64,000 bases of DNA from contig NZ_VFUA01000011.1 of NCBI RefSeq assembly GCF_006440735.1, positions 1 to 64,000 on the forward strand. The letters run 5' to 3'. This DNA comes from Mesorhizobium sp. B2-7-1. Its GTDB lineage: Bacteria; Pseudomonadota; Alphaproteobacteria; Rhizobiales; Rhizobiaceae. The position numbers and the translations under genes are program-made. Position 1 is the stretch's first letter. Each line of letters starts with the position of its first letter. The notes below the pieces were generated by a model. It had not been told where the DNA came from, did not search any database, and saw only the letters and a list, made by a program, of their open reading frames with translations. Of this stretch, positions 1 through 64,000 are shown one piece after another.

Positions 1-76
1 CCGTCTTTGAGGCATCAGTCCCTCTCTCAGGACTGTCCCTTATATCCTTGTCTCAGTTTTGGGGTGCACTCCACAT

Positions 77-102
77 CTACTGCCTACTGCCTACTGCCTA
101 CC
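77..102. repeat. Heptamer tandem array carrying TAG (minus strand)
   Basis: Three full copies of CTACTGC at 77-83, 84-90 and 91-97, followed by CTACC. Read on the minus strand, every unit contains TAG. Because 7 is not a multiple of 3, consecutive TAGs fall in all three frames. The last codons and the stop of the DUF1697 gene (Val-Gly-Ser-Arg-Gln-stop) are encoded inside the array. A related array lies at 17,161-17,233. Positions 1-76 hold nothing else that I recognise. Confidence 0.85.
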
Positions 103-628
103 ATCTCCGCCAGCCGCCGCACCGTGTTCCAGTTGCGCGACGTGCCGACACCGAAGCGCTTGTGATTGGCGGCGGCAACCAGCCGCGAGCTCGGCCGCTC
201 GCGTGAGAAGACGAGCCAGATGTCGCCGTCGACCAAAAGCACCTTCTCATCGTTGGCGGCATGGGCCCGGAGTGCTTCAACGGCATCCGCAGGCACCTTC
301 TCGCGCATCACACGTACAGCCACTTGGTCGCCCGTGTCAGCGGATTCAGCCGGGAACGGATTGCCGGCAGAAAGCCGCAGCCAATCCTCGGCGCCGCGCA
401 CGATGATGTCGACATGGCGGCCGAAGGTCTTTTCGAAGGCTTTTTCCAGCCGCTGTTCGAGCTTTGAGATCTCGCCCGCTCGAGCCTCGAACACCAGATT
501 GCCGGTGGCCACCAGCGTGCGGACGTTCTTCAGGCCCAGTCCCTCGGCCATCGCCTTGAGGTCGGCCATGACCACGCGCCGCCCCTCGCCCAGAATGATG
601 CTGTAGAGCAGCGCTACATAGGTCCGCA

Positions 629-629
<1 letters not shown>
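84..629 (-). CDS. DUF1697 family protein
   Basis: The 181-residue product has the DUF1697 pattern: an N-terminal MRTYVALLYSIILGE strand-helix, KAMAEGLGLKNVRTLVATGN, then FGRHVDIIVRGAEDW and a C-terminal KRFGVGTSRNWNTV. The biochemical role of the family is unknown. I chose the ATG at 629 rather than an in-frame ATG at 812 because the family begins there and the upstream residues would lie inside pyrG. The pyrG stop and this start overlap as TGATG, so translation is probably coupled. The last five residues and the stop lie in a heptamer repeat array, so the C-terminus has probably been re-made by repeat insertion or expansion. Confidence 0.8.
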
Positions 630-2257
<1,628 letters not shown>

Positions 2258-2362
2258 GGGAGTCATCGCTTAACGCGGCCTGATTGATTCCGCCAGAGAA
2301 AAAACCGCCGCGAAGGCTTTTTCCCAAAATGGCGCCGGTGCCGGTGATCGGCGTTTTCACTA

Positions 2363-2396
2363 TTCAAAACAAAAGGGCCGGCAGTGCCGGCCCTTT
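2363..2396 (-). terminator. Rho-independent terminator after the L,D-transpeptidase gene
   Basis: A perfect 11-bp stem (2372-2382 with 2386-2396, AAAGGGCCGGC paired with GCCGGCCCTTT, loop AGT) is followed on the minus strand by a T-rich run (TTTTGTTTTGAATA). It lies 20 bases after the transpeptidase stop and separates that gene from pyrG. Confidence 0.85.
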
Positions 2397-2416
2397 CGGC
2401 AGTTTGATGGAAAGCC

Positions 2417-3553
2417 TTAGATAATAACAACCTTGGTGCCGATCCTGACGCGGCTGTAGAGGTCCATGACGTGCTCGTTGATCATGCGGAAGCAGCCGTT
2501 GGAGGCGCTGGTGCCGATCGACTGCGGCGCGATAGTGCCATGGATGCGCAGATGCGTGTCCTTCTTGCCGTCGTAGAGGTAGATGGCACGCGCGCCGAGC
2601 GGGTTCTGGCCGCCGCCGTTCATGCCGTCCTTGTACTGGCCGTAGTGCTTCGGCTCGCGCTTCTGCATGTCGAGCGTTGGGATCCAGCGCGGCCATTCCT
2701 GCTTGTCGCCGACAGCCACCGTGCCCTTGAACTGCAGGCCTTCGCGACCAACCGCGATGGCATAGCGCCGCGCCGTCGAAAAGCTCTCGACGAGATAAAG
2801 GCGACGGGCACTGGTATCGATGACGATCGTGCCAGGCTCATAACCCGAGAACGCAACGTCCTGCGGCACGAATTCCGGCTTCACCTTGAAGGGCCGCTTG
2901 GCGTCCTTCTTGGCCAAAGCCGAATCGAGCGCGCGGGTTTCCGGCAGGTAGGCGATCGACGTCGATTGCGCGGCGCCGCCGAACAGACCCGCGAACAGAC
3001 CGCCGCTGCTGGTCTGCTTCTGCCCGGGCTGCTCGCTGCGCAGTTCGCCGTCGTTGCCGGTGGCCGCGACGTTCATCGCCTCTGCCGGGATAGGCTCCTC
3101 GGTCTGGACGGGAGCGAGCGGCGCGACCGGCTCCAGCGGCGCGATGATCTTGGTGGTCTTCTTGGCAGGCTTGGCGTCGGCGACTTCAGCCGGAGCGGCC
3201 GCGCCGCCGGCCTTCTTGGCGAGCCATTCCTGGCGCGCGGCGTCCGCCTTGGCCTTGGCCGCCTCGCGCATCGCCATCTTGCGAGCATCGAGCGCCTTCT
3301 GTTTGGCGGCTTCCTTGTCGGCCGCGATCCTGGCCTCGATCTTGCTGATCTGCGCGAGATCGTCCGAGGTCGGGTTTTTCTTCTTCTTGAGAAGCCTCAG
3401 CTGCGATGCGTCGCTCTTGGCGGCGGCAACGGGAATGGCGTCGGTTTTCTCTACCGACGGGGAGGAGACCATGTTTGCCGGTCCGGCAAGGGCCGCGGAA
3501 CCCATGCCGAGGACGGCACAGACTCCCAAAATGATGAAGCTGCGAAGCTGCAT
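2417..3553 (-). CDS. L,D-transpeptidase (YkuD fold), exported
   Basis: Periplasmic cell-wall enzyme expected to form 3-3 crosslinks or attach partners to peptidoglycan. The 378-residue product begins with a signal peptide (MQLRSFIILGVCAVLG, then AALAG). A long Lys/Ala-rich, probably coiled-coil segment (residues about 45-130) and an Ala/Pro linker follow. The YkuD domain fills roughly the last 140 residues. The catalytic signature is visible as His338 (RIHGT) and Cys354 in SASNGCFRM. The start at 3553 is placed at the signal peptide; an upstream ATG at 3589 would add 12 polar residues. It sits between secG and pyrG and ends in its own terminator, so it is probably a separate unit. Target specificity cannot be told from sequence. 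Confidence 0.9.
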   Translation of the reverse strand: MQLRSFIILGVCAVLGMGSAALAGPANMVSSPSVEKTDAIPVAAAKSDASQLRLLKKKKNPTSDDLAQISKIEARIAADKEAAKQKALDARKMAMREAAKAKADAARQEWLAKKAGGAAAPAEVADAKPAKKTTKIIAPLEPVAPLAPVQTEEPIPAEAMNVAATGNDGELRSEQPGQKQTSSGGLFAGLFGGAAQSTSIAYLPETRALDSALAKKDAKRPFKVKPEFVPQDVAFSGYEPGTIVIDTSARRLYLVESFSTARRYAIAVGREGLQFKGTVAVGDKQEWPRWIPTLDMQKREPKHYGQYKDGMNGGGQNPLGARAIYLYDGKKDTHLRIHGTIAPQSIGTSASNGCFRMINEHVMDLYSRVRIGTKVVII

Positions 3554-3766
3554 GGCGAAGATCCGATCGTTCAAATGCAAGTTGCCCACGGCGTCGCCCG
3601 GCGCCCCCCAAGGACGCCGAAAGTGCCGCGCGCAATCTATAATCGATTAGCCGTCATCGCCTCAAGCTGAGGCAGGCGCCACGCCCGGTTGAATCTTCGT
3701 GATCGGGCGCGCATTTGCCGCGACTGTGTTCAAAGAACAACAGATCGCGGCCCGGTGCTTGTCCGG

Positions 3767-4273
3767 CTATTGGTTCGGAACCTGCGGGGTGACCGGCAAG
3801 GTGACGCCGTTGGTCGCCGGCGCGGTGGTCGGATTCGCGAGCGCCGGCGCTGTGGCCGGAGCCGGCGCAGTAGTGCCGTTGGCAAGCGGCGTGGTGGTCG
3901 CCGCACCGCCAGCCGGAGCCGCGGGAGCAGAGCCGCCGGCCGGGGCCGCGGGCTTGGAGGTACCCACCGGTCCGTTGGACCCCGGCAGCTGGTTGAGCAC
4001 GCCGTTACCCTGGCTCGACGTCGCCGGACGATCAAGAATGTCGATCGGCTTCTCGCCGTAGCGGGCAATGATCGACAGCGCCAGCGACGTCACGAAGAAG
4101 GCCGCCGCCAGGATCGCGGTGGCGCGGGTCAGCGCGTTGGCGGCACCCCGCGCCGTCATGAAACCGGAACCGCCGCCGATGCCCAGGCCGCCGCCTTCGG
4201 AGCGCTGCAGCAGCACCACGCCGACAAGGGCGAGCACGACCATGAGGTGGACGACGATCAGTACGGTTTCCAT
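3767..4273 (-). CDS. secG: Protein translocase subunit SecG
   Basis: Small inner-membrane subunit of the SecYEG channel. The N-terminal half has the family layout: a first membrane helix (VLIVVHLMVVLALVGVVLLQ), the conserved QRSEGGGLGIGGGSGFM loop, then a second helix (ATAILAAAFFVTSLALSII). At 168 residues it is longer than most SecG proteins because of a C-terminal tail of about 80 residues rich in Pro, Ala, Thr and Gly, which is low complexity and probably cytoplasmic. It follows tpiA on the same strand with a gap of about 160 bases, in which I see no other feature. Confidence 0.93.
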   Translation of the reverse strand: METVLIVVHLMVVLALVGVVLLQRSEGGGLGIGGGSGFMTARGAANALTRATAILAAAFFVTSLALSIIARYGEKPIDILDRPATSSQGNGVLNQLPGSNGPVGTSKPAAPAGGSAPAAPAGGAATTTPLANGTTAPAPATAPALANPTTAPATNGVTLPVTPQVPNQ

Positions 4274-4434
4274 AATTTATCCTGGCGAGGCCCTGCGCGA
4301 CCGCGCATACGACCGATGATTTGGAGGCGGCTCCTTACAATGCTTTGGCGGCATTTCCAAGCCCGTGGCCGGGAATATGGGAAGCAATGCGGCCATTACA
4401 ACGATTTAGGCCGCGCGAGCCTGGGAGACGCTCT

Positions 4435-5202
4435 CTAGGAGATGTTCATGTAAGCTTCCGCAATGGCCAGGAAGTCGGCTGCCTTGAGGCTGGCGCCGCC
4501 GACCAGCGCGCCGTCGACATTCGCGACGCCGAGCAGTTCCACCGCATTGGAAGGCTTGACCGAGCCGCCGTAAAGAACGCGCATCCTCGCCGCGGCATCG
4601 CCGAGCAGCCCGGTCAGCTTGCCGCGGATATGCGCATGCGCCTCGGCGACGTCGGCCGCGGTCGGCGTCAGGCCGGTGCCGATGGCCCAGACCGGCTCGT
4701 AGGCGATGATGGTGTTCGCCGCGGTGGCGCTGGTCGGAACCGACCCTTCGAGCTGGCGCGACAGGACATCGAGCGTGGCGCCCGCCTCACGCTCGGTGCG
4801 CGTCTCGCCGATGCAGATGATGGCCACCAACCCTGCCCGCCAGGCCGCCGAGGCCTTGGCATGGACCGTCGCATCATTGTCGCCGAACAGTTCGCGGCGC
4901 TCGGAATGGCCGACGATGACGTGGCTTGCGCCGGCATCCTTGAGCATCTCGGCCGAAATCTCGCCGGTAAAGGCGCCGCTCTCCTTGGGATGGCAGTCTT
5001 CTCCACCGGCCCGAACCGGTGTGCGCGACAGGATCTCGGCGGCGCGCTGGAGCAAGGTCGCCGGCACGCACACCACCGCCTCGGTCTCCGCGTCCAGGCC
5101 GCTCATGAAGCCGTTGCCGATCGACCGCAGCTCGTTGAGGGAGGCGCTGGTGCCGTTCATTTTCCAGTTGCCGGCGACAAGCGGGCGGATTCCAGGGGTC
5201 AT
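4435..5202 (-). CDS. tpiA: Triose-phosphate isomerase
   Basis: Interconverts dihydroxyacetone phosphate and glyceraldehyde 3-phosphate in glycolysis and gluconeogenesis. The 255-residue TIM barrel shows the N-terminal GNWKMNG with the catalytic Lys, the His in [13 protein letters not shown] and the Glu in [11 protein letters not shown], plus the phosphate loop [10 protein letters not shown] and GGASL near the end. I chose the ATG at 5202 ([17 protein letters not shown]); an upstream in-frame ATG at 5265 would add 21 residues not typical of the family. The gene is divergent from ppiD, with about 140 bases between the starts. Confidence 0.96.
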
Positions 5203-5345
5203 GGGGCGCGTTCTCCGAGCGACATTAAGCAGCGCCCTCACTACCAAAATCAGGTCACAAAGCAATCGACAGTGGGCCGGAAGGGCGCTATTGCGCTTGT
5301 TTCAGACTCGGCGCATGCGAAAATGCGCAAAAATCGGAAGTATGC

Positions 5346-7241
5346 ATGCTTGGTATATTGAGAAGCGCGGCGGGCACCTGGGTCGCGAAGGCGTTGCTGT
5401 CCTTGCTGGTGCTAAGTTTCGCCGCCTGGGGCATCACCACCCGTATGGTGGGTGGTGTGCTGGGTGGCCACCATGCGGTGATCACCGCCGGCGGCACGGA
5501 GGTTTCGATCAACGAATACCGCCTCGCCTATGATCGCCAGCTCAGCCTTCTGTCGCAGCAATATGGCCAGCGCGTCACCCAGGAGCAGGCCAAGCTTCTC
5601 GGTGTCGACAACCAGGTGCTGGCGCAGCTCGTTTCGGGCGCTGTGCTGGACGAGCAGGCGCGCAAGCTCGGTCTCGGCCTTTCCAAGGATCGGCTGGCCG
5701 AACTGACGCGCGAGGATCCGGCCTTCAAGGGCCCCAGCGGCCAATTCGATCGCCGGACCTTCGAATACCTGCTTCGCCAGCTCAACATGCGGCCCGAGGA
5801 TTACCTCAAGAACCGCTCGCAGGTGGCCGTGCGCCAGCAAATCATCGAAGCGATCTCCGACGGCATGAAAGTGCCGCAGACCTTCCTCAAGGCGGTCTCG
5901 CTCTATCGCGGCGAGGATCGCACGATCGACTACCTCGTGCTGCCGAAGACGCTGGTGCAGCCGATCGAGGCGCCGTCCGACAGCGCCCTCAACGCCTATT
6001 TCGACGCCAACAAGAAGAACTATGCCGCTCCGGAATACCGCAAGTTCTCTTATGCCCGGTTGGAGCCGCAGGACATCTCGGATCCATCCGCGGTGACGGA
6101 CCAGCAGGTCAGCGATGACTATAAAAAGAATGTCGCGCGCTACACGACGCCCGAGATGCGCACCATCGAGCAGCTGGTGTTCAAGACGCCGGATGCGGCC
6201 AAGGCCGCTTTGGATTCGCTGAAGGCTGGCGCCACTTTCGACAAGCTCATCACCGCCGAGGGCAAGACGCAGGCCGACACGCTGCTCGGCACGCTGGCCA
6301 AGGACAAGATCGCCGACAAGGCTGTCGCCGACGCGGCCTTCTCGCTCAATGCCAACGAGGTGAGCCAGGTCGTCCAGGGCGCCTTCGGTCCCGTGCTGTT
6401 GCGCGTCACCGAGATCAAGCCGCAGGTGGTGAAGCCGCTTTCGGAAGTGTCCGCCCAGATCCGTAAGGACCTGGCGCTCGGCGAAGCAAGCCGCATCCTG
6501 CTCGACGTTCACGACAGCTATGAGGACACCCGCGCCTCGGGCGCCTCGCTTGCCCAGGCCGCCGACAAGCTGAAGCTCAAGGTCGTCACCATCGATGCCA
6601 TCGACCGTACCGGCCAGCGGCCGGACGGCACGATCGTCAACGACCTGCCGGAATCGGCCGAGCTGATCAAATCGGTGTTCGCGGCCGAGCCCAATACGGA
6701 GAACGAAGGCCTGACCACCGCCGACAACGGTTTCGTTTTCTACGAGGTGCAGTCGATCACGCCGGCGCGCGACCGTACATTGGACGAAGTCCGCAAGAAG
6801 GTCGCGGCCGACTGGACGGAGGCCGAGACCGACAAGCGGCTCGACGCGAAGGCTCAGGAACTGGAGAAGCGCCTCAAGGCCGGCACCACGCTCGACGTCA
6901 TCGCCGGCGAGCTCAAGCTCGACAAACAGACCAAGCGCGGCTTGAAGCGCGAAGCCGACGATGCCGATTTCGGCAAGGAGGGTGCCGCAGCCATGTTCGG
7001 CGTCGGCGAAGGCGGCACTGGCTTGATCCCCTCGCCCACCGGCGACGGTCAGATCCTGTTCAAGGTCGCCGAGGTCTTCGAGCCGGCAGGCGCCGATGGC
7101 AGCGCGGTGCCGGACGAAGCCCAGAAGTCCTTCGGCGCCGGCATGTCCGACGACCTGCTCGACCAGCTGGTGGCGCAGTTGCAGTCGCAATATGACGTTC
7201 GCATCGATCCGAACGCCGTTTCGCAAGCACAGACACGATGA
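5346..7241 (+). CDS. ppiD: Membrane-anchored peptidyl-prolyl isomerase (PpiD/SurA-like)
   Basis: Periplasmic folding factor thought to help newly translocated envelope proteins. The 631-residue protein has an N-terminal membrane anchor (about residues 12-32), a SurA-type N-terminal chaperone region ([20 protein letters not shown], then [20 protein letters not shown]), a parvulin-like segment in the middle ([20 protein letters not shown] to [14 protein letters not shown]), and a second long C-terminal part. GGAAG sits six bases upstream of the ATG. The stop overlaps the trpD start by four bases (ATGA), so the folding factor appears to be co-transcribed with tryptophan genes, a conserved oddity in rhizobia. 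Confidence 0.88.
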
Positions 7242-8248
7242 GCGCTCTGAAGACACACATAGCCAAGGTCGCCACCGGCACCGCGCTTTCCTTCGAGGAA
7301 GCGCGCGAGGCGTTCGACATCATCATGTCGGGCGACGCGACGCCCGGCCAGATCGGCGGCTTCCTGATGGCGCTGCGCGTGCGCGGCGAGACGGTGGGCG
7401 AGATATCCGGCGCGGTCGCCACGATGCGCGCCAAGATGCTGCGCGTCGAGGCGCCGCACGACGCCATCGACATCGTCGGCACCGGCGGCGACAATTCGCA
7501 TTCGGTCAACATCTCGACCGCTTCGGCCTTCGTCATCGCAGCCGCCGGGGTGCCGGTCGCCAAGCATGGCAATCGCGGCCTGTCCTCGCTGACCGGCTCG
7601 GCCGACGTGCTGACGGCGCTTGGCGTCAAGATCGATATCTCGCCCGAAATGATCGGCCGCTGCATCCACGAGGCCGGCGTCGGCTTCATGTTCGCGCCGG
7701 CGCATCATCCGGCGATGAAGCATGTCGGGCCAACCCGCGTCGAGCTCGGCACGCGCACCATCTTCAACCTGCTCGGGCCGCTGTCGAACCCCGCTGGCGT
7801 CAGCCGCCAGATGGTCGGCGTTTTCCTGCCGGAGTGGATCATGCCGGTGGCCGAGACGCTGAAGGCGCTGGGCGCCGATCACGCCTGGGTCGTCCACGGC
7901 GACGGCTATGACGAGATCACCACGACGGGCGAGACCCAGGTGGCGGAGCTTGCCGGCGGCGAGATCCGCAGCTTCAGCTTGACGCCGGAAGCCGTCGGAC
8001 TGAAGCGGCACACCAAGGAAGAACTGCGCGGCGGCGACGCCGCCTACAACGCCAAGGAACTGCGCGATATGCTGAGCGGAACCGCCGGCGCCTATCGCGA
8101 CACGGTGCTGATGAATGCCGGCGCCGGACTGGTCGTGGCCGGCAAGGCGACGACATTGGCCGATGGTATCGCCGCGGCGGCGCAAGCGATCGACAGCGGC
8201 CGCGCGCTTGGCGTGCTGGACAAGCTCGTCGAGATTTCGAACGGATAA
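7238..8248 (+). CDS. trpD: Anthranilate phosphoribosyltransferase
   Basis: Transfers phosphoribose from PRPP to anthranilate, the second step of tryptophan synthesis. The 336-residue product has the family signatures: an N-terminal helical domain ([22 protein letters not shown]), the PRPP-binding [34 protein letters not shown], and [18 protein letters not shown] with [11 protein letters not shown]. It overlaps ppiD by 4 bases, and trpC begins 4 bases after its stop, so expression is almost certainly coupled. trpE and trpG are not in the window. Confidence 0.97.
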
Positions 8249-8252
8249 GGCC

Positions 8253-9065
8253 TTGTCGGACATCCTGCGCAAGATCGAAGCCTACAAGCGCGAAGAGATC
8301 GCCGCGGCGAAGCTCCGCGTGCCGCTGGCCGAGATCAAGGCGCAGGCTGTGGACGCCGAGCCACCGCGCGGTTTCCTCGCGGCGCTCGAAGCCAAGCGCC
8401 GGGCTGGCGGCTTCGCGCTGATCGCCGAGATCAAGAAGGCCAGTCCCTCCAAGGGCCTGATCCGCGCCGATTTCGATCCGCCGGCGCTGGCCAAGGCCTA
8501 TCAGAAAGGTGGCGCGGCCTGTCTTTCGGTGCTGACCGACGCGCCGTCCTTCCAGGGCGCTCCGGAATTCCTGACGGCGGCGCGTGCGGCCGTGCGCCTG
8601 CCGGCCCTGCGCAAGGATTTTCTGTTCGATCCCTACCAGGTCTACGAAGCACGCGCCTGGGGCGCCGACGCAATCCTGATCATCATGGCGAGCGTCGACG
8701 ACGCGCTGGCCAAGGAGCTTGAGGCGATCGCTTTCGAGCTCGGCATGGACGCCCTTGTCGAGGTGCATGACGAAAAGGAAATGCAACGCGCGCTTGGCCT
8801 GTCATCGCGCCTGATCGGCATCAACAACCGCGATCTGCGGACCTTCGTGACCAGCCTCGATGTTTCGGAGCGACTGGCGGACATGGTGCCGGCGGACCGG
8901 CTGCTGGTCAGCGAAAGCGGCATCTTCACGCATCAGGACTGCCGCCGGCTGGAAAAGAGCAGGATTGGCACTTTCCTCGTCGGCGAGAGCCTGATGCGGC
9001 AGGCGAACGTGGCCGCGGCGACCGAGCTTCTGCTGACGGGCAAGGCGCCGGCCGAGGCCGTTTGA
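8253..9065 (+). CDS. trpC: Indole-3-glycerol-phosphate synthase
   Basis: Closes the indole ring in tryptophan synthesis. The 270-residue TIM-barrel protein shows [15 protein letters not shown] (catalytic Lys and phosphate loop), [27 protein letters not shown]-like core, [24 protein letters not shown] and VSESGIF. The start is a TTG at 8253: the sequence GGATAAGG lies just upstream, the reading begins [11 protein letters not shown] as in homologues, and longer in-frame starts would lie inside trpD. It is followed at once by moaC, linking tryptophan and molybdenum-cofactor genes. Confidence 0.95.
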
Positions 9066-9067
9066 GG

Positions 9068-9547
9068 ATGCCTGCCCTCACCCATCTTGGCGCCAAGGGC
9101 GAAGCCAATATGGTCGATGTCGGCGACAAGGCCGAGACGACGCGCACGGCGATCGCCGAAGGTTTCGTCTCGATGCGGTCTGAAACGCTGGAGATGATTC
9201 TCGCCGGCGATGCCAAGAAAGGCGATGTGCTAGGCACGGCCCGTATCGCCGGCATCATGGCCGCGAAGAAGACGCACGAGCTGATCCCGCTCTGCCATCC
9301 GCTGCTTCTGACAAAAGTTGCCGTCGAGATCGAGCCGGACCGTTCGCTGCCCGGCCTCAGGGTCACCGCGCTCGCTCGCGTCACCGGCAAGACCGGCGTG
9401 GAGATGGAGGCGCTGACCGCTGCCTCGGTCGCCTGCCTCACCATCTACGACATGGCCAAGGCGGCGGACCGCGGCATGGTGATCTCCGGTATCCGTCTGG
9501 TCGAGAAGACCGGCGGCAAGTCCGGCGACTACAAGGTGGATGCCTGA
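9068..9547 (+). CDS. moaC: Cyclic pyranopterin monophosphate synthase
   Basis: Converts the MoaA product to cPMP in molybdenum-cofactor synthesis. The 159-residue protein starts [20 protein letters not shown] and carries the family motifs [28 protein letters not shown] and a conserved Asp in [16 protein letters not shown] at 9062 overlapping the trpC stop could also serve as start; I prefer the ATG at 9068. The stop overlaps the moeA start (TGATG). Confidence 0.95.
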
Positions 9548-10752
9548 TGGCATTGGTTCCGGTCGCCGAAGCGCTCCAACGCCTGCTCGACGGCGCCACG
9601 CCATTGCCGGGCGAAAGCATTCCGCTGGCGGAAGCGGCCGGGCGGGTCCTGGCGCAACCGGTTGTGGCGCTGCGCACGCAGCCGCCCTTCAACGCCTCCG
9701 CGATGGACGGCTATGCCGCGCGTTCCGCCGATGTTGCCTCAGTGCCGGCGCAGCTCGAGGTCATCGGCATGGCGCCTGCCGGGCGGGGCTTTTCCGGATC
9801 CGTCGGGAAAGGCCAGGCCGTGCGCATCTTCACCGGCGCGCCGGTGCCCGAAGGTGCCGATACCATCGTCATCCAGGAAAACGTCCGCGACCTTGGCAAC
9901 CGCAAGATCGAGGTGACCGAGCCGACCGCGGAAGCACGCAATATCCGCCGCGCCGGGCTCGACTTCGGCCAGGGCGATGTGCTGCTCAACAAAGGTCGCG
10001 AACTCGATGCGGCAGCGCTTTCGCTCGCGGCGTCGGCCAACCACCCTGCCTTGAGCGTCGTACGCCGGCCGCTGGTTGCCATCATCGCCACCGGCGACGA
10101 ATTGCTGCCGCCGGGGAGCGCGCTCGGCCCCGACCAGATCATTTCCTCCAACGCCTATGGCGTTGCCGCCGCCGCCCAGTCCGTCGGCGCGCGCGCGCTC
10201 GATCTGGGCATCGCCGCCGACCGCAAGGAGGCGATCGCGGCGCTGGTCAGGAAAGCGGTCGAGGCGAACGCAGACGTCATCGTCACGCTCGGCGGCGCGT
10301 CGGTCGGCGACCACGACCTGATCCATGACGTGCTCATCGGCGAAGGCATGACGCTCGACTTCTGGAAGATCGCCATGCGCCCCGGCAAACCGCTGATGTT
10401 TGGCCGGCTTGGCAATGTCCGATGCATCGGCCTGCCCGGCAACCCGGTGGCCAGTATCGTCTGCTCGCAACTCTTCCTGAAACCGCTGCTTGCCCGGCTC
10501 GGCGGCCGCGATCACAGGCAGGACGTACGAGCCGCCCGGCTGGGCGCCGCCATGCAGGCTAACGATGTCAGGCAGGACTATGTGCGCGCCGTCGTGCGCG
10601 AAGAAGCCGGCGCCCTGATCGCAACACCTTTCGGCATCCAGGACTCCTCGATGCTGCGGATGCTCGCCGACGCCAACGGCCTGATCGTGCGCGAGCCCTT
10701 CGCGCCGGCCGCCGAGACAGGCGCCGAATGCAGCGTTCTGATGTTACGCTGA
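9547..10752 (+). CDS. moeA: Molybdopterin molybdenumtransferase
   Basis: Inserts molybdate into adenylylated molybdopterin, the last step of molybdenum-cofactor synthesis. The 401-residue product shows PFNASAMDGYAARS, AVRIFTGAPVPEGADTIVIQE, IIATGDELLPPG, VTLGGASVGDHDL, MRPGKPLMFG and GLPGNPVAS, in family order. It overlaps moaC by one base and is the last gene of the ppiD-trp-moa series. About 120 bases with SOS operators separate it from lexA. Confidence 0.96.
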   Translation: MALVPVAEALQRLLDGATPLPGESIPLAEAAGRVLAQPVVALRTQPPFNASAMDGYAARSADVASVPAQLEVIGMAPAGRGFSGSVGKGQAVRIFTGAPVPEGADTIVIQENVRDLGNRKIEVTEPTAEARNIRRAGLDFGQGDVLLNKGRELDAAALSLAASANHPALSVVRRPLVAIIATGDELLPPGSALGPDQIISSNAYGVAAAAQSVGARALDLGIAADRKEAIAALVRKAVEANADVIVTLGGASVGDHDLIHDVLIGEGMTLDFWKIAMRPGKPLMFGRLGNVRCIGLPGNPVASIVCSQLFLKPLLARLGGRDHRQDVRAARLGAAMQANDVRQDYVRAVVREEAGALIATPFGIQDSSMLRMLADANGLIVREPFAPAAETGAECSVLMLR

Positions 10753-10792
10753 ACAAAACGTCAACAAATTCACTAAACTTTAAACGGTTGCG

Positions 10793-10807
10793 GAACACAA
10801 CTGGAAC
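10793..10807. promoter_or_regulatory. SOS box (LexA operator) upstream of lexA
   Basis: GAAC at 10793-10796 and GAAC at 10804-10807, separated by exactly 7 bases, form the reverse complement of the alphaproteobacterial LexA operator GTTC-N7-GTTC. It lies about 60 bases before the lexA start, consistent with autorepression. The rule is known for the class; the match is seen directly. Confidence 0.88.
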
Positions 10808-10818
10808 AGATAGTGTTT

Positions 10819-10833
10819 GTTCTGGGTTTGTTT
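10819..10833. promoter_or_regulatory. Possible second, imperfect SOS box
   Basis: GTTC at 10819-10822 followed after 7 bases by GTTT at 10830-10833, one mismatch from GTTC-N7-GTTC and in the opposite orientation to the upstream box. It may be a weaker second LexA site, but one mismatch makes this tentative. Confidence 0.4.
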
Positions 10834-10869
10834 TTCTGATTCTGGTTTCAGAACCCGTGGGGGCCGCCG

Positions 10870-11610
10870 ATGCTGACGCGCAAACAACATGAACTCCTGA
10901 TGTTCATCCATGAACGCCTGAAGGAGAGCGGGATTCCCCCATCCTTCGACGAGATGAAGGAAGCGCTCGACCTTGCATCCAAGTCCGGCATCCACCGGCT
11001 GATCACGGCGCTGGAAGAGCGCGGCTTCATTCGCCGGCTGCCTAACCGGGCGCGTGCGCTGGAAGTGTTGCGCCTGCCCGACTCGATCGCCCCCGGCCTC
11101 AATGCGGCGAAGAAGTTTTCGCCAAGCGTCATCCAGGGCAGCCTGGGTCAGAACAATGTCAGTCGTCAGATCAGGCCGGTGGCGCCGTCGCGAGCCCCGA
11201 CGCCAAGCAATGACGACGATGCTGTTTCGGCCGTATCCATCCCGGTAATGGGACGCATCGCCGCCGGTGTGCCAATCGACGCCATCCAGCACCAGACGCA
11301 TTCGATCACCGTGCCGCCGGACATGATCATGGGCGGCGAGCACTATGCGCTGGAGGTCAAGGGCGACTCGATGATCGAGGCTGGCATCTTCGACGGCGAT
11401 ACCGTCATCATCCGCAACGCCAATACGGCGAGCCCGGGCGAGATCGTGGTTGCGCTGGTCGACGACCAGGAAGCGACCTTGAAGCGCTTCCGCCGCAAGG
11501 GTGCCTCGATCGCGCTCGAGGCCGCCAACCCGGCCTATGAAACCCGGATCTTCGGGCCGGACCGGGTCAAGGTTCAGGGTAAGCTCGTCGGACTTATCCG
11601 CCGCTACTGA
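10870..11610 (+). CDS. lexA: LexA repressor / autoprotease
   Basis: Represses SOS genes and cleaves itself when RecA filaments form on damaged DNA. The 246-residue protein has an N-terminal winged helix ([17 protein letters not shown], then [17 protein letters not shown]), a hinge, and an S24 peptidase domain. The self-cleavage pair is Ala132-Gly133 (GRIAAGVP), the catalytic Ser is Ser167 ([11 protein letters not shown]) and the Lys is Lys205 (EATLKRF). A GAAC-N7-GAAC box lies in its promoter region. It is slightly longer than the enterobacterial protein because of an extended hinge, common in rhizobia. Confidence 0.97.
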
Positions 11611-11651
11611 GCAAGGCTGGGCGGCGGTCTTCGTCCGGAATTGCCCGGCAT

Positions 11652-14108
11652 CTATTCTGCCGGCTGCGGCGCTGCAGCCGGCTTGTCCGGCCGTTGATAG
11701 GGCGGCAAGCCCCTCGCCTCGCGCGTGTATTTCCGCTGCTCGTGCCAGGGCCGATATGGTTCTTCGACCGCATAGCGAGCAGTTGGCCGCGCGGTTGCCG
11801 ATTGCGGATCGAAGAAGACGGCGGCGCTGCCGTCGCGCGCCAGCTGCCGCTTGGTGACGACAAGCACGCGCGGATCGCGGCAGGGGTTGTAGGCGGTGGC
11901 GTCGTTGATCACGATGAGGTCGGCGAAGCCGCAGGCCGGCCGCGCGCTGCCGCGGTTCTCGGCGAGCGCGACGATCGCGCCGGACGGGTGCCGGCCGATG
12001 CAGAGGTCACCTGTACAGTAGAAGGGCGAGCCGGGCGGCAGGTCGACCGGATCGGCGATGTCCAGTGCATCTTTGGCGAATGTCTCCGGCGGCACGATTT
12101 CCTCGGCTTTCAGCGCCCGTTTCCAGTTGTCGGTGGTGAACTCGTTGGAGCGTACGCGATTGACGGCGAGCTCGCCGCCGCCGATCGGCATCGCCACAAG
12201 ATGCGCGTCCTCCGAGATAAGCACATCCGGCGTGCGCACATGGGGAACAGCCAGCAGCGCGGCAAGAGCGAAGGGCACGGCTGCCAACCTAAGCCAGGTG
12301 GTGGCCATGGTCGCGATGACCAGCGCGATCGTCGCCAGCAGCACCGACTGGATCGAGATCAGCCCGACGGCATCGACCGGTGAGCGCTCGGAGATCCACG
12401 CCGAAATGGCGATCATCGCCGTCAGGCCCTTGCCCATCACATAAAGGAACGGACCGTCGAAGCCGAAGGGCATCGCCAGCGCGCTCAACACGGCGAACGG
12501 CATGACGATCAGCGAGACGATCGGCATCACCGCCAGATTGGCAAGTAGGCTGAGCGGCGACACGCGCTGGAAATGCCAGATAGCAAACAGCAATGTAGCG
12601 CTGCCCGCGATGAGCGAGGTTACGGCGGCGCCACCCACCCCGAGCGCCAGTTTTCGCGACAGGTACCCGAGGAACGATCGCTTTGCCGGCGGCGCTGTCG
12701 TTTTGCCGGCGCGATAATCGGCAAAGCCGGCATAGGCGCCGACCAGGGCGGCGGTGGCAGCAAACGACATCTGGAAGCTCGGGCCGACCACCTCGTGCGG
12801 CGAGACAAGGATGACGGCGATGGCCGAGATCGCCAGGTTGCGCATGGTCAGCGCCGCGCGGTCGAAGAGGACGGCGGCGAGCATGACAGCCAGCATGATG
12901 AAGCTTCGCTCGGCCGCCACGACGATGCCGGAGATCACGAGATAGGCGGCGATCGAGAGCAACGCTATTCCAGCGGCATATTTCTTCACCGGCCGGCGCG
13001 ACGAGAAATCCGGAAACAGCGCGAAGGCGCCGCGCAAAAGCACCATTATCGTGCCGGCGACCAGCGCCATGTGCAGGCCCGAGATAGAAATGATGTGGTA
13101 GATGCCGGTCCGCCGCATCGACTCGTTGATCGCTTCCGGAATGCCGGCGCGCACGCCGACGATCAGCGCCGCGGCGATCTCGCCTTCGGACCCGCCGATG
13201 GCGCTCCTGATATGGTCGGCAATGCCTTCGCGCGCGTTTTCGATGGCCGATGCGACGCGCGCGCCAAAAGGTGCCTCCACTGGCCCAATCAGCTTCGGGT
13301 CGCCCAGGAAAAAGCCGCTGCCGCCAATGCCGGCAAAGTAGCTGTCGAAGGAATAGTCGTAGCTGTCCGGCCGAACCGGGCCGGTCGGCGGCAACAGCTT
13401 GGCATAGCCCGTCAGCATCGAGCCGGCGGTCATGCCGGGTGGGATCCTGCGCGCCGACAACCTGACGCGGTCCGGCGCGTAGCGCAGTTTCGGACGCTGC
13501 GTGGAAATCAGATCGATGGTCAGGCGGACACGGCCATTGGCCATCGCCTCGGCGGTGACGAGGCGGCCCGTCAACCTGGTTTGGATTTCGGACCCCAGCA
13601 TCGGGGTCGCCATCCGCCAGGTCTCCACCTTGGCCGCGAGAAAGCCCAAGGCGCAGAAAAACGCCGCCATGAAGACAAGGTGCGTTCTGTGCCGGGAACG
13701 CGAGATAGCCGCGCAGACGGCCATCAGAGCCACCGCCGCGAGCGGCCTGTGGAGATCGGGCTCGGTATTCAGCGAGAAGTAGTAGATGACGCCGGCCGCA
13801 AGGAAGACCGGCACCAGCAGGAAGCCGATGCCGCGATCGAGCTCGGTCGCGGCGGCGACGGCAGCGCTTCGACGCAGCGCAGGAAGCGAAACGCGGCCAA
13901 GCTGTTTGCGGATCCGGCTGACGGTGCCTGCCGGCGAGGCTGGCTGTAGCGCATCGTCGCTGGACGGCAGAAGCTCGGTTGGTGGACGGAATTGCGGAAG
14001 CGAAACCGGCGCGGCCTCTGCGGGCGAGGCATGGACAAACATCAGGCGCTCGCTGACGCCCGCCGTCGTTCCCTCGCCCTTCTCCGCGCCCCGGCCACGT
14101 CCAGCCAT
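11652..14108 (-). CDS. comEC: ComEC/Rec2-family membrane protein without a metallo-beta-lactamase domain
   Basis: In competent bacteria ComEC is the inner-membrane channel that admits transforming DNA. The 818-residue product has an N-terminal DUF4131-like part (two to three hydrophobic segments, then an OB-like region around [19 protein letters not shown]) and the core Competence domain ([20 protein letters not shown], then [12 protein letters not shown] and the [16 protein letters not shown] segment). The C-terminal 180 residues end the protein without the HxHxDH metal-binding motif of the usual nuclease domain. It is divergent from gltX (103 bases between starts). Whether this organism is transformable is unknown. 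Confidence 0.88.
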
Positions 14109-14211
14109 CGGGTCTGCCCCTTGCGCCCCAGACCGCCTATGCTACATGAACGCCGACCGCGTGGAAGTCCGCGCGAAACATGCATTTTTTCAGTGCTTCT
14201 TCGAGAGTTCC

Positions 14212-15636
14212 ATGTCCGACAAGGTCGTCACCCGTTTTGCCCCCTCGCCCACCGGCTACCTGCATATTGGCGGGGCGCGCACGGCGCTGTTCAACTGGCT
14301 CTATGCCAAGCACACTGGCGGCACGATGCTGCTGCGCATCGAGGACACCGACCGCGAGCGCTCCACCGAGGCTGCCACGGCTGCCATTCTCGACGGATTG
14401 ACCTGGCTCGGCCTCTCCTGGGACGGCGACGCCGTCTCGCAGTTCGAGCGCGCGCCGCGCCATCGCGAGGTGGCCGAGGAGCTCGTGCGCATGGGCAAGG
14501 CCTATTACGCCTATGAGACGCCGGCCGAGCTCGAGGCGATGCGCGAGGCCGCGCGCGCCAAGGGCCTGCCGCCGCGCTACAACGGCCACTGGCGCGACCG
14601 CGCTCCGTCCGAGGCGCCGGCAGGTGTCAAGGGCGCAATCCGCATCAAGGCGCCCACCGAGGGCGTGACGATCGTCAACGATCGCGTGCAGGGCGAGGTG
14701 CGCTTCCCGAACAAGGATCTCGACGACTTCATCATCCTGCGTTCTGACGGCGTCCCGACCTACATGCATGCTGTCGTCGTCGACGACCACGACATGGGCG
14801 TCACCCACATCATCCGCGGCGACGACCACCTGACCAACGCCGCGCGCCAGACGGTGATCTATAACGCCATGGGCTGGGACGTGCCGTCGATGTCGCACAT
14901 CCCGCTGATCCACGGCGCCGATGGCGCCAAGCTGTCGAAGCGGCATGGCGCGCTCGGCGTCGAGGCCTATCGCGCCATGGGCTACCTGCCGGAAGCCCTG
15001 CTCAACTATCTGGCGCGGCTCGGCTGGAGCCATGGCGACGACGAGGTGATGTCGATCAAGGACATGGTCGCCTGGTTCGACATCGGCGACGTCAACAAGG
15101 GCGCGGCCCGCTTCGATTTCGCCAAGCTCGAGGCGCTGAACGGCGTCCATATGCGCAAGATGGACGACCAGGCGCTGTTCGACATCTTCGTCGCCACTTT
15201 GCCCTATCTCGAAGGCGGCCCCGCACTTGCGGCAAAGCTCGACGACAAGCGCAAGGCGCTGCTGCTCGCCGCCATGCCCGGCCTCAAGGAGCGGGCCAAG
15301 ACCCTGGTGGAACTGGTCGACGGCGCGGCCTTCCTGTTTGCCGAGCGGCCATTGCCGCTGGACGAGAAGGCGGCGGGCTTGCTCAACGCGGATGCGCGCG
15401 CGATTTTGCGCGGCGCGCATGGCGCATTGTCTTCTGTCCAGGGCGAGTGGAACGCCGCTTCGGCGGAGGCTTCGATCCGCGAATTCGCGCAGGCCGGCGG
15501 GCACAAGCTCGGCGCCGTAGCGCAACCGCTCAGGGCCGCGCTGACCGGCCGCAGCACTTCGCCCGGCGTGTTCGACGTGCTTGCCGTGCTGGGCCGTCAG
15601 GAAAGCCTGGCGCGCATAGCAGATCAAATCGATTAG
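14212..15636 (+). CDS. gltX: Glutamate--tRNA ligase
   Basis: Charges tRNA-Glu. The 474-residue class I synthetase begins [20 protein letters not shown] with the HIGH-type motif at residues 18-21 and has KLSKR at 240-244. [12 protein letters not shown] and the anticodon-binding C-terminal domain are also present. I chose the ATG at 14212 because the family starts there, although the frame is open for about 140 codons upstream, antisense to comEC. Rhizobia often carry two gltX paralogues; whether this copy charges tRNA-Gln cannot be told here. Confidence 0.96.
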
Positions 15637-15816
15637 GAGCGAACTGGCCCAAGAAGATTGGCATTGAAAGGTGTGTTTCGCAGTGCAACATTAGGCCTTG
15701 GCCCAATCTGGCACGCACCTCCTAAAATGCGGTGGCGAGTTCGCGCATTCCGGTGACTTCGACGTGTCGTTTGCAGGAATTGCCTTGCCGGCATGAGGAT
15801 ACAAAAGGAGTTGAGA

Positions 15817-17145
<1,329 letters not shown>

Positions 17146-17149
17146 TTGA

Positions 17150-17238
17150 GCGAATGGCGAAATAGCGAGTAGCAAATAGGGGAAGAAGGGCAAACCGACA
17201 CAGCCCTACTCGCTATTCGCTACTCCCTATTCGCTTTC
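17150..17238. repeat. Inverted pair of TAG-bearing heptamer arrays between gltA and lpxB
   Basis: On the plus strand TAG occurs at 17163, 17170 and 17177, exactly 7 bases apart, so all three frames leaving gltA are stopped. On the minus strand TAG (CTA on plus) occurs at 17206, 17213, 17220 and 17227, again 7 bases apart; the third is the lpxB stop. The two arrays are mirror images: AATAGCGAGTAG at 17161-17172 pairs perfectly with CTACTCGCTATT at 17206-17217, giving a 12-bp stem with a 33-base loop. It could act as a bidirectional transcription or translation stop; there is no T-run. Confidence 0.8.
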
Positions 17239-18401
17239 TTGATACACCCCATCACCACTTCCGCGGCGATCTCGCCCGAGGGCCGTTCGGTCGCCATGCG
17301 TCGGGCGATCTCGGCAAAGCCCGCCTTTTGCCAGGCGCGCATGCCGGTGTCGGCAAACAGGGCTTCCAACTGCCGGGCGAGGTTCTCCGGCCGGACATAC
17401 TGGTCGTAGAATTCCGGGACCAGCGCGCGGTCGGAAATGAGGTTGGGCAGCAGCGCCGACCACGTCATCACCATATGCTGCAGAAGCTGGCGCGCGATCG
17501 GGTCGAGCTTGTAGCAGGAAACCATTGGAACGCCTGCGAGCGCCAGCTCCAGCGATACCGTTCCCGAGGCAATCAGCGCAGCGTCGGCCTTGCCGAAGGC
17601 CTGCCATTTGCGCTCCGACTCGGTGACGATTTCCGGCTTGTCGTCCCAGCTTGCGATCGACGCCTTCACCAGCTCGGCGACATGCGGCACCGTCGGCAAC
17701 AGCAGGCGAAGGCGATGGCCGCGTTGGCGCAACGCCGACATTGCCTTGCCGAACGGTTCCATCAGCCGCCGGACTTCGCCGCGGCGCGAGCCTGGCAGCA
17801 CCAGCACCGTCTTGACGCGGTCGCCAGTGAGGTCGCGCGGCTGGCTCTGCGCCTTGGCGGCGCCGAGCACGCCCGGATCCTGCGTCAGCCGATGGCCGAC
17901 ATAAGTGCCCGGCGGTCCGCCGAGACGAGCGAGCGCCTTCACCTCGAACGGCAGGATGCAGAGGATATGGTCGACATAGGGCTTCATCGCCACCGCCCTG
18001 CCCGGCCGCCAGGCCCATACGCTCGGGCAGACATAGTGGACGATCGGGATGGCCCGCGCCGTTGCGCGGACCTTCTTCGCGACGCGCAGCGAGAAGTCCG
18101 GGCTGTCGATGGTGACCAGGCAATCGGGCCGCTCGGCCGCGATCGTCGCCGCCGTCTGGCTGATCCGGCGCATCAGCCGTGGCAGGTCGCGCAGCACCGC
18201 GCTGAAGCCCATCAGCGCGATCTCGCTGCCATCGAAGAGCGGGGTCAGCCCCAACTGCTGCAAATGCCGGCCGCCAATGCCGACGAGTTGCACCTTGCGG
18301 CCGGTCGCGCGCTCGAGCGCCCGCACGATATCGGCGCCGAGCAGATCGCCGGATTCCTCGCCGGCGACGATCGCGATCTTGAGCGGCTTGTCAGCGACCA
18401 T
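17220..18401 (-). CDS. lpxB: Lipid-A-disaccharide synthase
   Basis: Joins UDP-2,3-diacylglucosamine and lipid X to make the lipid A disaccharide at the inner face of the inner membrane. The 393-residue GT-B glycosyltransferase shows KIAIVAGEESGDLLGADIVRAL, IGGRHLQQLGL, DSPDFSLRVAKK, HYVCPSVWAWRPGR, TYVGHRL and LPGSRRGEV, all typical. GGAG about 9 bases upstream supports the ATG at 18401; an ATG at 18416 is less likely. The start overlaps lpxI by 11 bases. The final residues (Ala-Asn-Arg-Glu) and stop are encoded by a heptamer repeat array. Confidence 0.96.
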   Translation of the reverse strand: MVADKPLKIAIVAGEESGDLLGADIVRALERATGRKVQLVGIGGRHLQQLGLTPLFDGSEIALMGFSAVLRDLPRLMRRISQTAATIAAERPDCLVTIDSPDFSLRVAKKVRATARAIPIVHYVCPSVWAWRPGRAVAMKPYVDHILCILPFEVKALARLGGPPGTYVGHRLTQDPGVLGAAKAQSQPRDLTGDRVKTVLVLPGSRRGEVRRLMEPFGKAMSALRQRGHRLRLLLPTVPHVAELVKASIASWDDKPEIVTESERKWQAFGKADAALIASGTVSLELALAGVPMVSCYKLDPIARQLLQHMVMTWSALLPNLISDRALVPEFYDQYVRPENLARQLEALFADTGMRAWQKAGFAEIARRMATERPSGEIAAEVVMGCIKKANRE

Positions 18402-19308
18402 TGGCGGGCTCTCCATTGGTCAGCTCAATTGCCGGCAGACCGACGATGAACAGGCCAAGCGCGTTCGCGCGAGCAAGCGTGGTCGGGCCTTCGAGAATAA
18501 GCGAACGGCCAGCCTCGACGGCTACGCCGGCAAGGCCTGCCGCATGCGCGGCTTCGATCGTCTGCGGGCCGATGGTGGGCAGGTCGGCCCGCAATTCCTG
18601 ACCCGGCTTGGCGCATTTGACCAGCACGCCGCGCGCCTTGCCGGCCAGCCTGCCGTGGCCGCGCAATTCGCGCATTCTGTCGAGCAGGCCGGCGGTGCCT
18701 TCAATACCTTCGAGGGCGACGGCTCGACCTCCGATCGCAATCGCTGCCTGGCCGATATCGAGCGCGCCGATGGTCTTGGCCGCCATACGGGCGGCCTCGA
18801 TGTCGCGCCAGTCGGATTGGTTTGGCCCGGCCGCCGTCAATGTGCCTTCGCCAGCTGTCAGTTCCGGAACGACTTCGTGGGCGCCGACGACCTTGACGCC
18901 TCGCGTTTCGAGGGCTCGGGTCAGCATCTTCAGCAGGCCATCGTCTCCGCGCCGCAAGGCTTTGACCACTAAGGGAATTATCGCCAGCAGGCCAAGTGTC
19001 GGCCTTATCTTGCTCAGCCGCGGCCTGCGCTTGATCTCGCCGGCGAGGACAAGGTGCGTGATGCCCTGGCGCTTCAGCAACGGAAACAGCAGCCCGATGT
19101 CTTCCAGCGCGAGTTTTTGCTGATCGTAGGCCGCAAAGTCCGCCTCGCGATCGACCTCACCGGCGGCGATGATGACGAAAGGCACGAAACCATGCTTGAC
19201 CAGGCCGTCGGCGACTTCGACGGGCAGCCTGCCGCCACCGGCGATAATGCCGACCTTCGAGCCCGGCGCGAGTGAAAGCCTCGGCGTCGCGGGCTCAGCC
19301 CTCGTCAT
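18391..19308 (-). CDS. lpxI: UDP-2,3-diacylglucosamine pyrophosphatase LpxI
   Basis: Hydrolyses UDP-2,3-diacylglucosamine to lipid X; LpxI (DUF1009) is the alphaproteobacterial replacement for LpxH. The 305-residue product shows KVGIIAGGGRLPVEVADGL, GITHLVLAGEIKRRPRLS, GDDGLLKMLTRALETRGVKVVGAHE, and C-terminal KPGQELRADLPTIGPQT with AGLAGVAVEAGRSLILE. The ATG at 19308 is chosen; one at 19320 is possible. It overlaps the 3' end of lpxA by 14 bases and lpxB by 11, so translation is coupled within the lipid A cluster. Confidence 0.94.
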   Translation of the reverse strand: MTRAEPATPRLSLAPGSKVGIIAGGGRLPVEVADGLVKHGFVPFVIIAAGEVDREADFAAYDQQKLALEDIGLLFPLLKRQGITHLVLAGEIKRRPRLSKIRPTLGLLAIIPLVVKALRRGDDGLLKMLTRALETRGVKVVGAHEVVPELTAGEGTLTAAGPNQSDWRDIEAARMAAKTIGALDIGQAAIAIGGRAVALEGIEGTAGLLDRMRELRGHGRLAGKARGVLVKCAKPGQELRADLPTIGPQTIEAAHAAGLAGVAVEAGRSLILEGPTTLARANALGLFIVGLPAIELTNGEPANGR

Positions 19309-20137
19309 CGCCACTGTCATCGTCGTCGCCGCCCTTGAGCGACGGGACGGCAAAGTGCCGCTTGCCGCGACTGGTGATGAAATCGATGATCTTCATGGCC
19401 GTTGGCGACCCGGCGAATTCGGCCTTGGCGAGCTCAACATTCTCGCCGACGGTGCGGGAACGATCAAAAATCGCCCTGTAAGCTTTGCGCAGCAGGTAGA
19501 TTTCGGAACGCGGCAGGCCGGAGCGCTTGAGCCCGATGATGTTCAAGCCGCGCAGGCTGGCCCGGTTGCCGACGGCAATGGCATAGGGAATGACATCACC
19601 GACAAACGCCGAGCACCCGCCAAGAAAGGCGTTGTCCCCGACGCGCACGAACTGATGCACGGCGCTCAGGCCGCCGATATAGACGTTGTCGCCGATTTCG
19701 CAGTGGCCGCCGAGCGTCGCGCCATTGGCGAAGGTGGCATTCTTGCCGACGACGCAATCATGGGCGATGTGGGCATAGGCGAGGAAATTGCCATTGTCGC
19801 CGACAGTCGTCTCGCCGCGGCTGGTATCGGTGCCGACATGCATGGTCACGCCTTCACGGATGGTGCAATTCGCTCCGATAACCAGGGTGGTGCGCCCGCC
19901 CTTGTGCTTGGTGTTCTGCGGCGGCGCGCCGAGCGTCGCCATCGGATAGACCTTCGTCCCGGCCCCGATGGTGGTGGCGCCCATCACCGACACATGGCTG
20001 ACCAGCTCGACGCGATCGCCGATGATTGCATCGGCGCTGATATGGCAGAAGGGTCCGATGCGGACGCCTTCGCCGAGCCGGGCTCCTTCTTCGACGACCG
20101 AGGAAGGATGGATGGATGTCTGGACTTTCATGAGCAT
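19295..20137 (-). CDS. lpxA: UDP-N-acetylglucosamine acyltransferase
   Basis: First enzyme of lipid A synthesis, transferring a 3-hydroxyacyl chain from ACP to UDP-GlcNAc. The 280-residue protein has the left-handed parallel beta-helix hexapeptide pattern throughout its first two thirds (IHPSSVVEEGARLGEGVRIG, VGDNGNFLAYAHIAHDCVVG with the catalytic His, GDNVYIGGLSAVHQFVRVG) and the helical tail (GLNIIGLKRSGL, LRKAYRAIFDRS). It ends in an acidic run of Asp residues beyond the usual family end. The start may be 20137 or the second ATG at 20131. It lies 9 bases after fabZ. Confidence 0.96.
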   Translation of the reverse strand: MLMKVQTSIHPSSVVEEGARLGEGVRIGPFCHISADAIIGDRVELVSHVSVMGATTIGAGTKVYPMATLGAPPQNTKHKGGRTTLVIGANCTIREGVTMHVGTDTSRGETTVGDNGNFLAYAHIAHDCVVGKNATFANGATLGGHCEIGDNVYIGGLSAVHQFVRVGDNAFLGGCSAFVGDVIPYAIAVGNRASLRGLNIIGLKRSGLPRSEIYLLRKAYRAIFDRSRTVGENVELAKAEFAGSPTAMKIIDFITSRGKRHFAVPSLKGGDDDDSGDDEG

Positions 20138-20146
20138 TTCGAACCG

Positions 20147-20608
20147 TCAGCCGGTAACCATCATGGCCGAAACTTCGGCTTCGGCGGCTTTTGCGCCATC
20201 AACCATCGCCTCGCAGGCGAATTTCAGCAGGTTGCCGCGCTTCTTGATCTTTTTGACATGGATCCTGAGCTGATCGCCCGGAACCACCGGTTTGCGGAAT
20301 TTCGCATTGTCGATGGTCATGAAATAAACCAGCGAGGGCTTTTCCGTGTTGAGGCTGCGAATGCAGATCGCGCCGGCGGTCTGGGCCATGGCCTCGATGA
20401 TGAGCACGCCGGGCATGACCGGCTGCTGAGGAAAATGGCCTTGGAAATGCGGCTCGTTGATGGTCACGTTCTTGATGCCGACGGCGGACTCGTCGCCGTC
20501 TATGTCGATGATGCGATCGATCAGCAGGAACGGATAGCGGTGCGGCAGGAGCTTCATCAGCCCCATGATGTCGACCGCGTCGAGTGTCGTTGCCACCATG
20601 TCAGCCAT
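20147..20608 (-). CDS. fabZ: 3-hydroxyacyl-ACP dehydratase FabZ
   Basis: Dehydrates 3-hydroxyacyl-ACP in fatty-acid elongation and competes with LpxA for the same substrate, which may explain the shared operon. The 153-residue hot-dog-fold protein has [13 protein letters not shown], the catalytic His in [25 protein letters not shown] and GDQLRIHV. It overlaps lpxD by 8 bases and is 9 bases from lpxA. Confidence 0.97.
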
Positions 20609-21656
20609 TTCCGTCGCCTTGCTTGCGCGTCCTGGCCATCTTGCGCAGCATCGCTATTTCGCGCATGGCTTCCGCCATGGGCTGCGCCGGGTAACCTCCC
20701 CAGATCTCGCCTGCCGGCACGTTGTTCATGAATCCACTTCTCGCAGCAAGCTTGGCCCCTGGCCCGATGGTCAGATGATCGGCGAGGCCGACACCGCCAC
20801 CCATGGTGACGTTGTCGCCGACGACGACGGAACCGGAGATACCCGAAAGCCCTGCTATAATGCAATTACGGCCGATGCGAACATTGTGGGCGATCTGCAC
20901 CAGATTGTCGATCTTGGTGCCTTGGCCGATGACGGTGTCGGACATCGCGCCGCGGTCGACGGTCGAATTGGAGCCGATCTCGACATCGTCCTGGATGATG
21001 ACGCGGCCGATCTGCGGCACGCGTTCAGGCCCCTTGGCGCCGCCGACGAAGCCGAAGCCGTCCTGGCCGATCCTGGCGCCGCCATGGATGATGACGCGAT
21101 TGCCGACAAGCGCATATTGAATGCTGGCGCCGGGGCCGATGAAGCCGTCGCGGCCGATCTGGCAGGAACGGCCGACAACGGCGTGAGGCGCAATGACCGT
21201 GCCGCTGCCGATGGACACGTCAGGGCCGATCACGGCGCCGGCCTCTACGATCGCCCCGTCCTCGATATGCGCGGACGGATCGATGAACGCATGTGCCGAT
21301 ATGCCGGTTTCTCCGGTCATCGGCCCCGGAGTCGCGGCCTGCGGAAACAACAGGCGCCCAACCATCGCGAAAGCCTGTTGCGGACGGGGATGCATGAGCA
21401 CCGCGATGCCTGGCGGCGCCTTGCTGGCAAAATCGGCAGGACACAGGACCGCGGCCGCCCTGAGCGACTGCATCAGGGCGAAATTGCGCTTGCCGTCGAC
21501 AAAGACGAGCGCGCCATTGCCACCCTCGTTGGCGGGAGCCAGCGCCTCGATGGCAATTTCAGCCTGCGCGGAATCGAGCAGGCTGGCGCCGGTCAGATTC
21601 GCGACCTCGCCAGCCGTATACCGGCGTGAAGGCGCGAAGAACACCGGATCGGTCAT
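20601..21656 (-). CDS. lpxD: UDP-3-O-acylglucosamine N-acyltransferase
   Basis: Third enzyme of lipid A synthesis, adding the N-linked 3-hydroxyacyl chain. The 351-residue product has the N-terminal uridine-binding domain ([30 protein letters not shown]) followed by many hexapeptide repeats ([56 protein letters not shown]) and a C-terminal helix. It lies between bamA and fabZ, the conserved order. Confidence 0.96.
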
Positions 21657-21732
21657 TCCAGAAGCAATATCCAGCTGGGTCGGCTCAGTCTAGTCCGGGC
21701 CGTCAGGCGGCCCGGACGTCGCGACCGCGAAA

Positions 21733-24096
21733 TTAGAAGCGGGTCGCTATGCCGAAGTTGAATTCCTGCACATTGTCGGACGATTCTTTCTTTACCGGAA
21801 TCGCGTAGTCGATGCGGATCGGGCCGAACGGCGAGGCCCACATCAGGCCGACACCCACCGAAGCGCGCAGATTTATGCCGGTGGAGTCCGGGTTAACGCC
21901 GACAAGTTCGTTGCCATAAAGCGTGGCCGCATCAGCAAAGACGGCGCCGCGCAGGCCAAAGCTCTCAGGAATGACCGGAAGCGGGAACTGGGCTTCCGCG
22001 GAGGCGTTGAAATAGGTCGTGCCGCCGAGATGGTCACCGCTAGTTCCACTAGCCACAGGACCGATGCCGCCATACTCGAAGCCGCGGATCATGCGATCAT
22101 TGCTCTGGAAGAGATCGAAGATGCGAAGATCGCCATTGCCGTAGCCTGCAAGGTAACCTGCGCCGCCGGAAACCAGGCCGACGATATCAAGCTGCTCGGA
22201 CAAAGTCTGGTAGACGCTTGCGCGCCCTGTGAACTTGACCCACTTGGCGTCGCCGCCCAAACCAGCGAACTCGGTCGTACCGGTGATATAAAGGCCCTCA
22301 TGCGGGTTCTTCATGTCGTCGATGGTGTTGTACACCAAACCCAGACTGACAGATGATTTCAGCCAAGGGCTCTCCGCGATGCCAGCTTGGATTGCCGGCG
22401 AAACATTACACTTCGCGGGGTCTAGCACACCGCTGGTCAAGCAATTGTCTGGGTAGTCATACTTCTCTTGCGAGATATTGTACGCCAGCTGCGTCGTAAC
22501 GTTGTCGGTGATCGGCAGGCCGAACCGAACGGTCGCGCCGGTGGTGTCCGTGTCGTAGTGATCGTATTCGCGGGTCGACTTGTAGATATCGAAGCCCGCC
22601 GCGATGCGCCGACCGAGGAAGTAGGGCTCGGTGAAGGAAAGGGCGAAGTCGCGCGAATTCTTGCCGCCGCCGGCCGACAGCTTGATGTACTGGCCGCGAC
22701 CGAGGAAGTTGCGTTCGGTGATCGAACCTTCGATGGACGGGCCGGGCGTGTCGCCGCCGGTCGAATAGCCGGCGCCGACCGAGAACTCGCCGGTCGACTT
22801 CTCGACCACGGTGACCACGAGGACGACCTGGTCAGGGGCTGAGCCCGGAACCGTCGAAATGTCGACGGACTGGAAATAATCAAGGTTTTCCAGCCGCTTC
22901 TTCGCGCGCTGGATGAGAACCTGGTTGAAGGCGTCGCCCTCGCTGACATCGAATTCGCGACGGATGACATAGTCGCGCGTGCGGTCGTTGCCGCGGATTT
23001 CGATGCGCTCGACATAGGCCTTGGTGCCCTGGTCGATGGTGTAGACGACCGAAATGGTGTGGTTCTCGAAATTACGGTCGCCGCGCGGCGTCACCTGGGC
23101 GAAGGCATAGCCCGAACCCGCGACCTTCTCGGTCAAGGCGACGATCGAATCCTCGACGTCCTTGGCGTTGTAGACGTCGCCCTTGTGGGTCTCGACCGCC
23201 GATTCCAGCGATTTCGAGTCGACTTCGGGGATGGTGCTTTCCACGCTGACGTCGCCGAACGTATAGCGATCGCCTTCCTGCACGGTGATTGTGACCGTGT
23301 ATTTGTTGGTGGTGTCGTCAAGCTCGCCGACGGCCGAGACGACCTGGAAGTCGGCATAACCGTGATTGTAGTAGAAGCGGCGCAGCAGCTCCTGGTCGGC
23401 GCGCAGCTTGTCCTCGTCATAGACGTCGTCGCGCAGCACGAAGGACAGCCAGGACGAGCGCTTGGTGTTGATGACGTCAGACAGGCGGCGACCGGAATAA
23501 GCGTGGTTGCCGACGAAATTGATCGCCGCGATCTGGGTGCGGCCGCCTTCGTTGATGTTGAAGACCACGTTCACGCGGTTGTCGCCGAGATCCATGATCT
23601 GCGTGGTCACGGCGGCGTCGTCGCGGCCGATGCGCTTGTAGGCTGCCTTGACCGATTCGACATCGGCATCGAGCGCCTGCTGCGAGAAGGTCGCGCGCGG
23701 CTTCAGCTGGATAGCAGCCTGGAGCGCGTTGTCCTTGAGCTTCTTGTTGCCCTGGAACAGGACCTGGTTGACGACCTTGTATTCGGAAACCTTGACGACC
23801 AGGCTCGAACCGACCTGGTTGATCTGGACGTCCGAGAACAGACCGGTGCCGAACAGCGCCTTGACGGCTTCGTCGATATCGGAGCTGGAGAACGGCTTGC
23901 CCGGCTTGATCGAAATGTAATTGCGGATGGTCTCGGCATCGACGCGCTGGTTGCCGCTGACCTCCACCCGCGAAATGACCGCGGCCTCGGCCACCGACAT
24001 GGCGGCGAACTGCACTGCGAGCGCGCCTGGCACGACCAGAGCGGCCGACAAAGCCGCCGCGGAAGCGGCGCTCAGAAACTTGGATGCTGCCTTCAT
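21733..24096 (-). CDS. bamA: Outer membrane protein assembly factor BamA
   Basis: Central component of the BAM complex that inserts beta-barrel proteins into the outer membrane. The 787-residue precursor has a signal peptide (MKAASKFLSAASAAALSAAL, cleavage probably near AEA), five POTRA domains (first starting VISRVEVSGNQRVDAETIRNYI) and a C-terminal 16-strand barrel ending GIATRF, with a terminal Phe as expected. The start at 24096 places the signal peptide first; an upstream ATG at 24129 adds 11 polar residues. The barrel contains an FLGRGQYIKLSAGGGKNSRD-type first strand. It lies downstream of rseP with 218 bases between. Confidence 0.96.
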   Translation of the reverse strand: MKAASKFLSAASAAALSAALVVPGALAVQFAAMSVAEAAVISRVEVSGNQRVDAETIRNYISIKPGKPFSSSDIDEAVKALFGTGLFSDVQINQVGSSLVVKVSEYKVVNQVLFQGNKKLKDNALQAAIQLKPRATFSQQALDADVESVKAAYKRIGRDDAAVTTQIMDLGDNRVNVVFNINEGGRTQIAAINFVGNHAYSGRRLSDVINTKRSSWLSFVLRDDVYDEDKLRADQELLRRFYYNHGYADFQVVSAVGELDDTTNKYTVTITVQEGDRYTFGDVSVESTIPEVDSKSLESAVETHKGDVYNAKDVEDSIVALTEKVAGSGYAFAQVTPRGDRNFENHTISVVYTIDQGTKAYVERIEIRGNDRTRDYVIRREFDVSEGDAFNQVLIQRAKKRLENLDYFQSVDISTVPGSAPDQVVLVVTVVEKSTGEFSVGAGYSTGGDTPGPSIEGSITERNFLGRGQYIKLSAGGGKNSRDFALSFTEPYFLGRRIAAGFDIYKSTREYDHYDTDTTGATVRFGLPITDNVTTQLAYNISQEKYDYPDNCLTSGVLDPAKCNVSPAIQAGIAESPWLKSSVSLGLVYNTIDDMKNPHEGLYITGTTEFAGLGGDAKWVKFTGRASVYQTLSEQLDIVGLVSGGAGYLAGYGNGDLRIFDLFQSNDRMIRGFEYGGIGPVASGTSGDHLGGTTYFNASAEAQFPLPVIPESFGLRGAVFADAATLYGNELVGVNPDSTGINLRASVGVGLMWASPFGPIRIDYAIPVKKESSDNVQEFNFGIATRF

Positions 24097-24314
24097 CGGG
24101 CTTTTGTACCTTTTTCTCGTAGTCCCCACGGCGAGAAAACCGGACGTGCGGTATTTTCCCTTACCGTATTAACCGGATTTTCCCTACACGCAAGGCTCCC
24201 GGTTAATTTGTATTTACTTAACCGTACCGCGTGGCTTTCGCGTCACGCATATCCCCACGCATGGTAAACGGCATCTCAATACGACCGGAGCTGAAGCCAA
24301 ATTTCTTCATGATT
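24097..24314. promoter_or_regulatory. Intergenic region between rseP and bamA with inverted GGTTAA repeats
   Basis: This 218-base AT-richer stretch precedes bamA. It contains an inverted repeat CGGTTAA ... TTAACCG with an 11-base spacer (about 24,200-24,224) and a further TTAACCG near 24,167, suggesting an operator or a hairpin in a bamA-specific promoter. I do not recognise the regulator. Confidence 0.35.
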
Positions 24315-25457
24315 TCAGCACCCAAACAGATCGTTCCAAAAGACGAAGCCCATGAAGCCGAGCACCAGGAACAACCCGGTCCGATAGGCCATCTCCATCG
24401 TTCGCTCCGAAACAGGCCGCCTTATGACGGCCTCCACGCCGTAGAACAAGAGGTGGCCGCCGTCGAGAGGGGGAATCGGCAGGAGATTGAGAAATCCTAT
24501 TCCGACTGACAGAAATGCAACAAGCTGCACCAGCCACTCGAAGCCGAGCTTGGCTGCCTGGCCCGACATTTTCGCGATCTTGATCGGACCGCCCAGCTGG
24601 CATTTGTCCTCGCGTCCAAGCGCAAAGCGCTGCAGGAACTGGCCGGTGCGCTCGATCACATGTCCGGTTTCCTCGACCGCCGCCACCACGGCGCCGGCCG
24701 GCGTGTAGGAGATCAGGCGCGGCTGGCCGAGCTCGGCATTGTTGACGACGCCGATCACCGCGACCTTGATCTTGTTTCCCAGCGCATCCTGCTGCTCCAT
24801 GGGCTCCGGAGTGGCCGTAACGTCGATTTCCTTGCCGTCGCGCAGCATGGTGAAGGTGATGGCGTCGCCGGCCCGGCCCGAAACCAGCCGCTGCACGTCG
24901 GCGAAGGTCTCCACCTTGCTGCCGTCGACTTTGACGAATCGGTCGCCCGGCTGGATTCCGGCCTTTTGCGCCGGGCTGCCCGCGGTGACTTCGGCCACCG
25001 TCGGCTCCAGGACCGGACGGCCATAGAGGGAAAACAGCACCGCAAACACGGCAATCGTCAGCAGGAAATTGAACAGCGGCCCCGCAACGACGGTGGCGGC
25101 ACGCTTCCAGATGGGCTGCGTGTGAAAGGCGACCTCGCGCTCGGCTTCCGTCAGCGATTCGAGCTCTTCCGTGCTCGGCTGGCTCGACGTCGCATTCATG
25201 TCGCCGACGAATTTGACGTAGCCGCCAAGCGGAATGGCGCAGAGCTTCCAGCGCGTGCCGCGACGATCGTAAAAGCCGAAGAGCTCTGGGCCGAAGCCGA
25301 TGGAAAAAGCCTTCACGCCGATGCCGCACCAGCGGCCGATCAGATAGTGGCCCATCTCGTGGACGAACACGACCACGGTCAGCACGAACAGGAACGGCAC
25401 GAGCGTGCCAAGGACGAAGCCTTGTGCGCTGAAGACCGCGTGAAAGATGTCGTTCAA
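24315..25457 (-). CDS. rseP: Site-2 intramembrane protease RseP
   Basis: Zinc metalloprotease of the inner membrane that cleaves anti-sigma factors and remnant signal peptides. The 380-residue protein has HEMGH at residues 33-37 in the first membrane helix, GIGVKAFSIGFGPELFG, one PDZ domain (VTAGSPAQKAGIQPGDRFVKVDG) and the late NLLPIPPLDGGHLLFY with the third zinc ligand. The start is a TTG at 25457; the nearby ATG at 25463 is out of frame and stops after two codons. A GAGGGC sequence lies upstream. In many relatives dxr precedes rseP; here cdsA lies only 104 bases upstream and dxr is missing. Confidence 0.95.
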   Translation of the reverse strand: MNDIFHAVFSAQGFVLGTLVPFLFVLTVVVFVHEMGHYLIGRWCGIGVKAFSIGFGPELFGFYDRRGTRWKLCAIPLGGYVKFVGDMNATSSQPSTEELESLTEAEREVAFHTQPIWKRAATVVAGPLFNFLLTIAVFAVLFSLYGRPVLEPTVAEVTAGSPAQKAGIQPGDRFVKVDGSKVETFADVQRLVSGRAGDAITFTMLRDGKEIDVTATPEPMEQQDALGNKIKVAVIGVVNNAELGQPRLISYTPAGAVVAAVEETGHVIERTGQFLQRFALGREDKCQLGGPIKIAKMSGQAAKLGFEWLVQLVAFLSVGIGFLNLLPIPPLDGGHLLFYGVEAVIRRPVSERTMEMAYRTGLFLVLGFMGFVFWNDLFGC

Positions 25458-25561
25458 GTCATGCCCTCAAATTCGCCCGCACGCGACACTCCACCGCGAC
25501 TGTGGCATCAATCCGGGCGAATCCGTGGCGCGCGCCATTTTTCGCCTTGCTGCCGCGTGGT

Positions 25562-26377
25562 TCAGTTCGGAAACAGCCCCAGTGCCGGATGCTCGGCGCC
25601 CGCCGCGATCCAGCCCATGACGTACAGCGCGAACGCGGCCGCGACAAGCCCATCCACCCTGTCCATGACGCCGCCATGGCCGGGAATGAGGTTGCTCGAA
25701 TCCTTGGCGCCATGCCGGCGCTTGACCCATGATTCGAACAGGTCGCCGATCTGCGAAACGATCGACAGAGCGAGGGCGACGAAGCCAAGCTGGACGAGAT
25801 TGCCGGCCCCGGACGCAACTGCCAGCAGCAAACCGGCAACAACGCCGCCGGCCGCGCCCCCCAGCGCGCCGCTCTGTGTCTTGCCGGGCGAGATCGATGG
25901 CGCGAGCTTCGGGCCGCCCACCGCGCGGCCGACGAAATAGGCCGCTATGTCGGTTGCCCAGACCACCGCGAACAGGAAAAGAATCGCAATCAGCCCGGCG
26001 TGATTGCCGTCACGAAGATAGGCGAGCGAAAAACCGGATAGGGCCGCGTAGGCCACTCCAGAGGCTTCCCATGGCGTGGCCCCCCTGATCCGGGCGGCAA
26101 TGGCCGCGACCGCAACGACGACCGCGACGAGCAAGAGCAGCCACAAGGCCGGCACGCCGGCGATCAGCGCGGCGATGAAGATCAGAATCAGTGCTTCCGG
26201 CAGGAAGCCGAGAGCCGCCCCGCTCGCAGGGCGCGCCATGCGCGTCCATTCATAGAAGATCAGCGCGGCTATTCCCGCGCTAAACAGCCGGAACGGCAAT
26301 CCGCCGAGCCAGGTGAGGGCAAGCGTCAGCGCCGCCATCACGATTGCCGAGATGACGCGCTGCTGGAGATTGCTCAT
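25562..26377 (-). CDS. cdsA: Phosphatidate cytidylyltransferase
   Basis: Makes CDP-diacylglycerol, precursor of all phospholipids, in the inner membrane. The 271-residue protein is highly hydrophobic with about 7-8 membrane segments, and it carries the C-terminal family signature around SQIGDLFESWVKRRHGAKDSSNLIPGHGGVMDRVDGL (given here by its key Ser, Asp, Lys and HGGxxDRxD residues). It lies 12 bases after uppS. Confidence 0.95.
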   Translation of the reverse strand: MSNLQQRVISAIVMAALTLALTWLGGLPFRLFSAGIAALIFYEWTRMARPASGAALGFLPEALILIFIAALIAGVPALWLLLLVAVVVAVAAIAARIRGATPWEASGVAYAALSGFSLAYLRDGNHAGLIAILFLFAVVWATDIAAYFVGRAVGGPKLAPSISPGKTQSGALGGAAGGVVAGLLLAVASGAGNLVQLGFVALALSIVSQIGDLFESWVKRRHGAKDSSNLIPGHGGVMDRVDGLVAAAFALYVMGWIAAGAEHPALGLFPN

Positions 26378-26389
26378 TCGCGGCGGCGC

Positions 26390-27109
26390 CTAAAGCGCGA
26401 CATCGCGGGCTGCAACCCCGCCGAAGCGTCGTTCACGGCCGGCAAAGTCGCGCAAGGCATCGGCCAGATGCTCGCGGCTGAAGTCCGGCCAATAGCAAGG
26501 CAGGAAGACGAGCTCGCTATAAGCAGCCTGCCACAGAAGGAAGTTCGACAGCCTGAGCTCGCCGCTGGTCCGGATGACCAGCTCAGGGTCAGGAATGCCC
26601 TTGGTGTCGAGCGAAGCGGCGAAGCTTTCCGCCGTGATCGCCTCGCTCGCCATGTCGCCGCGCGCGACGGCCTCCGCCAGCTTGCGGGCGGTGCGCACGA
26701 TTTCGTCGCGGCCGCCATAGTTGAAGGCGATCACCAGCGTCAGCGACTCATTGCCGGCGGTCAGCGATTCGGCTTCCTGCAGCAGGCCCCTGATGTCGGG
26801 CTGCAACCCCTGCTTGTCGCCGATCACCCTCACCCGCACGCCGTTCTGGTGCAGCTCGGCAAGATCGCGGCGGATGAACAGCTTCAACAAACCCATGAGG
26901 TCGCTGACCTCGGATTTCGGCCGCGACCAGTTCTCCGAGGAAAAGGCATAGACGGTCAGATAGGAGATGCCGAGCGCGGGCGCGGCGCGGACCGTCTTGC
27001 GCAAGGCCTCGACGCCGGCGCGGTGCCCGGCAAGGCGCGGCAGGCCGCGCGCCTTGGCCCAGCGTCCGTTTCCATCCATGATGATCGCGACATGCGCGGG
27101 CGTTGCCAT
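26390..27109 (-). CDS. uppS: Undecaprenyl diphosphate synthase
   Basis: Cis-prenyltransferase that makes the C55 lipid carrier for peptidoglycan and polysaccharides. The 239-residue product begins with [20 protein letters not shown] (catalytic Asp12) and has [36 protein letters not shown] and the C-terminal [20 protein letters not shown]. It lies between frr and cdsA in the conserved order. Confidence 0.97.
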
Positions 27110-27140
27110 GGTCTCGCTTTCGAGCCGGAAAACCCGGACC

Positions 27141-27695
27141 CTAAACCTGCATGATTTCAGCTTCTTTGTCGGAAAGCAGGTGATCGATGGTGCTGATTGT
27201 CTCGTCGGTCAGCTTCTGCACCTGGTCGGAGCGCTTGCGCTGCTCGTCCTCGCCGATGGTGCCGTCCTTCTCAGCCTTCTTGAGGAAATCCATGCCGTCG
27301 CGACGAACATGCCGGGCCGCGACGCGCGCGTTCTCCGCATAGCCATGCGAGATCTTGACCAGTTCCTTGCGGCGCTGCTCGTTGAGCTCCGGCAGCGGAA
27401 TCCTGAGGTTGGTGCCGTCGACAATCGGGTTGAAGCCGAGATTGGCTTCGCGGATGGCGCGGTCGACGGCGCTGACCATCGACTTGTCCCAGACCGACAC
27501 CGAAATCATGCGCGGCTCCGGCACCGTCACATTGGCCACCTGGTTGATCGGCATCGCCGTGCCGTAAGCCTGCACCTGGACGGCGTCGAGCAGGTTGCTG
27601 GAGGCGCGGCCGGTGCGCAGCGAAGCCAGATCGTGCTTGAAGGCGGCGATCGCCCCGTCCATGCGTCGCTTCAGGTCTTCGAATTCGCCACTCAT
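27141..27695 (-). CDS. frr: Ribosome-recycling factor
   Basis: Splits post-termination ribosomes together with EF-G. The 184-residue protein shows the family pattern [54 protein letters not shown] and [22 protein letters not shown] six bases before the ATG at 27695 decides the start over the ATG at 27701, which directly abuts that site. It follows pyrH by about 90 bases. Confidence 0.97.
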
Positions 27696-27786
27696 GATCA
27701 TCTCCTCGACCCGTTCGCCGGGTTCACTGCTTCTATCGTTATTTTGGTCCGCGGTTCCGCAGTCGCTTAACGGATCCCGGCGCCTG

Positions 27787-28509
27787 TTACTTGTCCGTGA
27801 CGACCGTGCAATGGCCGCCGCCCCTCAGAATATCGCCAAAACCACCTTTTTCGTGGATCGAATAGACGATTATCGGAATGTTGTTTTCGCGCGCAAGTGC
27901 AATCGCGGCGGTATCCATGATCGCAAGCCCGCGTTTGATGACTTCAGCGTGGCTGATACGGTCGAAACGGACCGCGTTCGGGTCCTTCTTGGGGTCGGCC
28001 GAATAGACCCCGTCGACCTGCGTGCCCTTGAACAGCGCGTCGGCGCCGATCTCGGCGGCGCGAAGGGCCGCGGCCGAATCGGTGGTGAAGAACGGATTGC
28101 CGGTGCCGCCGGCGAAGATGACCACCTTGCCCTGGTTCATATAGGCGGTCGCCTGGCGCTGGGAAAAACTCTCGCAAAGCTCCGGCATGGCGATCGCCGA
28201 AAGCACGACGGCGTCGACGCCGATCTTGTTGAGCGAGGTGCGCAGCGCCAGCGAGTTGATGACGGTTGCGAGCATGCCCATGTGATCGCCGGTGACGCGG
28301 TCGCCACCCTTCGAGGCCACGGCGACACCGCGGAAGATGTTGCCGCCGCCGATGACGACTCCCACTTCTACGCCCAGCGCGCGCGCCTCGGCAATGTCGG
28401 CGGCAATGCGGTCGACCACGGAGACGTCGATGCCGAAATGCTGCTCGCCCATCAACGCTTCGCCGGAAGCTTTCAGCACGACACGTCGATAGAGGGGCTT
28501 CACCGTCAT
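27787..28509 (-). CDS. pyrH: UMP kinase
   Basis: Phosphorylates UMP to UDP. The 240-residue amino-acid-kinase-fold protein has [62 protein letters not shown] and [14 protein letters not shown]. In most rhizobia pyrH follows tsf directly. Here nearly 3 kb with three unrelated genes separate them, so pyrH and the genes after it must have their own promoter in the 185 bases upstream. Confidence 0.97.
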
Positions 28510-28600
28510 CTCATTCCTCGAAAATCTCGGCGCGGCAATTTTGGAGGCAAAACCGCCCCCGCTTCATCCGGCGATGCTGTCATGACGGCCTGACCCGATA

Positions 28601-28637
28601 CACGAAGGGCGCGGCGATGTCACGCCGCGCCCTCGTG
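28601..28637. terminator. Long GC-rich hairpin upstream of pyrH
   Basis: An 11-bp perfect stem (28606-28616 with 28623-28633, AGGGCGCGGCG paired with CGCCGCGCCCT), extended by CACG/CGTG around a one-base bulge. It lies after the aldo/keto reductase and before pyrH, and could end transcription of the inserted genes. No U-run follows on the minus strand, so intrinsic termination is uncertain. Confidence 0.45.
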
Positions 28638-28656
28638 CAAAATTCCAGGCTTTTTC

Positions 28657-28705
28657 GGTCAGTTGCCGCCTTTTGATCAGTTGCCGTCTTCTGATCAGTT
28701 ACTTG
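28657..28705. repeat. 18-bp tandem repeat spanning the 3' end of the aldo/keto reductase gene
   Basis: Units start at 28657, 28675 and 28693 (GGTCAGTTGCCGCCTTTT, GATCAGTTGCCGTCTTCT, then a partial GATCAGTTACT). The period of 18 keeps the coding frame. On the minus strand each unit ends in AAC-TGA, so the stop codon of the reductase has been copied twice downstream. Confidence 0.8.
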
Positions 28706-29804
28706 AGATGCCGACCGCCTCGCCTTCGATCATGACGGGAGGCGAATAGCCGGCCGGCTTGTCGCCGGTGACGGCGCCGCCGGTCACCCGGACCTGGATC
28801 TCGGAGCCGAAATAGGAATGCGGGAACGGCGCGGGCGTGGCGCTGGCCTTTTCCAGCCGCGCGCGAAGCGCGGCGGGAATCGAAAAGTCGAGCGCCCCAA
28901 GATTATCCTCGAGCTGGTTGAGCTTCGTTGCTCCAAGGATGACGGAAGCGATGCCCGGCTGCGTCGCCACCCAGTTGAGCGCGACCTGGGCCATGCTGCG
29001 GCCAAGCTCGGCCGCCACCTTCTCGAGTTCCCCCACGATCGCCCAGTTGCGGTCGCTGAACTTCTGGAAACCGGGATGCGTGGTGTTGCGGAAACCGTCA
29101 AGCCTTCCGGCGTTTCCGGCTTGCGTCGGCCTGTATTTGCCGCTGAGCAGGCCGCTGGCCAGAGGGCTCCACACCATGATGCCGGCGCCATGACGGGTGG
29201 CGAAAGGCACATATTCATGTTCGATGGCGCGCTCGGCCAGCGAATATTCGAGCTGCAGCGCCGAGACCGGCTCATAGCCGCGCAGCTCGGCGATCGCCTG
29301 GGCGCGGCCGGCATACCAGGCCGGCACGTCGGAGAGGCCGATATGGCGCACCTTGCCGGCGCGAACGAGGTCGTCCAGCGTGCGCAGCACCTCCTCGGCC
29401 GGGGTGACCCTGTCCCAGACATGCAGAAGGTAAAGGTCGATATAGTCGGTGCCGAGCCGCTTCAGCGAAGCGTCCACGGCCCGCATGATGTTCTTGCGGC
29501 CGTTGCCGCCGGCATTCGGATTGCCGGCCTCGGAATTCATGGTGAATTTGGTGACGATCACCGCCCTGTCGCGCAGGCCGCGCTCGGCGACGAACTCACC
29601 GAGCCAGGTCTCGGCGGTGCCCCCGGTGTAAAGGTCGGCCGTATCGAAGAAGTTGCCGCCCGCTTCGACATAGGCATCGAACATCGCGCGGGCGGTGTCC
29701 CTGTCGGCGCCCCAGCCCCATTCGGTGCCGAAGGTCATGGTGCCAAGAGCCAGCCGGCTGACGCGCAGGCCGCTGTTGCCAAGCGTGTAATAGGTCATGG
29801 TCAT
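28695..29804 (-). CDS. Aldo/keto reductase
   Basis: NADPH-dependent oxidoreductase of the TIM-barrel AKR superfamily; substrate unknown. The 369-residue product has the complete catalytic tetrad: Asp54 and Tyr59 (NFFDTADLYTGG), Lys86 (VIVTKF) and His128 (DLYLLHVWD). The C-terminal cofactor-binding region is ASVILGATKLNQLEDNLGAL. About 40 residues extend beyond the usual end. It lies 32 bases after a SnoaL-like gene on the same strand, and both are divergent from a LysR regulator, which probably controls them. The 3' end is duplicated in 18-bp repeats. This unit separates pyrH from tsf. Confidence 0.9.
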   Translation of the reverse strand: MTMTYYTLGNSGLRVSRLALGTMTFGTEWGWGADRDTARAMFDAYVEAGGNFFDTADLYTGGTAETWLGEFVAERGLRDRAVIVTKFTMNSEAGNPNAGGNGRKNIMRAVDASLKRLGTDYIDLYLLHVWDRVTPAEEVLRTLDDLVRAGKVRHIGLSDVPAWYAGRAQAIAELRGYEPVSALQLEYSLAERAIEHEYVPFATRHGAGIMVWSPLASGLLSGKYRPTQAGNAGRLDGFRNTTHPGFQKFSDRNWAIVGELEKVAAELGRSMAQVALNWVATQPGIASVILGATKLNQLEDNLGALDFSIPAALRARLEKASATPAPFPHSYFGSEIQVRVTGGAVTGDKPAGYSPPVMIEGEAVGISSN

Positions 29805-29836
29805 GATATTGTCCGTTCCGATCTGGTTTTCGCTGC

Positions 29837-30364
29837 TTATTGGCCGGGAGTCGCCTTGACCCAGGGATTGCCGCGCTCATGCGTCATGCGGAAGGTGAAG
29901 CCGTCGACCTTCCAGCCGGACGCCGAGCGCGTCAGGTGGTGCTCGTAGGTACCCCAGACCTCCCAGAGCGGCTCGCCATTGCCTTCCATCCGGTTCCAGG
30001 CATAGCCGTTGGAACGGACAGTCGCGGCATTGGCCTCGAGCACCACCTGATGGTTGGTGCGCAGATGCAGGCTGGTCTTGCTGCCCTTGAGGTTGCCCGC
30101 CCAGGTGCCGATCAGGTCGTCGGACGCGATGTTGGCCGCGGGCTGCCCGGACAGGCTGCTGAAATCGGCGGTGACACGCTCGGCGAAATAGCCGCGCGCC
30201 AGCTTCCAGTCCTGCGCATCGACAGCGCGGTCGATGGCGTCGGCGATGCGGATGACGGCGCGCTCGTCGGCAAGCGCCTGCCAGCCGGCCGGTTCGGCGC
30301 CGCCGGCATCGACCGGAGCCAGCGCCATGCCTGCTGCAAAGGTTACATGTCTCAACGCGTTCAT
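29837..30364 (-). CDS. SnoaL-like / NTF2-fold protein, probably exported
   Basis: The 175-residue protein has an N-terminal hydrophobic stretch compatible with a signal peptide (MNALRHVTFAAGMALAPVDAGGA) followed by a SnoaL-like domain: AIRIADAIDRAVDAQDWKLAR-type first helix, YFAERVTADFSSLSG, then sheet strands (TNHQVVLEANAATVRSNGYA, WEVWGTYEHHLTRSASGWKVDGFTFRM). Members include isomerases, dehydratases and binding proteins, so the activity is open. AAGGAGAG just upstream supports the start. It is presumably co-transcribed with the following aldo/keto reductase. Confidence 0.75.
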   Translation of the reverse strand: MNALRHVTFAAGMALAPVDAGGAEPAGWQALADERAVIRIADAIDRAVDAQDWKLARGYFAERVTADFSSLSGQPAANIASDDLIGTWAGNLKGSKTSLHLRTNHQVVLEANAATVRSNGYAWNRMEGNGEPLWEVWGTYEHHLTRSASGWKVDGFTFRMTHERGNPWVKATPGQ

Positions 30365-30440
30365 TTCGTCTCTCCTTGGGCATCAGCCCGCCGCCGATGT
30401 GTTGACGCCAATATGAGCTGGCTCAGGAGCATCGATAAGG

Positions 30441-30455
30441 TTGCATTGTCTGCAA
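30441..30455. promoter_or_regulatory. LysR-type operator (T-N11-A palindrome)
   Basis: TTGCA-TTGTC-TGCAA is a perfect 5+5 inverted repeat with the T-N11-A form of LysR sites. It lies 24 bases before the LysR gene and about 77 bases before the divergent SnoaL gene, where a regulator controlling both directions would bind. Confidence 0.6.
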
Positions 30456-30478
30456 AGACTATGCGATATCATTCATGA

Positions 30479-31405
30479 ATGGATCGCGATCTGCTCACAC
30501 ACCTGCCGGTCATCGTCGCCGTGGCGCGGCGCGGCGGCTTCGCGCTTGCCGCGGCCGAGCTCGGCATGAGCCCTTCAGCCGTCAGCCATGCGGTGCGGCT
30601 GGTGGAAGAGCGCATCGGCCAGCCGCTCTTTGCCCGCACGACGCGCAGCGTTTCACTGACGGAAGCAGGCAAGGCGCTGGTGGAGACGGCGGCCCCTGCC
30701 CTGCAGGACATCGCCGAGCGGATGGACCGGATCCGCGGCGTGAAGGGAAGGCCGGTCGGCCTGCTCAGGATCAACGCCTCCAACATAGCGATTCCGCTGG
30801 CGGTGACGCCGGTGGTCGCGGCCATGGCGGAACGCTATCCCGATGTGACGGTCGAGATCGTTGCCGACCAGGGACTAATCGATATCGTTGGCGAAGGTTT
30901 CGACGCCGGCATCCGGCTGGGTGAAATGATCGCGCAGGACATGGTCACCGTCAGGATGACGCCGCCGTTCACAGCCGTGATCGTCGCCTCTCCCGCCTAT
31001 GTCGGAAAGCACGGCCGTCCGCGCGATGTGGGCGATCTCGCCAATCACAACTGCATCGGCTACCGGCTGGTCCGGTCAGGCGCGCTTTACCGGTGGGATT
31101 TGAACGACGACGGCAAGGACGTCGTCGTCGAAACGCACGGCACGGCCATCGTCACGGATTCGCTTGGCGCCATCGATCTGGCGCTGGCCGGCGTCGGGCT
31201 CGCCTATGTCTTCGAACCACTGGTGCGCGCCGACCTTGCCGCCGGCCGCCTCGCCCAGATCCTGCCGCAGACGGCGATCGAGGAACCCGGACTCTTCCTT
31301 TACTTCCCGCGCCGCGCATCGATGGCGCCGAAGCTCAGGGCCTTTATCGATACCGCACAAGAAATCGGCCGGGCATCCATGCGGACACCCGACCGAGTTG
31401 CCTGA
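30479..31405 (+). CDS. LysR-family transcriptional regulator
   Basis: The 308-residue protein has the N-terminal winged helix-turn-helix (LPVIVAVARRGGFALAAAELGMSPSAVSHAVRLVEERIGQPLF, described by its ALAAAELGMSPSAVSHAV helix pair) and a periplasmic-binding-like effector domain (residues about 90-295) of the DsdA/CrgA type with GLLRINASNIAIPLAVTPVV. It is divergent from the SnoaL and aldo/keto reductase genes and a T-N11-A palindrome lies between, so local control is likely. The effector is unknown. Confidence 0.92.
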   Translation: MDRDLLTHLPVIVAVARRGGFALAAAELGMSPSAVSHAVRLVEERIGQPLFARTTRSVSLTEAGKALVETAAPALQDIAERMDRIRGVKGRPVGLLRINASNIAIPLAVTPVVAAMAERYPDVTVEIVADQGLIDIVGEGFDAGIRLGEMIAQDMVTVRMTPPFTAVIVASPAYVGKHGRPRDVGDLANHNCIGYRLVRSGALYRWDLNDDGKDVVVETHGTAIVTDSLGAIDLALAGVGLAYVFEPLVRADLAAGRLAQILPQTAIEEPGLFLYFPRRASMAPKLRAFIDTAQEIGRASMRTPDRVA

Positions 31406-31458
31406 GCTCGTAAGCTCTTCACCTTGAGGGAAACGCCGACGTTCCCCTTGGATCAGAG

Positions 31459-32379
31459 CTATTTCTTGACCGCCGCCGCGACTTCCGCCGCGAAATCGGT
31501 CGTTTCCTTCTCGATGCCTTCGCCGAGCGCGAAGCGCAGGTAGGCGGTGATCTTCGCCGGAGCGCCGATCTCCTTTTCGGCATCCTTCAGCGCCTTCTCG
31601 ACGGTGATGTCGGGATTGAGCACGAAGGCCTGCTTCAGGAGAACCACCTCTTCGTAGAACTTGCGCAGGCGGCCCTCGACCATCTTCTCGATGATCGCTT
31701 CCGGCTTGCCGGTCTGGCGCGCCTGGTCGGCGAAGATCGCCTTCTCGCGCTCGACCGCGGCCGGGTCGACTTCTTCGGCCGTCAACGCCATCGGGCTGGT
31801 GGCGGCGACATGCATGGCAACCTGACGCGCGAACGCATTGGCCGCGTGCTCATTGCCCGTGGTCTCGATCGCGACCAGCACGCCGAGCTTGCCGAGGCCG
31901 TCCGCAACCGCATTGTGGACATAGGTCGCCACCGCGCCATGCGGCACGGTGAGCTTCGCCGAACGGCGGAAATTGATGTTCTCGCCGATCGTGCCGACCG
32001 CGTCCTTGACGGTCTCGGTGACCGACTTGTCGGAGCCCGGATACTTGGCGGCGGCAACCGCTTCGGTCGCGCCGTAGGCGAGCGCGACCTTCGCGACATT
32101 GCGGACCAGTTCCTGGAACTGCTCGTTGCGGGCGACGAAGTCGGTTTCGGAGTTGACCTCGACAATGGCAGCTTCGCGCACGCCGGCATCGACGCCGATC
32201 AGGCCTTCGGCCGCGGTGCGGCCAGCCTTCTTGTCGGCCTTCGAGATACCCTTCTTGCGCAGCCAGTCGACAGCCGCTTCCATGTCGCCGTTGGTCTCGT
32301 TCAACGCCGCCTTGCAGTCCATCATGCCCGCGCCGGTCAAGTCGCGGAGTTCTTTGACCTGTGCAGCCGAAATCGTCAT
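31459..32379 (-). CDS. tsf: Elongation factor Ts
   Basis: Nucleotide exchange factor for EF-Tu. The 306-residue product starts [26 protein letters not shown] and includes [14 protein letters not shown] and the C-terminal [18 protein letters not shown]. It follows rpsB with 122 bases between, which contain a strong hairpin. Downstream the usual pyrH is displaced by the LysR/AKR unit. Confidence 0.97.
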
Positions 32380-32476
32380 TGTCGCCTCTTTGGTTCAAAA
32401 TGTGCCGACGCACCAACCGGGACTCGGGTGATGCGCTCGGCAAAAGCGCTTTAGCGCGCCAACTTATTGGAAAGAT

Positions 32477-32497
32477 GAAGGCCGGGATCCGGCCTTC
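32477..32497 (-). terminator. Hairpin between rpsB and tsf
   Basis: A perfect 9-bp stem (32477-32485 with 32489-32497, GAAGGCCGG paired with CCGGCCTTC, loop of 3) starting 5 bases after the rpsB stop. The tail is only moderately T-rich (ATCTTTCC), so it may attenuate transcription or protect the rpsB message rather than fully terminate it. Confidence 0.6.
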
Positions 32498-32501
32498 CTT
32501 A

Positions 32502-33281
32502 TCAAGCTTCCGGAGCTTCGGCTGCCGGAGTATCGAGCGCCGGCTCGACCGGAGCTTCGGCCGAAGCGCCGACGTCGACGCCGAGCGCGCCCTGCTGGCG
32601 GGCGATGCCGTCGATGGCGGCCTTGGCGATCAGATCGCAATAGAGCTGGATGGCGCGGGCCGCGTCGTCATTGCCCGGGATCGGGAAGTCGATCTTGTCC
32701 GGGTCGCAGTTCGAATCGATCAGGGCCACGACCGGAATGCCGAGGCGCTTGGCCTCGAGGATGGCGATCGCTTCCTTGTTGGTGTCGATGACGAACATCA
32801 GGTCCGGCGTCGAGCCCATGTCCTTGATGCCGCCCAGCGCCTTGTTGAGCTTCTCGCGCTCACGGTCGAGGTTCAGCCGCTCCTTCTTGGTGAGGCCCTG
32901 GGCCTCGCCGGCAAGCGTCTCATCGAGCTTGCGCAGACGCTGGATCGAGTTCGAGATCGTCTTCCAGTTGGTGAGCATGCCGCCCAGCCAGCGCGAGTTG
33001 ACATAGTACTGGGCCGAACGCTGCGCGGCGTCGGCGACGATGTCGGAGGCCTGGCGCTTGGTGCCGACGAACAGCACGCGGCCGCCCTTGGCGACGGTGT
33101 CGGACACCTGCTTCAGAGCCTGGTGCAGCAGCGGCACCGTCTGCGACAGGTCGATGATGTGGATGTTGTTGCGGGCGCCATAGATGTAAGGCGCCATCTT
33201 CGGGTTCCAGCGGTGGGTCTGGTGGCCGAAGTGAACACCAGCTTCCAAAAGCTGGCGCATGCTGAAATCTGGCAGAGCCAT
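32502..33281 (-). CDS. rpsB: 30S ribosomal protein S2
   Basis: The 259-residue product begins [27 protein letters not shown] and contains [79 protein letters not shown] (in pieces) and [15 protein letters not shown]. The Ala/Glu-rich tail is typical for rhizobia. An AAAGGAACTAAAG sequence precedes the ATG. A long leader of about 120 bases separates it from a near-consensus promoter. Confidence 0.97.
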
Positions 33282-33408
33282 TCTTTAGTTCCTTTCCGGT
33301 TGGCCTCCACGGACACAGGCACTTCGGACGGGATGTCCTGATGCCACCGGAGGTTTCAGCCGGATTTCTCCCGGGCAGACACCAAAGTCCGTGTGTGGAA
33401 TGAACGGG

Positions 33409-33437
33409 CATATAGAGGGGAAGTCCCATAAACGCAA
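33409..33437 (-). promoter_or_regulatory. Near-consensus sigma-70 promoter of rpsB
   Basis: On the minus strand TTGCGT (33432-33437) and TATATG (33409-33414) are separated by exactly 17 bases. This would start transcription near 33402 and leave an untranslated leader of about 120 bases before rpsB, room for autogenous control by S2, which is known in other bacteria. The match is seen; the leader function is inference. Confidence 0.65.
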
Positions 33438-33472
33438 GCCACGCGCAGGGAAACCGGCGATCCGCCCAAATC

Positions 33473-33751
33473 TCAGCGTTTTACCTTGCCGTTCGGCACC
33501 CTGACGCGGCGGAAGATCGCAACGATTTCCTCGCGGCTGCATTCGATGGCGCCAAGCCGGACCGCGCGATCGCGCTCGAAGCCGGTGATGTCGTAATGCG
33601 GCGCCGATGTCTTCGGCGGCCCTTGATAGGAGGAAAGCTTGACGCCGAGATCGCTGGCGAAGCGGTGCAGCTCGTCCGTATCGTCGGCGAGGAGATGGCA
33701 CCAGCGATGGCCGGCCCATTTCCAGATCGCCGCATCGACATAGACCGCCAT
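33473..33751 (-). CDS. DUF4031 domain protein
   Basis: A 92-residue protein with the DUF4031 pattern: MAVYVDAAIWKWAGHRWCHLL, DELHRFASDLGVKL, APHYDITGFERDRAVRLGAI. The function of the family is unknown. The rpsB promoter begins about 35 bases downstream of its stop. Confidence 0.8.
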   Translation of the reverse strand: MAVYVDAAIWKWAGHRWCHLLADDTDELHRFASDLGVKLSSYQGPPKTSAPHYDITGFERDRAVRLGAIECSREEIVAIFRRVRVPNGKVKR

Positions 33752-33833
33752 CAGGCTCGCCGCACTTGGTGATCCCGATACATGGCGTTTGGAGGCCAGG
33801 GCCGCAAGCCGGGTCCGCAGTCGTCGAAAATTG

Positions 33834-34664
33834 CTATTTCGACGCCGGGCAAGGCTTGGTCTGGTCGAACAGCGACAGGTTCACCAGCTTGCCGGTCATC
33901 GAGAAGTCGCCATAGTCCATGACGAGGTCGCGGGTGATGCCGTTCTCGTGCAGCTTGAAGCTGATCCGGTATTCCGGCACCTCCTCGCCGCTTTTGTCGG
34001 TATCGTCGAAATAGGCGATGTCGACCGGCCAGTATTTGTCGGAAGCGAGCTTGGCCAGCGCCGGGGCTTCCGGATCCGTCTTTTCCGAATCCGCCTTCTT
34101 GCCGACGATGACGGTGGTGGTCATCACCTTGTTGGCGTCCTCGGAGCCGTCGAACAGATTGGTCTGGTAGAAGTTCTCGCCTTTTTCGGCCTTGCCGATC
34201 AGCTCGACCAGATGCTGGGTCGGGAACTGCGTGGCCGCGAGCTCGAGACTGCTCTTCTCCGGCTTGTCGATATCGACCTTGAGGCCTTTCGCTTCCCTGG
34301 TGGCCGTGCCCTTGACTTCCTTGTCGAGGTTCTGGTCGACAAAGGATTTCGTCACGAAGGAAAAGGTCTTGCCTTCGGCGTCCTCGAACGTCGTCGTCTG
34401 CTGGTCGGTCAGCCTGGTGTTGTCGTTGGTGACGATCTGCGTGACGAAGCGGAACTTGACCGTATAACCTTCGCAGGCGGAGCCGTTGAACTCGTAGACC
34501 ATGCGGCCGGTGATGCCGGTAATGCCCGAGCGGTCGGAGGCCTTGCTGAGCGTAAGATCGTAGACGGCGCGATGCGCCTGCAGCGCTGGCACCGCAAAGG
34601 CCGGCGCCATCGGGAGCGCCGCCGAGAAACAGGCGGCGGCGAGAAAAAGGCGCGTTGCGCGCAT
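33834..34664 (-). CDS. eipB: EipB-like periplasmic envelope-integrity protein (DUF1849)
   Basis: In Brucella, EipB is a periplasmic beta-spiral protein needed for envelope integrity, held by one disulfide. The 276-residue precursor has a signal peptide (MRATRLFLAAACFSAALPMA, cleavage near AFA) and the DUF1849 pattern AHRAVYDLTLSKASDRSGIT, GRMVYEFNGSACEGYTVKFR and the late DYGDFSMTGKLVNLSLFDQT. The mature chain has exactly two cysteines, Cys64 and Cys272, spaced as the described disulfide. It is divergent from a RidA gene; no obvious partner lies adjacent. Confidence 0.88.
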   Translation of the reverse strand: MRATRLFLAAACFSAALPMAPAFAVPALQAHRAVYDLTLSKASDRSGITGITGRMVYEFNGSACEGYTVKFRFVTQIVTNDNTRLTDQQTTTFEDAEGKTFSFVTKSFVDQNLDKEVKGTATREAKGLKVDIDKPEKSSLELAATQFPTQHLVELIGKAEKGENFYQTNLFDGSEDANKVMTTTVIVGKKADSEKTDPEAPALAKLASDKYWPVDIAYFDDTDKSGEEVPEYRISFKLHENGITRDLVMDYGDFSMTGKLVNLSLFDQTKPCPASK

Positions 34665-34803
34665 GCGTTACTCCGATCGTCGCAGCCGGGGGGCAGGCCG
34701 CAGGGAAAGATGGTCCAGCTTAAAAAAAGTCGTGGCGGAAGCGAGGCAAAAATAGCAATTTCGGCCCGGCCAACGCGGCGTCTTCCAGCAATAGGGAAAA
34801 CCA

Positions 34804-35268
34804 ATGAGCGAAACAATCGAAAAGCGGCTAAGCGATCTTGGCGTCACCATCCCGGCCGCCGCCGCGCCCGCCGCCAACTACGTGCCCTATTGCCGCACAG
34901 GCAACACGCTGTTCACCGCCGGCCAGTTGCCGCTGAAGGACGGCAAGCTGCAGGCAAGCGGGCTGCTCGGCCGCGACATCGACACCGCCACCGGCAAGGA
35001 AGGCGCTAAATTCTGCGCCATCAACATCCTGGCGCAGGCCAAGGCAGCGCTTGGCGATCTCGAAAAAATAAGGCGCCTGGTCAAGATCACCGTCTTCGTC
35101 GCCTCCACGCCCGATTTCGTCGAGCAGCACCTGGTCGCCAACGGCGCCTCCGACTTCCTGGTCGCGGCGCTCGGCGAGCGCGGCAAGCACGCCCGCTCCG
35201 CCGTCGGCATGGCTTCGCTGCCGCTCAATGCCGCCGTCGAGATCGAAGCGATCTTCGAAGTCGAGTGA
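34804..35268 (+). CDS. RidA/YjgF-family protein
   Basis: The 154-residue product belongs to the RidA superfamily, whose best-known members deaminate reactive enamine/imine intermediates. Visible are GNTLFTAGQLPLKDG, AAINILAQAKAALGDLEKI-like helix and the C-terminal ARSAVGMASLPLNAAVEIEAIFE. The usual catalytic Arg in the R-x-x-V-G-V region appears as ARSAVGMASLP, as in the longer Rid subgroup. The subfamily is uncertain. The GDPD gene begins 9 bases after its stop. Confidence 0.85.
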   Translation: MSETIEKRLSDLGVTIPAAAAPAANYVPYCRTGNTLFTAGQLPLKDGKLQASGLLGRDIDTATGKEGAKFCAINILAQAKAALGDLEKIRRLVKITVFVASTPDFVEQHLVANGASDFLVAALGERGKHARSAVGMASLPLNAAVEIEAIFEVE

Positions 35269-35276
35269 GATTCACG

Positions 35277-36005
35277 ATGACCGATCTTTCCTGGCTGATC
35301 GCCCGACCTGTCGCGCATCGCGGCCTCCACGACATGAACAAGACCCGCTGGGAAAACACGCTGTCGGCCTTCGCCGCGGCGGCCGAGCGCGGCTATGCCA
35401 TCGAATGCGACGTGCATATCTCGTCGGACGGCGTCCCGGTCATCATCCATGATGGCGATCTCAAACGGCTGACCGGCCAGGACGGATTTGTCTGGCAACG
35501 CACCGCCGCCGAACTGGCGACGCTCAGGATCGGCGGCACTAAGGACCACGTGCCGACGCTCAACGAAGCGCTCGACCTGATCGACGGCCGCGTGCCGCTG
35601 GTGGTCGAGCTGAAAGGCGTTCCGGGCCACGATGCCGGGCTGGTGGCAAGCGTCGGCCGGCTGCTCAAGCACTACCGCGGCATGGTGGCGATCATGTCGT
35701 TCGATCACTGGCTGATCCGCGACTTCGCCAGGGACGCGCCCGGCATCCCCGGCGGGCTGACTGCGTACGGCAGGGACAACCAGCTGATCGAAGCGCATTT
35801 CGCCATGCTTGCGCACGACCTCGCCTTCACCTCCTATGCCGCCGGCGACCTGCCCAACCCCTTCGTCAGCTTCGTGCGCGAGAAGCTGAAAATGCCGGTC
35901 ATCACCTGGACCGTGCATGACCAGCCGGCGGTCGACCTCACCTTCAAATATGCCGACCAGATGACCTTCGAGGGCTTTGAGCCCGATCTGGTCAAGGTCG
36001 CCTAG
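35277..36005 (+). CDS. Glycerophosphodiester phosphodiesterase
   Basis: Hydrolyses glycerophosphodiesters to glycerol 3-phosphate and an alcohol. The 242-residue TIM-barrel enzyme has PVAHRGLHD with the catalytic His, WENTLSAF, AIECDVHISSDGVPVIIHD with metal ligands, and the second HD followed by LKRLTG. I chose the ATG at 35277; a GTG at 35265 would overlap the RidA stop. The protein is cytoplasmic (no signal peptide). Its TAG stop is the first triplet of an intergenic palindromic repeat (TAGAGC). Confidence 0.9.
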   Translation: MTDLSWLIARPVAHRGLHDMNKTRWENTLSAFAAAAERGYAIECDVHISSDGVPVIIHDGDLKRLTGQDGFVWQRTAAELATLRIGGTKDHVPTLNEALDLIDGRVPLVVELKGVPGHDAGLVASVGRLLKHYRGMVAIMSFDHWLIRDFARDAPGIPGGLTAYGRDNQLIEAHFAMLAHDLAFTSYAAGDLPNPFVSFVREKLKMPVITWTVHDQPAVDLTFKYADQMTFEGFEPDLVKVA

Positions 36006-36118
36006 AGCCGGATGATTTCAGGTCAAACGACCTGAAATCTGATCCGCCTCTATCAATCTAAAGAGAGAGCATGATGTCGTCCGAAAACCGCTTGACACTT
36101 TTCGGCATCATGCTCTCG
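36003..36118. repeat. Two-hairpin palindromic repeat after the GDPD gene
   Basis: First hairpin: GATTTCAGGTC at 36014-36024 pairs with GACCTGAAATC at 36029-36039 (11 bp, loop AAAC), extended by CGGAT/ATCCG. Second: a 12-bp stem 36065-36076 with 36106-36117 (GAGAGCATGATG with CATCATGCTCTC), with an inner stem CCGAAAA/TTTTCGG (36081-36087, 36099-36105) and the core ACCGCT-TGA-CACTTTT in the loop region. This core recurs in three other repeats of the window. The structure fits rhizobial intergenic mosaic elements. Confidence 0.8.
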
Positions 36119-36171
36119 GGAATGCCCGAAACGTGACTTGTAGCAGCCCTGAGGACGCTTAAATAAGCGGC

Positions 36172-37386
36172 ATGGATCAAGGCGATGACGACGATGGACA
36201 GGCGGCGAACGCGGATTATGCGATCCGCGTCGCAGCGGGTATCGGCGCCTTCACCTGCGAGGAATGGAACGGCTTTGCCGGAACCACGCGCAGCGACAAA
36301 GAAAACGGCTACAACCCGCTGGTCTCGTTTCCCTTTCTGAGCGCATTGGAAGACTCCGGCTGCGCGGTCCGACGCACCGGCTGGCAGGGCCACCATCTCA
36401 GGTTGGAGACGGCGCAAGGCAGGCTTCTCGGCGCCGTTCCTTGCTACCTCAAATCGCACAGCCAGGGCGAATATGTCTTCGACCATGGCTGGTCGGACGC
36501 CTTCGAGCGCGCCGGTGGCCGCTACTATCCCAAGCTGCAATGCTCGGTGCCGTTCACGCCGGTCACCGGCCCTCGCCTGCTGGTCAGCAAAGGCGAGAAT
36601 GAAGGTGCCGTGAAAGCCGGCCTGGCGGAAGGCCTGAAGCTGGTGACCGACAAGCTCGGCGTCTCTTCCGCGCATGTCACCTTCGCGAACGAGGCCGATG
36701 TCGCGACGCTGGCAGCGGCAGGCTTCCTGCATCGCACCGACCAGCAGTTCCATTTCTTCAACGACGGCTTTTCGAGCTATGACGATTTCCTCGCCACGCT
36801 CGCCTCGCGCAAGCGCAAGGCGATGAAGAAGGAACGCCGCGAGGCGCTTGTCGACGGCATCTCGATCGACCGGCTGACCGGCAAGGACATCACCGAAAGC
36901 GCCTGGGACGATTTCTTCGCCTTCTACATGGATACCGGCGGCAGGAAATGGGGCCGGCCCTATCTCAACCGGCAGTTCTTCTCGCTGATCGGCGAGCGCA
37001 TGGCCGACGACATTCTTCTGGTGATGGCCAAGCGCAACGGCCGCTATATCGCCGGCGCGATCAACTTCATCGGTTCCGACGCGCTTTACGGGCGCAACTG
37101 GGGTTGCATCGAGGACCACCCCTTCCTGCATTTCGAGGTCTGCTACCACCAGGCGATCGATTTCGCCATCGAACGCAAGCTCAAGGTGGTGGAGGCAGGC
37201 GCGCAGGGCGAGCACAAGCTGGCGCGCGGCTACCAGCCCGTGACCATGCATTCGGCGCACTACATTTCGCATCCCGGCCTGCGCAACGCCGTCGCCGACT
37301 ATCTCAGGCGCGAGCGGCGCGAGGTCGAGCGCATGGGCGAATATCTCGAAGAGCACACGCCCTTCCGCAAGGACCTCGGGGAATAA
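36172..37386 (+). CDS. FemAB-like GNAT-fold protein (DUF482, peptidogalycan biosynthesis/recognition)
   Basis: The 404-residue protein has the DUF482/FemAB-like pattern: EWNGFAGTTR, NPLVSFPFLSALEDSGC, TGWQGHHLRLE, CYLKSHSQGEYVFDHGWSDA, and the second half with FDDFLATLASRKRKAMKKER-like GNAT region, GRNWGCIEDHPFLHFEVCYHQAIDFAIE and KLARGYQPVTMHSAHYI. FemAB relatives transfer aminoacyl groups to lipid-linked acceptors, but no substrate is known for this family. No signal peptide. The gene is convergent with a small membrane-protein gene. Confidence 0.85.
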   Translation: MDQGDDDDGQAANADYAIRVAAGIGAFTCEEWNGFAGTTRSDKENGYNPLVSFPFLSALEDSGCAVRRTGWQGHHLRLETAQGRLLGAVPCYLKSHSQGEYVFDHGWSDAFERAGGRYYPKLQCSVPFTPVTGPRLLVSKGENEGAVKAGLAEGLKLVTDKLGVSSAHVTFANEADVATLAAAGFLHRTDQQFHFFNDGFSSYDDFLATLASRKRKAMKKERREALVDGISIDRLTGKDITESAWDDFFAFYMDTGGRKWGRPYLNRQFFSLIGERMADDILLVMAKRNGRYIAGAINFIGSDALYGRNWGCIEDHPFLHFEVCYHQAIDFAIERKLKVVEAGAQGEHKLARGYQPVTMHSAHYISHPGLRNAVADYLRRERREVERMGEYLEEHTPFRKDLGE

Positions 37387-37396
37387 GGTCTCGCGG

Positions 37397-37561
37397 TCAG
37401 TGCGGCTTTCCGGCGGCGATCGGAACCAGGAACGAAAAGCAGGCGACCAGGAACAGCACGGCGCCGGCAAGCGCGAGCAAATCGCCGGCGCGCCAAGCCG
37501 CGGCGATGAAAAACAGCGCCGACACGATGAACAGCAGCCAACCGGCGACGACCCACTTCAT
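37397..37561 (-). CDS. Small two-helix membrane protein
   Basis: A 54-residue protein that is almost entirely two hydrophobic segments (KWVVAGWLLFIVSALFFIAAAW and LLALAGAVLFLVACFSFLVPI) joined by a short RAGD turn. ACGGAGC six bases before the ATG at 37561 strongly supports this start and shows it is a real gene despite its size. Function unknown. Confidence 0.7.
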   Translation of the reverse strand: MKWVVAGWLLFIVSALFFIAAAWRAGDLLALAGAVLFLVACFSFLVPIAAGKPH

Positions 37562-37756
37562 GATTGCTCCGTCCTGAGATTGCAGCGTCAGACGACAAAT
37601 GTCGGCGCTCATGCAATAGCAGAGCGTGCCGTCAAGAACAGCCGATAGTACTGGCGAAGCAAATGACGCGCATCTAGCGCCCGCTGTTTACCGGATCGAC
37701 GGAATCCGCTAAGTCACCCCACAGGGGTATTGGTGCGCGAGCACCTCGGGGTTGGC

Positions 37757-39430
37757 ATGCTGTTTCTGGCATCTTGGGACGTCGGGCAATGGCTCGGTGT
37801 GGCGGGGCTTGCGGCCGCGCTGCTGTTGACCGTCCGGCTCGAAGGCAAGCTGGGAACCTGGCCGCTCGGCTTTTCCACCTTCTTCCTTCTCTTTGCGTTC
37901 CTGCATCTGCTTTTTCCGGGCACGATCGTCGCACTCTGGATGACGCTCATGCTGACGGCCATCATCGGCATCGCTTCAAAGTTGAAGTATCGCTATCTTG
38001 GCTTCAATCTTCTGGCCGGAGATCTCTATCATCTGGCGGCGAGCAGCTGGCACAGCGTCTTTGTCGACAATGCCCGAATGGCGATCCCTGCCCTCTTCGC
38101 CGGCGCAGCGATCGTTGCGGTCGCCATGCTTATCGACATAACTGTGGTGGAACAGGCGACGTCGCTCTCGCTGCGCCTCGCATTGTTCGCCGCGGCGATC
38201 CTGATCTATATCGCGGTCTACCGGCTCAGCGGCGGAGCGCCTCGCTTCCGCTTCGACCTGCTCACCAGGGATCGCGCGCATCTTTCCGCCTTCGTGGCGT
38301 CATGGCTCGGCGCGGGACCTTCGCAACGGCCGGGTTTCGTCGACATCACTCCCGATCCGCTGCCGTTTCTGCCGCCTGTGCCGGCAAAACGGCCGAGTGG
38401 CGAGGCTCGGCCGCACATCTTCATGATCCTGCATGAATCGACCTTTGATCCGAGGCATCATGGCGTGCCGATCAACCGTGCTTTTGAACACTTCTTCTCA
38501 CCCGTGAACGGTCTGTCGGGGGCTTTGCACGTCGATGTTTTCGGCGGCAGCACGCTGCAGACCGAATTCTCGGTGCTGACCGGCCTGTCCTCGCTTTCCT
38601 TTGGAAACGACAGCCGCTTCGTCTTTCATCTGCTGGCCGGGCGAGTGCGCCACGCATTGCCTTCGGTGCTTTCCGGCATGGGCTATCATGTGTCGCATGT
38701 GAGCTGCGACCGTCCCAACTTCGTCAATTGCGATCGTTTCTATAAATCGATCGGGTTCGAGGAGGTCGCTTATGCCGCAACCTTGCCGCCGCCCTTCGAT
38801 CTGGAGCGCTGGCGTCGCGAACGTCATGACGAACAGCTTTACAGCCATGCGCTGGGCCGGATCGCGGGCCGCCTGGAAAGCGAGAAACCCTGTTTTCTCT
38901 CGATAATGACGCTGATGAACCACGGCGATCATCGTCGCCGCATTTTTCCTCCCGAGCTTCGCGCCGACATCCGCCGTGAAGCCGTCGCGCTGACCGGTAG
39001 CGAGAATTACGGCGAATATGCCGTGCGACTGGCTGAAAGCGTCGAGGCCTATGCCGCGTTTCGCGAGAAACTCGAAACGGCGCTGAACGGCCAGCCTGCC
39101 ATCGTCGTGCGTTATGGCGATCACCAGCCGTCGTTCACGGCCGCCCTCACCGGCCTGCCGCCTTCCGACAGGGCTTTGCACAAGACCTTCTACGCAATCG
39201 AGGCGATCAATGGCGCGTTGCCCGGCGATCTGGCCGCTCCGGCCATGCTCGACGCGGCATTCCTGTCGACATTGACCATGTCCGCCGCGCGTCTCCCGCT
39301 CGACCCGGTATTCGCCACCAGGATGGCTCTTCTGGCGGATTGCGCCGCTCCCTATTTCGCAAGCGAGTCCATGCGCAAGAAACGCTTCCACCGGGCTCTT
39401 GTCGAAGCGGGCATGGTCGATCTCACCTGA
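37757..39430 (+). CDS. Membrane-bound sulfatase-family enzyme (LtaS/OpgB/EptA-like)
   Basis: The 557-residue protein has about five membrane segments in its first 160 residues and a periplasmic alkaline-phosphatase-superfamily domain after about residue 205. Visible motifs: MILHESTFDPR (metal-binding Glu), FGGSTLQTEFSVLTGLSS with the likely Thr nucleophile (Thr266), a late VVRYGDHQPS with metal-binding Asp-His, and LMNHGDH. This layout is shared by lipoteichoic acid synthase, phosphoglycerol transferases and phosphoethanolamine transferases; in a rhizobium phosphoglycerol or phosphoethanolamine decoration of glucans or lipids is plausible, but not shown. The start is uncertain: TTG at 37730 behind AGGGG is the alternative. 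Confidence 0.75.
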   Translation: MLFLASWDVGQWLGVAGLAAALLLTVRLEGKLGTWPLGFSTFFLLFAFLHLLFPGTIVALWMTLMLTAIIGIASKLKYRYLGFNLLAGDLYHLAASSWHSVFVDNARMAIPALFAGAAIVAVAMLIDITVVEQATSLSLRLALFAAAILIYIAVYRLSGGAPRFRFDLLTRDRAHLSAFVASWLGAGPSQRPGFVDITPDPLPFLPPVPAKRPSGEARPHIFMILHESTFDPRHHGVPINRAFEHFFSPVNGLSGALHVDVFGGSTLQTEFSVLTGLSSLSFGNDSRFVFHLLAGRVRHALPSVLSGMGYHVSHVSCDRPNFVNCDRFYKSIGFEEVAYAATLPPPFDLERWRRERHDEQLYSHALGRIAGRLESEKPCFLSIMTLMNHGDHRRRIFPPELRADIRREAVALTGSENYGEYAVRLAESVEAYAAFREKLETALNGQPAIVVRYGDHQPSFTAALTGLPPSDRALHKTFYAIEAINGALPGDLAAPAMLDAAFLSTLTMSAARLPLDPVFATRMALLADCAAPYFASESMRKKRFHRALVEAGMVDLT

Positions 39431-39495
39431 ACGCCTTGCCGCCCATCGGCGGCTTCGCTACACCGGACGGCGAATGCAATTGGGAGTGTCACCCC

Positions 39496-39924
39496 ATGGC
39501 CGAAGCCTATGATCCCGGCAACATCTTCGCGAAAATCCTGCGCGGCGAGATTCCCTCGCACCGCGTCTACGAGGACGATGCGGTCGTCGCTTTCATGGAT
39601 GTGATGCCGCAAGGCATGGGCCACACGCTGGTGGTGCCCAAGGCACCGTCGCGCAACATGCTCGACGCCGATCCGGCGACGCTCGGCCCATTGTTTGGCG
39701 TCGTGCGGAAACTGGCGGTCGCGGTGAAAAAGGCCTTCAACGCCGACGGCGTCACCCTGATGCAGTTCAACGAACCGGCGTCCGGCCAGACCGTCTACCA
39801 TCTCCATGTCCACGTCGTGCCGCGCTTCGAGGGCGTGCCGCTGAAGCCGCACAGCGGTGCGATGGAGAAGCCCGAAGTGCTGGCCGCGAATGCCGAAAAA
39901 ATTCGGGCAGCGCTTGGCGCCTAA
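39496..39924 (+). CDS. HIT-family hydrolase
   Basis: Cytoplasmic nucleotide hydrolase or transferase of the histidine-triad family. The 142-residue protein has the triad His102-x-His104-x-His106 in YHLHVHVVPR and the N-terminal NIFAKILRGEIPSHRVYEDD. The start is at ATG 39496 behind GGGAGTG. The natural nucleotide substrate is unknown. Its TAA stop lies in the end of an intergenic palindromic repeat. Confidence 0.92.
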   Translation: MAEAYDPGNIFAKILRGEIPSHRVYEDDAVVAFMDVMPQGMGHTLVVPKAPSRNMLDADPATLGPLFGVVRKLAVAVKKAFNADGVTLMQFNEPASGQTVYHLHVHVVPRFEGVPLKPHSGAMEKPEVLAANAEKIRAALGA

Positions 39925-40053
39925 AGCAATTCCAGGAAAAGTGTGAGCGGTTAAGTTCGGCGCCTTCGCGCCGTAACCTTCCACTCGGAATCGCGTAAAA
40001 ACAAAGAGATAGGGCGTTTCACCATTTCCGTGAAGCGGTGAAACGCACTAGAG
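39921..40053. repeat. Mosaic palindromic repeat, copy 1, with an extra nested hairpin
   Basis: Ends are CTAAAGCAATTCC and CTAGAG-like. It carries GGAAAAGTG-TGA-GCGGT, the reverse complement of the core ACCGCT-N3-CACTTTT, and a 10-bp stem GCGTTTCACC (40014-40023) with GGTGAAACGC (40037-40046). Relative to copy 2 at 57,823 it has an extra nested hairpin at 39949-39978 (GGTTA-AGTT-CGGCGC-CTTC-GCGCCG-TAACC). The stop codons of both convergent neighbours lie in its two ends: TAA of the HIT gene and TAG of the ABC ATPase gene. Confidence 0.85.
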
Positions 40054-41118
40054 TCGCCTCTCGCTGACAGCGCAGAACATAGATGCCTTCGCCATGTCGA
40101 AGCGCAGGCCGACTTCTTTATGCATGGACCGTGCTGCTTCGACGCCGAGCCGGACGCTGAAGCGCTTGCCGAGGCAATCGAACCAGCCGAGCGCGTCGGC
40201 GCCGAGGAGTTCGGTGAACGCGAGCTTCGCCGGGACGCTCCGTGGCGTGCCGGGCTCAACCACCACTATATCCTCGCAGCGAAGGCCGAGCACGGCTTCG
40301 CCGGACGGCCGCGCTCCTTCGAAAGCGTAACCGTCAATGTCGATCGGGACGTCGGCGGTCACGAAGCGCCCTGCATCGTCCATCCGGCCTTCGAGGAAAT
40401 TCATCGCGGGCGAGCCGACGAAGCCGGCCACGAAAAGACTTGCCGGCTTCTCATAGATCGATTGCGGGTGGGCAAATTGCTCGACCTTGCCCTTGTGCAT
40501 GACGGCAACGCGATCGGCCATGGTCATGGCTTCGATCTGGTCATGGGTGACATAGATCATCGTCGATCCCAGGGTCTCATGCAGTTGTTTGAGTTCGACG
40601 CGGGTTTCGGCGCGCAATTTGGCGTCGAGGTTGGAGAGCGGCTCGTCGAACAGGCAGATGCTGGACGAGCGCACCAGCGCGCGGCCGATCGCGACGCGCT
40701 GGCGCTGGCCGCCGGAAAGCTGGCCGGGCTTGCGATCGAGCAGCGCTTCGATCTGCAACAGCTTGGCGACCCAGGCAACCTTTTCCGTCACCGTTGCCTT
40801 CGGCGTTCCGGCGATCTCCATGCCGAACGACAGATTGCGGCGAACCGTCATTGCCGGGAACAGCGCGTAGGACTGGAAGACCATCGCCAGGCCCCGCCCG
40901 CTCGGCTCAAGCCCGCTGACGTCTTTTCCTTCAATGACGATCTGGCCTTCGTCGCATTCGTCGAGGCCCGCGATCACGTTGAGCAGGGTGGACTTGCCGC
41001 AGCCCGACGGGCCGAGGATGACGACGAACTCGCCCTTGTCGATCTCCATGTCGACAGCGTGGAGTATGGTGAGCGCCCCAAAGGATTTCTTGATCTTGCG
41101 CAAGGAAATACTGGACAT
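40048..41118 (-). CDS. Carbohydrate ABC transporter ATP-binding protein (MalK/UgpC type)
   Basis: ATPase of a sugar importer. The 356-residue product has Walker A GPSGCGKST at 36-44, the signature LSGGQ at 134-138, Walker B ICLFDEP at 154-160, the H-loop in IYVTHDQ, and the extra C-terminal TOBE-type regulatory domain of the MalK group (about residues 235-356). It starts 3 bases after the upstream permease gene. Its TAG stop is provided by the end of a palindromic repeat. Confidence 0.93.
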   Translation of the reverse strand: MSSISLRKIKKSFGALTILHAVDMEIDKGEFVVILGPSGCGKSTLLNVIAGLDECDEGQIVIEGKDVSGLEPSGRGLAMVFQSYALFPAMTVRRNLSFGMEIAGTPKATVTEKVAWVAKLLQIEALLDRKPGQLSGGQRQRVAIGRALVRSSSICLFDEPLSNLDAKLRAETRVELKQLHETLGSTMIYVTHDQIEAMTMADRVAVMHKGKVEQFAHPQSIYEKPASLFVAGFVGSPAMNFLEGRMDDAGRFVTADVPIDIDGYAFEGARPSGEAVLGLRCEDIVVVEPGTPRSVPAKLAFTELLGADALGWFDCLGKRFSVRLGVEAARSMHKEVGLRFDMAKASMFCAVSERRL

Positions 41119-41121
41119 GTT

Positions 41122-42006
41122 TCAACCCTTTACGGCGCCGGCGGCGATGCCGCGTACGAAATACCGGCCCGACAGGAAGTAGACGACGAGCGTTGGAATG
41201 GCCGTTATCAACGCCGCGGCCATGTTGACGTTGGGATTTGCAACGCCGCGCGAATTGCCGACGATGTTGGTGAGTTGCACGGTCATCGGCAAATTGTCGT
41301 TGCCGGCGAAGATCAGGCCGAGCAGATAGTCGTTCCAGATGCCGGTGAATTGCAGGATCGCCACCACGACCAGGATGTTGGTGGAGATCGGCAGGATGAT
41401 CGACCAGAATGTCCTGAGGAAGCTCGCCCCTTCCATCCGCGCCGCGCGGCTGATCTCGTCCGGGATGCCGACATAGAAGTTGCGAAACAGCAGCGTCGTG
41501 TAAGGCAGGCCGTAGATGATATGCACGAAGACGATGCCGGCATAGGTGCGAAACATCCCGACTGTGCTCAGGATCTTCACGGTCGGATAGAGCATCGCCT
41601 GATAGGGGATGAACAGGCCGACGGTGATCAACAGCATGATCATGTTGGCGTGGCGCGACTTCCACTGCGCCAGCGCATAACCGTTGAGCGCCCCCGCCAG
41701 GGTGGAAATGACCACGCTCGGTATGGTGATCTTGATCGAATTCCACAGGCCAGGGCGGATGCCGGCGCAATCAAGGCCGGTGCAGGCACTTGCCCAGGCC
41801 GTCGCCCAGGCCTCGAGATTGGGATTGACCGGCAGCGCGAGCAAATTGCCCTGGCGGATCTCCTCCATCGGCTTCAGCGAGTTCATGATCACCAGCAGAA
41901 GCGGCAGTATGAAGAAGACGGCGGAGACGACCAGGAACACATAGAGGCCGATCCGGGCCGCCCTTGGCGCGAATGCCGTTCCTCGGCGAACGGTGGCCGC
42001 CGTCAT
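41122..42006 (-). CDS. Carbohydrate ABC transporter permease (MalG-like)
   Basis: Inner-membrane permease of the CUT1 type. The 294-residue protein has six hydrophobic segments and the EAA loop GIPDEISRAARMEGASFLRTFWSIILP (key residues E..RAA..EGAS.....I.LP). It overlaps the preceding permease gene by 4 bases (ATGA), showing translational coupling, and its stop is 3 bases before the ATPase start. Confidence 0.92.
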   Translation of the reverse strand: MTAATVRRGTAFAPRAARIGLYVFLVVSAVFFILPLLLVIMNSLKPMEEIRQGNLLALPVNPNLEAWATAWASACTGLDCAGIRPGLWNSIKITIPSVVISTLAGALNGYALAQWKSRHANMIMLLITVGLFIPYQAMLYPTVKILSTVGMFRTYAGIVFVHIIYGLPYTTLLFRNFYVGIPDEISRAARMEGASFLRTFWSIILPISTNILVVVAILQFTGIWNDYLLGLIFAGNDNLPMTVQLTNIVGNSRGVANPNVNMAAALITAIPTLVVYFLSGRYFVRGIAAGAVKG

Positions 42007-42878
42007 GTGCGCCTCCGGAATTCGCTGTAGAAGTAAGGCGCCAGCATGATGAGCGACAGCACGAGCATCATGATCGAGGCTGCCGAGGCTAAGCCGAGAT
42101 TGACGCGGGCAAAATAGAAATCCACCGCGAACTTCGCCGGCATTTCCGTCGAGATGCCGGGGCCGCCCTTGGTCATGGCGATGATGAGGTCATAGCCTCG
42201 GATCACCTCGGACATCAGCAACACCACGCAGGAAGCGATGACAGGCCGCATGCCGGGAAAGATCACCTGGCAGTATGCCCGCCACAAAGGGATGCCTTCC
42301 ATCCGGATCGCTTTCCATAGATCGTTGTCGATGCCACGCAGGCCGGCCAGCACGATCACCATCACCAGGCCGGCGGAATGCCATATGCTGGCAATGACGA
42401 GGGTGTAGATGGCGCGGTCGGAGCGCGTCAGCCAGTCGAAGGTGAAGCTCTCCCAGCCGATGTCGCGCATCAGCGCCTGCAGACCCGTTGTGGGATCGAG
42501 AAGCCAACGCCAGGAAAGGCCGGTGATGATCAACGAGACGGCTAGTGGATAGAGGAAGATCGTACGAAAGAGCGACTCGGCTTTGATGTTGCGGTCGGCA
42601 AGCACGGCGAGCAGTATCCCGAACGCCAGTGTGCCTAGGATGTAGAGCACGCCGAAGACCACCATGTTCAAACAGGAGACGAGCCAACGCTGGTTGGTGA
42701 ACAGCTTGACGTACTGGTCCAGGCCGACGATCTGGTAGTTGGGTATCAGCGTCGAGCGGGTCAGGGACATGTAGAACGTCCACAGGATCGACCCGTAGAA
42801 GAACAGCGCCACCACGGCGAAGAACACCGCCACGGTTACATCCGGCCTGAAGGCCTGCCGGTTCAGCCAGGTCGACAT
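42003..42878 (-). CDS. Carbohydrate ABC transporter permease (MalF-like)
   Basis: The 291-residue membrane protein has six hydrophobic segments and the EAA loop LRGIDNDLWKAIRMEGIPLWRAY. AGGAGG about 6 bases upstream fixes the ATG at 42878 over an upstream ATG at 42920. It pairs with the downstream permease as the heterodimeric channel. Confidence 0.92.
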   Translation of the reverse strand: MSTWLNRQAFRPDVTVAVFFAVVALFFYGSILWTFYMSLTRSTLIPNYQIVGLDQYVKLFTNQRWLVSCLNMVVFGVLYILGTLAFGILLAVLADRNIKAESLFRTIFLYPLAVSLIITGLSWRWLLDPTTGLQALMRDIGWESFTFDWLTRSDRAIYTLVIASIWHSAGLVMVIVLAGLRGIDNDLWKAIRMEGIPLWRAYCQVIFPGMRPVIASCVVLLMSEVIRGYDLIIAMTKGGPGISTEMPAKFAVDFYFARVNLGLASAASIMMLVLSLIMLAPYFYSEFRRRT

Positions 42879-42926
42879 TTGGTTCCTCCTGCCGGCACGT
42901 CGCCGCACCCCCGCTCGCATCGAGCA

Positions 42927-42947
42927 AGCCCGGACTTTGCCCGGGCT
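42927..42947 (-). promoter_or_regulatory. Intercistronic hairpin between binding-protein and permease genes
   Basis: AGCCCGG (42927-42933) pairs with CCGGGCT (42941-42947), 7-base loop, in the 118-base gap after the binding-protein gene. Such hairpins commonly stabilise the binding-protein message and lower permease expression in ABC operons; that role is inferred here. Confidence 0.5.
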
Positions 42948-42996
42948 CCTCCTGGCCGAAGCCGCAACAATGGCCCTGCCCTTGCGGCCATCAGCT

Positions 42997-44232
42997 TCAC
43001 TTGCTCTGGAGAATGTCCGCCAGGCCCTTGACGGCGGTCTCGACCGACATCGAGGGGTCGGTCCAGAACTGCGTCGCGAGATCCGTCATCTGTCCGTTCA
43101 GATCACCCGGGAGGGCGTCATAGGTGGAGGAGACCGCCACGCCGGGCGTGGCAAGCGCCTTCACGCCCTTGACCGCGCACATATCCAGCGTGCTGGTGTC
43201 GACATCGAGCCGTGACGGCACCGAGCCCTTGACCGCCGCGATCTTGGCTTCGACCGCCGGATCCATGACGGTTTCGGCAAGCAGCGTCTGCCCCTTGACC
43301 CGGTCCTCGTCCTTGTTGACGGGGAAGGCGAAGATGTCGACGACGACGGCATAGGCAGGCTTCTCGGTCGGCACGAGGAAGCAGCCGAACTCCTTGCCCG
43401 CGGTCTGTCCGGCCGCGAGGAACTCGCCGCGCGCCCAATCGCCCATGAATTGCATGCCGGCCTTGCCCGTCGTCACCAGGTTGGTGGTCTCGTTCCATGA
43501 GCGGCCGGCGCTCGCGGGATCGGTGTAGGTGCCGACCTTGCGGAACAGCTCGAACGCCTTGGGCAGGATCGGCGACTTCAGGGCCTCGGGATCACGCTTG
43601 ACGAACAGGTCGTTCCAATATTCCGGACCGCCGAGCGAAATGATCATCGAGGTAAGGACGTACACTTCCTGCCAGGGCTCGCCACCGACGGCAAAGGGGA
43701 TGGAACCGCTCGCCTTGAGCTTGTCGGCGGCGGCAAACATGTCGTCAAGCGTCTTCGGCTCTTCGATCCCCGCTTTCTCGAAGGCGGATTTGGAATACCA
43801 GACCCAGTTGTCGGCATGGATGCCGACGGGCAGGCCGACGAGATGACCGTCGACGGTGAGCTTGTTCCATACGATTGGCACCATGGCCTTCTGCCAGCCA
43901 TTCGCCGCCGCGAGATCGTCGAGATTGCGCAGTTGGCCGGACGAGGCCAGATCCCGCATCGCGGCGCTGGGCGTCATCAGCACCGCCGACGGCGGTTCGC
44001 CGCCGGCAATGCGGCTGGTCGCCGCCGCGATGGTGGAGTCGAAATCAGCCGACGGGCTGTCTATCCACTTGCCGCCATGTGCCTTGAAGGCATCGGCGAT
44101 CGCGTTCATCGCCTTCGATTCACTGGCGCTGGTCCAATATTGCTGCACGTCGACCGTCTGGGCGAAGGCGGGGCTGGACATGGCGAGCAAGCCGAGAAGG
44201 CTGATCGCGCCGGAAAGGCGTTGCTGGTTCAT
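42997..44232 (-). CDS. Carbohydrate ABC transporter substrate-binding protein
   Basis: Periplasmic sugar-binding protein of the importer. The 411-residue precursor has a signal peptide (MNQQRLSGAISLLGLLAMSS, cleavage near AFA-QT). A family 1 extracellular binding domain follows (VQQYWTSASESKAMNAIADAF, GLPVGIHADNWVWYSKSAFEKAGI, AGMQFMGDWARGEF). It lies 68 bases after the GH3 gene, so the expected ligands are beta-linked oligosaccharides or their sugars. The exact sugar cannot be told. Confidence 0.92.
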   Translation of the reverse strand: MNQQRLSGAISLLGLLAMSSPAFAQTVDVQQYWTSASESKAMNAIADAFKAHGGKWIDSPSADFDSTIAAATSRIAGGEPPSAVLMTPSAAMRDLASSGQLRNLDDLAAANGWQKAMVPIVWNKLTVDGHLVGLPVGIHADNWVWYSKSAFEKAGIEEPKTLDDMFAAADKLKASGSIPFAVGGEPWQEVYVLTSMIISLGGPEYWNDLFVKRDPEALKSPILPKAFELFRKVGTYTDPASAGRSWNETTNLVTTGKAGMQFMGDWARGEFLAAGQTAGKEFGCFLVPTEKPAYAVVVDIFAFPVNKDEDRVKGQTLLAETVMDPAVEAKIAAVKGSVPSRLDVDTSTLDMCAVKGVKALATPGVAVSSTYDALPGDLNGQMTDLATQFWTDPSMSVETAVKGLADILQSK

Positions 44233-44300
44233 CTTGTTTCCTCCTGAGGTTGTTGAATTCCGCGTTCTTTCGCAGCGGTCGATATGCTTTACCGGTGGCT

Positions 44301-46667
44301 TCAGGCGGCCTTTCCGACCGCCCTGCCCATTTCCTTGTTCAGGCTGTCCAGGAACGCGGCCATGGTGTCCCTGGAGATCTTGTTGCCGGTAATCCAGGCA
44401 ACGGTGTTGTAGATGCCGAGGAACGAGCCGCCGCAGTATTCCAGCATCTTGTCGGTCTCCTCGTCGCTGAGATCGAGCTGGTCCTTGAGGAACATGCCGA
44501 ACTGCTTGCGCGTGAATTCCTGCTCCAGCACCGTGGACGGCTGGCTCTCCACGTTAAGGATGCTCGTGGGCAGTGCCGGCGCCTCCACCGCGATCTCCTT
44601 CTCCAGCCGGATGTCACGCGACGACGCGGCCACTTCGATCGTCAGCTTGCCGGCGTCGAGCAACCAGGCCCGGTAGTCGCAGTCGTAGTAGCGGAGGTCG
44701 CGTGCCTCGATCACCACTTCGACACGCCGGGTTTCTCCGGGCTGCAATTCGACCTTGGTGAAGCCTTTGAGCTCGCGAAGCGGGCGGATGAGGCGCGGTT
44801 TGTGCGGCCGGGCATAGACCTGGACGATCTCCTTGCCGGCGCGCGTGCCGGTGTTCGTCACGTCGGCCGAAACGGTGAAGGTGCTCGTCGCATTGATATG
44901 GTCGACGTCGATCTCGATGTTGGAATAGTCGAATGTCGTGTAGCTCAGGCCGAAGCCGAAAGTGAAAAGCGGCGCGAGCTTGCGCTTGTCGTAGGAGCGG
45001 TATCCGACGTGGATGCCTTCGCTGTAGATGTGCCTGTTGCTCTCGCCGGGATAAGTCAGGAAACCGGGCGTATCCTCGAGCCGGACCGGAAAGGTGACGG
45101 TCAGCTTGCCGCACGGGTTGTGGATGCCGAACAGAACTTCCGCCGCGGCGCGACCCGCTCCCTGACCGGCGAAGAACATCGAGAGGATCGCCGCGGCCTG
45201 ATCCGCCCAGGGCATGGCGACGGCATCGGGCGAGGCTAGGATCACGGCGAATTTGCCATTTCGCCGCGAAAGGCGATCGACCAATTCATCCTGTCCATCA
45301 AGCAGGTTGAGGTTTGCGCGGTCGGACCCCTCGCCGTCGTATCCGACCTCGGTATTGCCGAAGAACAGCACGACGTCGGCGCCGTCGATGTCCGAGAGCG
45401 CCGCCTGCTCACCGGCGCTGCCAGGTGCGAAGTCGGATATTGCGTTGAACGTGACGGTCGCGCCTGGCGCTAGGCGGCGGATTTCGTCGAGTGGAATATC
45501 GACCTCGGTCGGTCGCGTGGTGGCACAGCCCGAGCCCTGGATGACAGGCTCGCACGCGGCGGCGCCGACCACGGCGATCCGCCGCAAGCTGGCTCCGTCA
45601 AGCGGCAGGAGGTTGCCATCGTTCTTCAGCAGGACGATGGATTCCACGGCCATGCGCTGCGACAGCGCGTGGTGCGCCTTGAAGTCCGCCGTGACGTCCG
45701 CCCGGATGCCGTTGCGCGCCGTCCGGATCAGCTTGAGGATCCGCAGGCTCGCCCGGTCAAGCACCTTGGTCGGGACACGTCCGTCCTTCACCGCTTCGAG
45801 CAGCTCCTGCCTGCGCGCCTCGCTTTCAGGCATGTCGAGGTCGTTGCCCGCATTCATCGAGGCGGCCCGATCCTTGATGCCGTGCCAATCCGAGACGACC
45901 ACGCCGTCATAGCCCCACTCGTCGCGCAGGACCTGCGTCAAGAGCCAGTGGTTCTCGGCGGCCTGGACGTCGTTCAGCCGGTTGTAGGAGCTCATGACGG
46001 TCCACGGATTGCTCTTGCGGATCGCCCTTTCGAAGCCGGCGAGATAGATTTCGCGCAGCGCGCGTTCCTCCACGACCGAACTCATCGTGGTCCGCTGGAC
46101 CTCGGAATTGTTGCAGGCGAAGTGCTTGAGCGAAGCGCCGACGCCGTTCTTTTGCAGGCCGTTGATGACCGCCGCCGCGATCTCACCCGACAGGGTTGGA
46201 TCCTCGGAATAATATTCGTAACTGCGGCCGGCGAGCGGAGTACGACGGATGTTGATGCCGGGACCGAGCAACAGATTGACACCGAAGGCCTGGCACTCAC
46301 GCGCCAGCGCCTCGCCGAGTTCGTGCGCAAGGCCGACGTCCCACGAACAGGCGAAGGACGATCCGTTCGGGAAGCAGGTCGCGGGACGGGTCGAACCGAA
46401 CGCACCCTCGACGCCACGCGAAACATCGGCATTGACGACGCTGAGGAATGACGCGAGCTGGCTGCCACCGTCCTGCAGCCCATCGATCTGCTCGATCGAA
46501 TAGCGCACGCCATAAGTCCCGTCGGTCATCAAAACCTCGGGAATGTTGAGCCTGTAGTTGGCTGCGGTGCGCCAAAGACCGGATCCCGTCACCAGCGTCG
46601 TCTTTTCCTCGAGGGTCATCTGATCCACGAGCGCGCCCAGTTCCTTGTCGGATATATTCCAAGCCAT
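44301..46667 (-). CDS. Glycoside hydrolase family 3 beta-glucosidase
   Basis: Releases terminal beta-linked sugars from oligosaccharides. The 788-residue protein has the GH3 N-terminal barrel (MTDGTYGVRY, LGPGINIRRTPLAGRSYEYYSEDP, GASLKHFACNNSE with Lys-His) with the nucleophile Asp260 in VVVSDWHGIK, the GH3 C-terminal domain, a fibronectin III-like domain (residues about 610-690) and an extra C-terminal helical segment of about 100 residues. No signal peptide, so it acts on imported substrate in the cytoplasm. The start at 46667 (MAWNISDKEL) is behind GGTAGG; an ATG at 46790 would add 41 atypical residues. First gene of the importer operon, divergent from the AraC gene. Confidence 0.93.
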   Translation of the reverse strand: MAWNISDKELGALVDQMTLEEKTTLVTGSGLWRTAANYRLNIPEVLMTDGTYGVRYSIEQIDGLQDGGSQLASFLSVVNADVSRGVEGAFGSTRPATCFPNGSSFACSWDVGLAHELGEALARECQAFGVNLLLGPGINIRRTPLAGRSYEYYSEDPTLSGEIAAAVINGLQKNGVGASLKHFACNNSEVQRTTMSSVVEERALREIYLAGFERAIRKSNPWTVMSSYNRLNDVQAAENHWLLTQVLRDEWGYDGVVVSDWHGIKDRAASMNAGNDLDMPESEARRQELLEAVKDGRVPTKVLDRASLRILKLIRTARNGIRADVTADFKAHHALSQRMAVESIVLLKNDGNLLPLDGASLRRIAVVGAAACEPVIQGSGCATTRPTEVDIPLDEIRRLAPGATVTFNAISDFAPGSAGEQAALSDIDGADVVLFFGNTEVGYDGEGSDRANLNLLDGQDELVDRLSRRNGKFAVILASPDAVAMPWADQAAAILSMFFAGQGAGRAAAEVLFGIHNPCGKLTVTFPVRLEDTPGFLTYPGESNRHIYSEGIHVGYRSYDKRKLAPLFTFGFGLSYTTFDYSNIEIDVDHINATSTFTVSADVTNTGTRAGKEIVQVYARPHKPRLIRPLRELKGFTKVELQPGETRRVEVVIEARDLRYYDCDYRAWLLDAGKLTIEVAASSRDIRLEKEIAVEAPALPTSILNVESQPSTVLEQEFTRKQFGMFLKDQLDLSDEETDKMLEYCGGSFLGIYNTVAWITGNKISRDTMAAFLDSLNKEMGRAVGKAA

Positions 46668-46685
46668 AAAGCTGCCTACCTCATT

Positions 46686-46704
46686 TGTGCCGGGCGTCGG
46701 CACA
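46686..46704. promoter_or_regulatory. Inverted repeat upstream of the GH3 gene
   Basis: TGTGCCG-GGCGT-CGGCACA, 7-bp arms with a 5-base spacer, ending 19 bases upstream of the GH3 start in the 194-base divergent region shared with the AraC gene. It may be an operator or a leader hairpin; AraC proteins more often use direct repeats. Confidence 0.4.
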
Positions 46705-46861
46705 CCGACTTCCACAGCCTTGCACGGTCGCCCGGATCGATAGTCCGCGCTCGAGAACGGTATGACGATGACATAGCGAAAGCCTGTCATCTAGCCGTCG
46801 AAATTGCTCTGGAGCTACGACAGTTTTTGATATTTAATAGGCATATCCAGGGAGGATACCG

Positions 46862-47935
46862 ATGAATGTCGCATATCTGAGACCCGAGTTCGGGCGCGAG
46901 AAACTCGACTGCGGTTTCGAAGATCACGGACCCTCATCGGAGGCGCATTGCCACGCTTTCGTGCACGGCTATGCCGACGTGCCCTATCACTGGCATCGTG
47001 AAATCGAGATACTTTTTGTGCTGCGCGGACAGTTCCGCCTCATCGTCGACGGCCAGGTCTGCGACATGGATCAGGGCGACACGATCATCATCAATGCCGA
47101 CGTCCCGCACAATTCGACGTCCGTCTCACGCAACACATTGGTCTGCGGCGTGCATCTCGACGCCGCGTATTTCGAGCGTCTCGGCCTGCCGGGGTTCGCC
47201 TCGCGGCAATATCTTTGCCGCACCTTCCTGCACAGCCGCTCCTTCATGCACCGCGTCGCGCCGATCAAGGCGCTGATGGCGCGGCTCGTTCTCGATCAGA
47301 GCAACCATCCCGAAGAGATCATGGTCCGCCAGACGATCGCCAATCTGCTTGCCTGCTACATCTACCGCTGGATCCCGCATGAGGAGGCCGATGCGGCGGG
47401 GGCGCAATTGCGGTCCGATAGCCGCGGCCGCATCCTGCGCATCATGGATACGCTGAACGAGCAGGACGCAGGTCAGCACCTCGGCGAGATCGCTGACGCC
47501 GAGGGACTGACGCTCAGCCACCTGTCGCGCCTGTTCAAGCGGCATCTCGGCATAGGCTATCGCGACTATTCACAGAACCTGCGGCTCGACAGCGCCGCCG
47601 AGACGCTGCGTACGACCGATCATACGATCGGGACCATCATGGAGCGCAGCGGCTTCGGCAACCCGGCCGTCTTCTACAACAAGTTCCGCGCCCGGTTCGG
47701 CTGCAGCCCGGCCGAATTCCGTCGCGGCCGCCGCCCGTCGAAACCGCAGAGCGTATTGACCACCGAGGATGCTGCCGAAGTCCAGAAGCTTCTGATGGTT
47801 CTCGCGACGGATGTGGGCAAGGCGGCGGAGCTCGCGGTCGGGCTGGCGCCACATGACAAGCGCCAGATCGTCCTAAGCGCGCCGCACAACCCGACCCGTG
47901 AAACTACGCCGTCTCATGCGCTGGCGATGTCTTGA
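46862..47935 (+). CDS. AraC-family transcriptional regulator
   Basis: The 357-residue protein has an N-terminal cupin-type sensing domain (VPYHWHREIEILFVLRGQFRLIVDG and DMDQGDTIIINADVPHNS) and a C-terminal double helix-turn-helix (residues about 205-295: LGEIADAEGLTLSHLSRLFKRHLG and IGTIMERSGFGNPAVFYNKFRARFGCSPAEFR). AGGGAGGA precedes the ATG. It is divergent from the GH3-ABC operon, which it probably activates in response to the imported sugar. About 65 residues extend past the usual end. Confidence 0.92.
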   Translation: MNVAYLRPEFGREKLDCGFEDHGPSSEAHCHAFVHGYADVPYHWHREIEILFVLRGQFRLIVDGQVCDMDQGDTIIINADVPHNSTSVSRNTLVCGVHLDAAYFERLGLPGFASRQYLCRTFLHSRSFMHRVAPIKALMARLVLDQSNHPEEIMVRQTIANLLACYIYRWIPHEEADAAGAQLRSDSRGRILRIMDTLNEQDAGQHLGEIADAEGLTLSHLSRLFKRHLGIGYRDYSQNLRLDSAAETLRTTDHTIGTIMERSGFGNPAVFYNKFRARFGCSPAEFRRGRRPSKPQSVLTTEDAAEVQKLLMVLATDVGKAAELAVGLAPHDKRQIVLSAPHNPTRETTPSHALAMS

Positions 47936-48000
47936 GCGCAGGATGACCAACACCGCCTGATTGTCCGGTCGCCCGCGCTTCAGGCTGATGCGGCCTCCAC

Positions 48001-48627
48001 TCAACTTGCCAACCGGCGCGCCAATGTCGGAAAGGCCGTCGGCTCCGCCCCCGCCGTAAGCCTGTCCCGGATCGCCTCCGCGCAGGCGTGCGGACTTAGC
48101 AGCGACGTATCGATCTCCAAGTCGTAAAGGCCGGGCTTATGCACTCCTTCCTGCCAGAGGCGCACGGGCAGCGGTGTGGGATCGTCGTCCGTTCCGATGA
48201 CATATGGCGTACCAGCCCCGCCTGCCGCGCGTCTTCGCAAGATCTCCTCGATCGGGCAGCGGACGCCGACGAAGAGGACCGGCAGGCCGGCCAAGCGGCG
48301 AGCACATTCGGGAAGGATGTTCAGCGGCCTCGAATAGGCGTCGTGATGGCCAACATCGGCGACGACATTGAGCCCCAGCCGGCTGTGGGCGGCGATTGCA
48401 TCGTAAAGCGCCGCGTAGAGGCCCGACACAAAAACCTCAAGATCGGGGCGTTCGCCGCCGGGGCGTAAGCCAATGCCGGGACGCAAGCGCGGTGGCATGG
48501 CGAGTGCGTAGGCATCGACGCCGAGATTGATCCAGACGCCCTCGAATGTCTCCTGGATCGCGGCGGCAATGCTCGACTTTCCCGAGCGCGGCGCGCCGTT
48601 GAGGATGATGATCTGTCCGGCTTCCAA
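48001..48627 (-). CDS. Chloramphenicol phosphotransferase-like P-loop protein, 5' end at the IS boundary
   Basis: The 208-residue protein resembles the CPT family (chloramphenicol 3-O-phosphotransferase and zeta-toxin-like kinases): GQIIILNGAPRSGKSSIAAA with Walker A at 11-18, INLGVDAYA with an acidic catalytic candidate, VVADVGHHDAYSRP, and VGVRCPIEEILRRR. Most family members have unknown substrates, so resistance should not be assumed. The only start is TTG at 48627, preceded by an in-frame TGA six codons upstream and by the presumed left end of an ISL3 element. The natural start codon was probably lost to the insertion. Confidence 0.72.
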   Translation of the reverse strand: MEAGQIIILNGAPRSGKSSIAAAIQETFEGVWINLGVDAYALAMPPRLRPGIGLRPGGERPDLEVFVSGLYAALYDAIAAHSRLGLNVVADVGHHDAYSRPLNILPECARRLAGLPVLFVGVRCPIEEILRRRAAGGAGTPYVIGTDDDPTPLPVRLWQEGVHKPGLYDLEIDTSLLSPHACAEAIRDRLTAGAEPTAFPTLARRLAS

Positions 48628-48695
48628 AAGGGGGCTGACTCAATCTTGCTGCATGTGAAGGCTGATGTCGCGATTTCCGAGGGGGAATCAGCGCG

Positions 48696-50252
48696 ATGGG
48701 ACGCAGATTTGGGTCGACGAGATTGGCGCCTGCCGGGTTTGTCGTCGAACAAGCCGAAATCGACACCGATTGCATGTTTCTTGATGTGCGCGCCGCGGCG
48801 GTTTCGGCAACATGCCCATGCTGCGGGACCTGTTCCCGTCGAACCCAGAGCCGATACATACGGCAAGTCGCCGATCTGCCCATCGCTGGTCGACGAGTCA
48901 TCCTGCGGGTGACGGTTCGCCGTTTCTGGTGCGATGCCGTTCTTTGTCGCCGCCGCATTTTGCTGAGCGCTTTGGCGACAATGTATTGGCTCCGTTGTCG
49001 CGAAGGACCGGACGTCTCGACACTATCGTCCATCACCTGGGACTGGCGTTGGGGGGGCAGGCCGGCTGCGGCCTTTGCCGATCGCCTGATGATGCCGGTG
49101 AGCAACGATACCCTGTTGCGCGTCGTGCGCCGGCGGTCTGAACAGCCGCGCGATAAGCTCGCCATCATCGGTATCGACGATTTCGCATTCCGACGCGGTC
49201 AGCGATACGGGACGATTGTCTGCGATCTCGAGCGCCGCAGGCCGGTGACATTGCTGCCAGATCGCGAGCAGGCGACATCGCAGGCATGGCTCGCAGGCCA
49301 TCCGTCCATCACGACCGTCGCGCGTGACCGGGGCGGCGGGTATGGCGAGGCGATCGCCAAGGCGCTGCCGCATGCCGATCAGGTGGCCGACCGCTGGCAC
49401 CTAATGGAAAACGCCAGCCGCGCCTTTCTCGATGCGGTCAGCAAAACCATGCGTCAGATCCGAAAGGCAGTCGGCAGCGCCGTCATCGATCCTGGGCTTC
49501 TCACCTATGCCGAGCGGCTGCAATATGACGGATACCTACGCCGGCAGGAGACGAACGGGGCCATCCTGGAATTGTCGAAGCAGGGCCTTTCGATCAAGCA
49601 GATCGTCAAGCGTACAGGCTATAGCCGTAAGCTCGTCCGCAGCGTCATTCGTGGCCAGCGCTCCGACGTGTTCCGCGTCCGCCAGAGCTCGCTCGAGGAA
49701 TGACTTCCCTGGCTCGACAGCCGTTGGGGGCAAGGCGCACGGAATGCATCGGCGCTCTGGCGCGAAATGCGCGAGAAGGGCTTCCACGGCCAGAGCGGTG
49801 TCGTCTCCGAATGGGCGCGGCGCCGGCGGCTGGCCGAAAAGGCCGACCAAAGCGCGCTTGCTCGCACGCCTTCGGCACGAAGTATCGCAAGACTCATGAC
49901 GTTGGCGCGCGACGACTTGTCCAAATCGGATGCCGTGCTGGTTGCCGCGATCGAGAATAATGTCCCTGAACTGCCCATCGCGCGAACGTTGATCGATGAC
50001 TTTCACCGGATGATCCGATCGAAGGCGGTGGCAAAATTGGACGGTTGGCTCGAGGGCGCCAAAGCAAGTCTCGTGAGTTCCTTTGCCAACGGAGTCGAAA
50101 AGGACATGGCCGCGGTCCGCAATGCCATCACATCACCATGGTCGAATGGCCAGATCGAGGGCCAGATCACCAAGCTCAAACTTATCAAACGACAGATGTA
50201 CGGCCGCGCCAAGATCGATCTGCTTCAGGCCCGCCTTGTCGGGACAACCTAG
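48696..50252 (+). pseudogene. ISL3-family transposase with two compensating frameshifts and one nonsense codon
   Basis: N-terminal zinc-ribbon-like CPCCG and RRFWCDAVLCRRRI, then a DDE core (IIGIDDFAFRRGQRYGTIVCDLERRRPV, DRGGGYGEAIAKALPHADQVADRWHLMENASRAF), an HTH and a C-terminal SPWSNGQIEGQITKLKLIKRQMYGRA. Three lesions are visible. Between T-run 48958-48961 and G-run 49051-49057 the family sequence (FAERFGDNVLAPLSRRTGRL, LALGG) runs in another frame, implying one T lost and one G gained. At 49701-49703 an in-frame TGA replaces a probable TGG (Trp), after which the same frame continues LPWLDSRWGQG. The full span is 518 codons. Start at ATG 48696 behind GAGGGGG. Confidence 0.88.
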
Positions 50253-50279
50253 TGGTGAAAACCTAACGCTTGGTACCCG
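50250..50279 (+). repeat. 30-bp inverted repeat, left copy
   Basis: Begins TAGTGGTGAAAA and ends CGCTTGGTACCCG. The reverse complement occurs at 51,624-51,653 with a single mismatch at its 13th base (C here, A there). The first triplet is the stop codon of the ISL3 transposase. The pair bounds the asparaginase gene. Confidence 0.85.
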
Positions 50280-50470
50280 TGACAAAGGACCGGTTCAGGT
50301 GGTTCTCTGCCGTCCCTCGCCGACTGGATCGGCCGGAGGCGCCACGAGCAGTCGTTTGCGTCCGCGTTTGTCAGGGAAGGAATGCGCGCCGGCAAGGCAG
50401 TTGTTACGGCGAGCTTACACAGGCGACCGCTGCGACCATTCCATTTGAGACCCAATCAGTTATATTGGGG

Positions 50471-50497
50471 AACAATTGTTGTCCGATGTTGTCCGAT
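50471..50497. promoter_or_regulatory. Palindrome and 10-bp direct repeat before the asparaginase gene
   Basis: AACAATTGTT (50471-50480) is a perfect palindrome overlapping two tandem copies of GTTGTCCGAT (50478-50487, 50488-50497), ending 16 bases before the chosen asparaginase start. It may be an operator; the regulator is unknown and not encoded in the adjacent unit. Confidence 0.45.
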
Positions 50498-50513
50498 CCG
50501 AAAGCCGCCCTGC

Positions 50514-51494
50514 GTGACATGTATCTGGTTGATCACTACAGGAGGAACGATAGCTTCGCGGCGCATTGACGCCGAGGATCACGTCATCGCGAGCGTTGCT
50601 GGGCAGCAAGTTCGAGACGCAATCCAGGACATTCCTCGCAACGTCGACATTAGGGTCGACGACTTCATCAATATCGTCAGTTGCGCGATGACTTTGCCGA
50701 TTGCGTTCGATCTGGTGCAGCGGATCAACATCCATCTCGCAAAGGAAGATTGCGTTGGCGTGGTCGTTACCCACGGCACCGATACGATGGAGGAAAGTGC
50801 ATACCTCGCCGATTTGCTTCTGGTGAATGACAAGCCCGTGGTATTCACAGGCGCTCAGCGGAGCGCCGATGACCCGGCCAGGGATGGGCCGCGGAACCTG
50901 ACTGACGCCATCAGGCTTGCTGCATCGCCCTTGGCGGTGGGATTGGGCGCGGTCGTCCTCATGGAACAGCACTTCCACGCCGCGCGCGATGTTACCAAAA
51001 GCCACACGTCTCGGGTCGACGCATTTGTCTCGCGAAACCATGGGAAGCTCGGCGAGATTGATGGCGACACCGTCAGTGTATCCCGTCTGCCGGCCCTTCG
51101 GAAAACCTTTGCAGCGAAAGCCATTGAGCCCCGAGTCGACCTTATACGGATGGTGCTTGGCTGCGATGACCGTCTGATCCGCTATGCGGCGGCAAGTGGT
51201 GCAAAGGCAATCGTGCTCGAAGGCTTCGGAAGAGGGAACGCAAACCCAATCGTCGCGAAGGCTATCGAGGAGATCATCGTTGGCGGTATTCCGGTGTTCG
51301 TTGCATCACGATGTGGCGAAGGCCGCGTGTTGCCGATTTATGGCGGTGGCGGTGGCAAGGATTTACTGAGGGCGGGAGTAGTGTTCGGCGGCGATCTTAC
51401 CGGGCCAAAGCTGCGTATCCTGATTTCCGTATTGCTCGGCGTGGGGATGAGCCCAGAAGAAATGCGCCGCGAGTTGGCTGCGGTCTGCGGGTGA
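50514..51494 (+). CDS. L-asparaginase
   Basis: Hydrolyses asparagine to aspartate and ammonia. The 326-residue protein shows both catalytic signatures: LITTGGTIAS with the nucleophile Thr12 and VVVTHGTDTMEESAYLADLLL with Thr89-Asp90, plus VVFTGAQRSADDPARDGPRNL. No clear signal peptide. The start is uncertain: GTG at 50514 gives a family-like N-terminus, but the frame is open back to 50382 and no clear ribosome site is seen. The gene is noticeably richer in A and T than its neighbours and is bounded by 30-bp inverted repeats, so it was probably acquired with a mobile unit. Confidence 0.85.
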   Translation: MTCIWLITTGGTIASRRIDAEDHVIASVAGQQVRDAIQDIPRNVDIRVDDFINIVSCAMTLPIAFDLVQRINIHLAKEDCVGVVVTHGTDTMEESAYLADLLLVNDKPVVFTGAQRSADDPARDGPRNLTDAIRLAASPLAVGLGAVVLMEQHFHAARDVTKSHTSRVDAFVSRNHGKLGEIDGDTVSVSRLPALRKTFAAKAIEPRVDLIRMVLGCDDRLIRYAAASGAKAIVLEGFGRGNANPIVAKAIEEIIVGGIPVFVASRCGEGRVLPIYGGGGGKDLLRAGVVFGGDLTGPKLRILISVLLGVGMSPEEMRRELAAVCG

Positions 51495-51623
51495 GCGAGC
51501 TCCCGCCCCCGCATAGCTCCCTAATAGGACACTTCAAGCGAAGGATCCCCTTCCCCGCTCGCGCCCGACATTTGTCTCGCAACCGATCAACGGCCGCAGT
51601 GGGTCCCTCCGGCCGTTCGATGC

Positions 51624-51653
51624 CGGGTACCAAGCGTTAGTTTTTCACCACTA
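51624..51653 (-). repeat. 30-bp inverted repeat, right copy
   Basis: Reverse complement of the repeat at 50,250-50,279 with 29 of 30 bases identical. The last three bases (CTA) also begin the next palindromic repeat, so the outer boundary is ambiguous by 2-4 bases. The 129 bases between the asparaginase stop and this repeat hold no gene. Confidence 0.85.
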
Positions 51654-51758
51654 AAGCGCGTCGCGCTGAAACGGATTCAGGCGACGCGCTTTAAGTCTTT
51701 GTTTTGATGCATGTCGTTCCCCCAAAACCGCTGCGCACTTTTGGGCGACATGCATTAG
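51652..51758. repeat. Two-palindrome intergenic repeat (RIME-like)
   Basis: First palindrome: AAAGCGCGTCGC (51653-51664) with GCGACGCGCTTT (51681-51692), inner CTGAA/TTCAG. Second: ATGCATGTCG (51707-51716) with CGACATGCAT (51746-51755), inner CCCAAAA (51721-51727) with TTTTGGG (51739-51745), loop holding the core ACCGCT-GCG-CACTTTT. About 107 bases with two large palindromes fits the rhizobial intergenic mosaic element class known from Sinorhizobium. Confidence 0.8.
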
Positions 51759-51785
51759 GCTGGGACCGCAGCGAGAATGCGTCAG

Positions 51786-51817
51786 ACCCGAAAAAGGCCC
51801 CGTTTCCGGGGCCTTTT
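51786..51817 (-). terminator. Rho-independent terminator of clpA
   Basis: A perfect 11-bp stem (51792-51802 with 51807-51817, AAAAGGCCCCG with CGGGGCCTTTT, loop TTTC) starting 21 bases after the clpA stop, with a T-run on the minus strand. Confidence 0.9.
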
Positions 51818-51837
51818 GTATTTCAAGCGAGCGCTTG

Positions 51838-54303
<2,466 letters not shown>

Positions 54304-54309
54304 GTTACC

Positions 54310-54636
54310 TCACTTCTTCTCCATCACGCATTGCAGCGGATGCTGATTCTGTCGGGCGAAATCCATGACCTGGGACACTTTGGTCTCGGCCACCTCGAAT
54401 GTGTAGACACCGCACTCGCCCACTCCATGATTGTGAACATGAAGCATGATGCGTGTGGCGGCCTCGCGGTCCTTTTGGAAAAAACGCTCCAGGACGTGAA
54501 CGACGAACTCCATCGGAGTGTAGTCGTCGTTCAGGATGAGGACCCGGTAGAGGCTGGGCTTCTTGGTCTTGGTTTTGGTGCGCGTGATGACAGCGGTGCC
54601 GCGACCGGGATCGTTGCGGTCTCCGTCACTTTGCAT
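54310..54636 (-). CDS. clpS: ClpS adaptor protein
   Basis: Delivers N-degron substrates to ClpA. The 108-residue protein has the core [29 protein letters not shown] with the Asp-Asp binding pocket, [31 protein letters not shown] and the C-terminal [10 protein letters not shown]. The ATG at 54636 (MQSDGDRND) is preferred; an in-frame ATG at 54714 would add 26 residues. Immediately upstream of clpA. Confidence 0.95.
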
Positions 54637-54837
54637 TCGCACCACACCTGCCGTGGCAGTCAAACCGATCGTCACGTAGTCCAGCCTTTTCGAATCCTCA
54701 TGCGAGTTCAACATGTAGGTTCTCGATGGACGATTTTAAGCCCTTCTGTTTAGCTGACAATATGGCTAGGTGGGCAAACCTCAGCGAATTTCTCAATCGT
54801 GAATGCGGCAAGGTGCATCGGGTTGCGATCGGACATG

Positions 54838-54869
54838 AAAAAACCCGGCCGCGTTTCCGCGACCGGGTC
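54838..54869 (-). terminator. Rho-independent terminator of the phasin gene
   Basis: An 11-bp stem with one G-T pair (54844-54854 with 54859-54869, loop of 4) followed on the minus strand by six T. It lies 45 bases after the phasin stop. The stretch from there to the clpS start shows nothing else beyond the presumed clpS promoter. Confidence 0.88.
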
Positions 54870-54913
54870 CTTTCCGCAGGCCGGCTGGCCGTATCGGGCG
54901 TGATCGGGCGAAA

Positions 54914-55243
54914 TTACTTCGCCTTGGCGACCACCGATTCGAACGGCTTGTAGGCTTCCTTGGCGAGCTCGGCATAGAGATTGCCGAGCTTGCTGGCCTC
55001 GGCCACGAAGCTCTCATAGCTCTGCTTGGCGTAATCGGTCTGGATCTCGAGGGCCTTCTCGATCGACTTGGCCGCGAACAGCTTCTCGACGGCGGCGCTG
55101 CCGGCTTCGAAGCTCTTCTTGGTGTATTCGCCGGCTTCGGTGGCGATCGCCTGCGCGCCCTTGGTGAGCGAGGCAAAGCTCTTCAGCCCGGTGTCGGCAA
55201 AGTCCTTGCCGTATTTCGAGAAGTCCTCATAGGTCTGGGTCAT
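54914..55243 (-). CDS. Phasin-family protein
   Basis: Coats polyhydroxybutyrate granules or acts as a small amphipathic helix protein. The 109-residue product has the phasin_2 pattern: YEDFSKYGKDFADTGLKSFASLTKGAQAI, IATEAGEYTKKSFEAG, VEKLFAAKSIEKALEIQTDYAKQSYE, mostly helical and alanine-rich, without tryptophan. GGGAAG nine bases before the ATG at 55243 fixes the start. It is transcribed alone from the divergent region shared with the D,D-carboxypeptidase and ends at its own terminator. Confidence 0.9.
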   Translation of the reverse strand: MTQTYEDFSKYGKDFADTGLKSFASLTKGAQAIATEAGEYTKKSFEAGSAAVEKLFAAKSIEKALEIQTDYAKQSYESFVAEASKLGNLYAELAKEAYKPFESVVAKAK

Positions 55244-55289
55244 TTCATTCTTCCCTTTGGTTGAAACGCCCTTTTGGCCCCGGGCGCCC

Positions 55290-55326
55290 TTGTGCAATGC
55301 ACCTCAATATATTGTGCGATGCACAA
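55290..55326. promoter_or_regulatory. Inverted repeat in the phasin promoter region (candidate PhaR site)
   Basis: TTGTGCAATGCAC (55290-55302) and GTGCGATGCACAA (55314-55326) form a near-perfect inverted repeat (11 of 13 positions) with an 11-base spacer, 47 bases upstream of the phasin start. TGC/GCA-rich sites before phasin genes are bound by PhaR in other alphaproteobacteria; assigning PhaR here is inference. Confidence 0.5.
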
Positions 55327-55531
55327 AAGTCAAGAATCCCTTGGCCTGCAGGGGCTCCAGCGCCGTCGGCCGGTAAAATTCGATTAAACAGAAGCTCGAT
55401 TTGCCGAAAAACGGTGAACGCGGCGGTTACCATAAACGGATTGGTAACGCTGGGCGCGATAGCTTGGCCGGAAGCGAGGCAGGCACTCCCTTTGCCGCCT
55501 CCGGGGCAACGAAAATTCAGGGTAAGTAACG

Positions 55532-56956
55532 GTGCGTCAGGCGTTGTCGGGCTTCGTCTCCAAATCTTCTTTCTCCTTCAAGGCAATCATGGTTGCCGCG
55601 CTCGCGGTGACGATTGTCGCCGCCGATGTCGCGTCGGCTCTTGCCGCGAAGTCCGCGGCCATTGTCGTCGACGCCAAGACCGGCAAGGTGCTCTATTCGG
55701 CCGACGCCAACGGCCGGCGCTATCCGGCCTCGCTCACCAAGATGATGACGCTCTACCTCACCTTCGAGGCGTTGGCGAAGGGCAGGATCAGCAAGAACAC
55801 GCCGGTTCCATTTTCCGCGCATGCTTCCGCCGAGGCGCCTACCAAGCTCGGCGTCCGCCCCGGCGGCTCGGTTCCTGTCGAGACCGCCATTCTGTCGATC
55901 GTAACGAAATCCGCCAACGACTCGGCCACCGCACTTGGCGAGATGCTCGGCGGCAGCGAAGACAATTTCGCCCGCATGATGACGGCCAAGGCGCGCCAGC
56001 TCGGCATGAACGGCACCGTCTTCCGTAACGCCAACGGCCTGCCCGACCCCGGCCAGTTCACCACGGCGCACGACATGGCGATGCTTGGCATCGCGCTGCG
56101 CGAGCACTACCCGCAATATTACGGCTATTTCTCGCAGCGCTCGTTCCTGTATGGCCGCCAGCGCATCAACGGTCACAACCGCCTGCTTGGCCGCATCAAG
56201 GGCGTCGACGGCATCAAGACCGGCTACACCCGCGCTTCCGGCTTCAACCTCGTTTCCTCCGTCGCCGATGGCGACCGCCGCCTCGTCGCGGTGGTGATGG
56301 GCGGCACCTCCGGCCGCAGCCGCGACAACCAGATGGCCACGCTGATCAACACCTACCTGCCGCGCGCCTCGACGCGAGGCGGCGGCGACCTCATCGCCAA
56401 GGGCAACGACAATCCAATCAAGACGCTGGCCAAGGTCTTCTTGCCCAAGCATGACGCGCCGACACCGGACGCGAAGCCGGCGACGGACGACACTGTCGTT
56501 GCCTCGGCCGATGACGTTGAGGACGACACCCAGCAGGTCGCCGAGGACACGAAGCCTGTCATCAAGGTCAAGAAAGTGAAGACGGTTGCCGTCGCCGCCA
56601 TGGCGCCGGCCTCCAAGTCTCAGGACGCCTCGCCCCAGGTCGTCACCGCCTATGCCGAACCCGCGCCGGCCGCGCCGGCGATCGATCCGGTCAAGACGTC
56701 GTCGGTGCCTGCGGGTTGGGTGGTTCAGGTCGCTTCCTCGCCGACGAAATCGGGAGCCCAGAGCCTGCTTGATCAGACTGCCAAGCAGGCGCCAAGGATC
56801 CTGGCCGACGCTTCCGGTTTCACCGTCGCCTTCGACAAGGACGGCACCACCTACTACCGCGCCCGCTTCGGCGGCTTCGGCTCGAAGGATGCCGCCTGGA
56901 AGGCCTGCGATGCGCTCAAGCGCAAGAAAATCTCGTGCTACGCCGTCCAGCAATAG
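55532..56956 (+). CDS. D-alanyl-D-alanine carboxypeptidase with SPOR domain
   Basis: Periplasmic PBP5/6-type enzyme trimming peptidoglycan stem peptides. The 474-residue precursor has a signal peptide (hydrophobic KAIMVAALAVTIVAADVASALA), the serine-peptidase S11 motifs Ser67-x-x-Lys70 (ASLTKMM), Ser127-Ala-Asn129 and Lys229-Thr-Gly (GIKTGYT), a Lys/Val/Ala-rich linker, and a C-terminal SPOR domain (about 388-474, VPAGWVVQVASSPTKSGAQSL) that should bring it to denuded septal glycan. The start is GTG at 55532 behind AGGGTAAG. Confidence 0.93.
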   Translation: MRQALSGFVSKSSFSFKAIMVAALAVTIVAADVASALAAKSAAIVVDAKTGKVLYSADANGRRYPASLTKMMTLYLTFEALAKGRISKNTPVPFSAHASAEAPTKLGVRPGGSVPVETAILSIVTKSANDSATALGEMLGGSEDNFARMMTAKARQLGMNGTVFRNANGLPDPGQFTTAHDMAMLGIALREHYPQYYGYFSQRSFLYGRQRINGHNRLLGRIKGVDGIKTGYTRASGFNLVSSVADGDRRLVAVVMGGTSGRSRDNQMATLINTYLPRASTRGGGDLIAKGNDNPIKTLAKVFLPKHDAPTPDAKPATDDTVVASADDVEDDTQQVAEDTKPVIKVKKVKTVAVAAMAPASKSQDASPQVVTAYAEPAPAAPAIDPVKTSSVPAGWVVQVASSPTKSGAQSLLDQTAKQAPRILADASGFTVAFDKDGTTYYRARFGGFGSKDAAWKACDALKRKKISCYAVQQ

Positions 56957-57001
56957 GCGGTTGTTTGGAATCTCCCGGAAGGTACCTCGCGTCGAAGGAG
57001 A

Positions 57002-57700
57002 CTAATCGTGATTGGAGAGCAAGACGTCCTTGGCTTCATTGATCCGCGCCGCCAGGACAGACGTGCCGCCGACATCGGCGTTCAGGCGCTGCATCAGGCG
57101 GCGGTGCGCCTTGCGGATATCCGCCGCGGCAGCCCCCGCTTCAAGACCAAGGACCTTGTAGGCCTCCTCCTTAGTCATGGCGCCCGCACCTGGCGCAACA
57201 CCCAGCCCTTCGCCACCGTGCGGCTGCGCGTCCTTGCGCCAGACGGGAAAACGGCCGTCAAGATACGTCTCTAAGAGCTGGCGGCTCTCCAGATCGGGGC
57301 TGAGCTCGCCATGAAGCTGGCGCAGGTCCGTCAGCCCCATAGCCCCCAGCATCTTGCCTTCATAACGCCCGGCCAGAACGAGCCCCTCGAGCCTGCCGCT
57401 GTCATGGTCGAGGTCCATTTCGAGCGCGGCGGTGCGCACCGTCGAATGTTGGGACACGGCGGCCCGCGCTGGCGGCCGCCTCGTGCGTATCCAGCCGACC
57501 CAGGCCAGCGCCGCAAGCAGAAGCAGCCCGCCGATAAGGCTGCGGCCGAAGATCAGCATGGGCGCCCCGACCAGCCCCAGGAGGGCCGGCCCAAGCGATC
57601 TCAGACTGTCGGCCATTCTTGCCGCATCCGCGCGCACAAAGAGCAAGGCGGCGCCGAAAAGCACCACGAGCACCGCTGCCAAAACAAGGATCACGCCCAT
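57002..57700 (-). CDS. J-domain-like membrane protein with altered HPD motif
   Basis: The 232-residue protein has one or two N-terminal membrane segments (ILVLAAVLVVLFGAALLFV, GLLLLAALAWVGWI), a soluble middle (MDLDHDSGRLEGLVLAGRYEGKML), and a C-terminal J-like domain (about 173-232, EEAYKVLGLEAGAAAADIRKAHRRLM). The invariant HPD of J-proteins, which activates DnaK, is replaced by Asn207-Ala208-Asp209. It may be a DnaK-independent scaffold or a Pam16/Tim16-like J-like protein. No partner gene is adjacent. Confidence 0.8.
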   Translation of the reverse strand: MGVILVLAAVLVVLFGAALLFVRADAARMADSLRSLGPALLGLVGAPMLIFGRSLIGGLLLLAALAWVGWIRTRRPPARAAVSQHSTVRTAALEMDLDHDSGRLEGLVLAGRYEGKMLGAMGLTDLRQLHGELSPDLESRQLLETYLDGRFPVWRKDAQPHGGEGLGVAPGAGAMTKEEAYKVLGLEAGAAAADIRKAHRRLMQRLNADVGGTSVLAARINEAKDVLLSNHD

Positions 57701-57822
57701 CGATTAGCGCTGCCATACGAAAGACTGAGCATGGAAATAGGATGGGACCAAGGTCTGGCGCTTGCAAGTCCCACATCGAGCGAGCCGAAGGGCCAGCGCC
57801 GGGGACGATCCGCAAGGCGCAC

Positions 57823-57924
57823 AGAGCAATTCCAGGAAAAGTGCGAGCGGTCTTTCCGGAATTGCGTAAAACAAAAGGACAGAGTGGTTCGCCGTTTCCG
57901 TGAAACGGTGAAACGCGCTAGAGC
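57823..57924. repeat. Mosaic palindromic repeat, copy 2
   Basis: Starts AGAGCAATTCC and ends GCGCTAGAGC. Shares with copy 1 (39,921) the GGAAAAGTG-YGA-GCGGT core, CGGAATYGCGTAAAA, and the GTGAAACGGTGAAACGC end, but lacks the nested hairpin of copy 1. The stop codon of the DUF1489 gene (TAG, CTA at 57918-57920 on plus) lies in its right end. Confidence 0.85.
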
Positions 57925-58355
57925 AGGCCGAGTTCGGCGAGTTCCAGCCTGAGCTTCGGCGGCATCTCGGCCAGTGCCGCCCTGCCCTTGCCGAGGTCGA
58001 CCGGCGCATCGGCGGGCTTGAGATAACGCCAGCCCTGGAAGGCGCGCCGCGGCTGCCAGTCAGTGCGCACGACCTCGGGATCGAGCATCAGATGACAGCG
58101 GCCTATGCCTTCATCGTCGGTGAAGGGCCGGATCTCCGTGATCAGCTGCCGGCACTGGACGCTGCCCTTGATCACCCAATAGAGCGAACCGCCATCCGTG
58201 ATCTCGCCGCCACGTGTCGGCACCATGCGGGTTGTGTGCCAGTGCTCGGCCGGCTCGCCGGCGCGGCGCCGTTCGTCGAGACGGAAGGCAATCCACTCTT
58301 CGAGATCCTCGACGCTGTCGCAGCCGACGCACAGTTTGATGAGATTGAGTGACAT
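57918..58355 (-). CDS. DUF1489 family protein
   Basis: A 145-residue protein with the DUF1489 pattern: MSLNLIKLCVGCDSVEDLEEWI, HTTRMVPTRGGEITDGGSLYWVIKG, CRQLITEIRPFTDDEGIGRCHLMLDPEVVRT and RRAFQGWRYL. The function is unknown; the family is confined mainly to Alphaproteobacteria. The stop codon and following bases come from a palindromic repeat. Confidence 0.9.
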   Translation of the reverse strand: MSLNLIKLCVGCDSVEDLEEWIAFRLDERRRAGEPAEHWHTTRMVPTRGGEITDGGSLYWVIKGSVQCRQLITEIRPFTDDEGIGRCHLMLDPEVVRTDWQPRRAFQGWRYLKPADAPVDLGKGRAALAEMPPKLRLELAELGLL

Positions 58356-58469
58356 GCCCCAAGATTTAGCCGCAAGGGTTGACGCGTCAACGCCCTGAGC
58401 GACTTCTCCACAGGGCCAGCAGGATGACGCCATAAAACCAGCAGGAATCCAAGATACACAATCGGTAGC

Positions 58470-59977
58470 TTGGTGGCTCGCGGAGCAGTTGTCATCTTGG
58501 CAGACGATCGAGAACAGAATGGGCCGAATAGGCGCCAGGTGGTTTTGGCAGCGACGTTGATGTTGCCGGCCATCATGACGAGCACGCGGGCTCAGAATGG
58601 GCCTTCCACGTCGAATGGAAAATCTCCGCCTCCGGTCACCCAAGCAGAGATCGAGGCGCGCATTCAGCGTGTCCTTGGCGGGCTTCGACCTCCCATCGGA
58701 TTTGCCGGTCAACCTCATGCCTCGCTCACGGCCAGGATGAGCACGCTGAATGTTCCCGGCGTGAGCATCGCGGTCATTCACAACGGCGCCGTGGAATGGG
58801 CGCGAGGCTTCGGCGTTGCATTGCAGGGTGGCCGCCCGGTTGGGCCAGGCACACTCTTTCAGGCCGGGTCGATCAGCAAGCCGGTAGCAGCCATGGCGGT
58901 CATGGCTTTGGCCCAAGCTGGAAAACTTGATCTCGACGTGGATGTAAATTCGTATCTGAAGAGTTGGAAAGTTCCGGCCAATTCGTACACCGACAAGACG
59001 AAAGTCACTCTTCGGGAATTGCTCAGCCACTCCGCCGGGACGACGGTCCATGGCTTTGCAGGGTATCAGGCAGGATTGCAGATTCCGTCCCTTATCGATG
59101 TGCTCGATGGCTCCCCACCAGCGAACAATCCTCCGATTGTCGTCGATGAACCGCCGGGTAGGAATTTCCGGTATTCCGGTGGCGGCTACACGATTGTGCA
59201 GCAGCTGCTGATCGACATTACCGGCAGACCGTTTGAGGATTTGCTGGACGAGACGGTGCTTCGCCCGCTTGGGATGTCCCGCAGCAGCTATCGTCAACCG
59301 CTGCCCGCTCGCGATCTTCCCCACGCAGCGATGCCACATACCATAGGTGGCGACCCGGTCGCCGGCGGCCCGCACACCTATCCCGAATTGGCGGCGGCTG
59401 GATTGTGGACGACGCCAACCGACCTGGCTCGCTTCGACCTGGCCCTGCTCGACGCGTGGGCAGGCCGGCCAATGCCGATGGGAACTATGGCCTCGGCCTG
59501 ATCGTGCGCGGCTCACCGCCACATCGTCGCTTTGGTCATGACGGCGTGAATGCCGGTTTCATAAATTCGATGATTTCCTACGAAACAGGCGACGGCGCCA
59601 TTGTGATGACAAATGGCGACCAAGGCGACGTCCTGGTTGCGGAGATCATGCAGAGCATCGCCGCCGAATATCAGTGGCCGGACTGGACCCGCAAGGAGCG
59701 GAAATTGGTCGCGGTCGACCCAAAGCTCTTGGACCGGCTGATTGGAAACTATCGACTTGGCCCGACCATGATCGTCCATATTTCGAATGAAGGCGGGCAG
59801 CTGTTTTCACGAGCGACGGGAGGGGCCAAATTCGAACTGTTTGCGCAAAGCGACCGTGATTTCTTCACGACCGCGTTCGATTCCGTGTTCACCTTCGACA
59901 CGGACGGCTCAACCGACGCTCGGAAGCTGGTCATACATCAAGACGGCAAGGACTATCCCGGCGACCGCATCCCGTAG
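58470..59977 (+). pseudogene. Beta-lactamase/esterase-family serine hydrolase, broken by a frameshift
   Basis: The first part (58470-59501) has an RR-containing signal-like N-terminus (NRRQVVLAATLMLPAIMTSTRAQ), the SxxK motif in AGSISKPVAAMAVM, LRELLSHSAGTTVHGFAGYQ, and YSGGGYTIVQQLL. It then hits a stop in a different frame from the rest. From about 59470 the family continues in the next frame: GNYGLGLIVRGSPPHRRFGHDGVNAGFIN with the HxG motif and a C-terminal domain to 59977. The join lacks about 15-20 residues of the expected helix, so I infer an out-of-frame deletion near 59,460-59,480. The start codon is uncertain (TTG at 58470). Function before inactivation: esterase or peptidase. Confidence 0.82.
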
Positions 59978-60027
59978 TCGGGATGTTGAGCTCAGCGACG
60001 CCGGTCATACTGTGTGGGCCGCCCCCC

Positions 60028-61431
60028 TCAGCACTCAACCACGTTCACGGCCAGGCCGCCGAGGCTGGTTTCCTTGTATTTTTCGTTCATGTCGAGGCCG
60101 GTCTGGCGCATGGTTTCGATCGCGGCATCGAGCGGCACGAAATGCGTGCCGTCGCCCTTGATGGCCAAGGACGCGGCGGTCACGGCCTTCACCGCGCCAA
60201 GCGCATTGCGCTCTATGCAGGGCACCTGCACCAGGCCGCCGACCGGATCGCAGGTCATGCCGAGATGATGTTCCAGCGCGATCTCGGCGGCGTTCTCTAC
60301 CTGCTCGGGCGTGCCGCCCATCACGGCGCACAGGCCGGCCGCGGCCATTGCCGAAGCGGAACCCACTTCACCCTGGCAGCCGACCTCGGCGCCGGAGATC
60401 GAGGCGTTTGACTTGATGATGCCGCCGACAGCAGCCGCCGACAGCAGGAAGTCGCGGATGCTCGGCTGGTCGGCCTCAGGATGGAAGTGCAGCCAGTAGC
60501 GCAGCACCGCGGGCAGCGTGCCGGCGGCGCCATTGGTGGGCGCCGTCACCACGCGCCCGCCGGCGGCGTTCTCTTCGTTGACCGCCATGGCGTAGATCGA
60601 CAGCCAGTCATTGGCGAGCAAGGGATTGGGCCGGTTCTGTTGCCACTGCTCCTGCAGCTTGTCGTGCAGTTGCCGCGCGCGGCGGCGCACCTTCAGCCCG
60701 CCCGGCATGATGCCGTCCTGCGACAGGCCGCGATCGATGCAGCCTTTCATCGCGCCCCAGATCGCGTCCAAGCCTGCATCGAGCTCCTCGCGCGACATGT
60801 GCTTTTCCTCGTTGGCGCGCTTCATCTCGGCGATGGAAAGCCCGCTCTTTGCCGCCATCGCCAGCATCTCGACGGCATTCTTGAACGGGTACGGAACCTT
60901 CTTGCCCTCGGTCGTCACCGAGCCCTTGGCCTTCATGCGCTGCAACTCTTCCTCGGAAACGACGAAGCCGCCGCCGATCGAATAATAGATGCGCTTGAGC
61001 AAAAGCCGGTCGGAGTTGTCATAGGCGTAGAAGGCCATTCCGTTGGCGTGGCCGGTGAGCGGCGTCTTGCGGTCGAGCGCCAGGTCTTTCGCCGGATCGA
61101 AGCGATAGGATGGATGCCCGGGAGGCGAAATGCGCTTGTCGGCTGCGATGCGAGCGACGATGCCGTCGGCCTCGTCCGGATCGACCGTCTGCGGCGTCTG
61201 GCCTGCCAGGCCAAGAATCACGGCGCGGTCGGAGCCATGGCCGATGCCGGTATAGGCGAGCGAACCATGCAGGCTGGCGCCGATGCGGTCGACTTTCACG
61301 CCCGCGGGCCGCGGCCAGTCGCCGGCCAGGATCTCGTCGAGGAACCGGCGCGCGGCCGTCATCGGCCCCATCGTGTGGGAGCTCGACGGGCCGATGCCGA
61401 TCTTGAACAGGTCGAAAACCGAAAGGAACAC
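60028..61431 (-). CDS. sdaA: L-serine dehydratase (single-chain, iron-sulfur)
   Basis: Deaminates L-serine to pyruvate. The 467-residue protein joins the beta and alpha domains in one chain: [24 protein letters not shown] at the start, [11 protein letters not shown], and the alpha domain with [35 protein letters not shown], and [23 protein letters not shown], including the Cys residues that hold the 4Fe-4S cluster. The start is a GTG at 61431 behind AGGAG. Isolated in the operon sense. Confidence 0.95.
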
Positions 61432-61611
61432 GGGGCCGTTGTCTCCTGGGAACCGATCAAGACTTACATATAGGAATTCCCGGGATGTTTCCGCTGTTTT
61501 GCAAATCGCGGCGCGGCGGCTGCCGACCTTGTTTGCTCCGCCAGCGACATCATCCCGCCGAGAGCTCGGGTGCCCGTCGAAGCGCCGGCCCGGCCCGTGT
61601 TACAAGAGCGC

Positions 61612-62331
61612 ATGGGCGACTCACTCCACCTTTCAGCGGCAGATCTGGCGGCTTTGACCTTCTTCCTGGTCGTCTGGGTGCTGCATACGCTCGCCTCCGA
61701 CGGCAGGCTGATCAGCCGCGTCTCCCTGACGACGGCGATGAACGCCCAGCGCGAAGCCTGGATGCGCAACATGGCCGAACGCGAAATCCGCATCGTCGAC
61801 ACCGCGATCATGAACGGCCTGCAGCAAGGCACGGCGTTCTTCGCCTCGAGCTCGCTGATCGCGCTCGGCGGCTGTTTTGCCCTGCTCGGCGCCTCCGACC
61901 GCGTGCTTCAGGTTCTGGCAGAACTGCCCCTCGGCGCGGCTTCGCCGCGCGAAGCCTTTCAGACCAAGGTGTTCGGCCTGGTGCTGATTCTCGCCTTTGC
62001 CTTCTTCAAATTCGGCTGGGCCTACCGGCTGTTCAACTACTGCTCGATCCTGATCGGCGCGGTGCCGACCCCGCATGGCCCAGCCTCGCGCAACCCGGTC
62101 AGCGAAACGGCGGTATGGCGGGCGACGCGCATGAACGTGCTTGCCGGCAAGCACTTCAACTCCGGCCTGCGCGCCGTCTTCTTCTCGATCGGCTATCTCG
62201 GCTGGTTCGTCGATCCGATCGTCTTCGTGATGTCGACGCTGGTGCTTCTGGCGGTGCTCGTGCGCCGCCAGTTCTTCTCCGCGGCCCGGCAAGCCGTCCT
62301 CGGTCAGCCGCCCGGTCCGGGGAAGAACTGA
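61612..62331 (+). CDS. DUF599 membrane protein
   Basis: A 239-residue protein with four or five hydrophobic segments and the DUF599 pattern: LAALTFFLVVWVLHTLASDG, MRNMAEREIRIVDTAIMNGLQQGTAFFAS, FFKFGWAYRLFNYCSILIGAVP, HFNSGLRAVFFSIGYLGWFV. Its function is unknown. The ATG at 61612 is preferred to one at 61570. Its 3' end overlaps the convergent YdcF-like gene by 28 bases. Confidence 0.85.
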   Translation: MGDSLHLSAADLAALTFFLVVWVLHTLASDGRLISRVSLTTAMNAQREAWMRNMAEREIRIVDTAIMNGLQQGTAFFASSSLIALGGCFALLGASDRVLQVLAELPLGAASPREAFQTKVFGLVLILAFAFFKFGWAYRLFNYCSILIGAVPTPHGPASRNPVSETAVWRATRMNVLAGKHFNSGLRAVFFSIGYLGWFVDPIVFVMSTLVLLAVLVRRQFFSAARQAVLGQPPGPGKN

Positions 62332-63101
62332 TCGATCTTGCCGGAGAGCCGGTAGGCGAAAAGGCCGATCCACTCGCGCACCGCAATGGTGGTCGCCTGC
62401 ACCGAATCGACCGGATTGTCGCGGTAGAAACCGACGCCTTCCTTGCCCGAGGTGCGATAATCGACCGGCCACGGAATGGTCGGAAAGCCCGCCTTGTCGA
62501 ACAGCGCCTTGGCGCGCGGCATGTGGAAAGCCGACGTGACCAGCAGCCAGGTCTCGCCCGGTTTCGGCTCAACCAGTTTTCGCGAGAAGGCAGCGTTCTC
62601 GTAAGTATTGCGCGATTTGTCCTCGAGGATCAGGCGATCGGCCGAAACGCCGAGCGCCCCAAGCAGCCGCGGCGCGGTATCGGCGTCGCCCTCGCCGTCG
62701 AGGAAAAGCGAGCCGTTGCCGCCGGACACGACGATCTTCGCCTGGGGAAAGCGCCTCGCCAGGATCGCTGTCTCGACCATGCGGTCGCCGCCGCTGTTCA
62801 ATTCATAGCCGCCGCGGGCGAGATTGATGGCGCCCTCGAAGCCGCCACCAAGCACGACGATGCCGTCGACCTTTTGCGGCAATGGCGGCTTGGGGAAGCG
62901 TTCTTCCAGTGGGTTGAGCATCATCGCGCCGACCGACGTCCAGGCCGAAAGAACCAGGATGGCGACGCCGAGCACGCCGCCCGCCGCCGCCAGCCGCCGG
63001 CGTCCGAACAGCGCCGCCAGCAAGCCGGCGAGCAACAGGAAGATGGCCAGGTTCACCGGCTGGACGAAGAACCAGAATATCTTGGAGAGGTGGTAGAACA
63101 T
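62304..63101 (-). CDS. YdcF/ElyC-like envelope protein (DUF218)
   Basis: The 265-residue protein has two N-terminal membrane segments and a DUF218 domain: KVDGIVVLGGGFEGAINL, AKIVVSGGNGS, SRNTYENAAFSRKLV, WLLVTSAFHMPRAKALFDKAG. In Escherichia coli ElyC affects use of the lipid carrier in envelope synthesis; that role is only a family analogy. It overlaps the convergent DUF599 gene by 28 bases at its 3' end and lies 30 bases after gatA on the same strand. Confidence 0.85.
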   Translation of the reverse strand: MFYHLSKIFWFFVQPVNLAIFLLLAGLLAALFGRRRLAAAGGVLGVAILVLSAWTSVGAMMLNPLEERFPKPPLPQKVDGIVVLGGGFEGAINLARGGYELNSGGDRMVETAILARRFPQAKIVVSGGNGSLFLDGEGDADTAPRLLGALGVSADRLILEDKSRNTYENAAFSRKLVEPKPGETWLLVTSAFHMPRAKALFDKAGFPTIPWPVDYRTSGKEGVGFYRDNPVDSVQATTIAVREWIGLFAYRLSGKIDQFFPGPGG

Positions 63102-63131
63102 GCATCGCCCCTTGTCAGATGAGGGACGACG

Positions 63132-64000
63132 CTACCACCACTTTTCAGGCTGAAATTTGCCCGCGGCCTTTTCGATGACATGCGCCGTCTGGAACAGCGT
63201 CTCCTCGTCGAACGGGCGGCCGATCAGCTGCAGGCCGAGCGGTAGGCCTTTGCCGTCCAGGCCGGCCGGCACCGAGATGCCGGGAAGACCCGCCATGTTC
63301 ACCGTCACGGTGAAGATGTCGTTGAGGTACATCTTGACCGGATCGGAAGCCATGTCCTCGTCGGCGACGCCGAAGGCGGCCGACGGGGTTGCGGGCGTCA
63401 GGATGACGTCGACGCCGGCGGCAAAGACGTTTTCGAAGTCGCGCTTGATCAGCGTGCGCACCTTCTGCGCCTGCAGATAGTAGGCGTCGTAATAGCCGGC
63501 CGACAGCACGTAGGTGCCGATCATGATGCGGCGCTTGACCTCGCGACCGAAGCCGGCGGCGCGAGTCTTCTCATACATCTCGATGATGTCCTTGCCGGGC
63601 ACGCGCAGGCCATAGCGGACGCCGTCGTAGCGGGCGAGGTTGGACGACGCCTCGGCGGGCGCCACGATATAGTAGGCCGGCAAGGCATATTTGGTGTGCG
63701 GCAGGGAGATATCGACGATCTCGGCGCCGGCGTCCTTCAGCCAGGCGATGCCCTGCTGCCAGAGCGCCTCGATGTCTTCCGGCATGCCGTCGACGCGATA
63801 TTCCTTCGGAATGCCGACCTTCATGCCCTTGATCGGCTTGCCGATCGCCGCCTCATAGTCCGGCACCGGACGGTCGACCGAGGTCGTGTCCTTCGGGTCG
63901 ACCGAGGCCATCGACTTCAACAGGATCGCTGCGTCGCGCACGTCGCGCGCGATCGGTCCGGCCTGGTCGAGCGAGGAAGCAAAGGCGACGATGCCCCAGC
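63132..64000 (-). CDS. gatA: Glutamyl-tRNA(Gln) amidotransferase subunit A, partial
   Basis: Amidates Glu-tRNA(Gln) together with GatB and GatC. About 290 C-terminal residues are in the window; the 5' part lies beyond 64,000. At the edge the frame reads [23 protein letters not shown], holding the amidase-signature serine, and it continues with the GatA pattern [64 protein letters not shown] and the final [19 protein letters not shown]. Confidence 0.95.

Follow-up and report, generated by a model that had tools for sequence, protein, structure and literature searches.

An L-asparaginase gene of Mesorhizobium sp. B2-7-1, at positions 50252-51651 of the 64,000-nucleotide stretch analysed here (contig NZ_VFUA01000011.1; hereafter the window), is very probably the cargo of a transposase-less cassette of the IS630/Tc1-mariner type, moved in trans by a transposase of the IS630 family. 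These limits count the bordering TA as target. The cassette would consist of one captured gene between two inverted ends whose inner halves are of distinct types, A and B. A transposase of the IS630 family, acting in trans, would excise the unit at these ends and insert it at a CTAG, so that the TA within is duplicated; the target here would have been such a CTAG, located where a decayed ISL3 transposase gene ends. The case is drawn from sequence comparison: the ends form a family, they occur in pairs, their inner halves follow an A/B rule, the target is CTAG, two sister units have empty sites, an identical unit occurs twice, the ends resemble those of IS630 elements, and both the ISL3 element and the asparaginase are missing from this site in relatives.

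A preceding sequence-only reading had described repeats matching in 29 of 30 bases, and the inverted-repeat search recovers them as 30-nt arms, 97% complementary, with 1,344 nt between them; other 30-nt inverted pairs in the same 6 kb reach 70-73%, and arms of 16-19 nt up to 89%. It was also right that the left repeat begins at the stop of the transposase frame, a TAG, and the asparaginase is the only gene recognised between the repeats: open reading frames and Pfam reveal this protein alone (PF00710, E 1.4e-54; PF17763) and no transposase. The lower GC content that it had noted is likewise borne out, at 0.587 for the unit against 0.634 for the window and 0.624 and 0.645 for the two flanking stretches. 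We place the asparaginase start at a GTG, 50514, a probable assignment based on where the conserved part begins. Relatives of the protein (E <= 1e-30) occur in 19 of 146 Mesorhizobium genomes, its own counted. Within 1.5 kb of its closest relative (81%, G098) no unit ends are present, and the DNA similarity of that locus to the window is limited to the asparaginase gene, so that capture by the unit seems likelier than a native origin in it. Coordinates are collected in Table 1.

Table 1. Features of the asparaginase unit and of the element that contains it, in window coordinates.
Feature	Coordinates	Strand	Basis
Decayed ISL3-family element, host of the insertion: left end (start +/- a few bases) and split transposase	48632..50251	+	Pfam, relatives
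Left repeat: target TA 50250-50251 (CTAG 50249-50252) and terminal inverted repeat	50250..50279	+	Opens GTGGTGAAAACC at 50252; family consensus
Left subterminal block, type B (TTCAGGTGG)	50280..50304	+	By-eye alignment; untyped by the typing script
L-asparaginase gene, sole cargo recognised, 326 aa	50514..51494	+	Pfam
Right subterminal block, type A (GGGACCC reading inward)	51599..51623	-	Alignment and end typing
Right terminal inverted repeat (element end 51651) and TA 51652-51653	51624..51653	-	Inverted-repeat search
Palindromic repeat (about 102 bp) in the right-hand CTAG of the unit, at its TA (TA 51652-51653, TA 51756-51757)	51654..51755	.	14 matches
Right end of the same ISL3 element, parted from the transposase by unit and palindrome	51758..51789	+	ISL3 relatives

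The surroundings of the unit are best understood through the ISL3 element. Its transposase is split into two frames (48696-49703; 49767-50252), each of which matches DDE_Tnp_ISL3, and was compared with three plasmid-borne relatives, from Mesorhizobium sp. WSM4875 (L034, transposase annotated), M. mediterraneum (L035) and Mesorhizobium sp. AR07 (L036, unannotated and lacking a matching left end). In all three the transposase stop is followed immediately by the ISL3 right end, with none of the repeats seen here, and the ends of the first two are GGGTCAGACTC and GGGCTCTGACG. Once the insert is removed, the window aligns across the junction at 85% with L034 and L035, for about 1.66 kb, and at 88% with L036, for 1.4 kb. 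These relatives, at 85-88%, provide the only view of an empty site for the window unit, and their target reads CTTAG, not CTAG. By this comparison the unit sits inside a decayed ISL3 element, which is its target and not its engine.

The palindrome at the right edge of the unit has 14 matches in 10 collected loci, counting the window and its copy (L262), and with TA on both sides we read it as a nested insertion. The right-hand neighbour (51838-54303) is clpA in our reading of its Pfam domains. We would order the events, as read from this nesting, as insertion of the ISL3 element into the CPT-clpA gap, then of the asparaginase unit into the ISL3 element, and last of the palindrome, which entered the right-hand CTAG of the unit. 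Neither the ISL3 element nor the asparaginase is present in the eight relatives whose gap was read (L282, L288, L290-L293, L296, L299), contrary to the refuting case that the sequence-only reading had named, an asparaginase conserved here without repeats; the gap in these relatives differs from that of the window by roughly a dozen bases or more. No target duplication of the ISL3 element was recognised at the window locus by comparison with these eight gaps.

In its own genome the repeat is present, at the thresholds used, as this one pair alone, and other pairs were therefore sought in other genomes, where they were found, as the sequence-only reading had proposed. The ends belong to a widespread family, C-TA-GTGGTGAAAAYCTGACGCTTGGTACC. 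Its core, with up to two mismatches, occurs in 30 of 146 Mesorhizobium genomes and a reversed-pattern control in none; an end profile at E <= 0.001, run without a shuffled control, detects ends in 68 of the 146, with a maximum of 23 per genome, and, in a second genus that is presumably Methylobacterium, in 57 of 111. A stricter pattern is matched in 11 of 397 genomes drawn from the order. Named records that contain ends come from Mesorhizobium, Sinorhizobium/Ensifer, Rhizobium, Phyllobacterium, Aminobacter, Microvirga, Methylobacterium and Rhodovastum; viral contigs gave no matches, and weak matches in Lacticaseibacillus, Nostoc and Sulfitobacter, from a plasmid search extended to E values of 10, were taken as chance. 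Many single ends have no recognised partner. At two loci (L040, L063) an IS630 element lies inward of an unpaired end.

Pairing was counted among ends of at least 17 bits lying within 8 kb of one another, after removal of pairs with the same end sequences and leaving out short duplicates (L001-L036), empty-site loci (L137-L166) and IS630 loci (L202-L230). The 62 neighbouring pairs that remain comprise 57 left-right (LR), three RL, two RR and no LL, where LR would be expected in a quarter; sorting the abutting ends of L199 by hand gives 57 LR, four RL and one RR. An earlier set, with duplicate loci counted, had yielded 40 LR and one RR, representing 30 distinct units. Among the LR rows one reflects a 2-bp artefact of sorting where the two units of L199 abut and another is a 100-bp copy (L167). 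The other 55 are of gene size and range between 478 bp and 6.9 kb; over all 57 rows the median is 1,289 bp. CTAG is found on both sides of 38 of the 57, on at least one side of 53, and is absent from one or both sides of 19. Inner halves fall into two types, A (..CGACCC) and B (..GGGTGG), and are unlike in 29 of the 33 units that the script could type at both ends, the others being three A-A and one B-B; 24 of the 57 are not typable at both ends. Left and right ends are 0.781 identical within units, weakly above the 0.763 between shuffled partners, with 191 of 5,000 shuffles as high, which gives no clear sign that a unit's ends vary together.

Most units carry a single gene, and the cargo differs from one unit to another. 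The largest open reading frame, called mechanically, spans at least half of the unit in 38 of 55, and GC content lies below that of the rest of the locus in 33 of the 43 that have 2 kb of flank. Pfam was scanned with 40 proteins (39 cargo open reading frames and one transposase) representing part of the reading frames of 34 units. Matches include asparaginase, MAPEG, RibD_C, GNAT, AhpC, GMC oxidoreductase, SnoaL (two units), O-methyltransferase, HAD, sulfotransferase, NmrA, DUF2726, DUF1254/DUF1214, multicopper oxidase, FGE-sulfatase with methyltransferase, GmrSD, ankyrin repeats, nitronate monooxygenase, epoxide hydrolase, an AAA ATPase and five guanylate-cyclase proteins; about 12 cargo frames have no convincing Pfam match. 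The sole transposase among these proteins is an IS1182 in L124, which we rejected as the engine of the units and regard as nested because it bears GGCTGTGTGAAAA ends of its own. The IS66 genes of a Rhodovastum unit are also read as nested and not as the engine, because they are preceded by GTAAGCG, which we take to be the IS66 tip.

Evidence of movement comes from sister units. The joined flanks of 11 units were searched in 146 Mesorhizobium genomes, and four junctions were inspected base by base. Two are exact: the joined flanks of L066 match G055 at 97% over 264 bp, and other genomes besides, and those of L048 match G090 at 92%, and also L158. Each empty site has one CTAG where the filled site has two (C-TA-unit-TA-G), and both units show insertion at TA with its duplication, as IS630-family elements do; this replaces the 8-bp duplication that the sequence-only reading had anticipated. 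At L038 and L053 the junction is bridged yet altered; among the matches listed it is spanned for L041, L050 and L070, and no junction-spanning match from the 146 genomes appears there for L057, L051, L068 and L037. In addition, a 738-bp unit is present in Sinorhizobium shofinae (L093) and S. sojae (L112), in inverted orientation and with different flanks; the two copies are 100% identical over 741 bp and the match ends at the unit edges.

The link to IS630 is found in the same genomes as the units, where IS630-family elements of about 1.14 kb also lie in CTAG, the site that the Shigella IS630 reportedly prefers for its TA (work attributed to Tenzen and Ohtsubo, 1991). In five of these (L040, L112, L204, L215, L218) the end downstream of the transposase starts GTGG or GTGT and agrees with the unit consensus, anchored at the TA, at 16-19 of 26 positions, for example GTGGATTGAATCTAACACATGGTGCC in L040 (18/26) and GTGGATGGAATCTAACACTTGGTGCC in L112 (19/26); their upstream ends score 9-15/26, and other IS630 subgroups of these genomes at most 14/26 at either end. 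Among 2,731 distinct CTAG sites in the collected loci, which deliberately include IS630 loci, 14 score 16-20/26: the five IS630 ends and nine that we read as unit ends or partial ends, L169 and L172 being putative only. The chance tail of these scores thins at 14-15/26. An IS5 or IS701 origin, with a 4-bp duplication of CTAG, had been considered and was set aside after IS630 elements proved to share these tips and to lie in CTAG.

Two loci combine both kinds of end. In L073 a cyclase-type unit and a split-frame IS630 copy are joined without a TA and occupy a single CTAG as one block; the 37-base junction of the empty site is exact in two of 11 spanning loci (G014, G143) and changed in the others. 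L313 runs from a unit-type end, GTGGATAGAATCTGACGCCTGGTACC (22/26), through a hydrolase gene and a fragmented IS630 transposase gene to an IS630 end; its CTAGs are 2.3 kb apart, and what we read as a decayed IS630 end lies between them. A search of 146 genomes for an empty site of this block found none. Both arrangements are suggestive of one transposase acting on both kinds of end, although L073 could also have arisen by two insertions followed by loss of the TA, and L313 by the decay of a unit and an IS630 that lay side by side. We infer the IS630 transposase as engine, its action in trans and the entry of genes into the units.

Three other explanations were weighed. The sequence-only reading had offered two models, both built on ISL3. 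Its small unit mobilised in trans was right in kind, but the ends are IS630-like (TA in CTAG, tip GTGG); its alternative, the facing ends of two ISL3 copies around a captured gene, is not supported, since the three ISL3 relatives show no such repeats after the transposase stop. That the unit is an ISL3-derived passenger moved by the adjoining transposase is very improbable: it abuts an ISL3 transposase gene, and an ISL3 gene is also found close to one further annotated unit (L112), but in the window the ISL3 element's right end comes only after the unit, the relatives' ends differ, and sister units show TA in CTAG. Still harder to credit is that unrelated intergenic repeats flank genes by chance. 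Unpaired ends are common and copies of about 100 bp exist, but the excess of LR pairs, the unlike inner halves, the exact empty sites and the identical unit at two sites all speak against it.

A more serious competitor, though one we consider unlikely, is another engine that uses CTAG, such as a site-specific recombinase or a different DDE family, the likeness to IS630 being convergent. A crossover at CTAG would likewise leave two copies of it. Moreover, about 49 of 306 IS630 matches from 15 genomes (29 loci and 20 stretches) were inspected, and none of these elements resembles the units at both of its ends, the closest complete element scoring 19/26 at one end and 11/26 at the other; nor was an IS630 gene found between two recognised unit ends in the loci examined. 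Against this stand the TA-anchored similarity of the IS630 ends, above the chance tail, the combination in L073 and L313 of unit-type and IS630 ends around cargo and an IS630 gene, and the fact that the IS1182 and IS66 copies within units bear their own ends. The IS630-type cassette moved in trans remains our preferred explanation. A broader proposal, which we put forward tentatively and would not yet favour, is a gene-capture system of the IS630/Tc1-mariner type, in which a transposase acting in trans repeatedly packages single host genes between A and B modules and spreads them across rhizobia, methylobacteria and their relatives, with swaps of cargo at occupied sites (L170/L171), several units stacked in one CTAG (L199) and, now and then, fusion of a unit with its IS630 helper (L073, L313).

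ISL3-family elements make an 8-bp target duplication; the present units differ from them in this respect, sister units showing CTAG/TA, and in their terminal repeats. Mobile insertion cassettes are already known, those of qnrD and of Xanthomonas among them. MIC231 of Bacillus cereus is described as having IS-type ends, passenger gene(s) and no transposase, and as using the IS231 transposase in trans (PMC1196294); IS231 is placed in the IS4 family (PMC2266710). Our units resemble MIC231 in that IS-type ends enclose a passenger gene without a transposase, with movement in trans inferred here, and differ in their IS630-like ends, their target of TA in CTAG, and a cargo that varies from unit to unit across several genera. 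In the account of RUP from Streptococcus pneumoniae, this 107-bp, gene-free, non-autonomous element has ends like those of IS630-Spn1 and a TA target, is proposed to be mobilised in trans and occurs within other IS elements (PMC2229807); our units, unlike RUP, carry whole genes. With the IS630 family and Tc1-mariner, for which duplication of a TA target is described (IS630, ISY100; PMC2170065), they share that duplication and related ends, but they lack a transposase gene. In the PMC literature searched, which leaves most subscription papers and bioRxiv outside, no description of IS630-type gene-carrying cassettes in these bacteria was found. Since such units have no transposase of their own they are readily missed as mobile DNA, although their ends are easy to scan for. 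They would represent a route by which single metabolic genes, themselves lacking a transposase, travel among soil and symbiotic bacteria, and they make it testable whether IS630-type transposases package and spread host genes, as the cassettes of other IS families do. In mostly carrying one gene per unit, of varied function, they resemble integron gene cassettes, from which they differ by their two inverted ends, TA duplication and dispersed sites; if the gene-capture proposal were true, its effect would be analogous to that of integron cassettes.

Unlike cargo was found between like ends. The units of loci L170 and L171 (Table) have an insertion site in common, after traG, and their ends are related while the cargo is dissimilar; the cargo has apparently been replaced at a site that was already occupied. 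In separate genomes, ends that are identical or nearly so enclose units differing in length and cargo, namely L183 (790-3704) against L185 (757-2816), and L187 (712-5399) against L190 (693-3499). Guanylate-cyclase-type proteins are a repeated cargo, being carried by units in L066, L089, L184, L195 and L197.

Units also occur in composite arrangements. At L073 (9117-13955) an IS630 element and a unit are joined tip to tip, with no TA at the join, and the joined block occupies one CTAG; two genomes have an exact, empty version of this site. L313 (147-2471) comprises, between two CTAGs, a unit-type end, a hydrolase gene, an IS630 transposase gene and an IS630 end. At L199 (770-771) two units abut with a single common CTAG, and therefore stacking of units is possible. 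A single unit end, with an equal score of 44.6 bits in the end-profile search, recurs in about a dozen Mesorhizobium genomes (for example, L200 at 817 and L201 at 774), and is perhaps an old inherited copy.

Units and short copies at four loci
Locus	Feature	Coordinates	Source	Content
L167	short copy	8002-8101		~100 bp, both ends, without gene
L168	short copy	8002-8100		~100 bp, both ends, without gene
L170	unit	7999-13656	Rhodovastum atsumiense plasmid	IS66, metallophosphoesterase, amidoligase
L171	unit	7999-15824	Rhodovastum atsumiense plasmid	NTF2, cupin, SDR, HlyD, MFS, MOSC genes

The short copies at L167 and L168 are MITE-sized versions of units. In the window, a palindromic repeat of ~102 bp has TA on either side (51652-51757 with both TAs) and may likewise be an IS630-type MITE, because it begins with a sequence similar to the GAGCG tips that characterise another IS630 subgroup.
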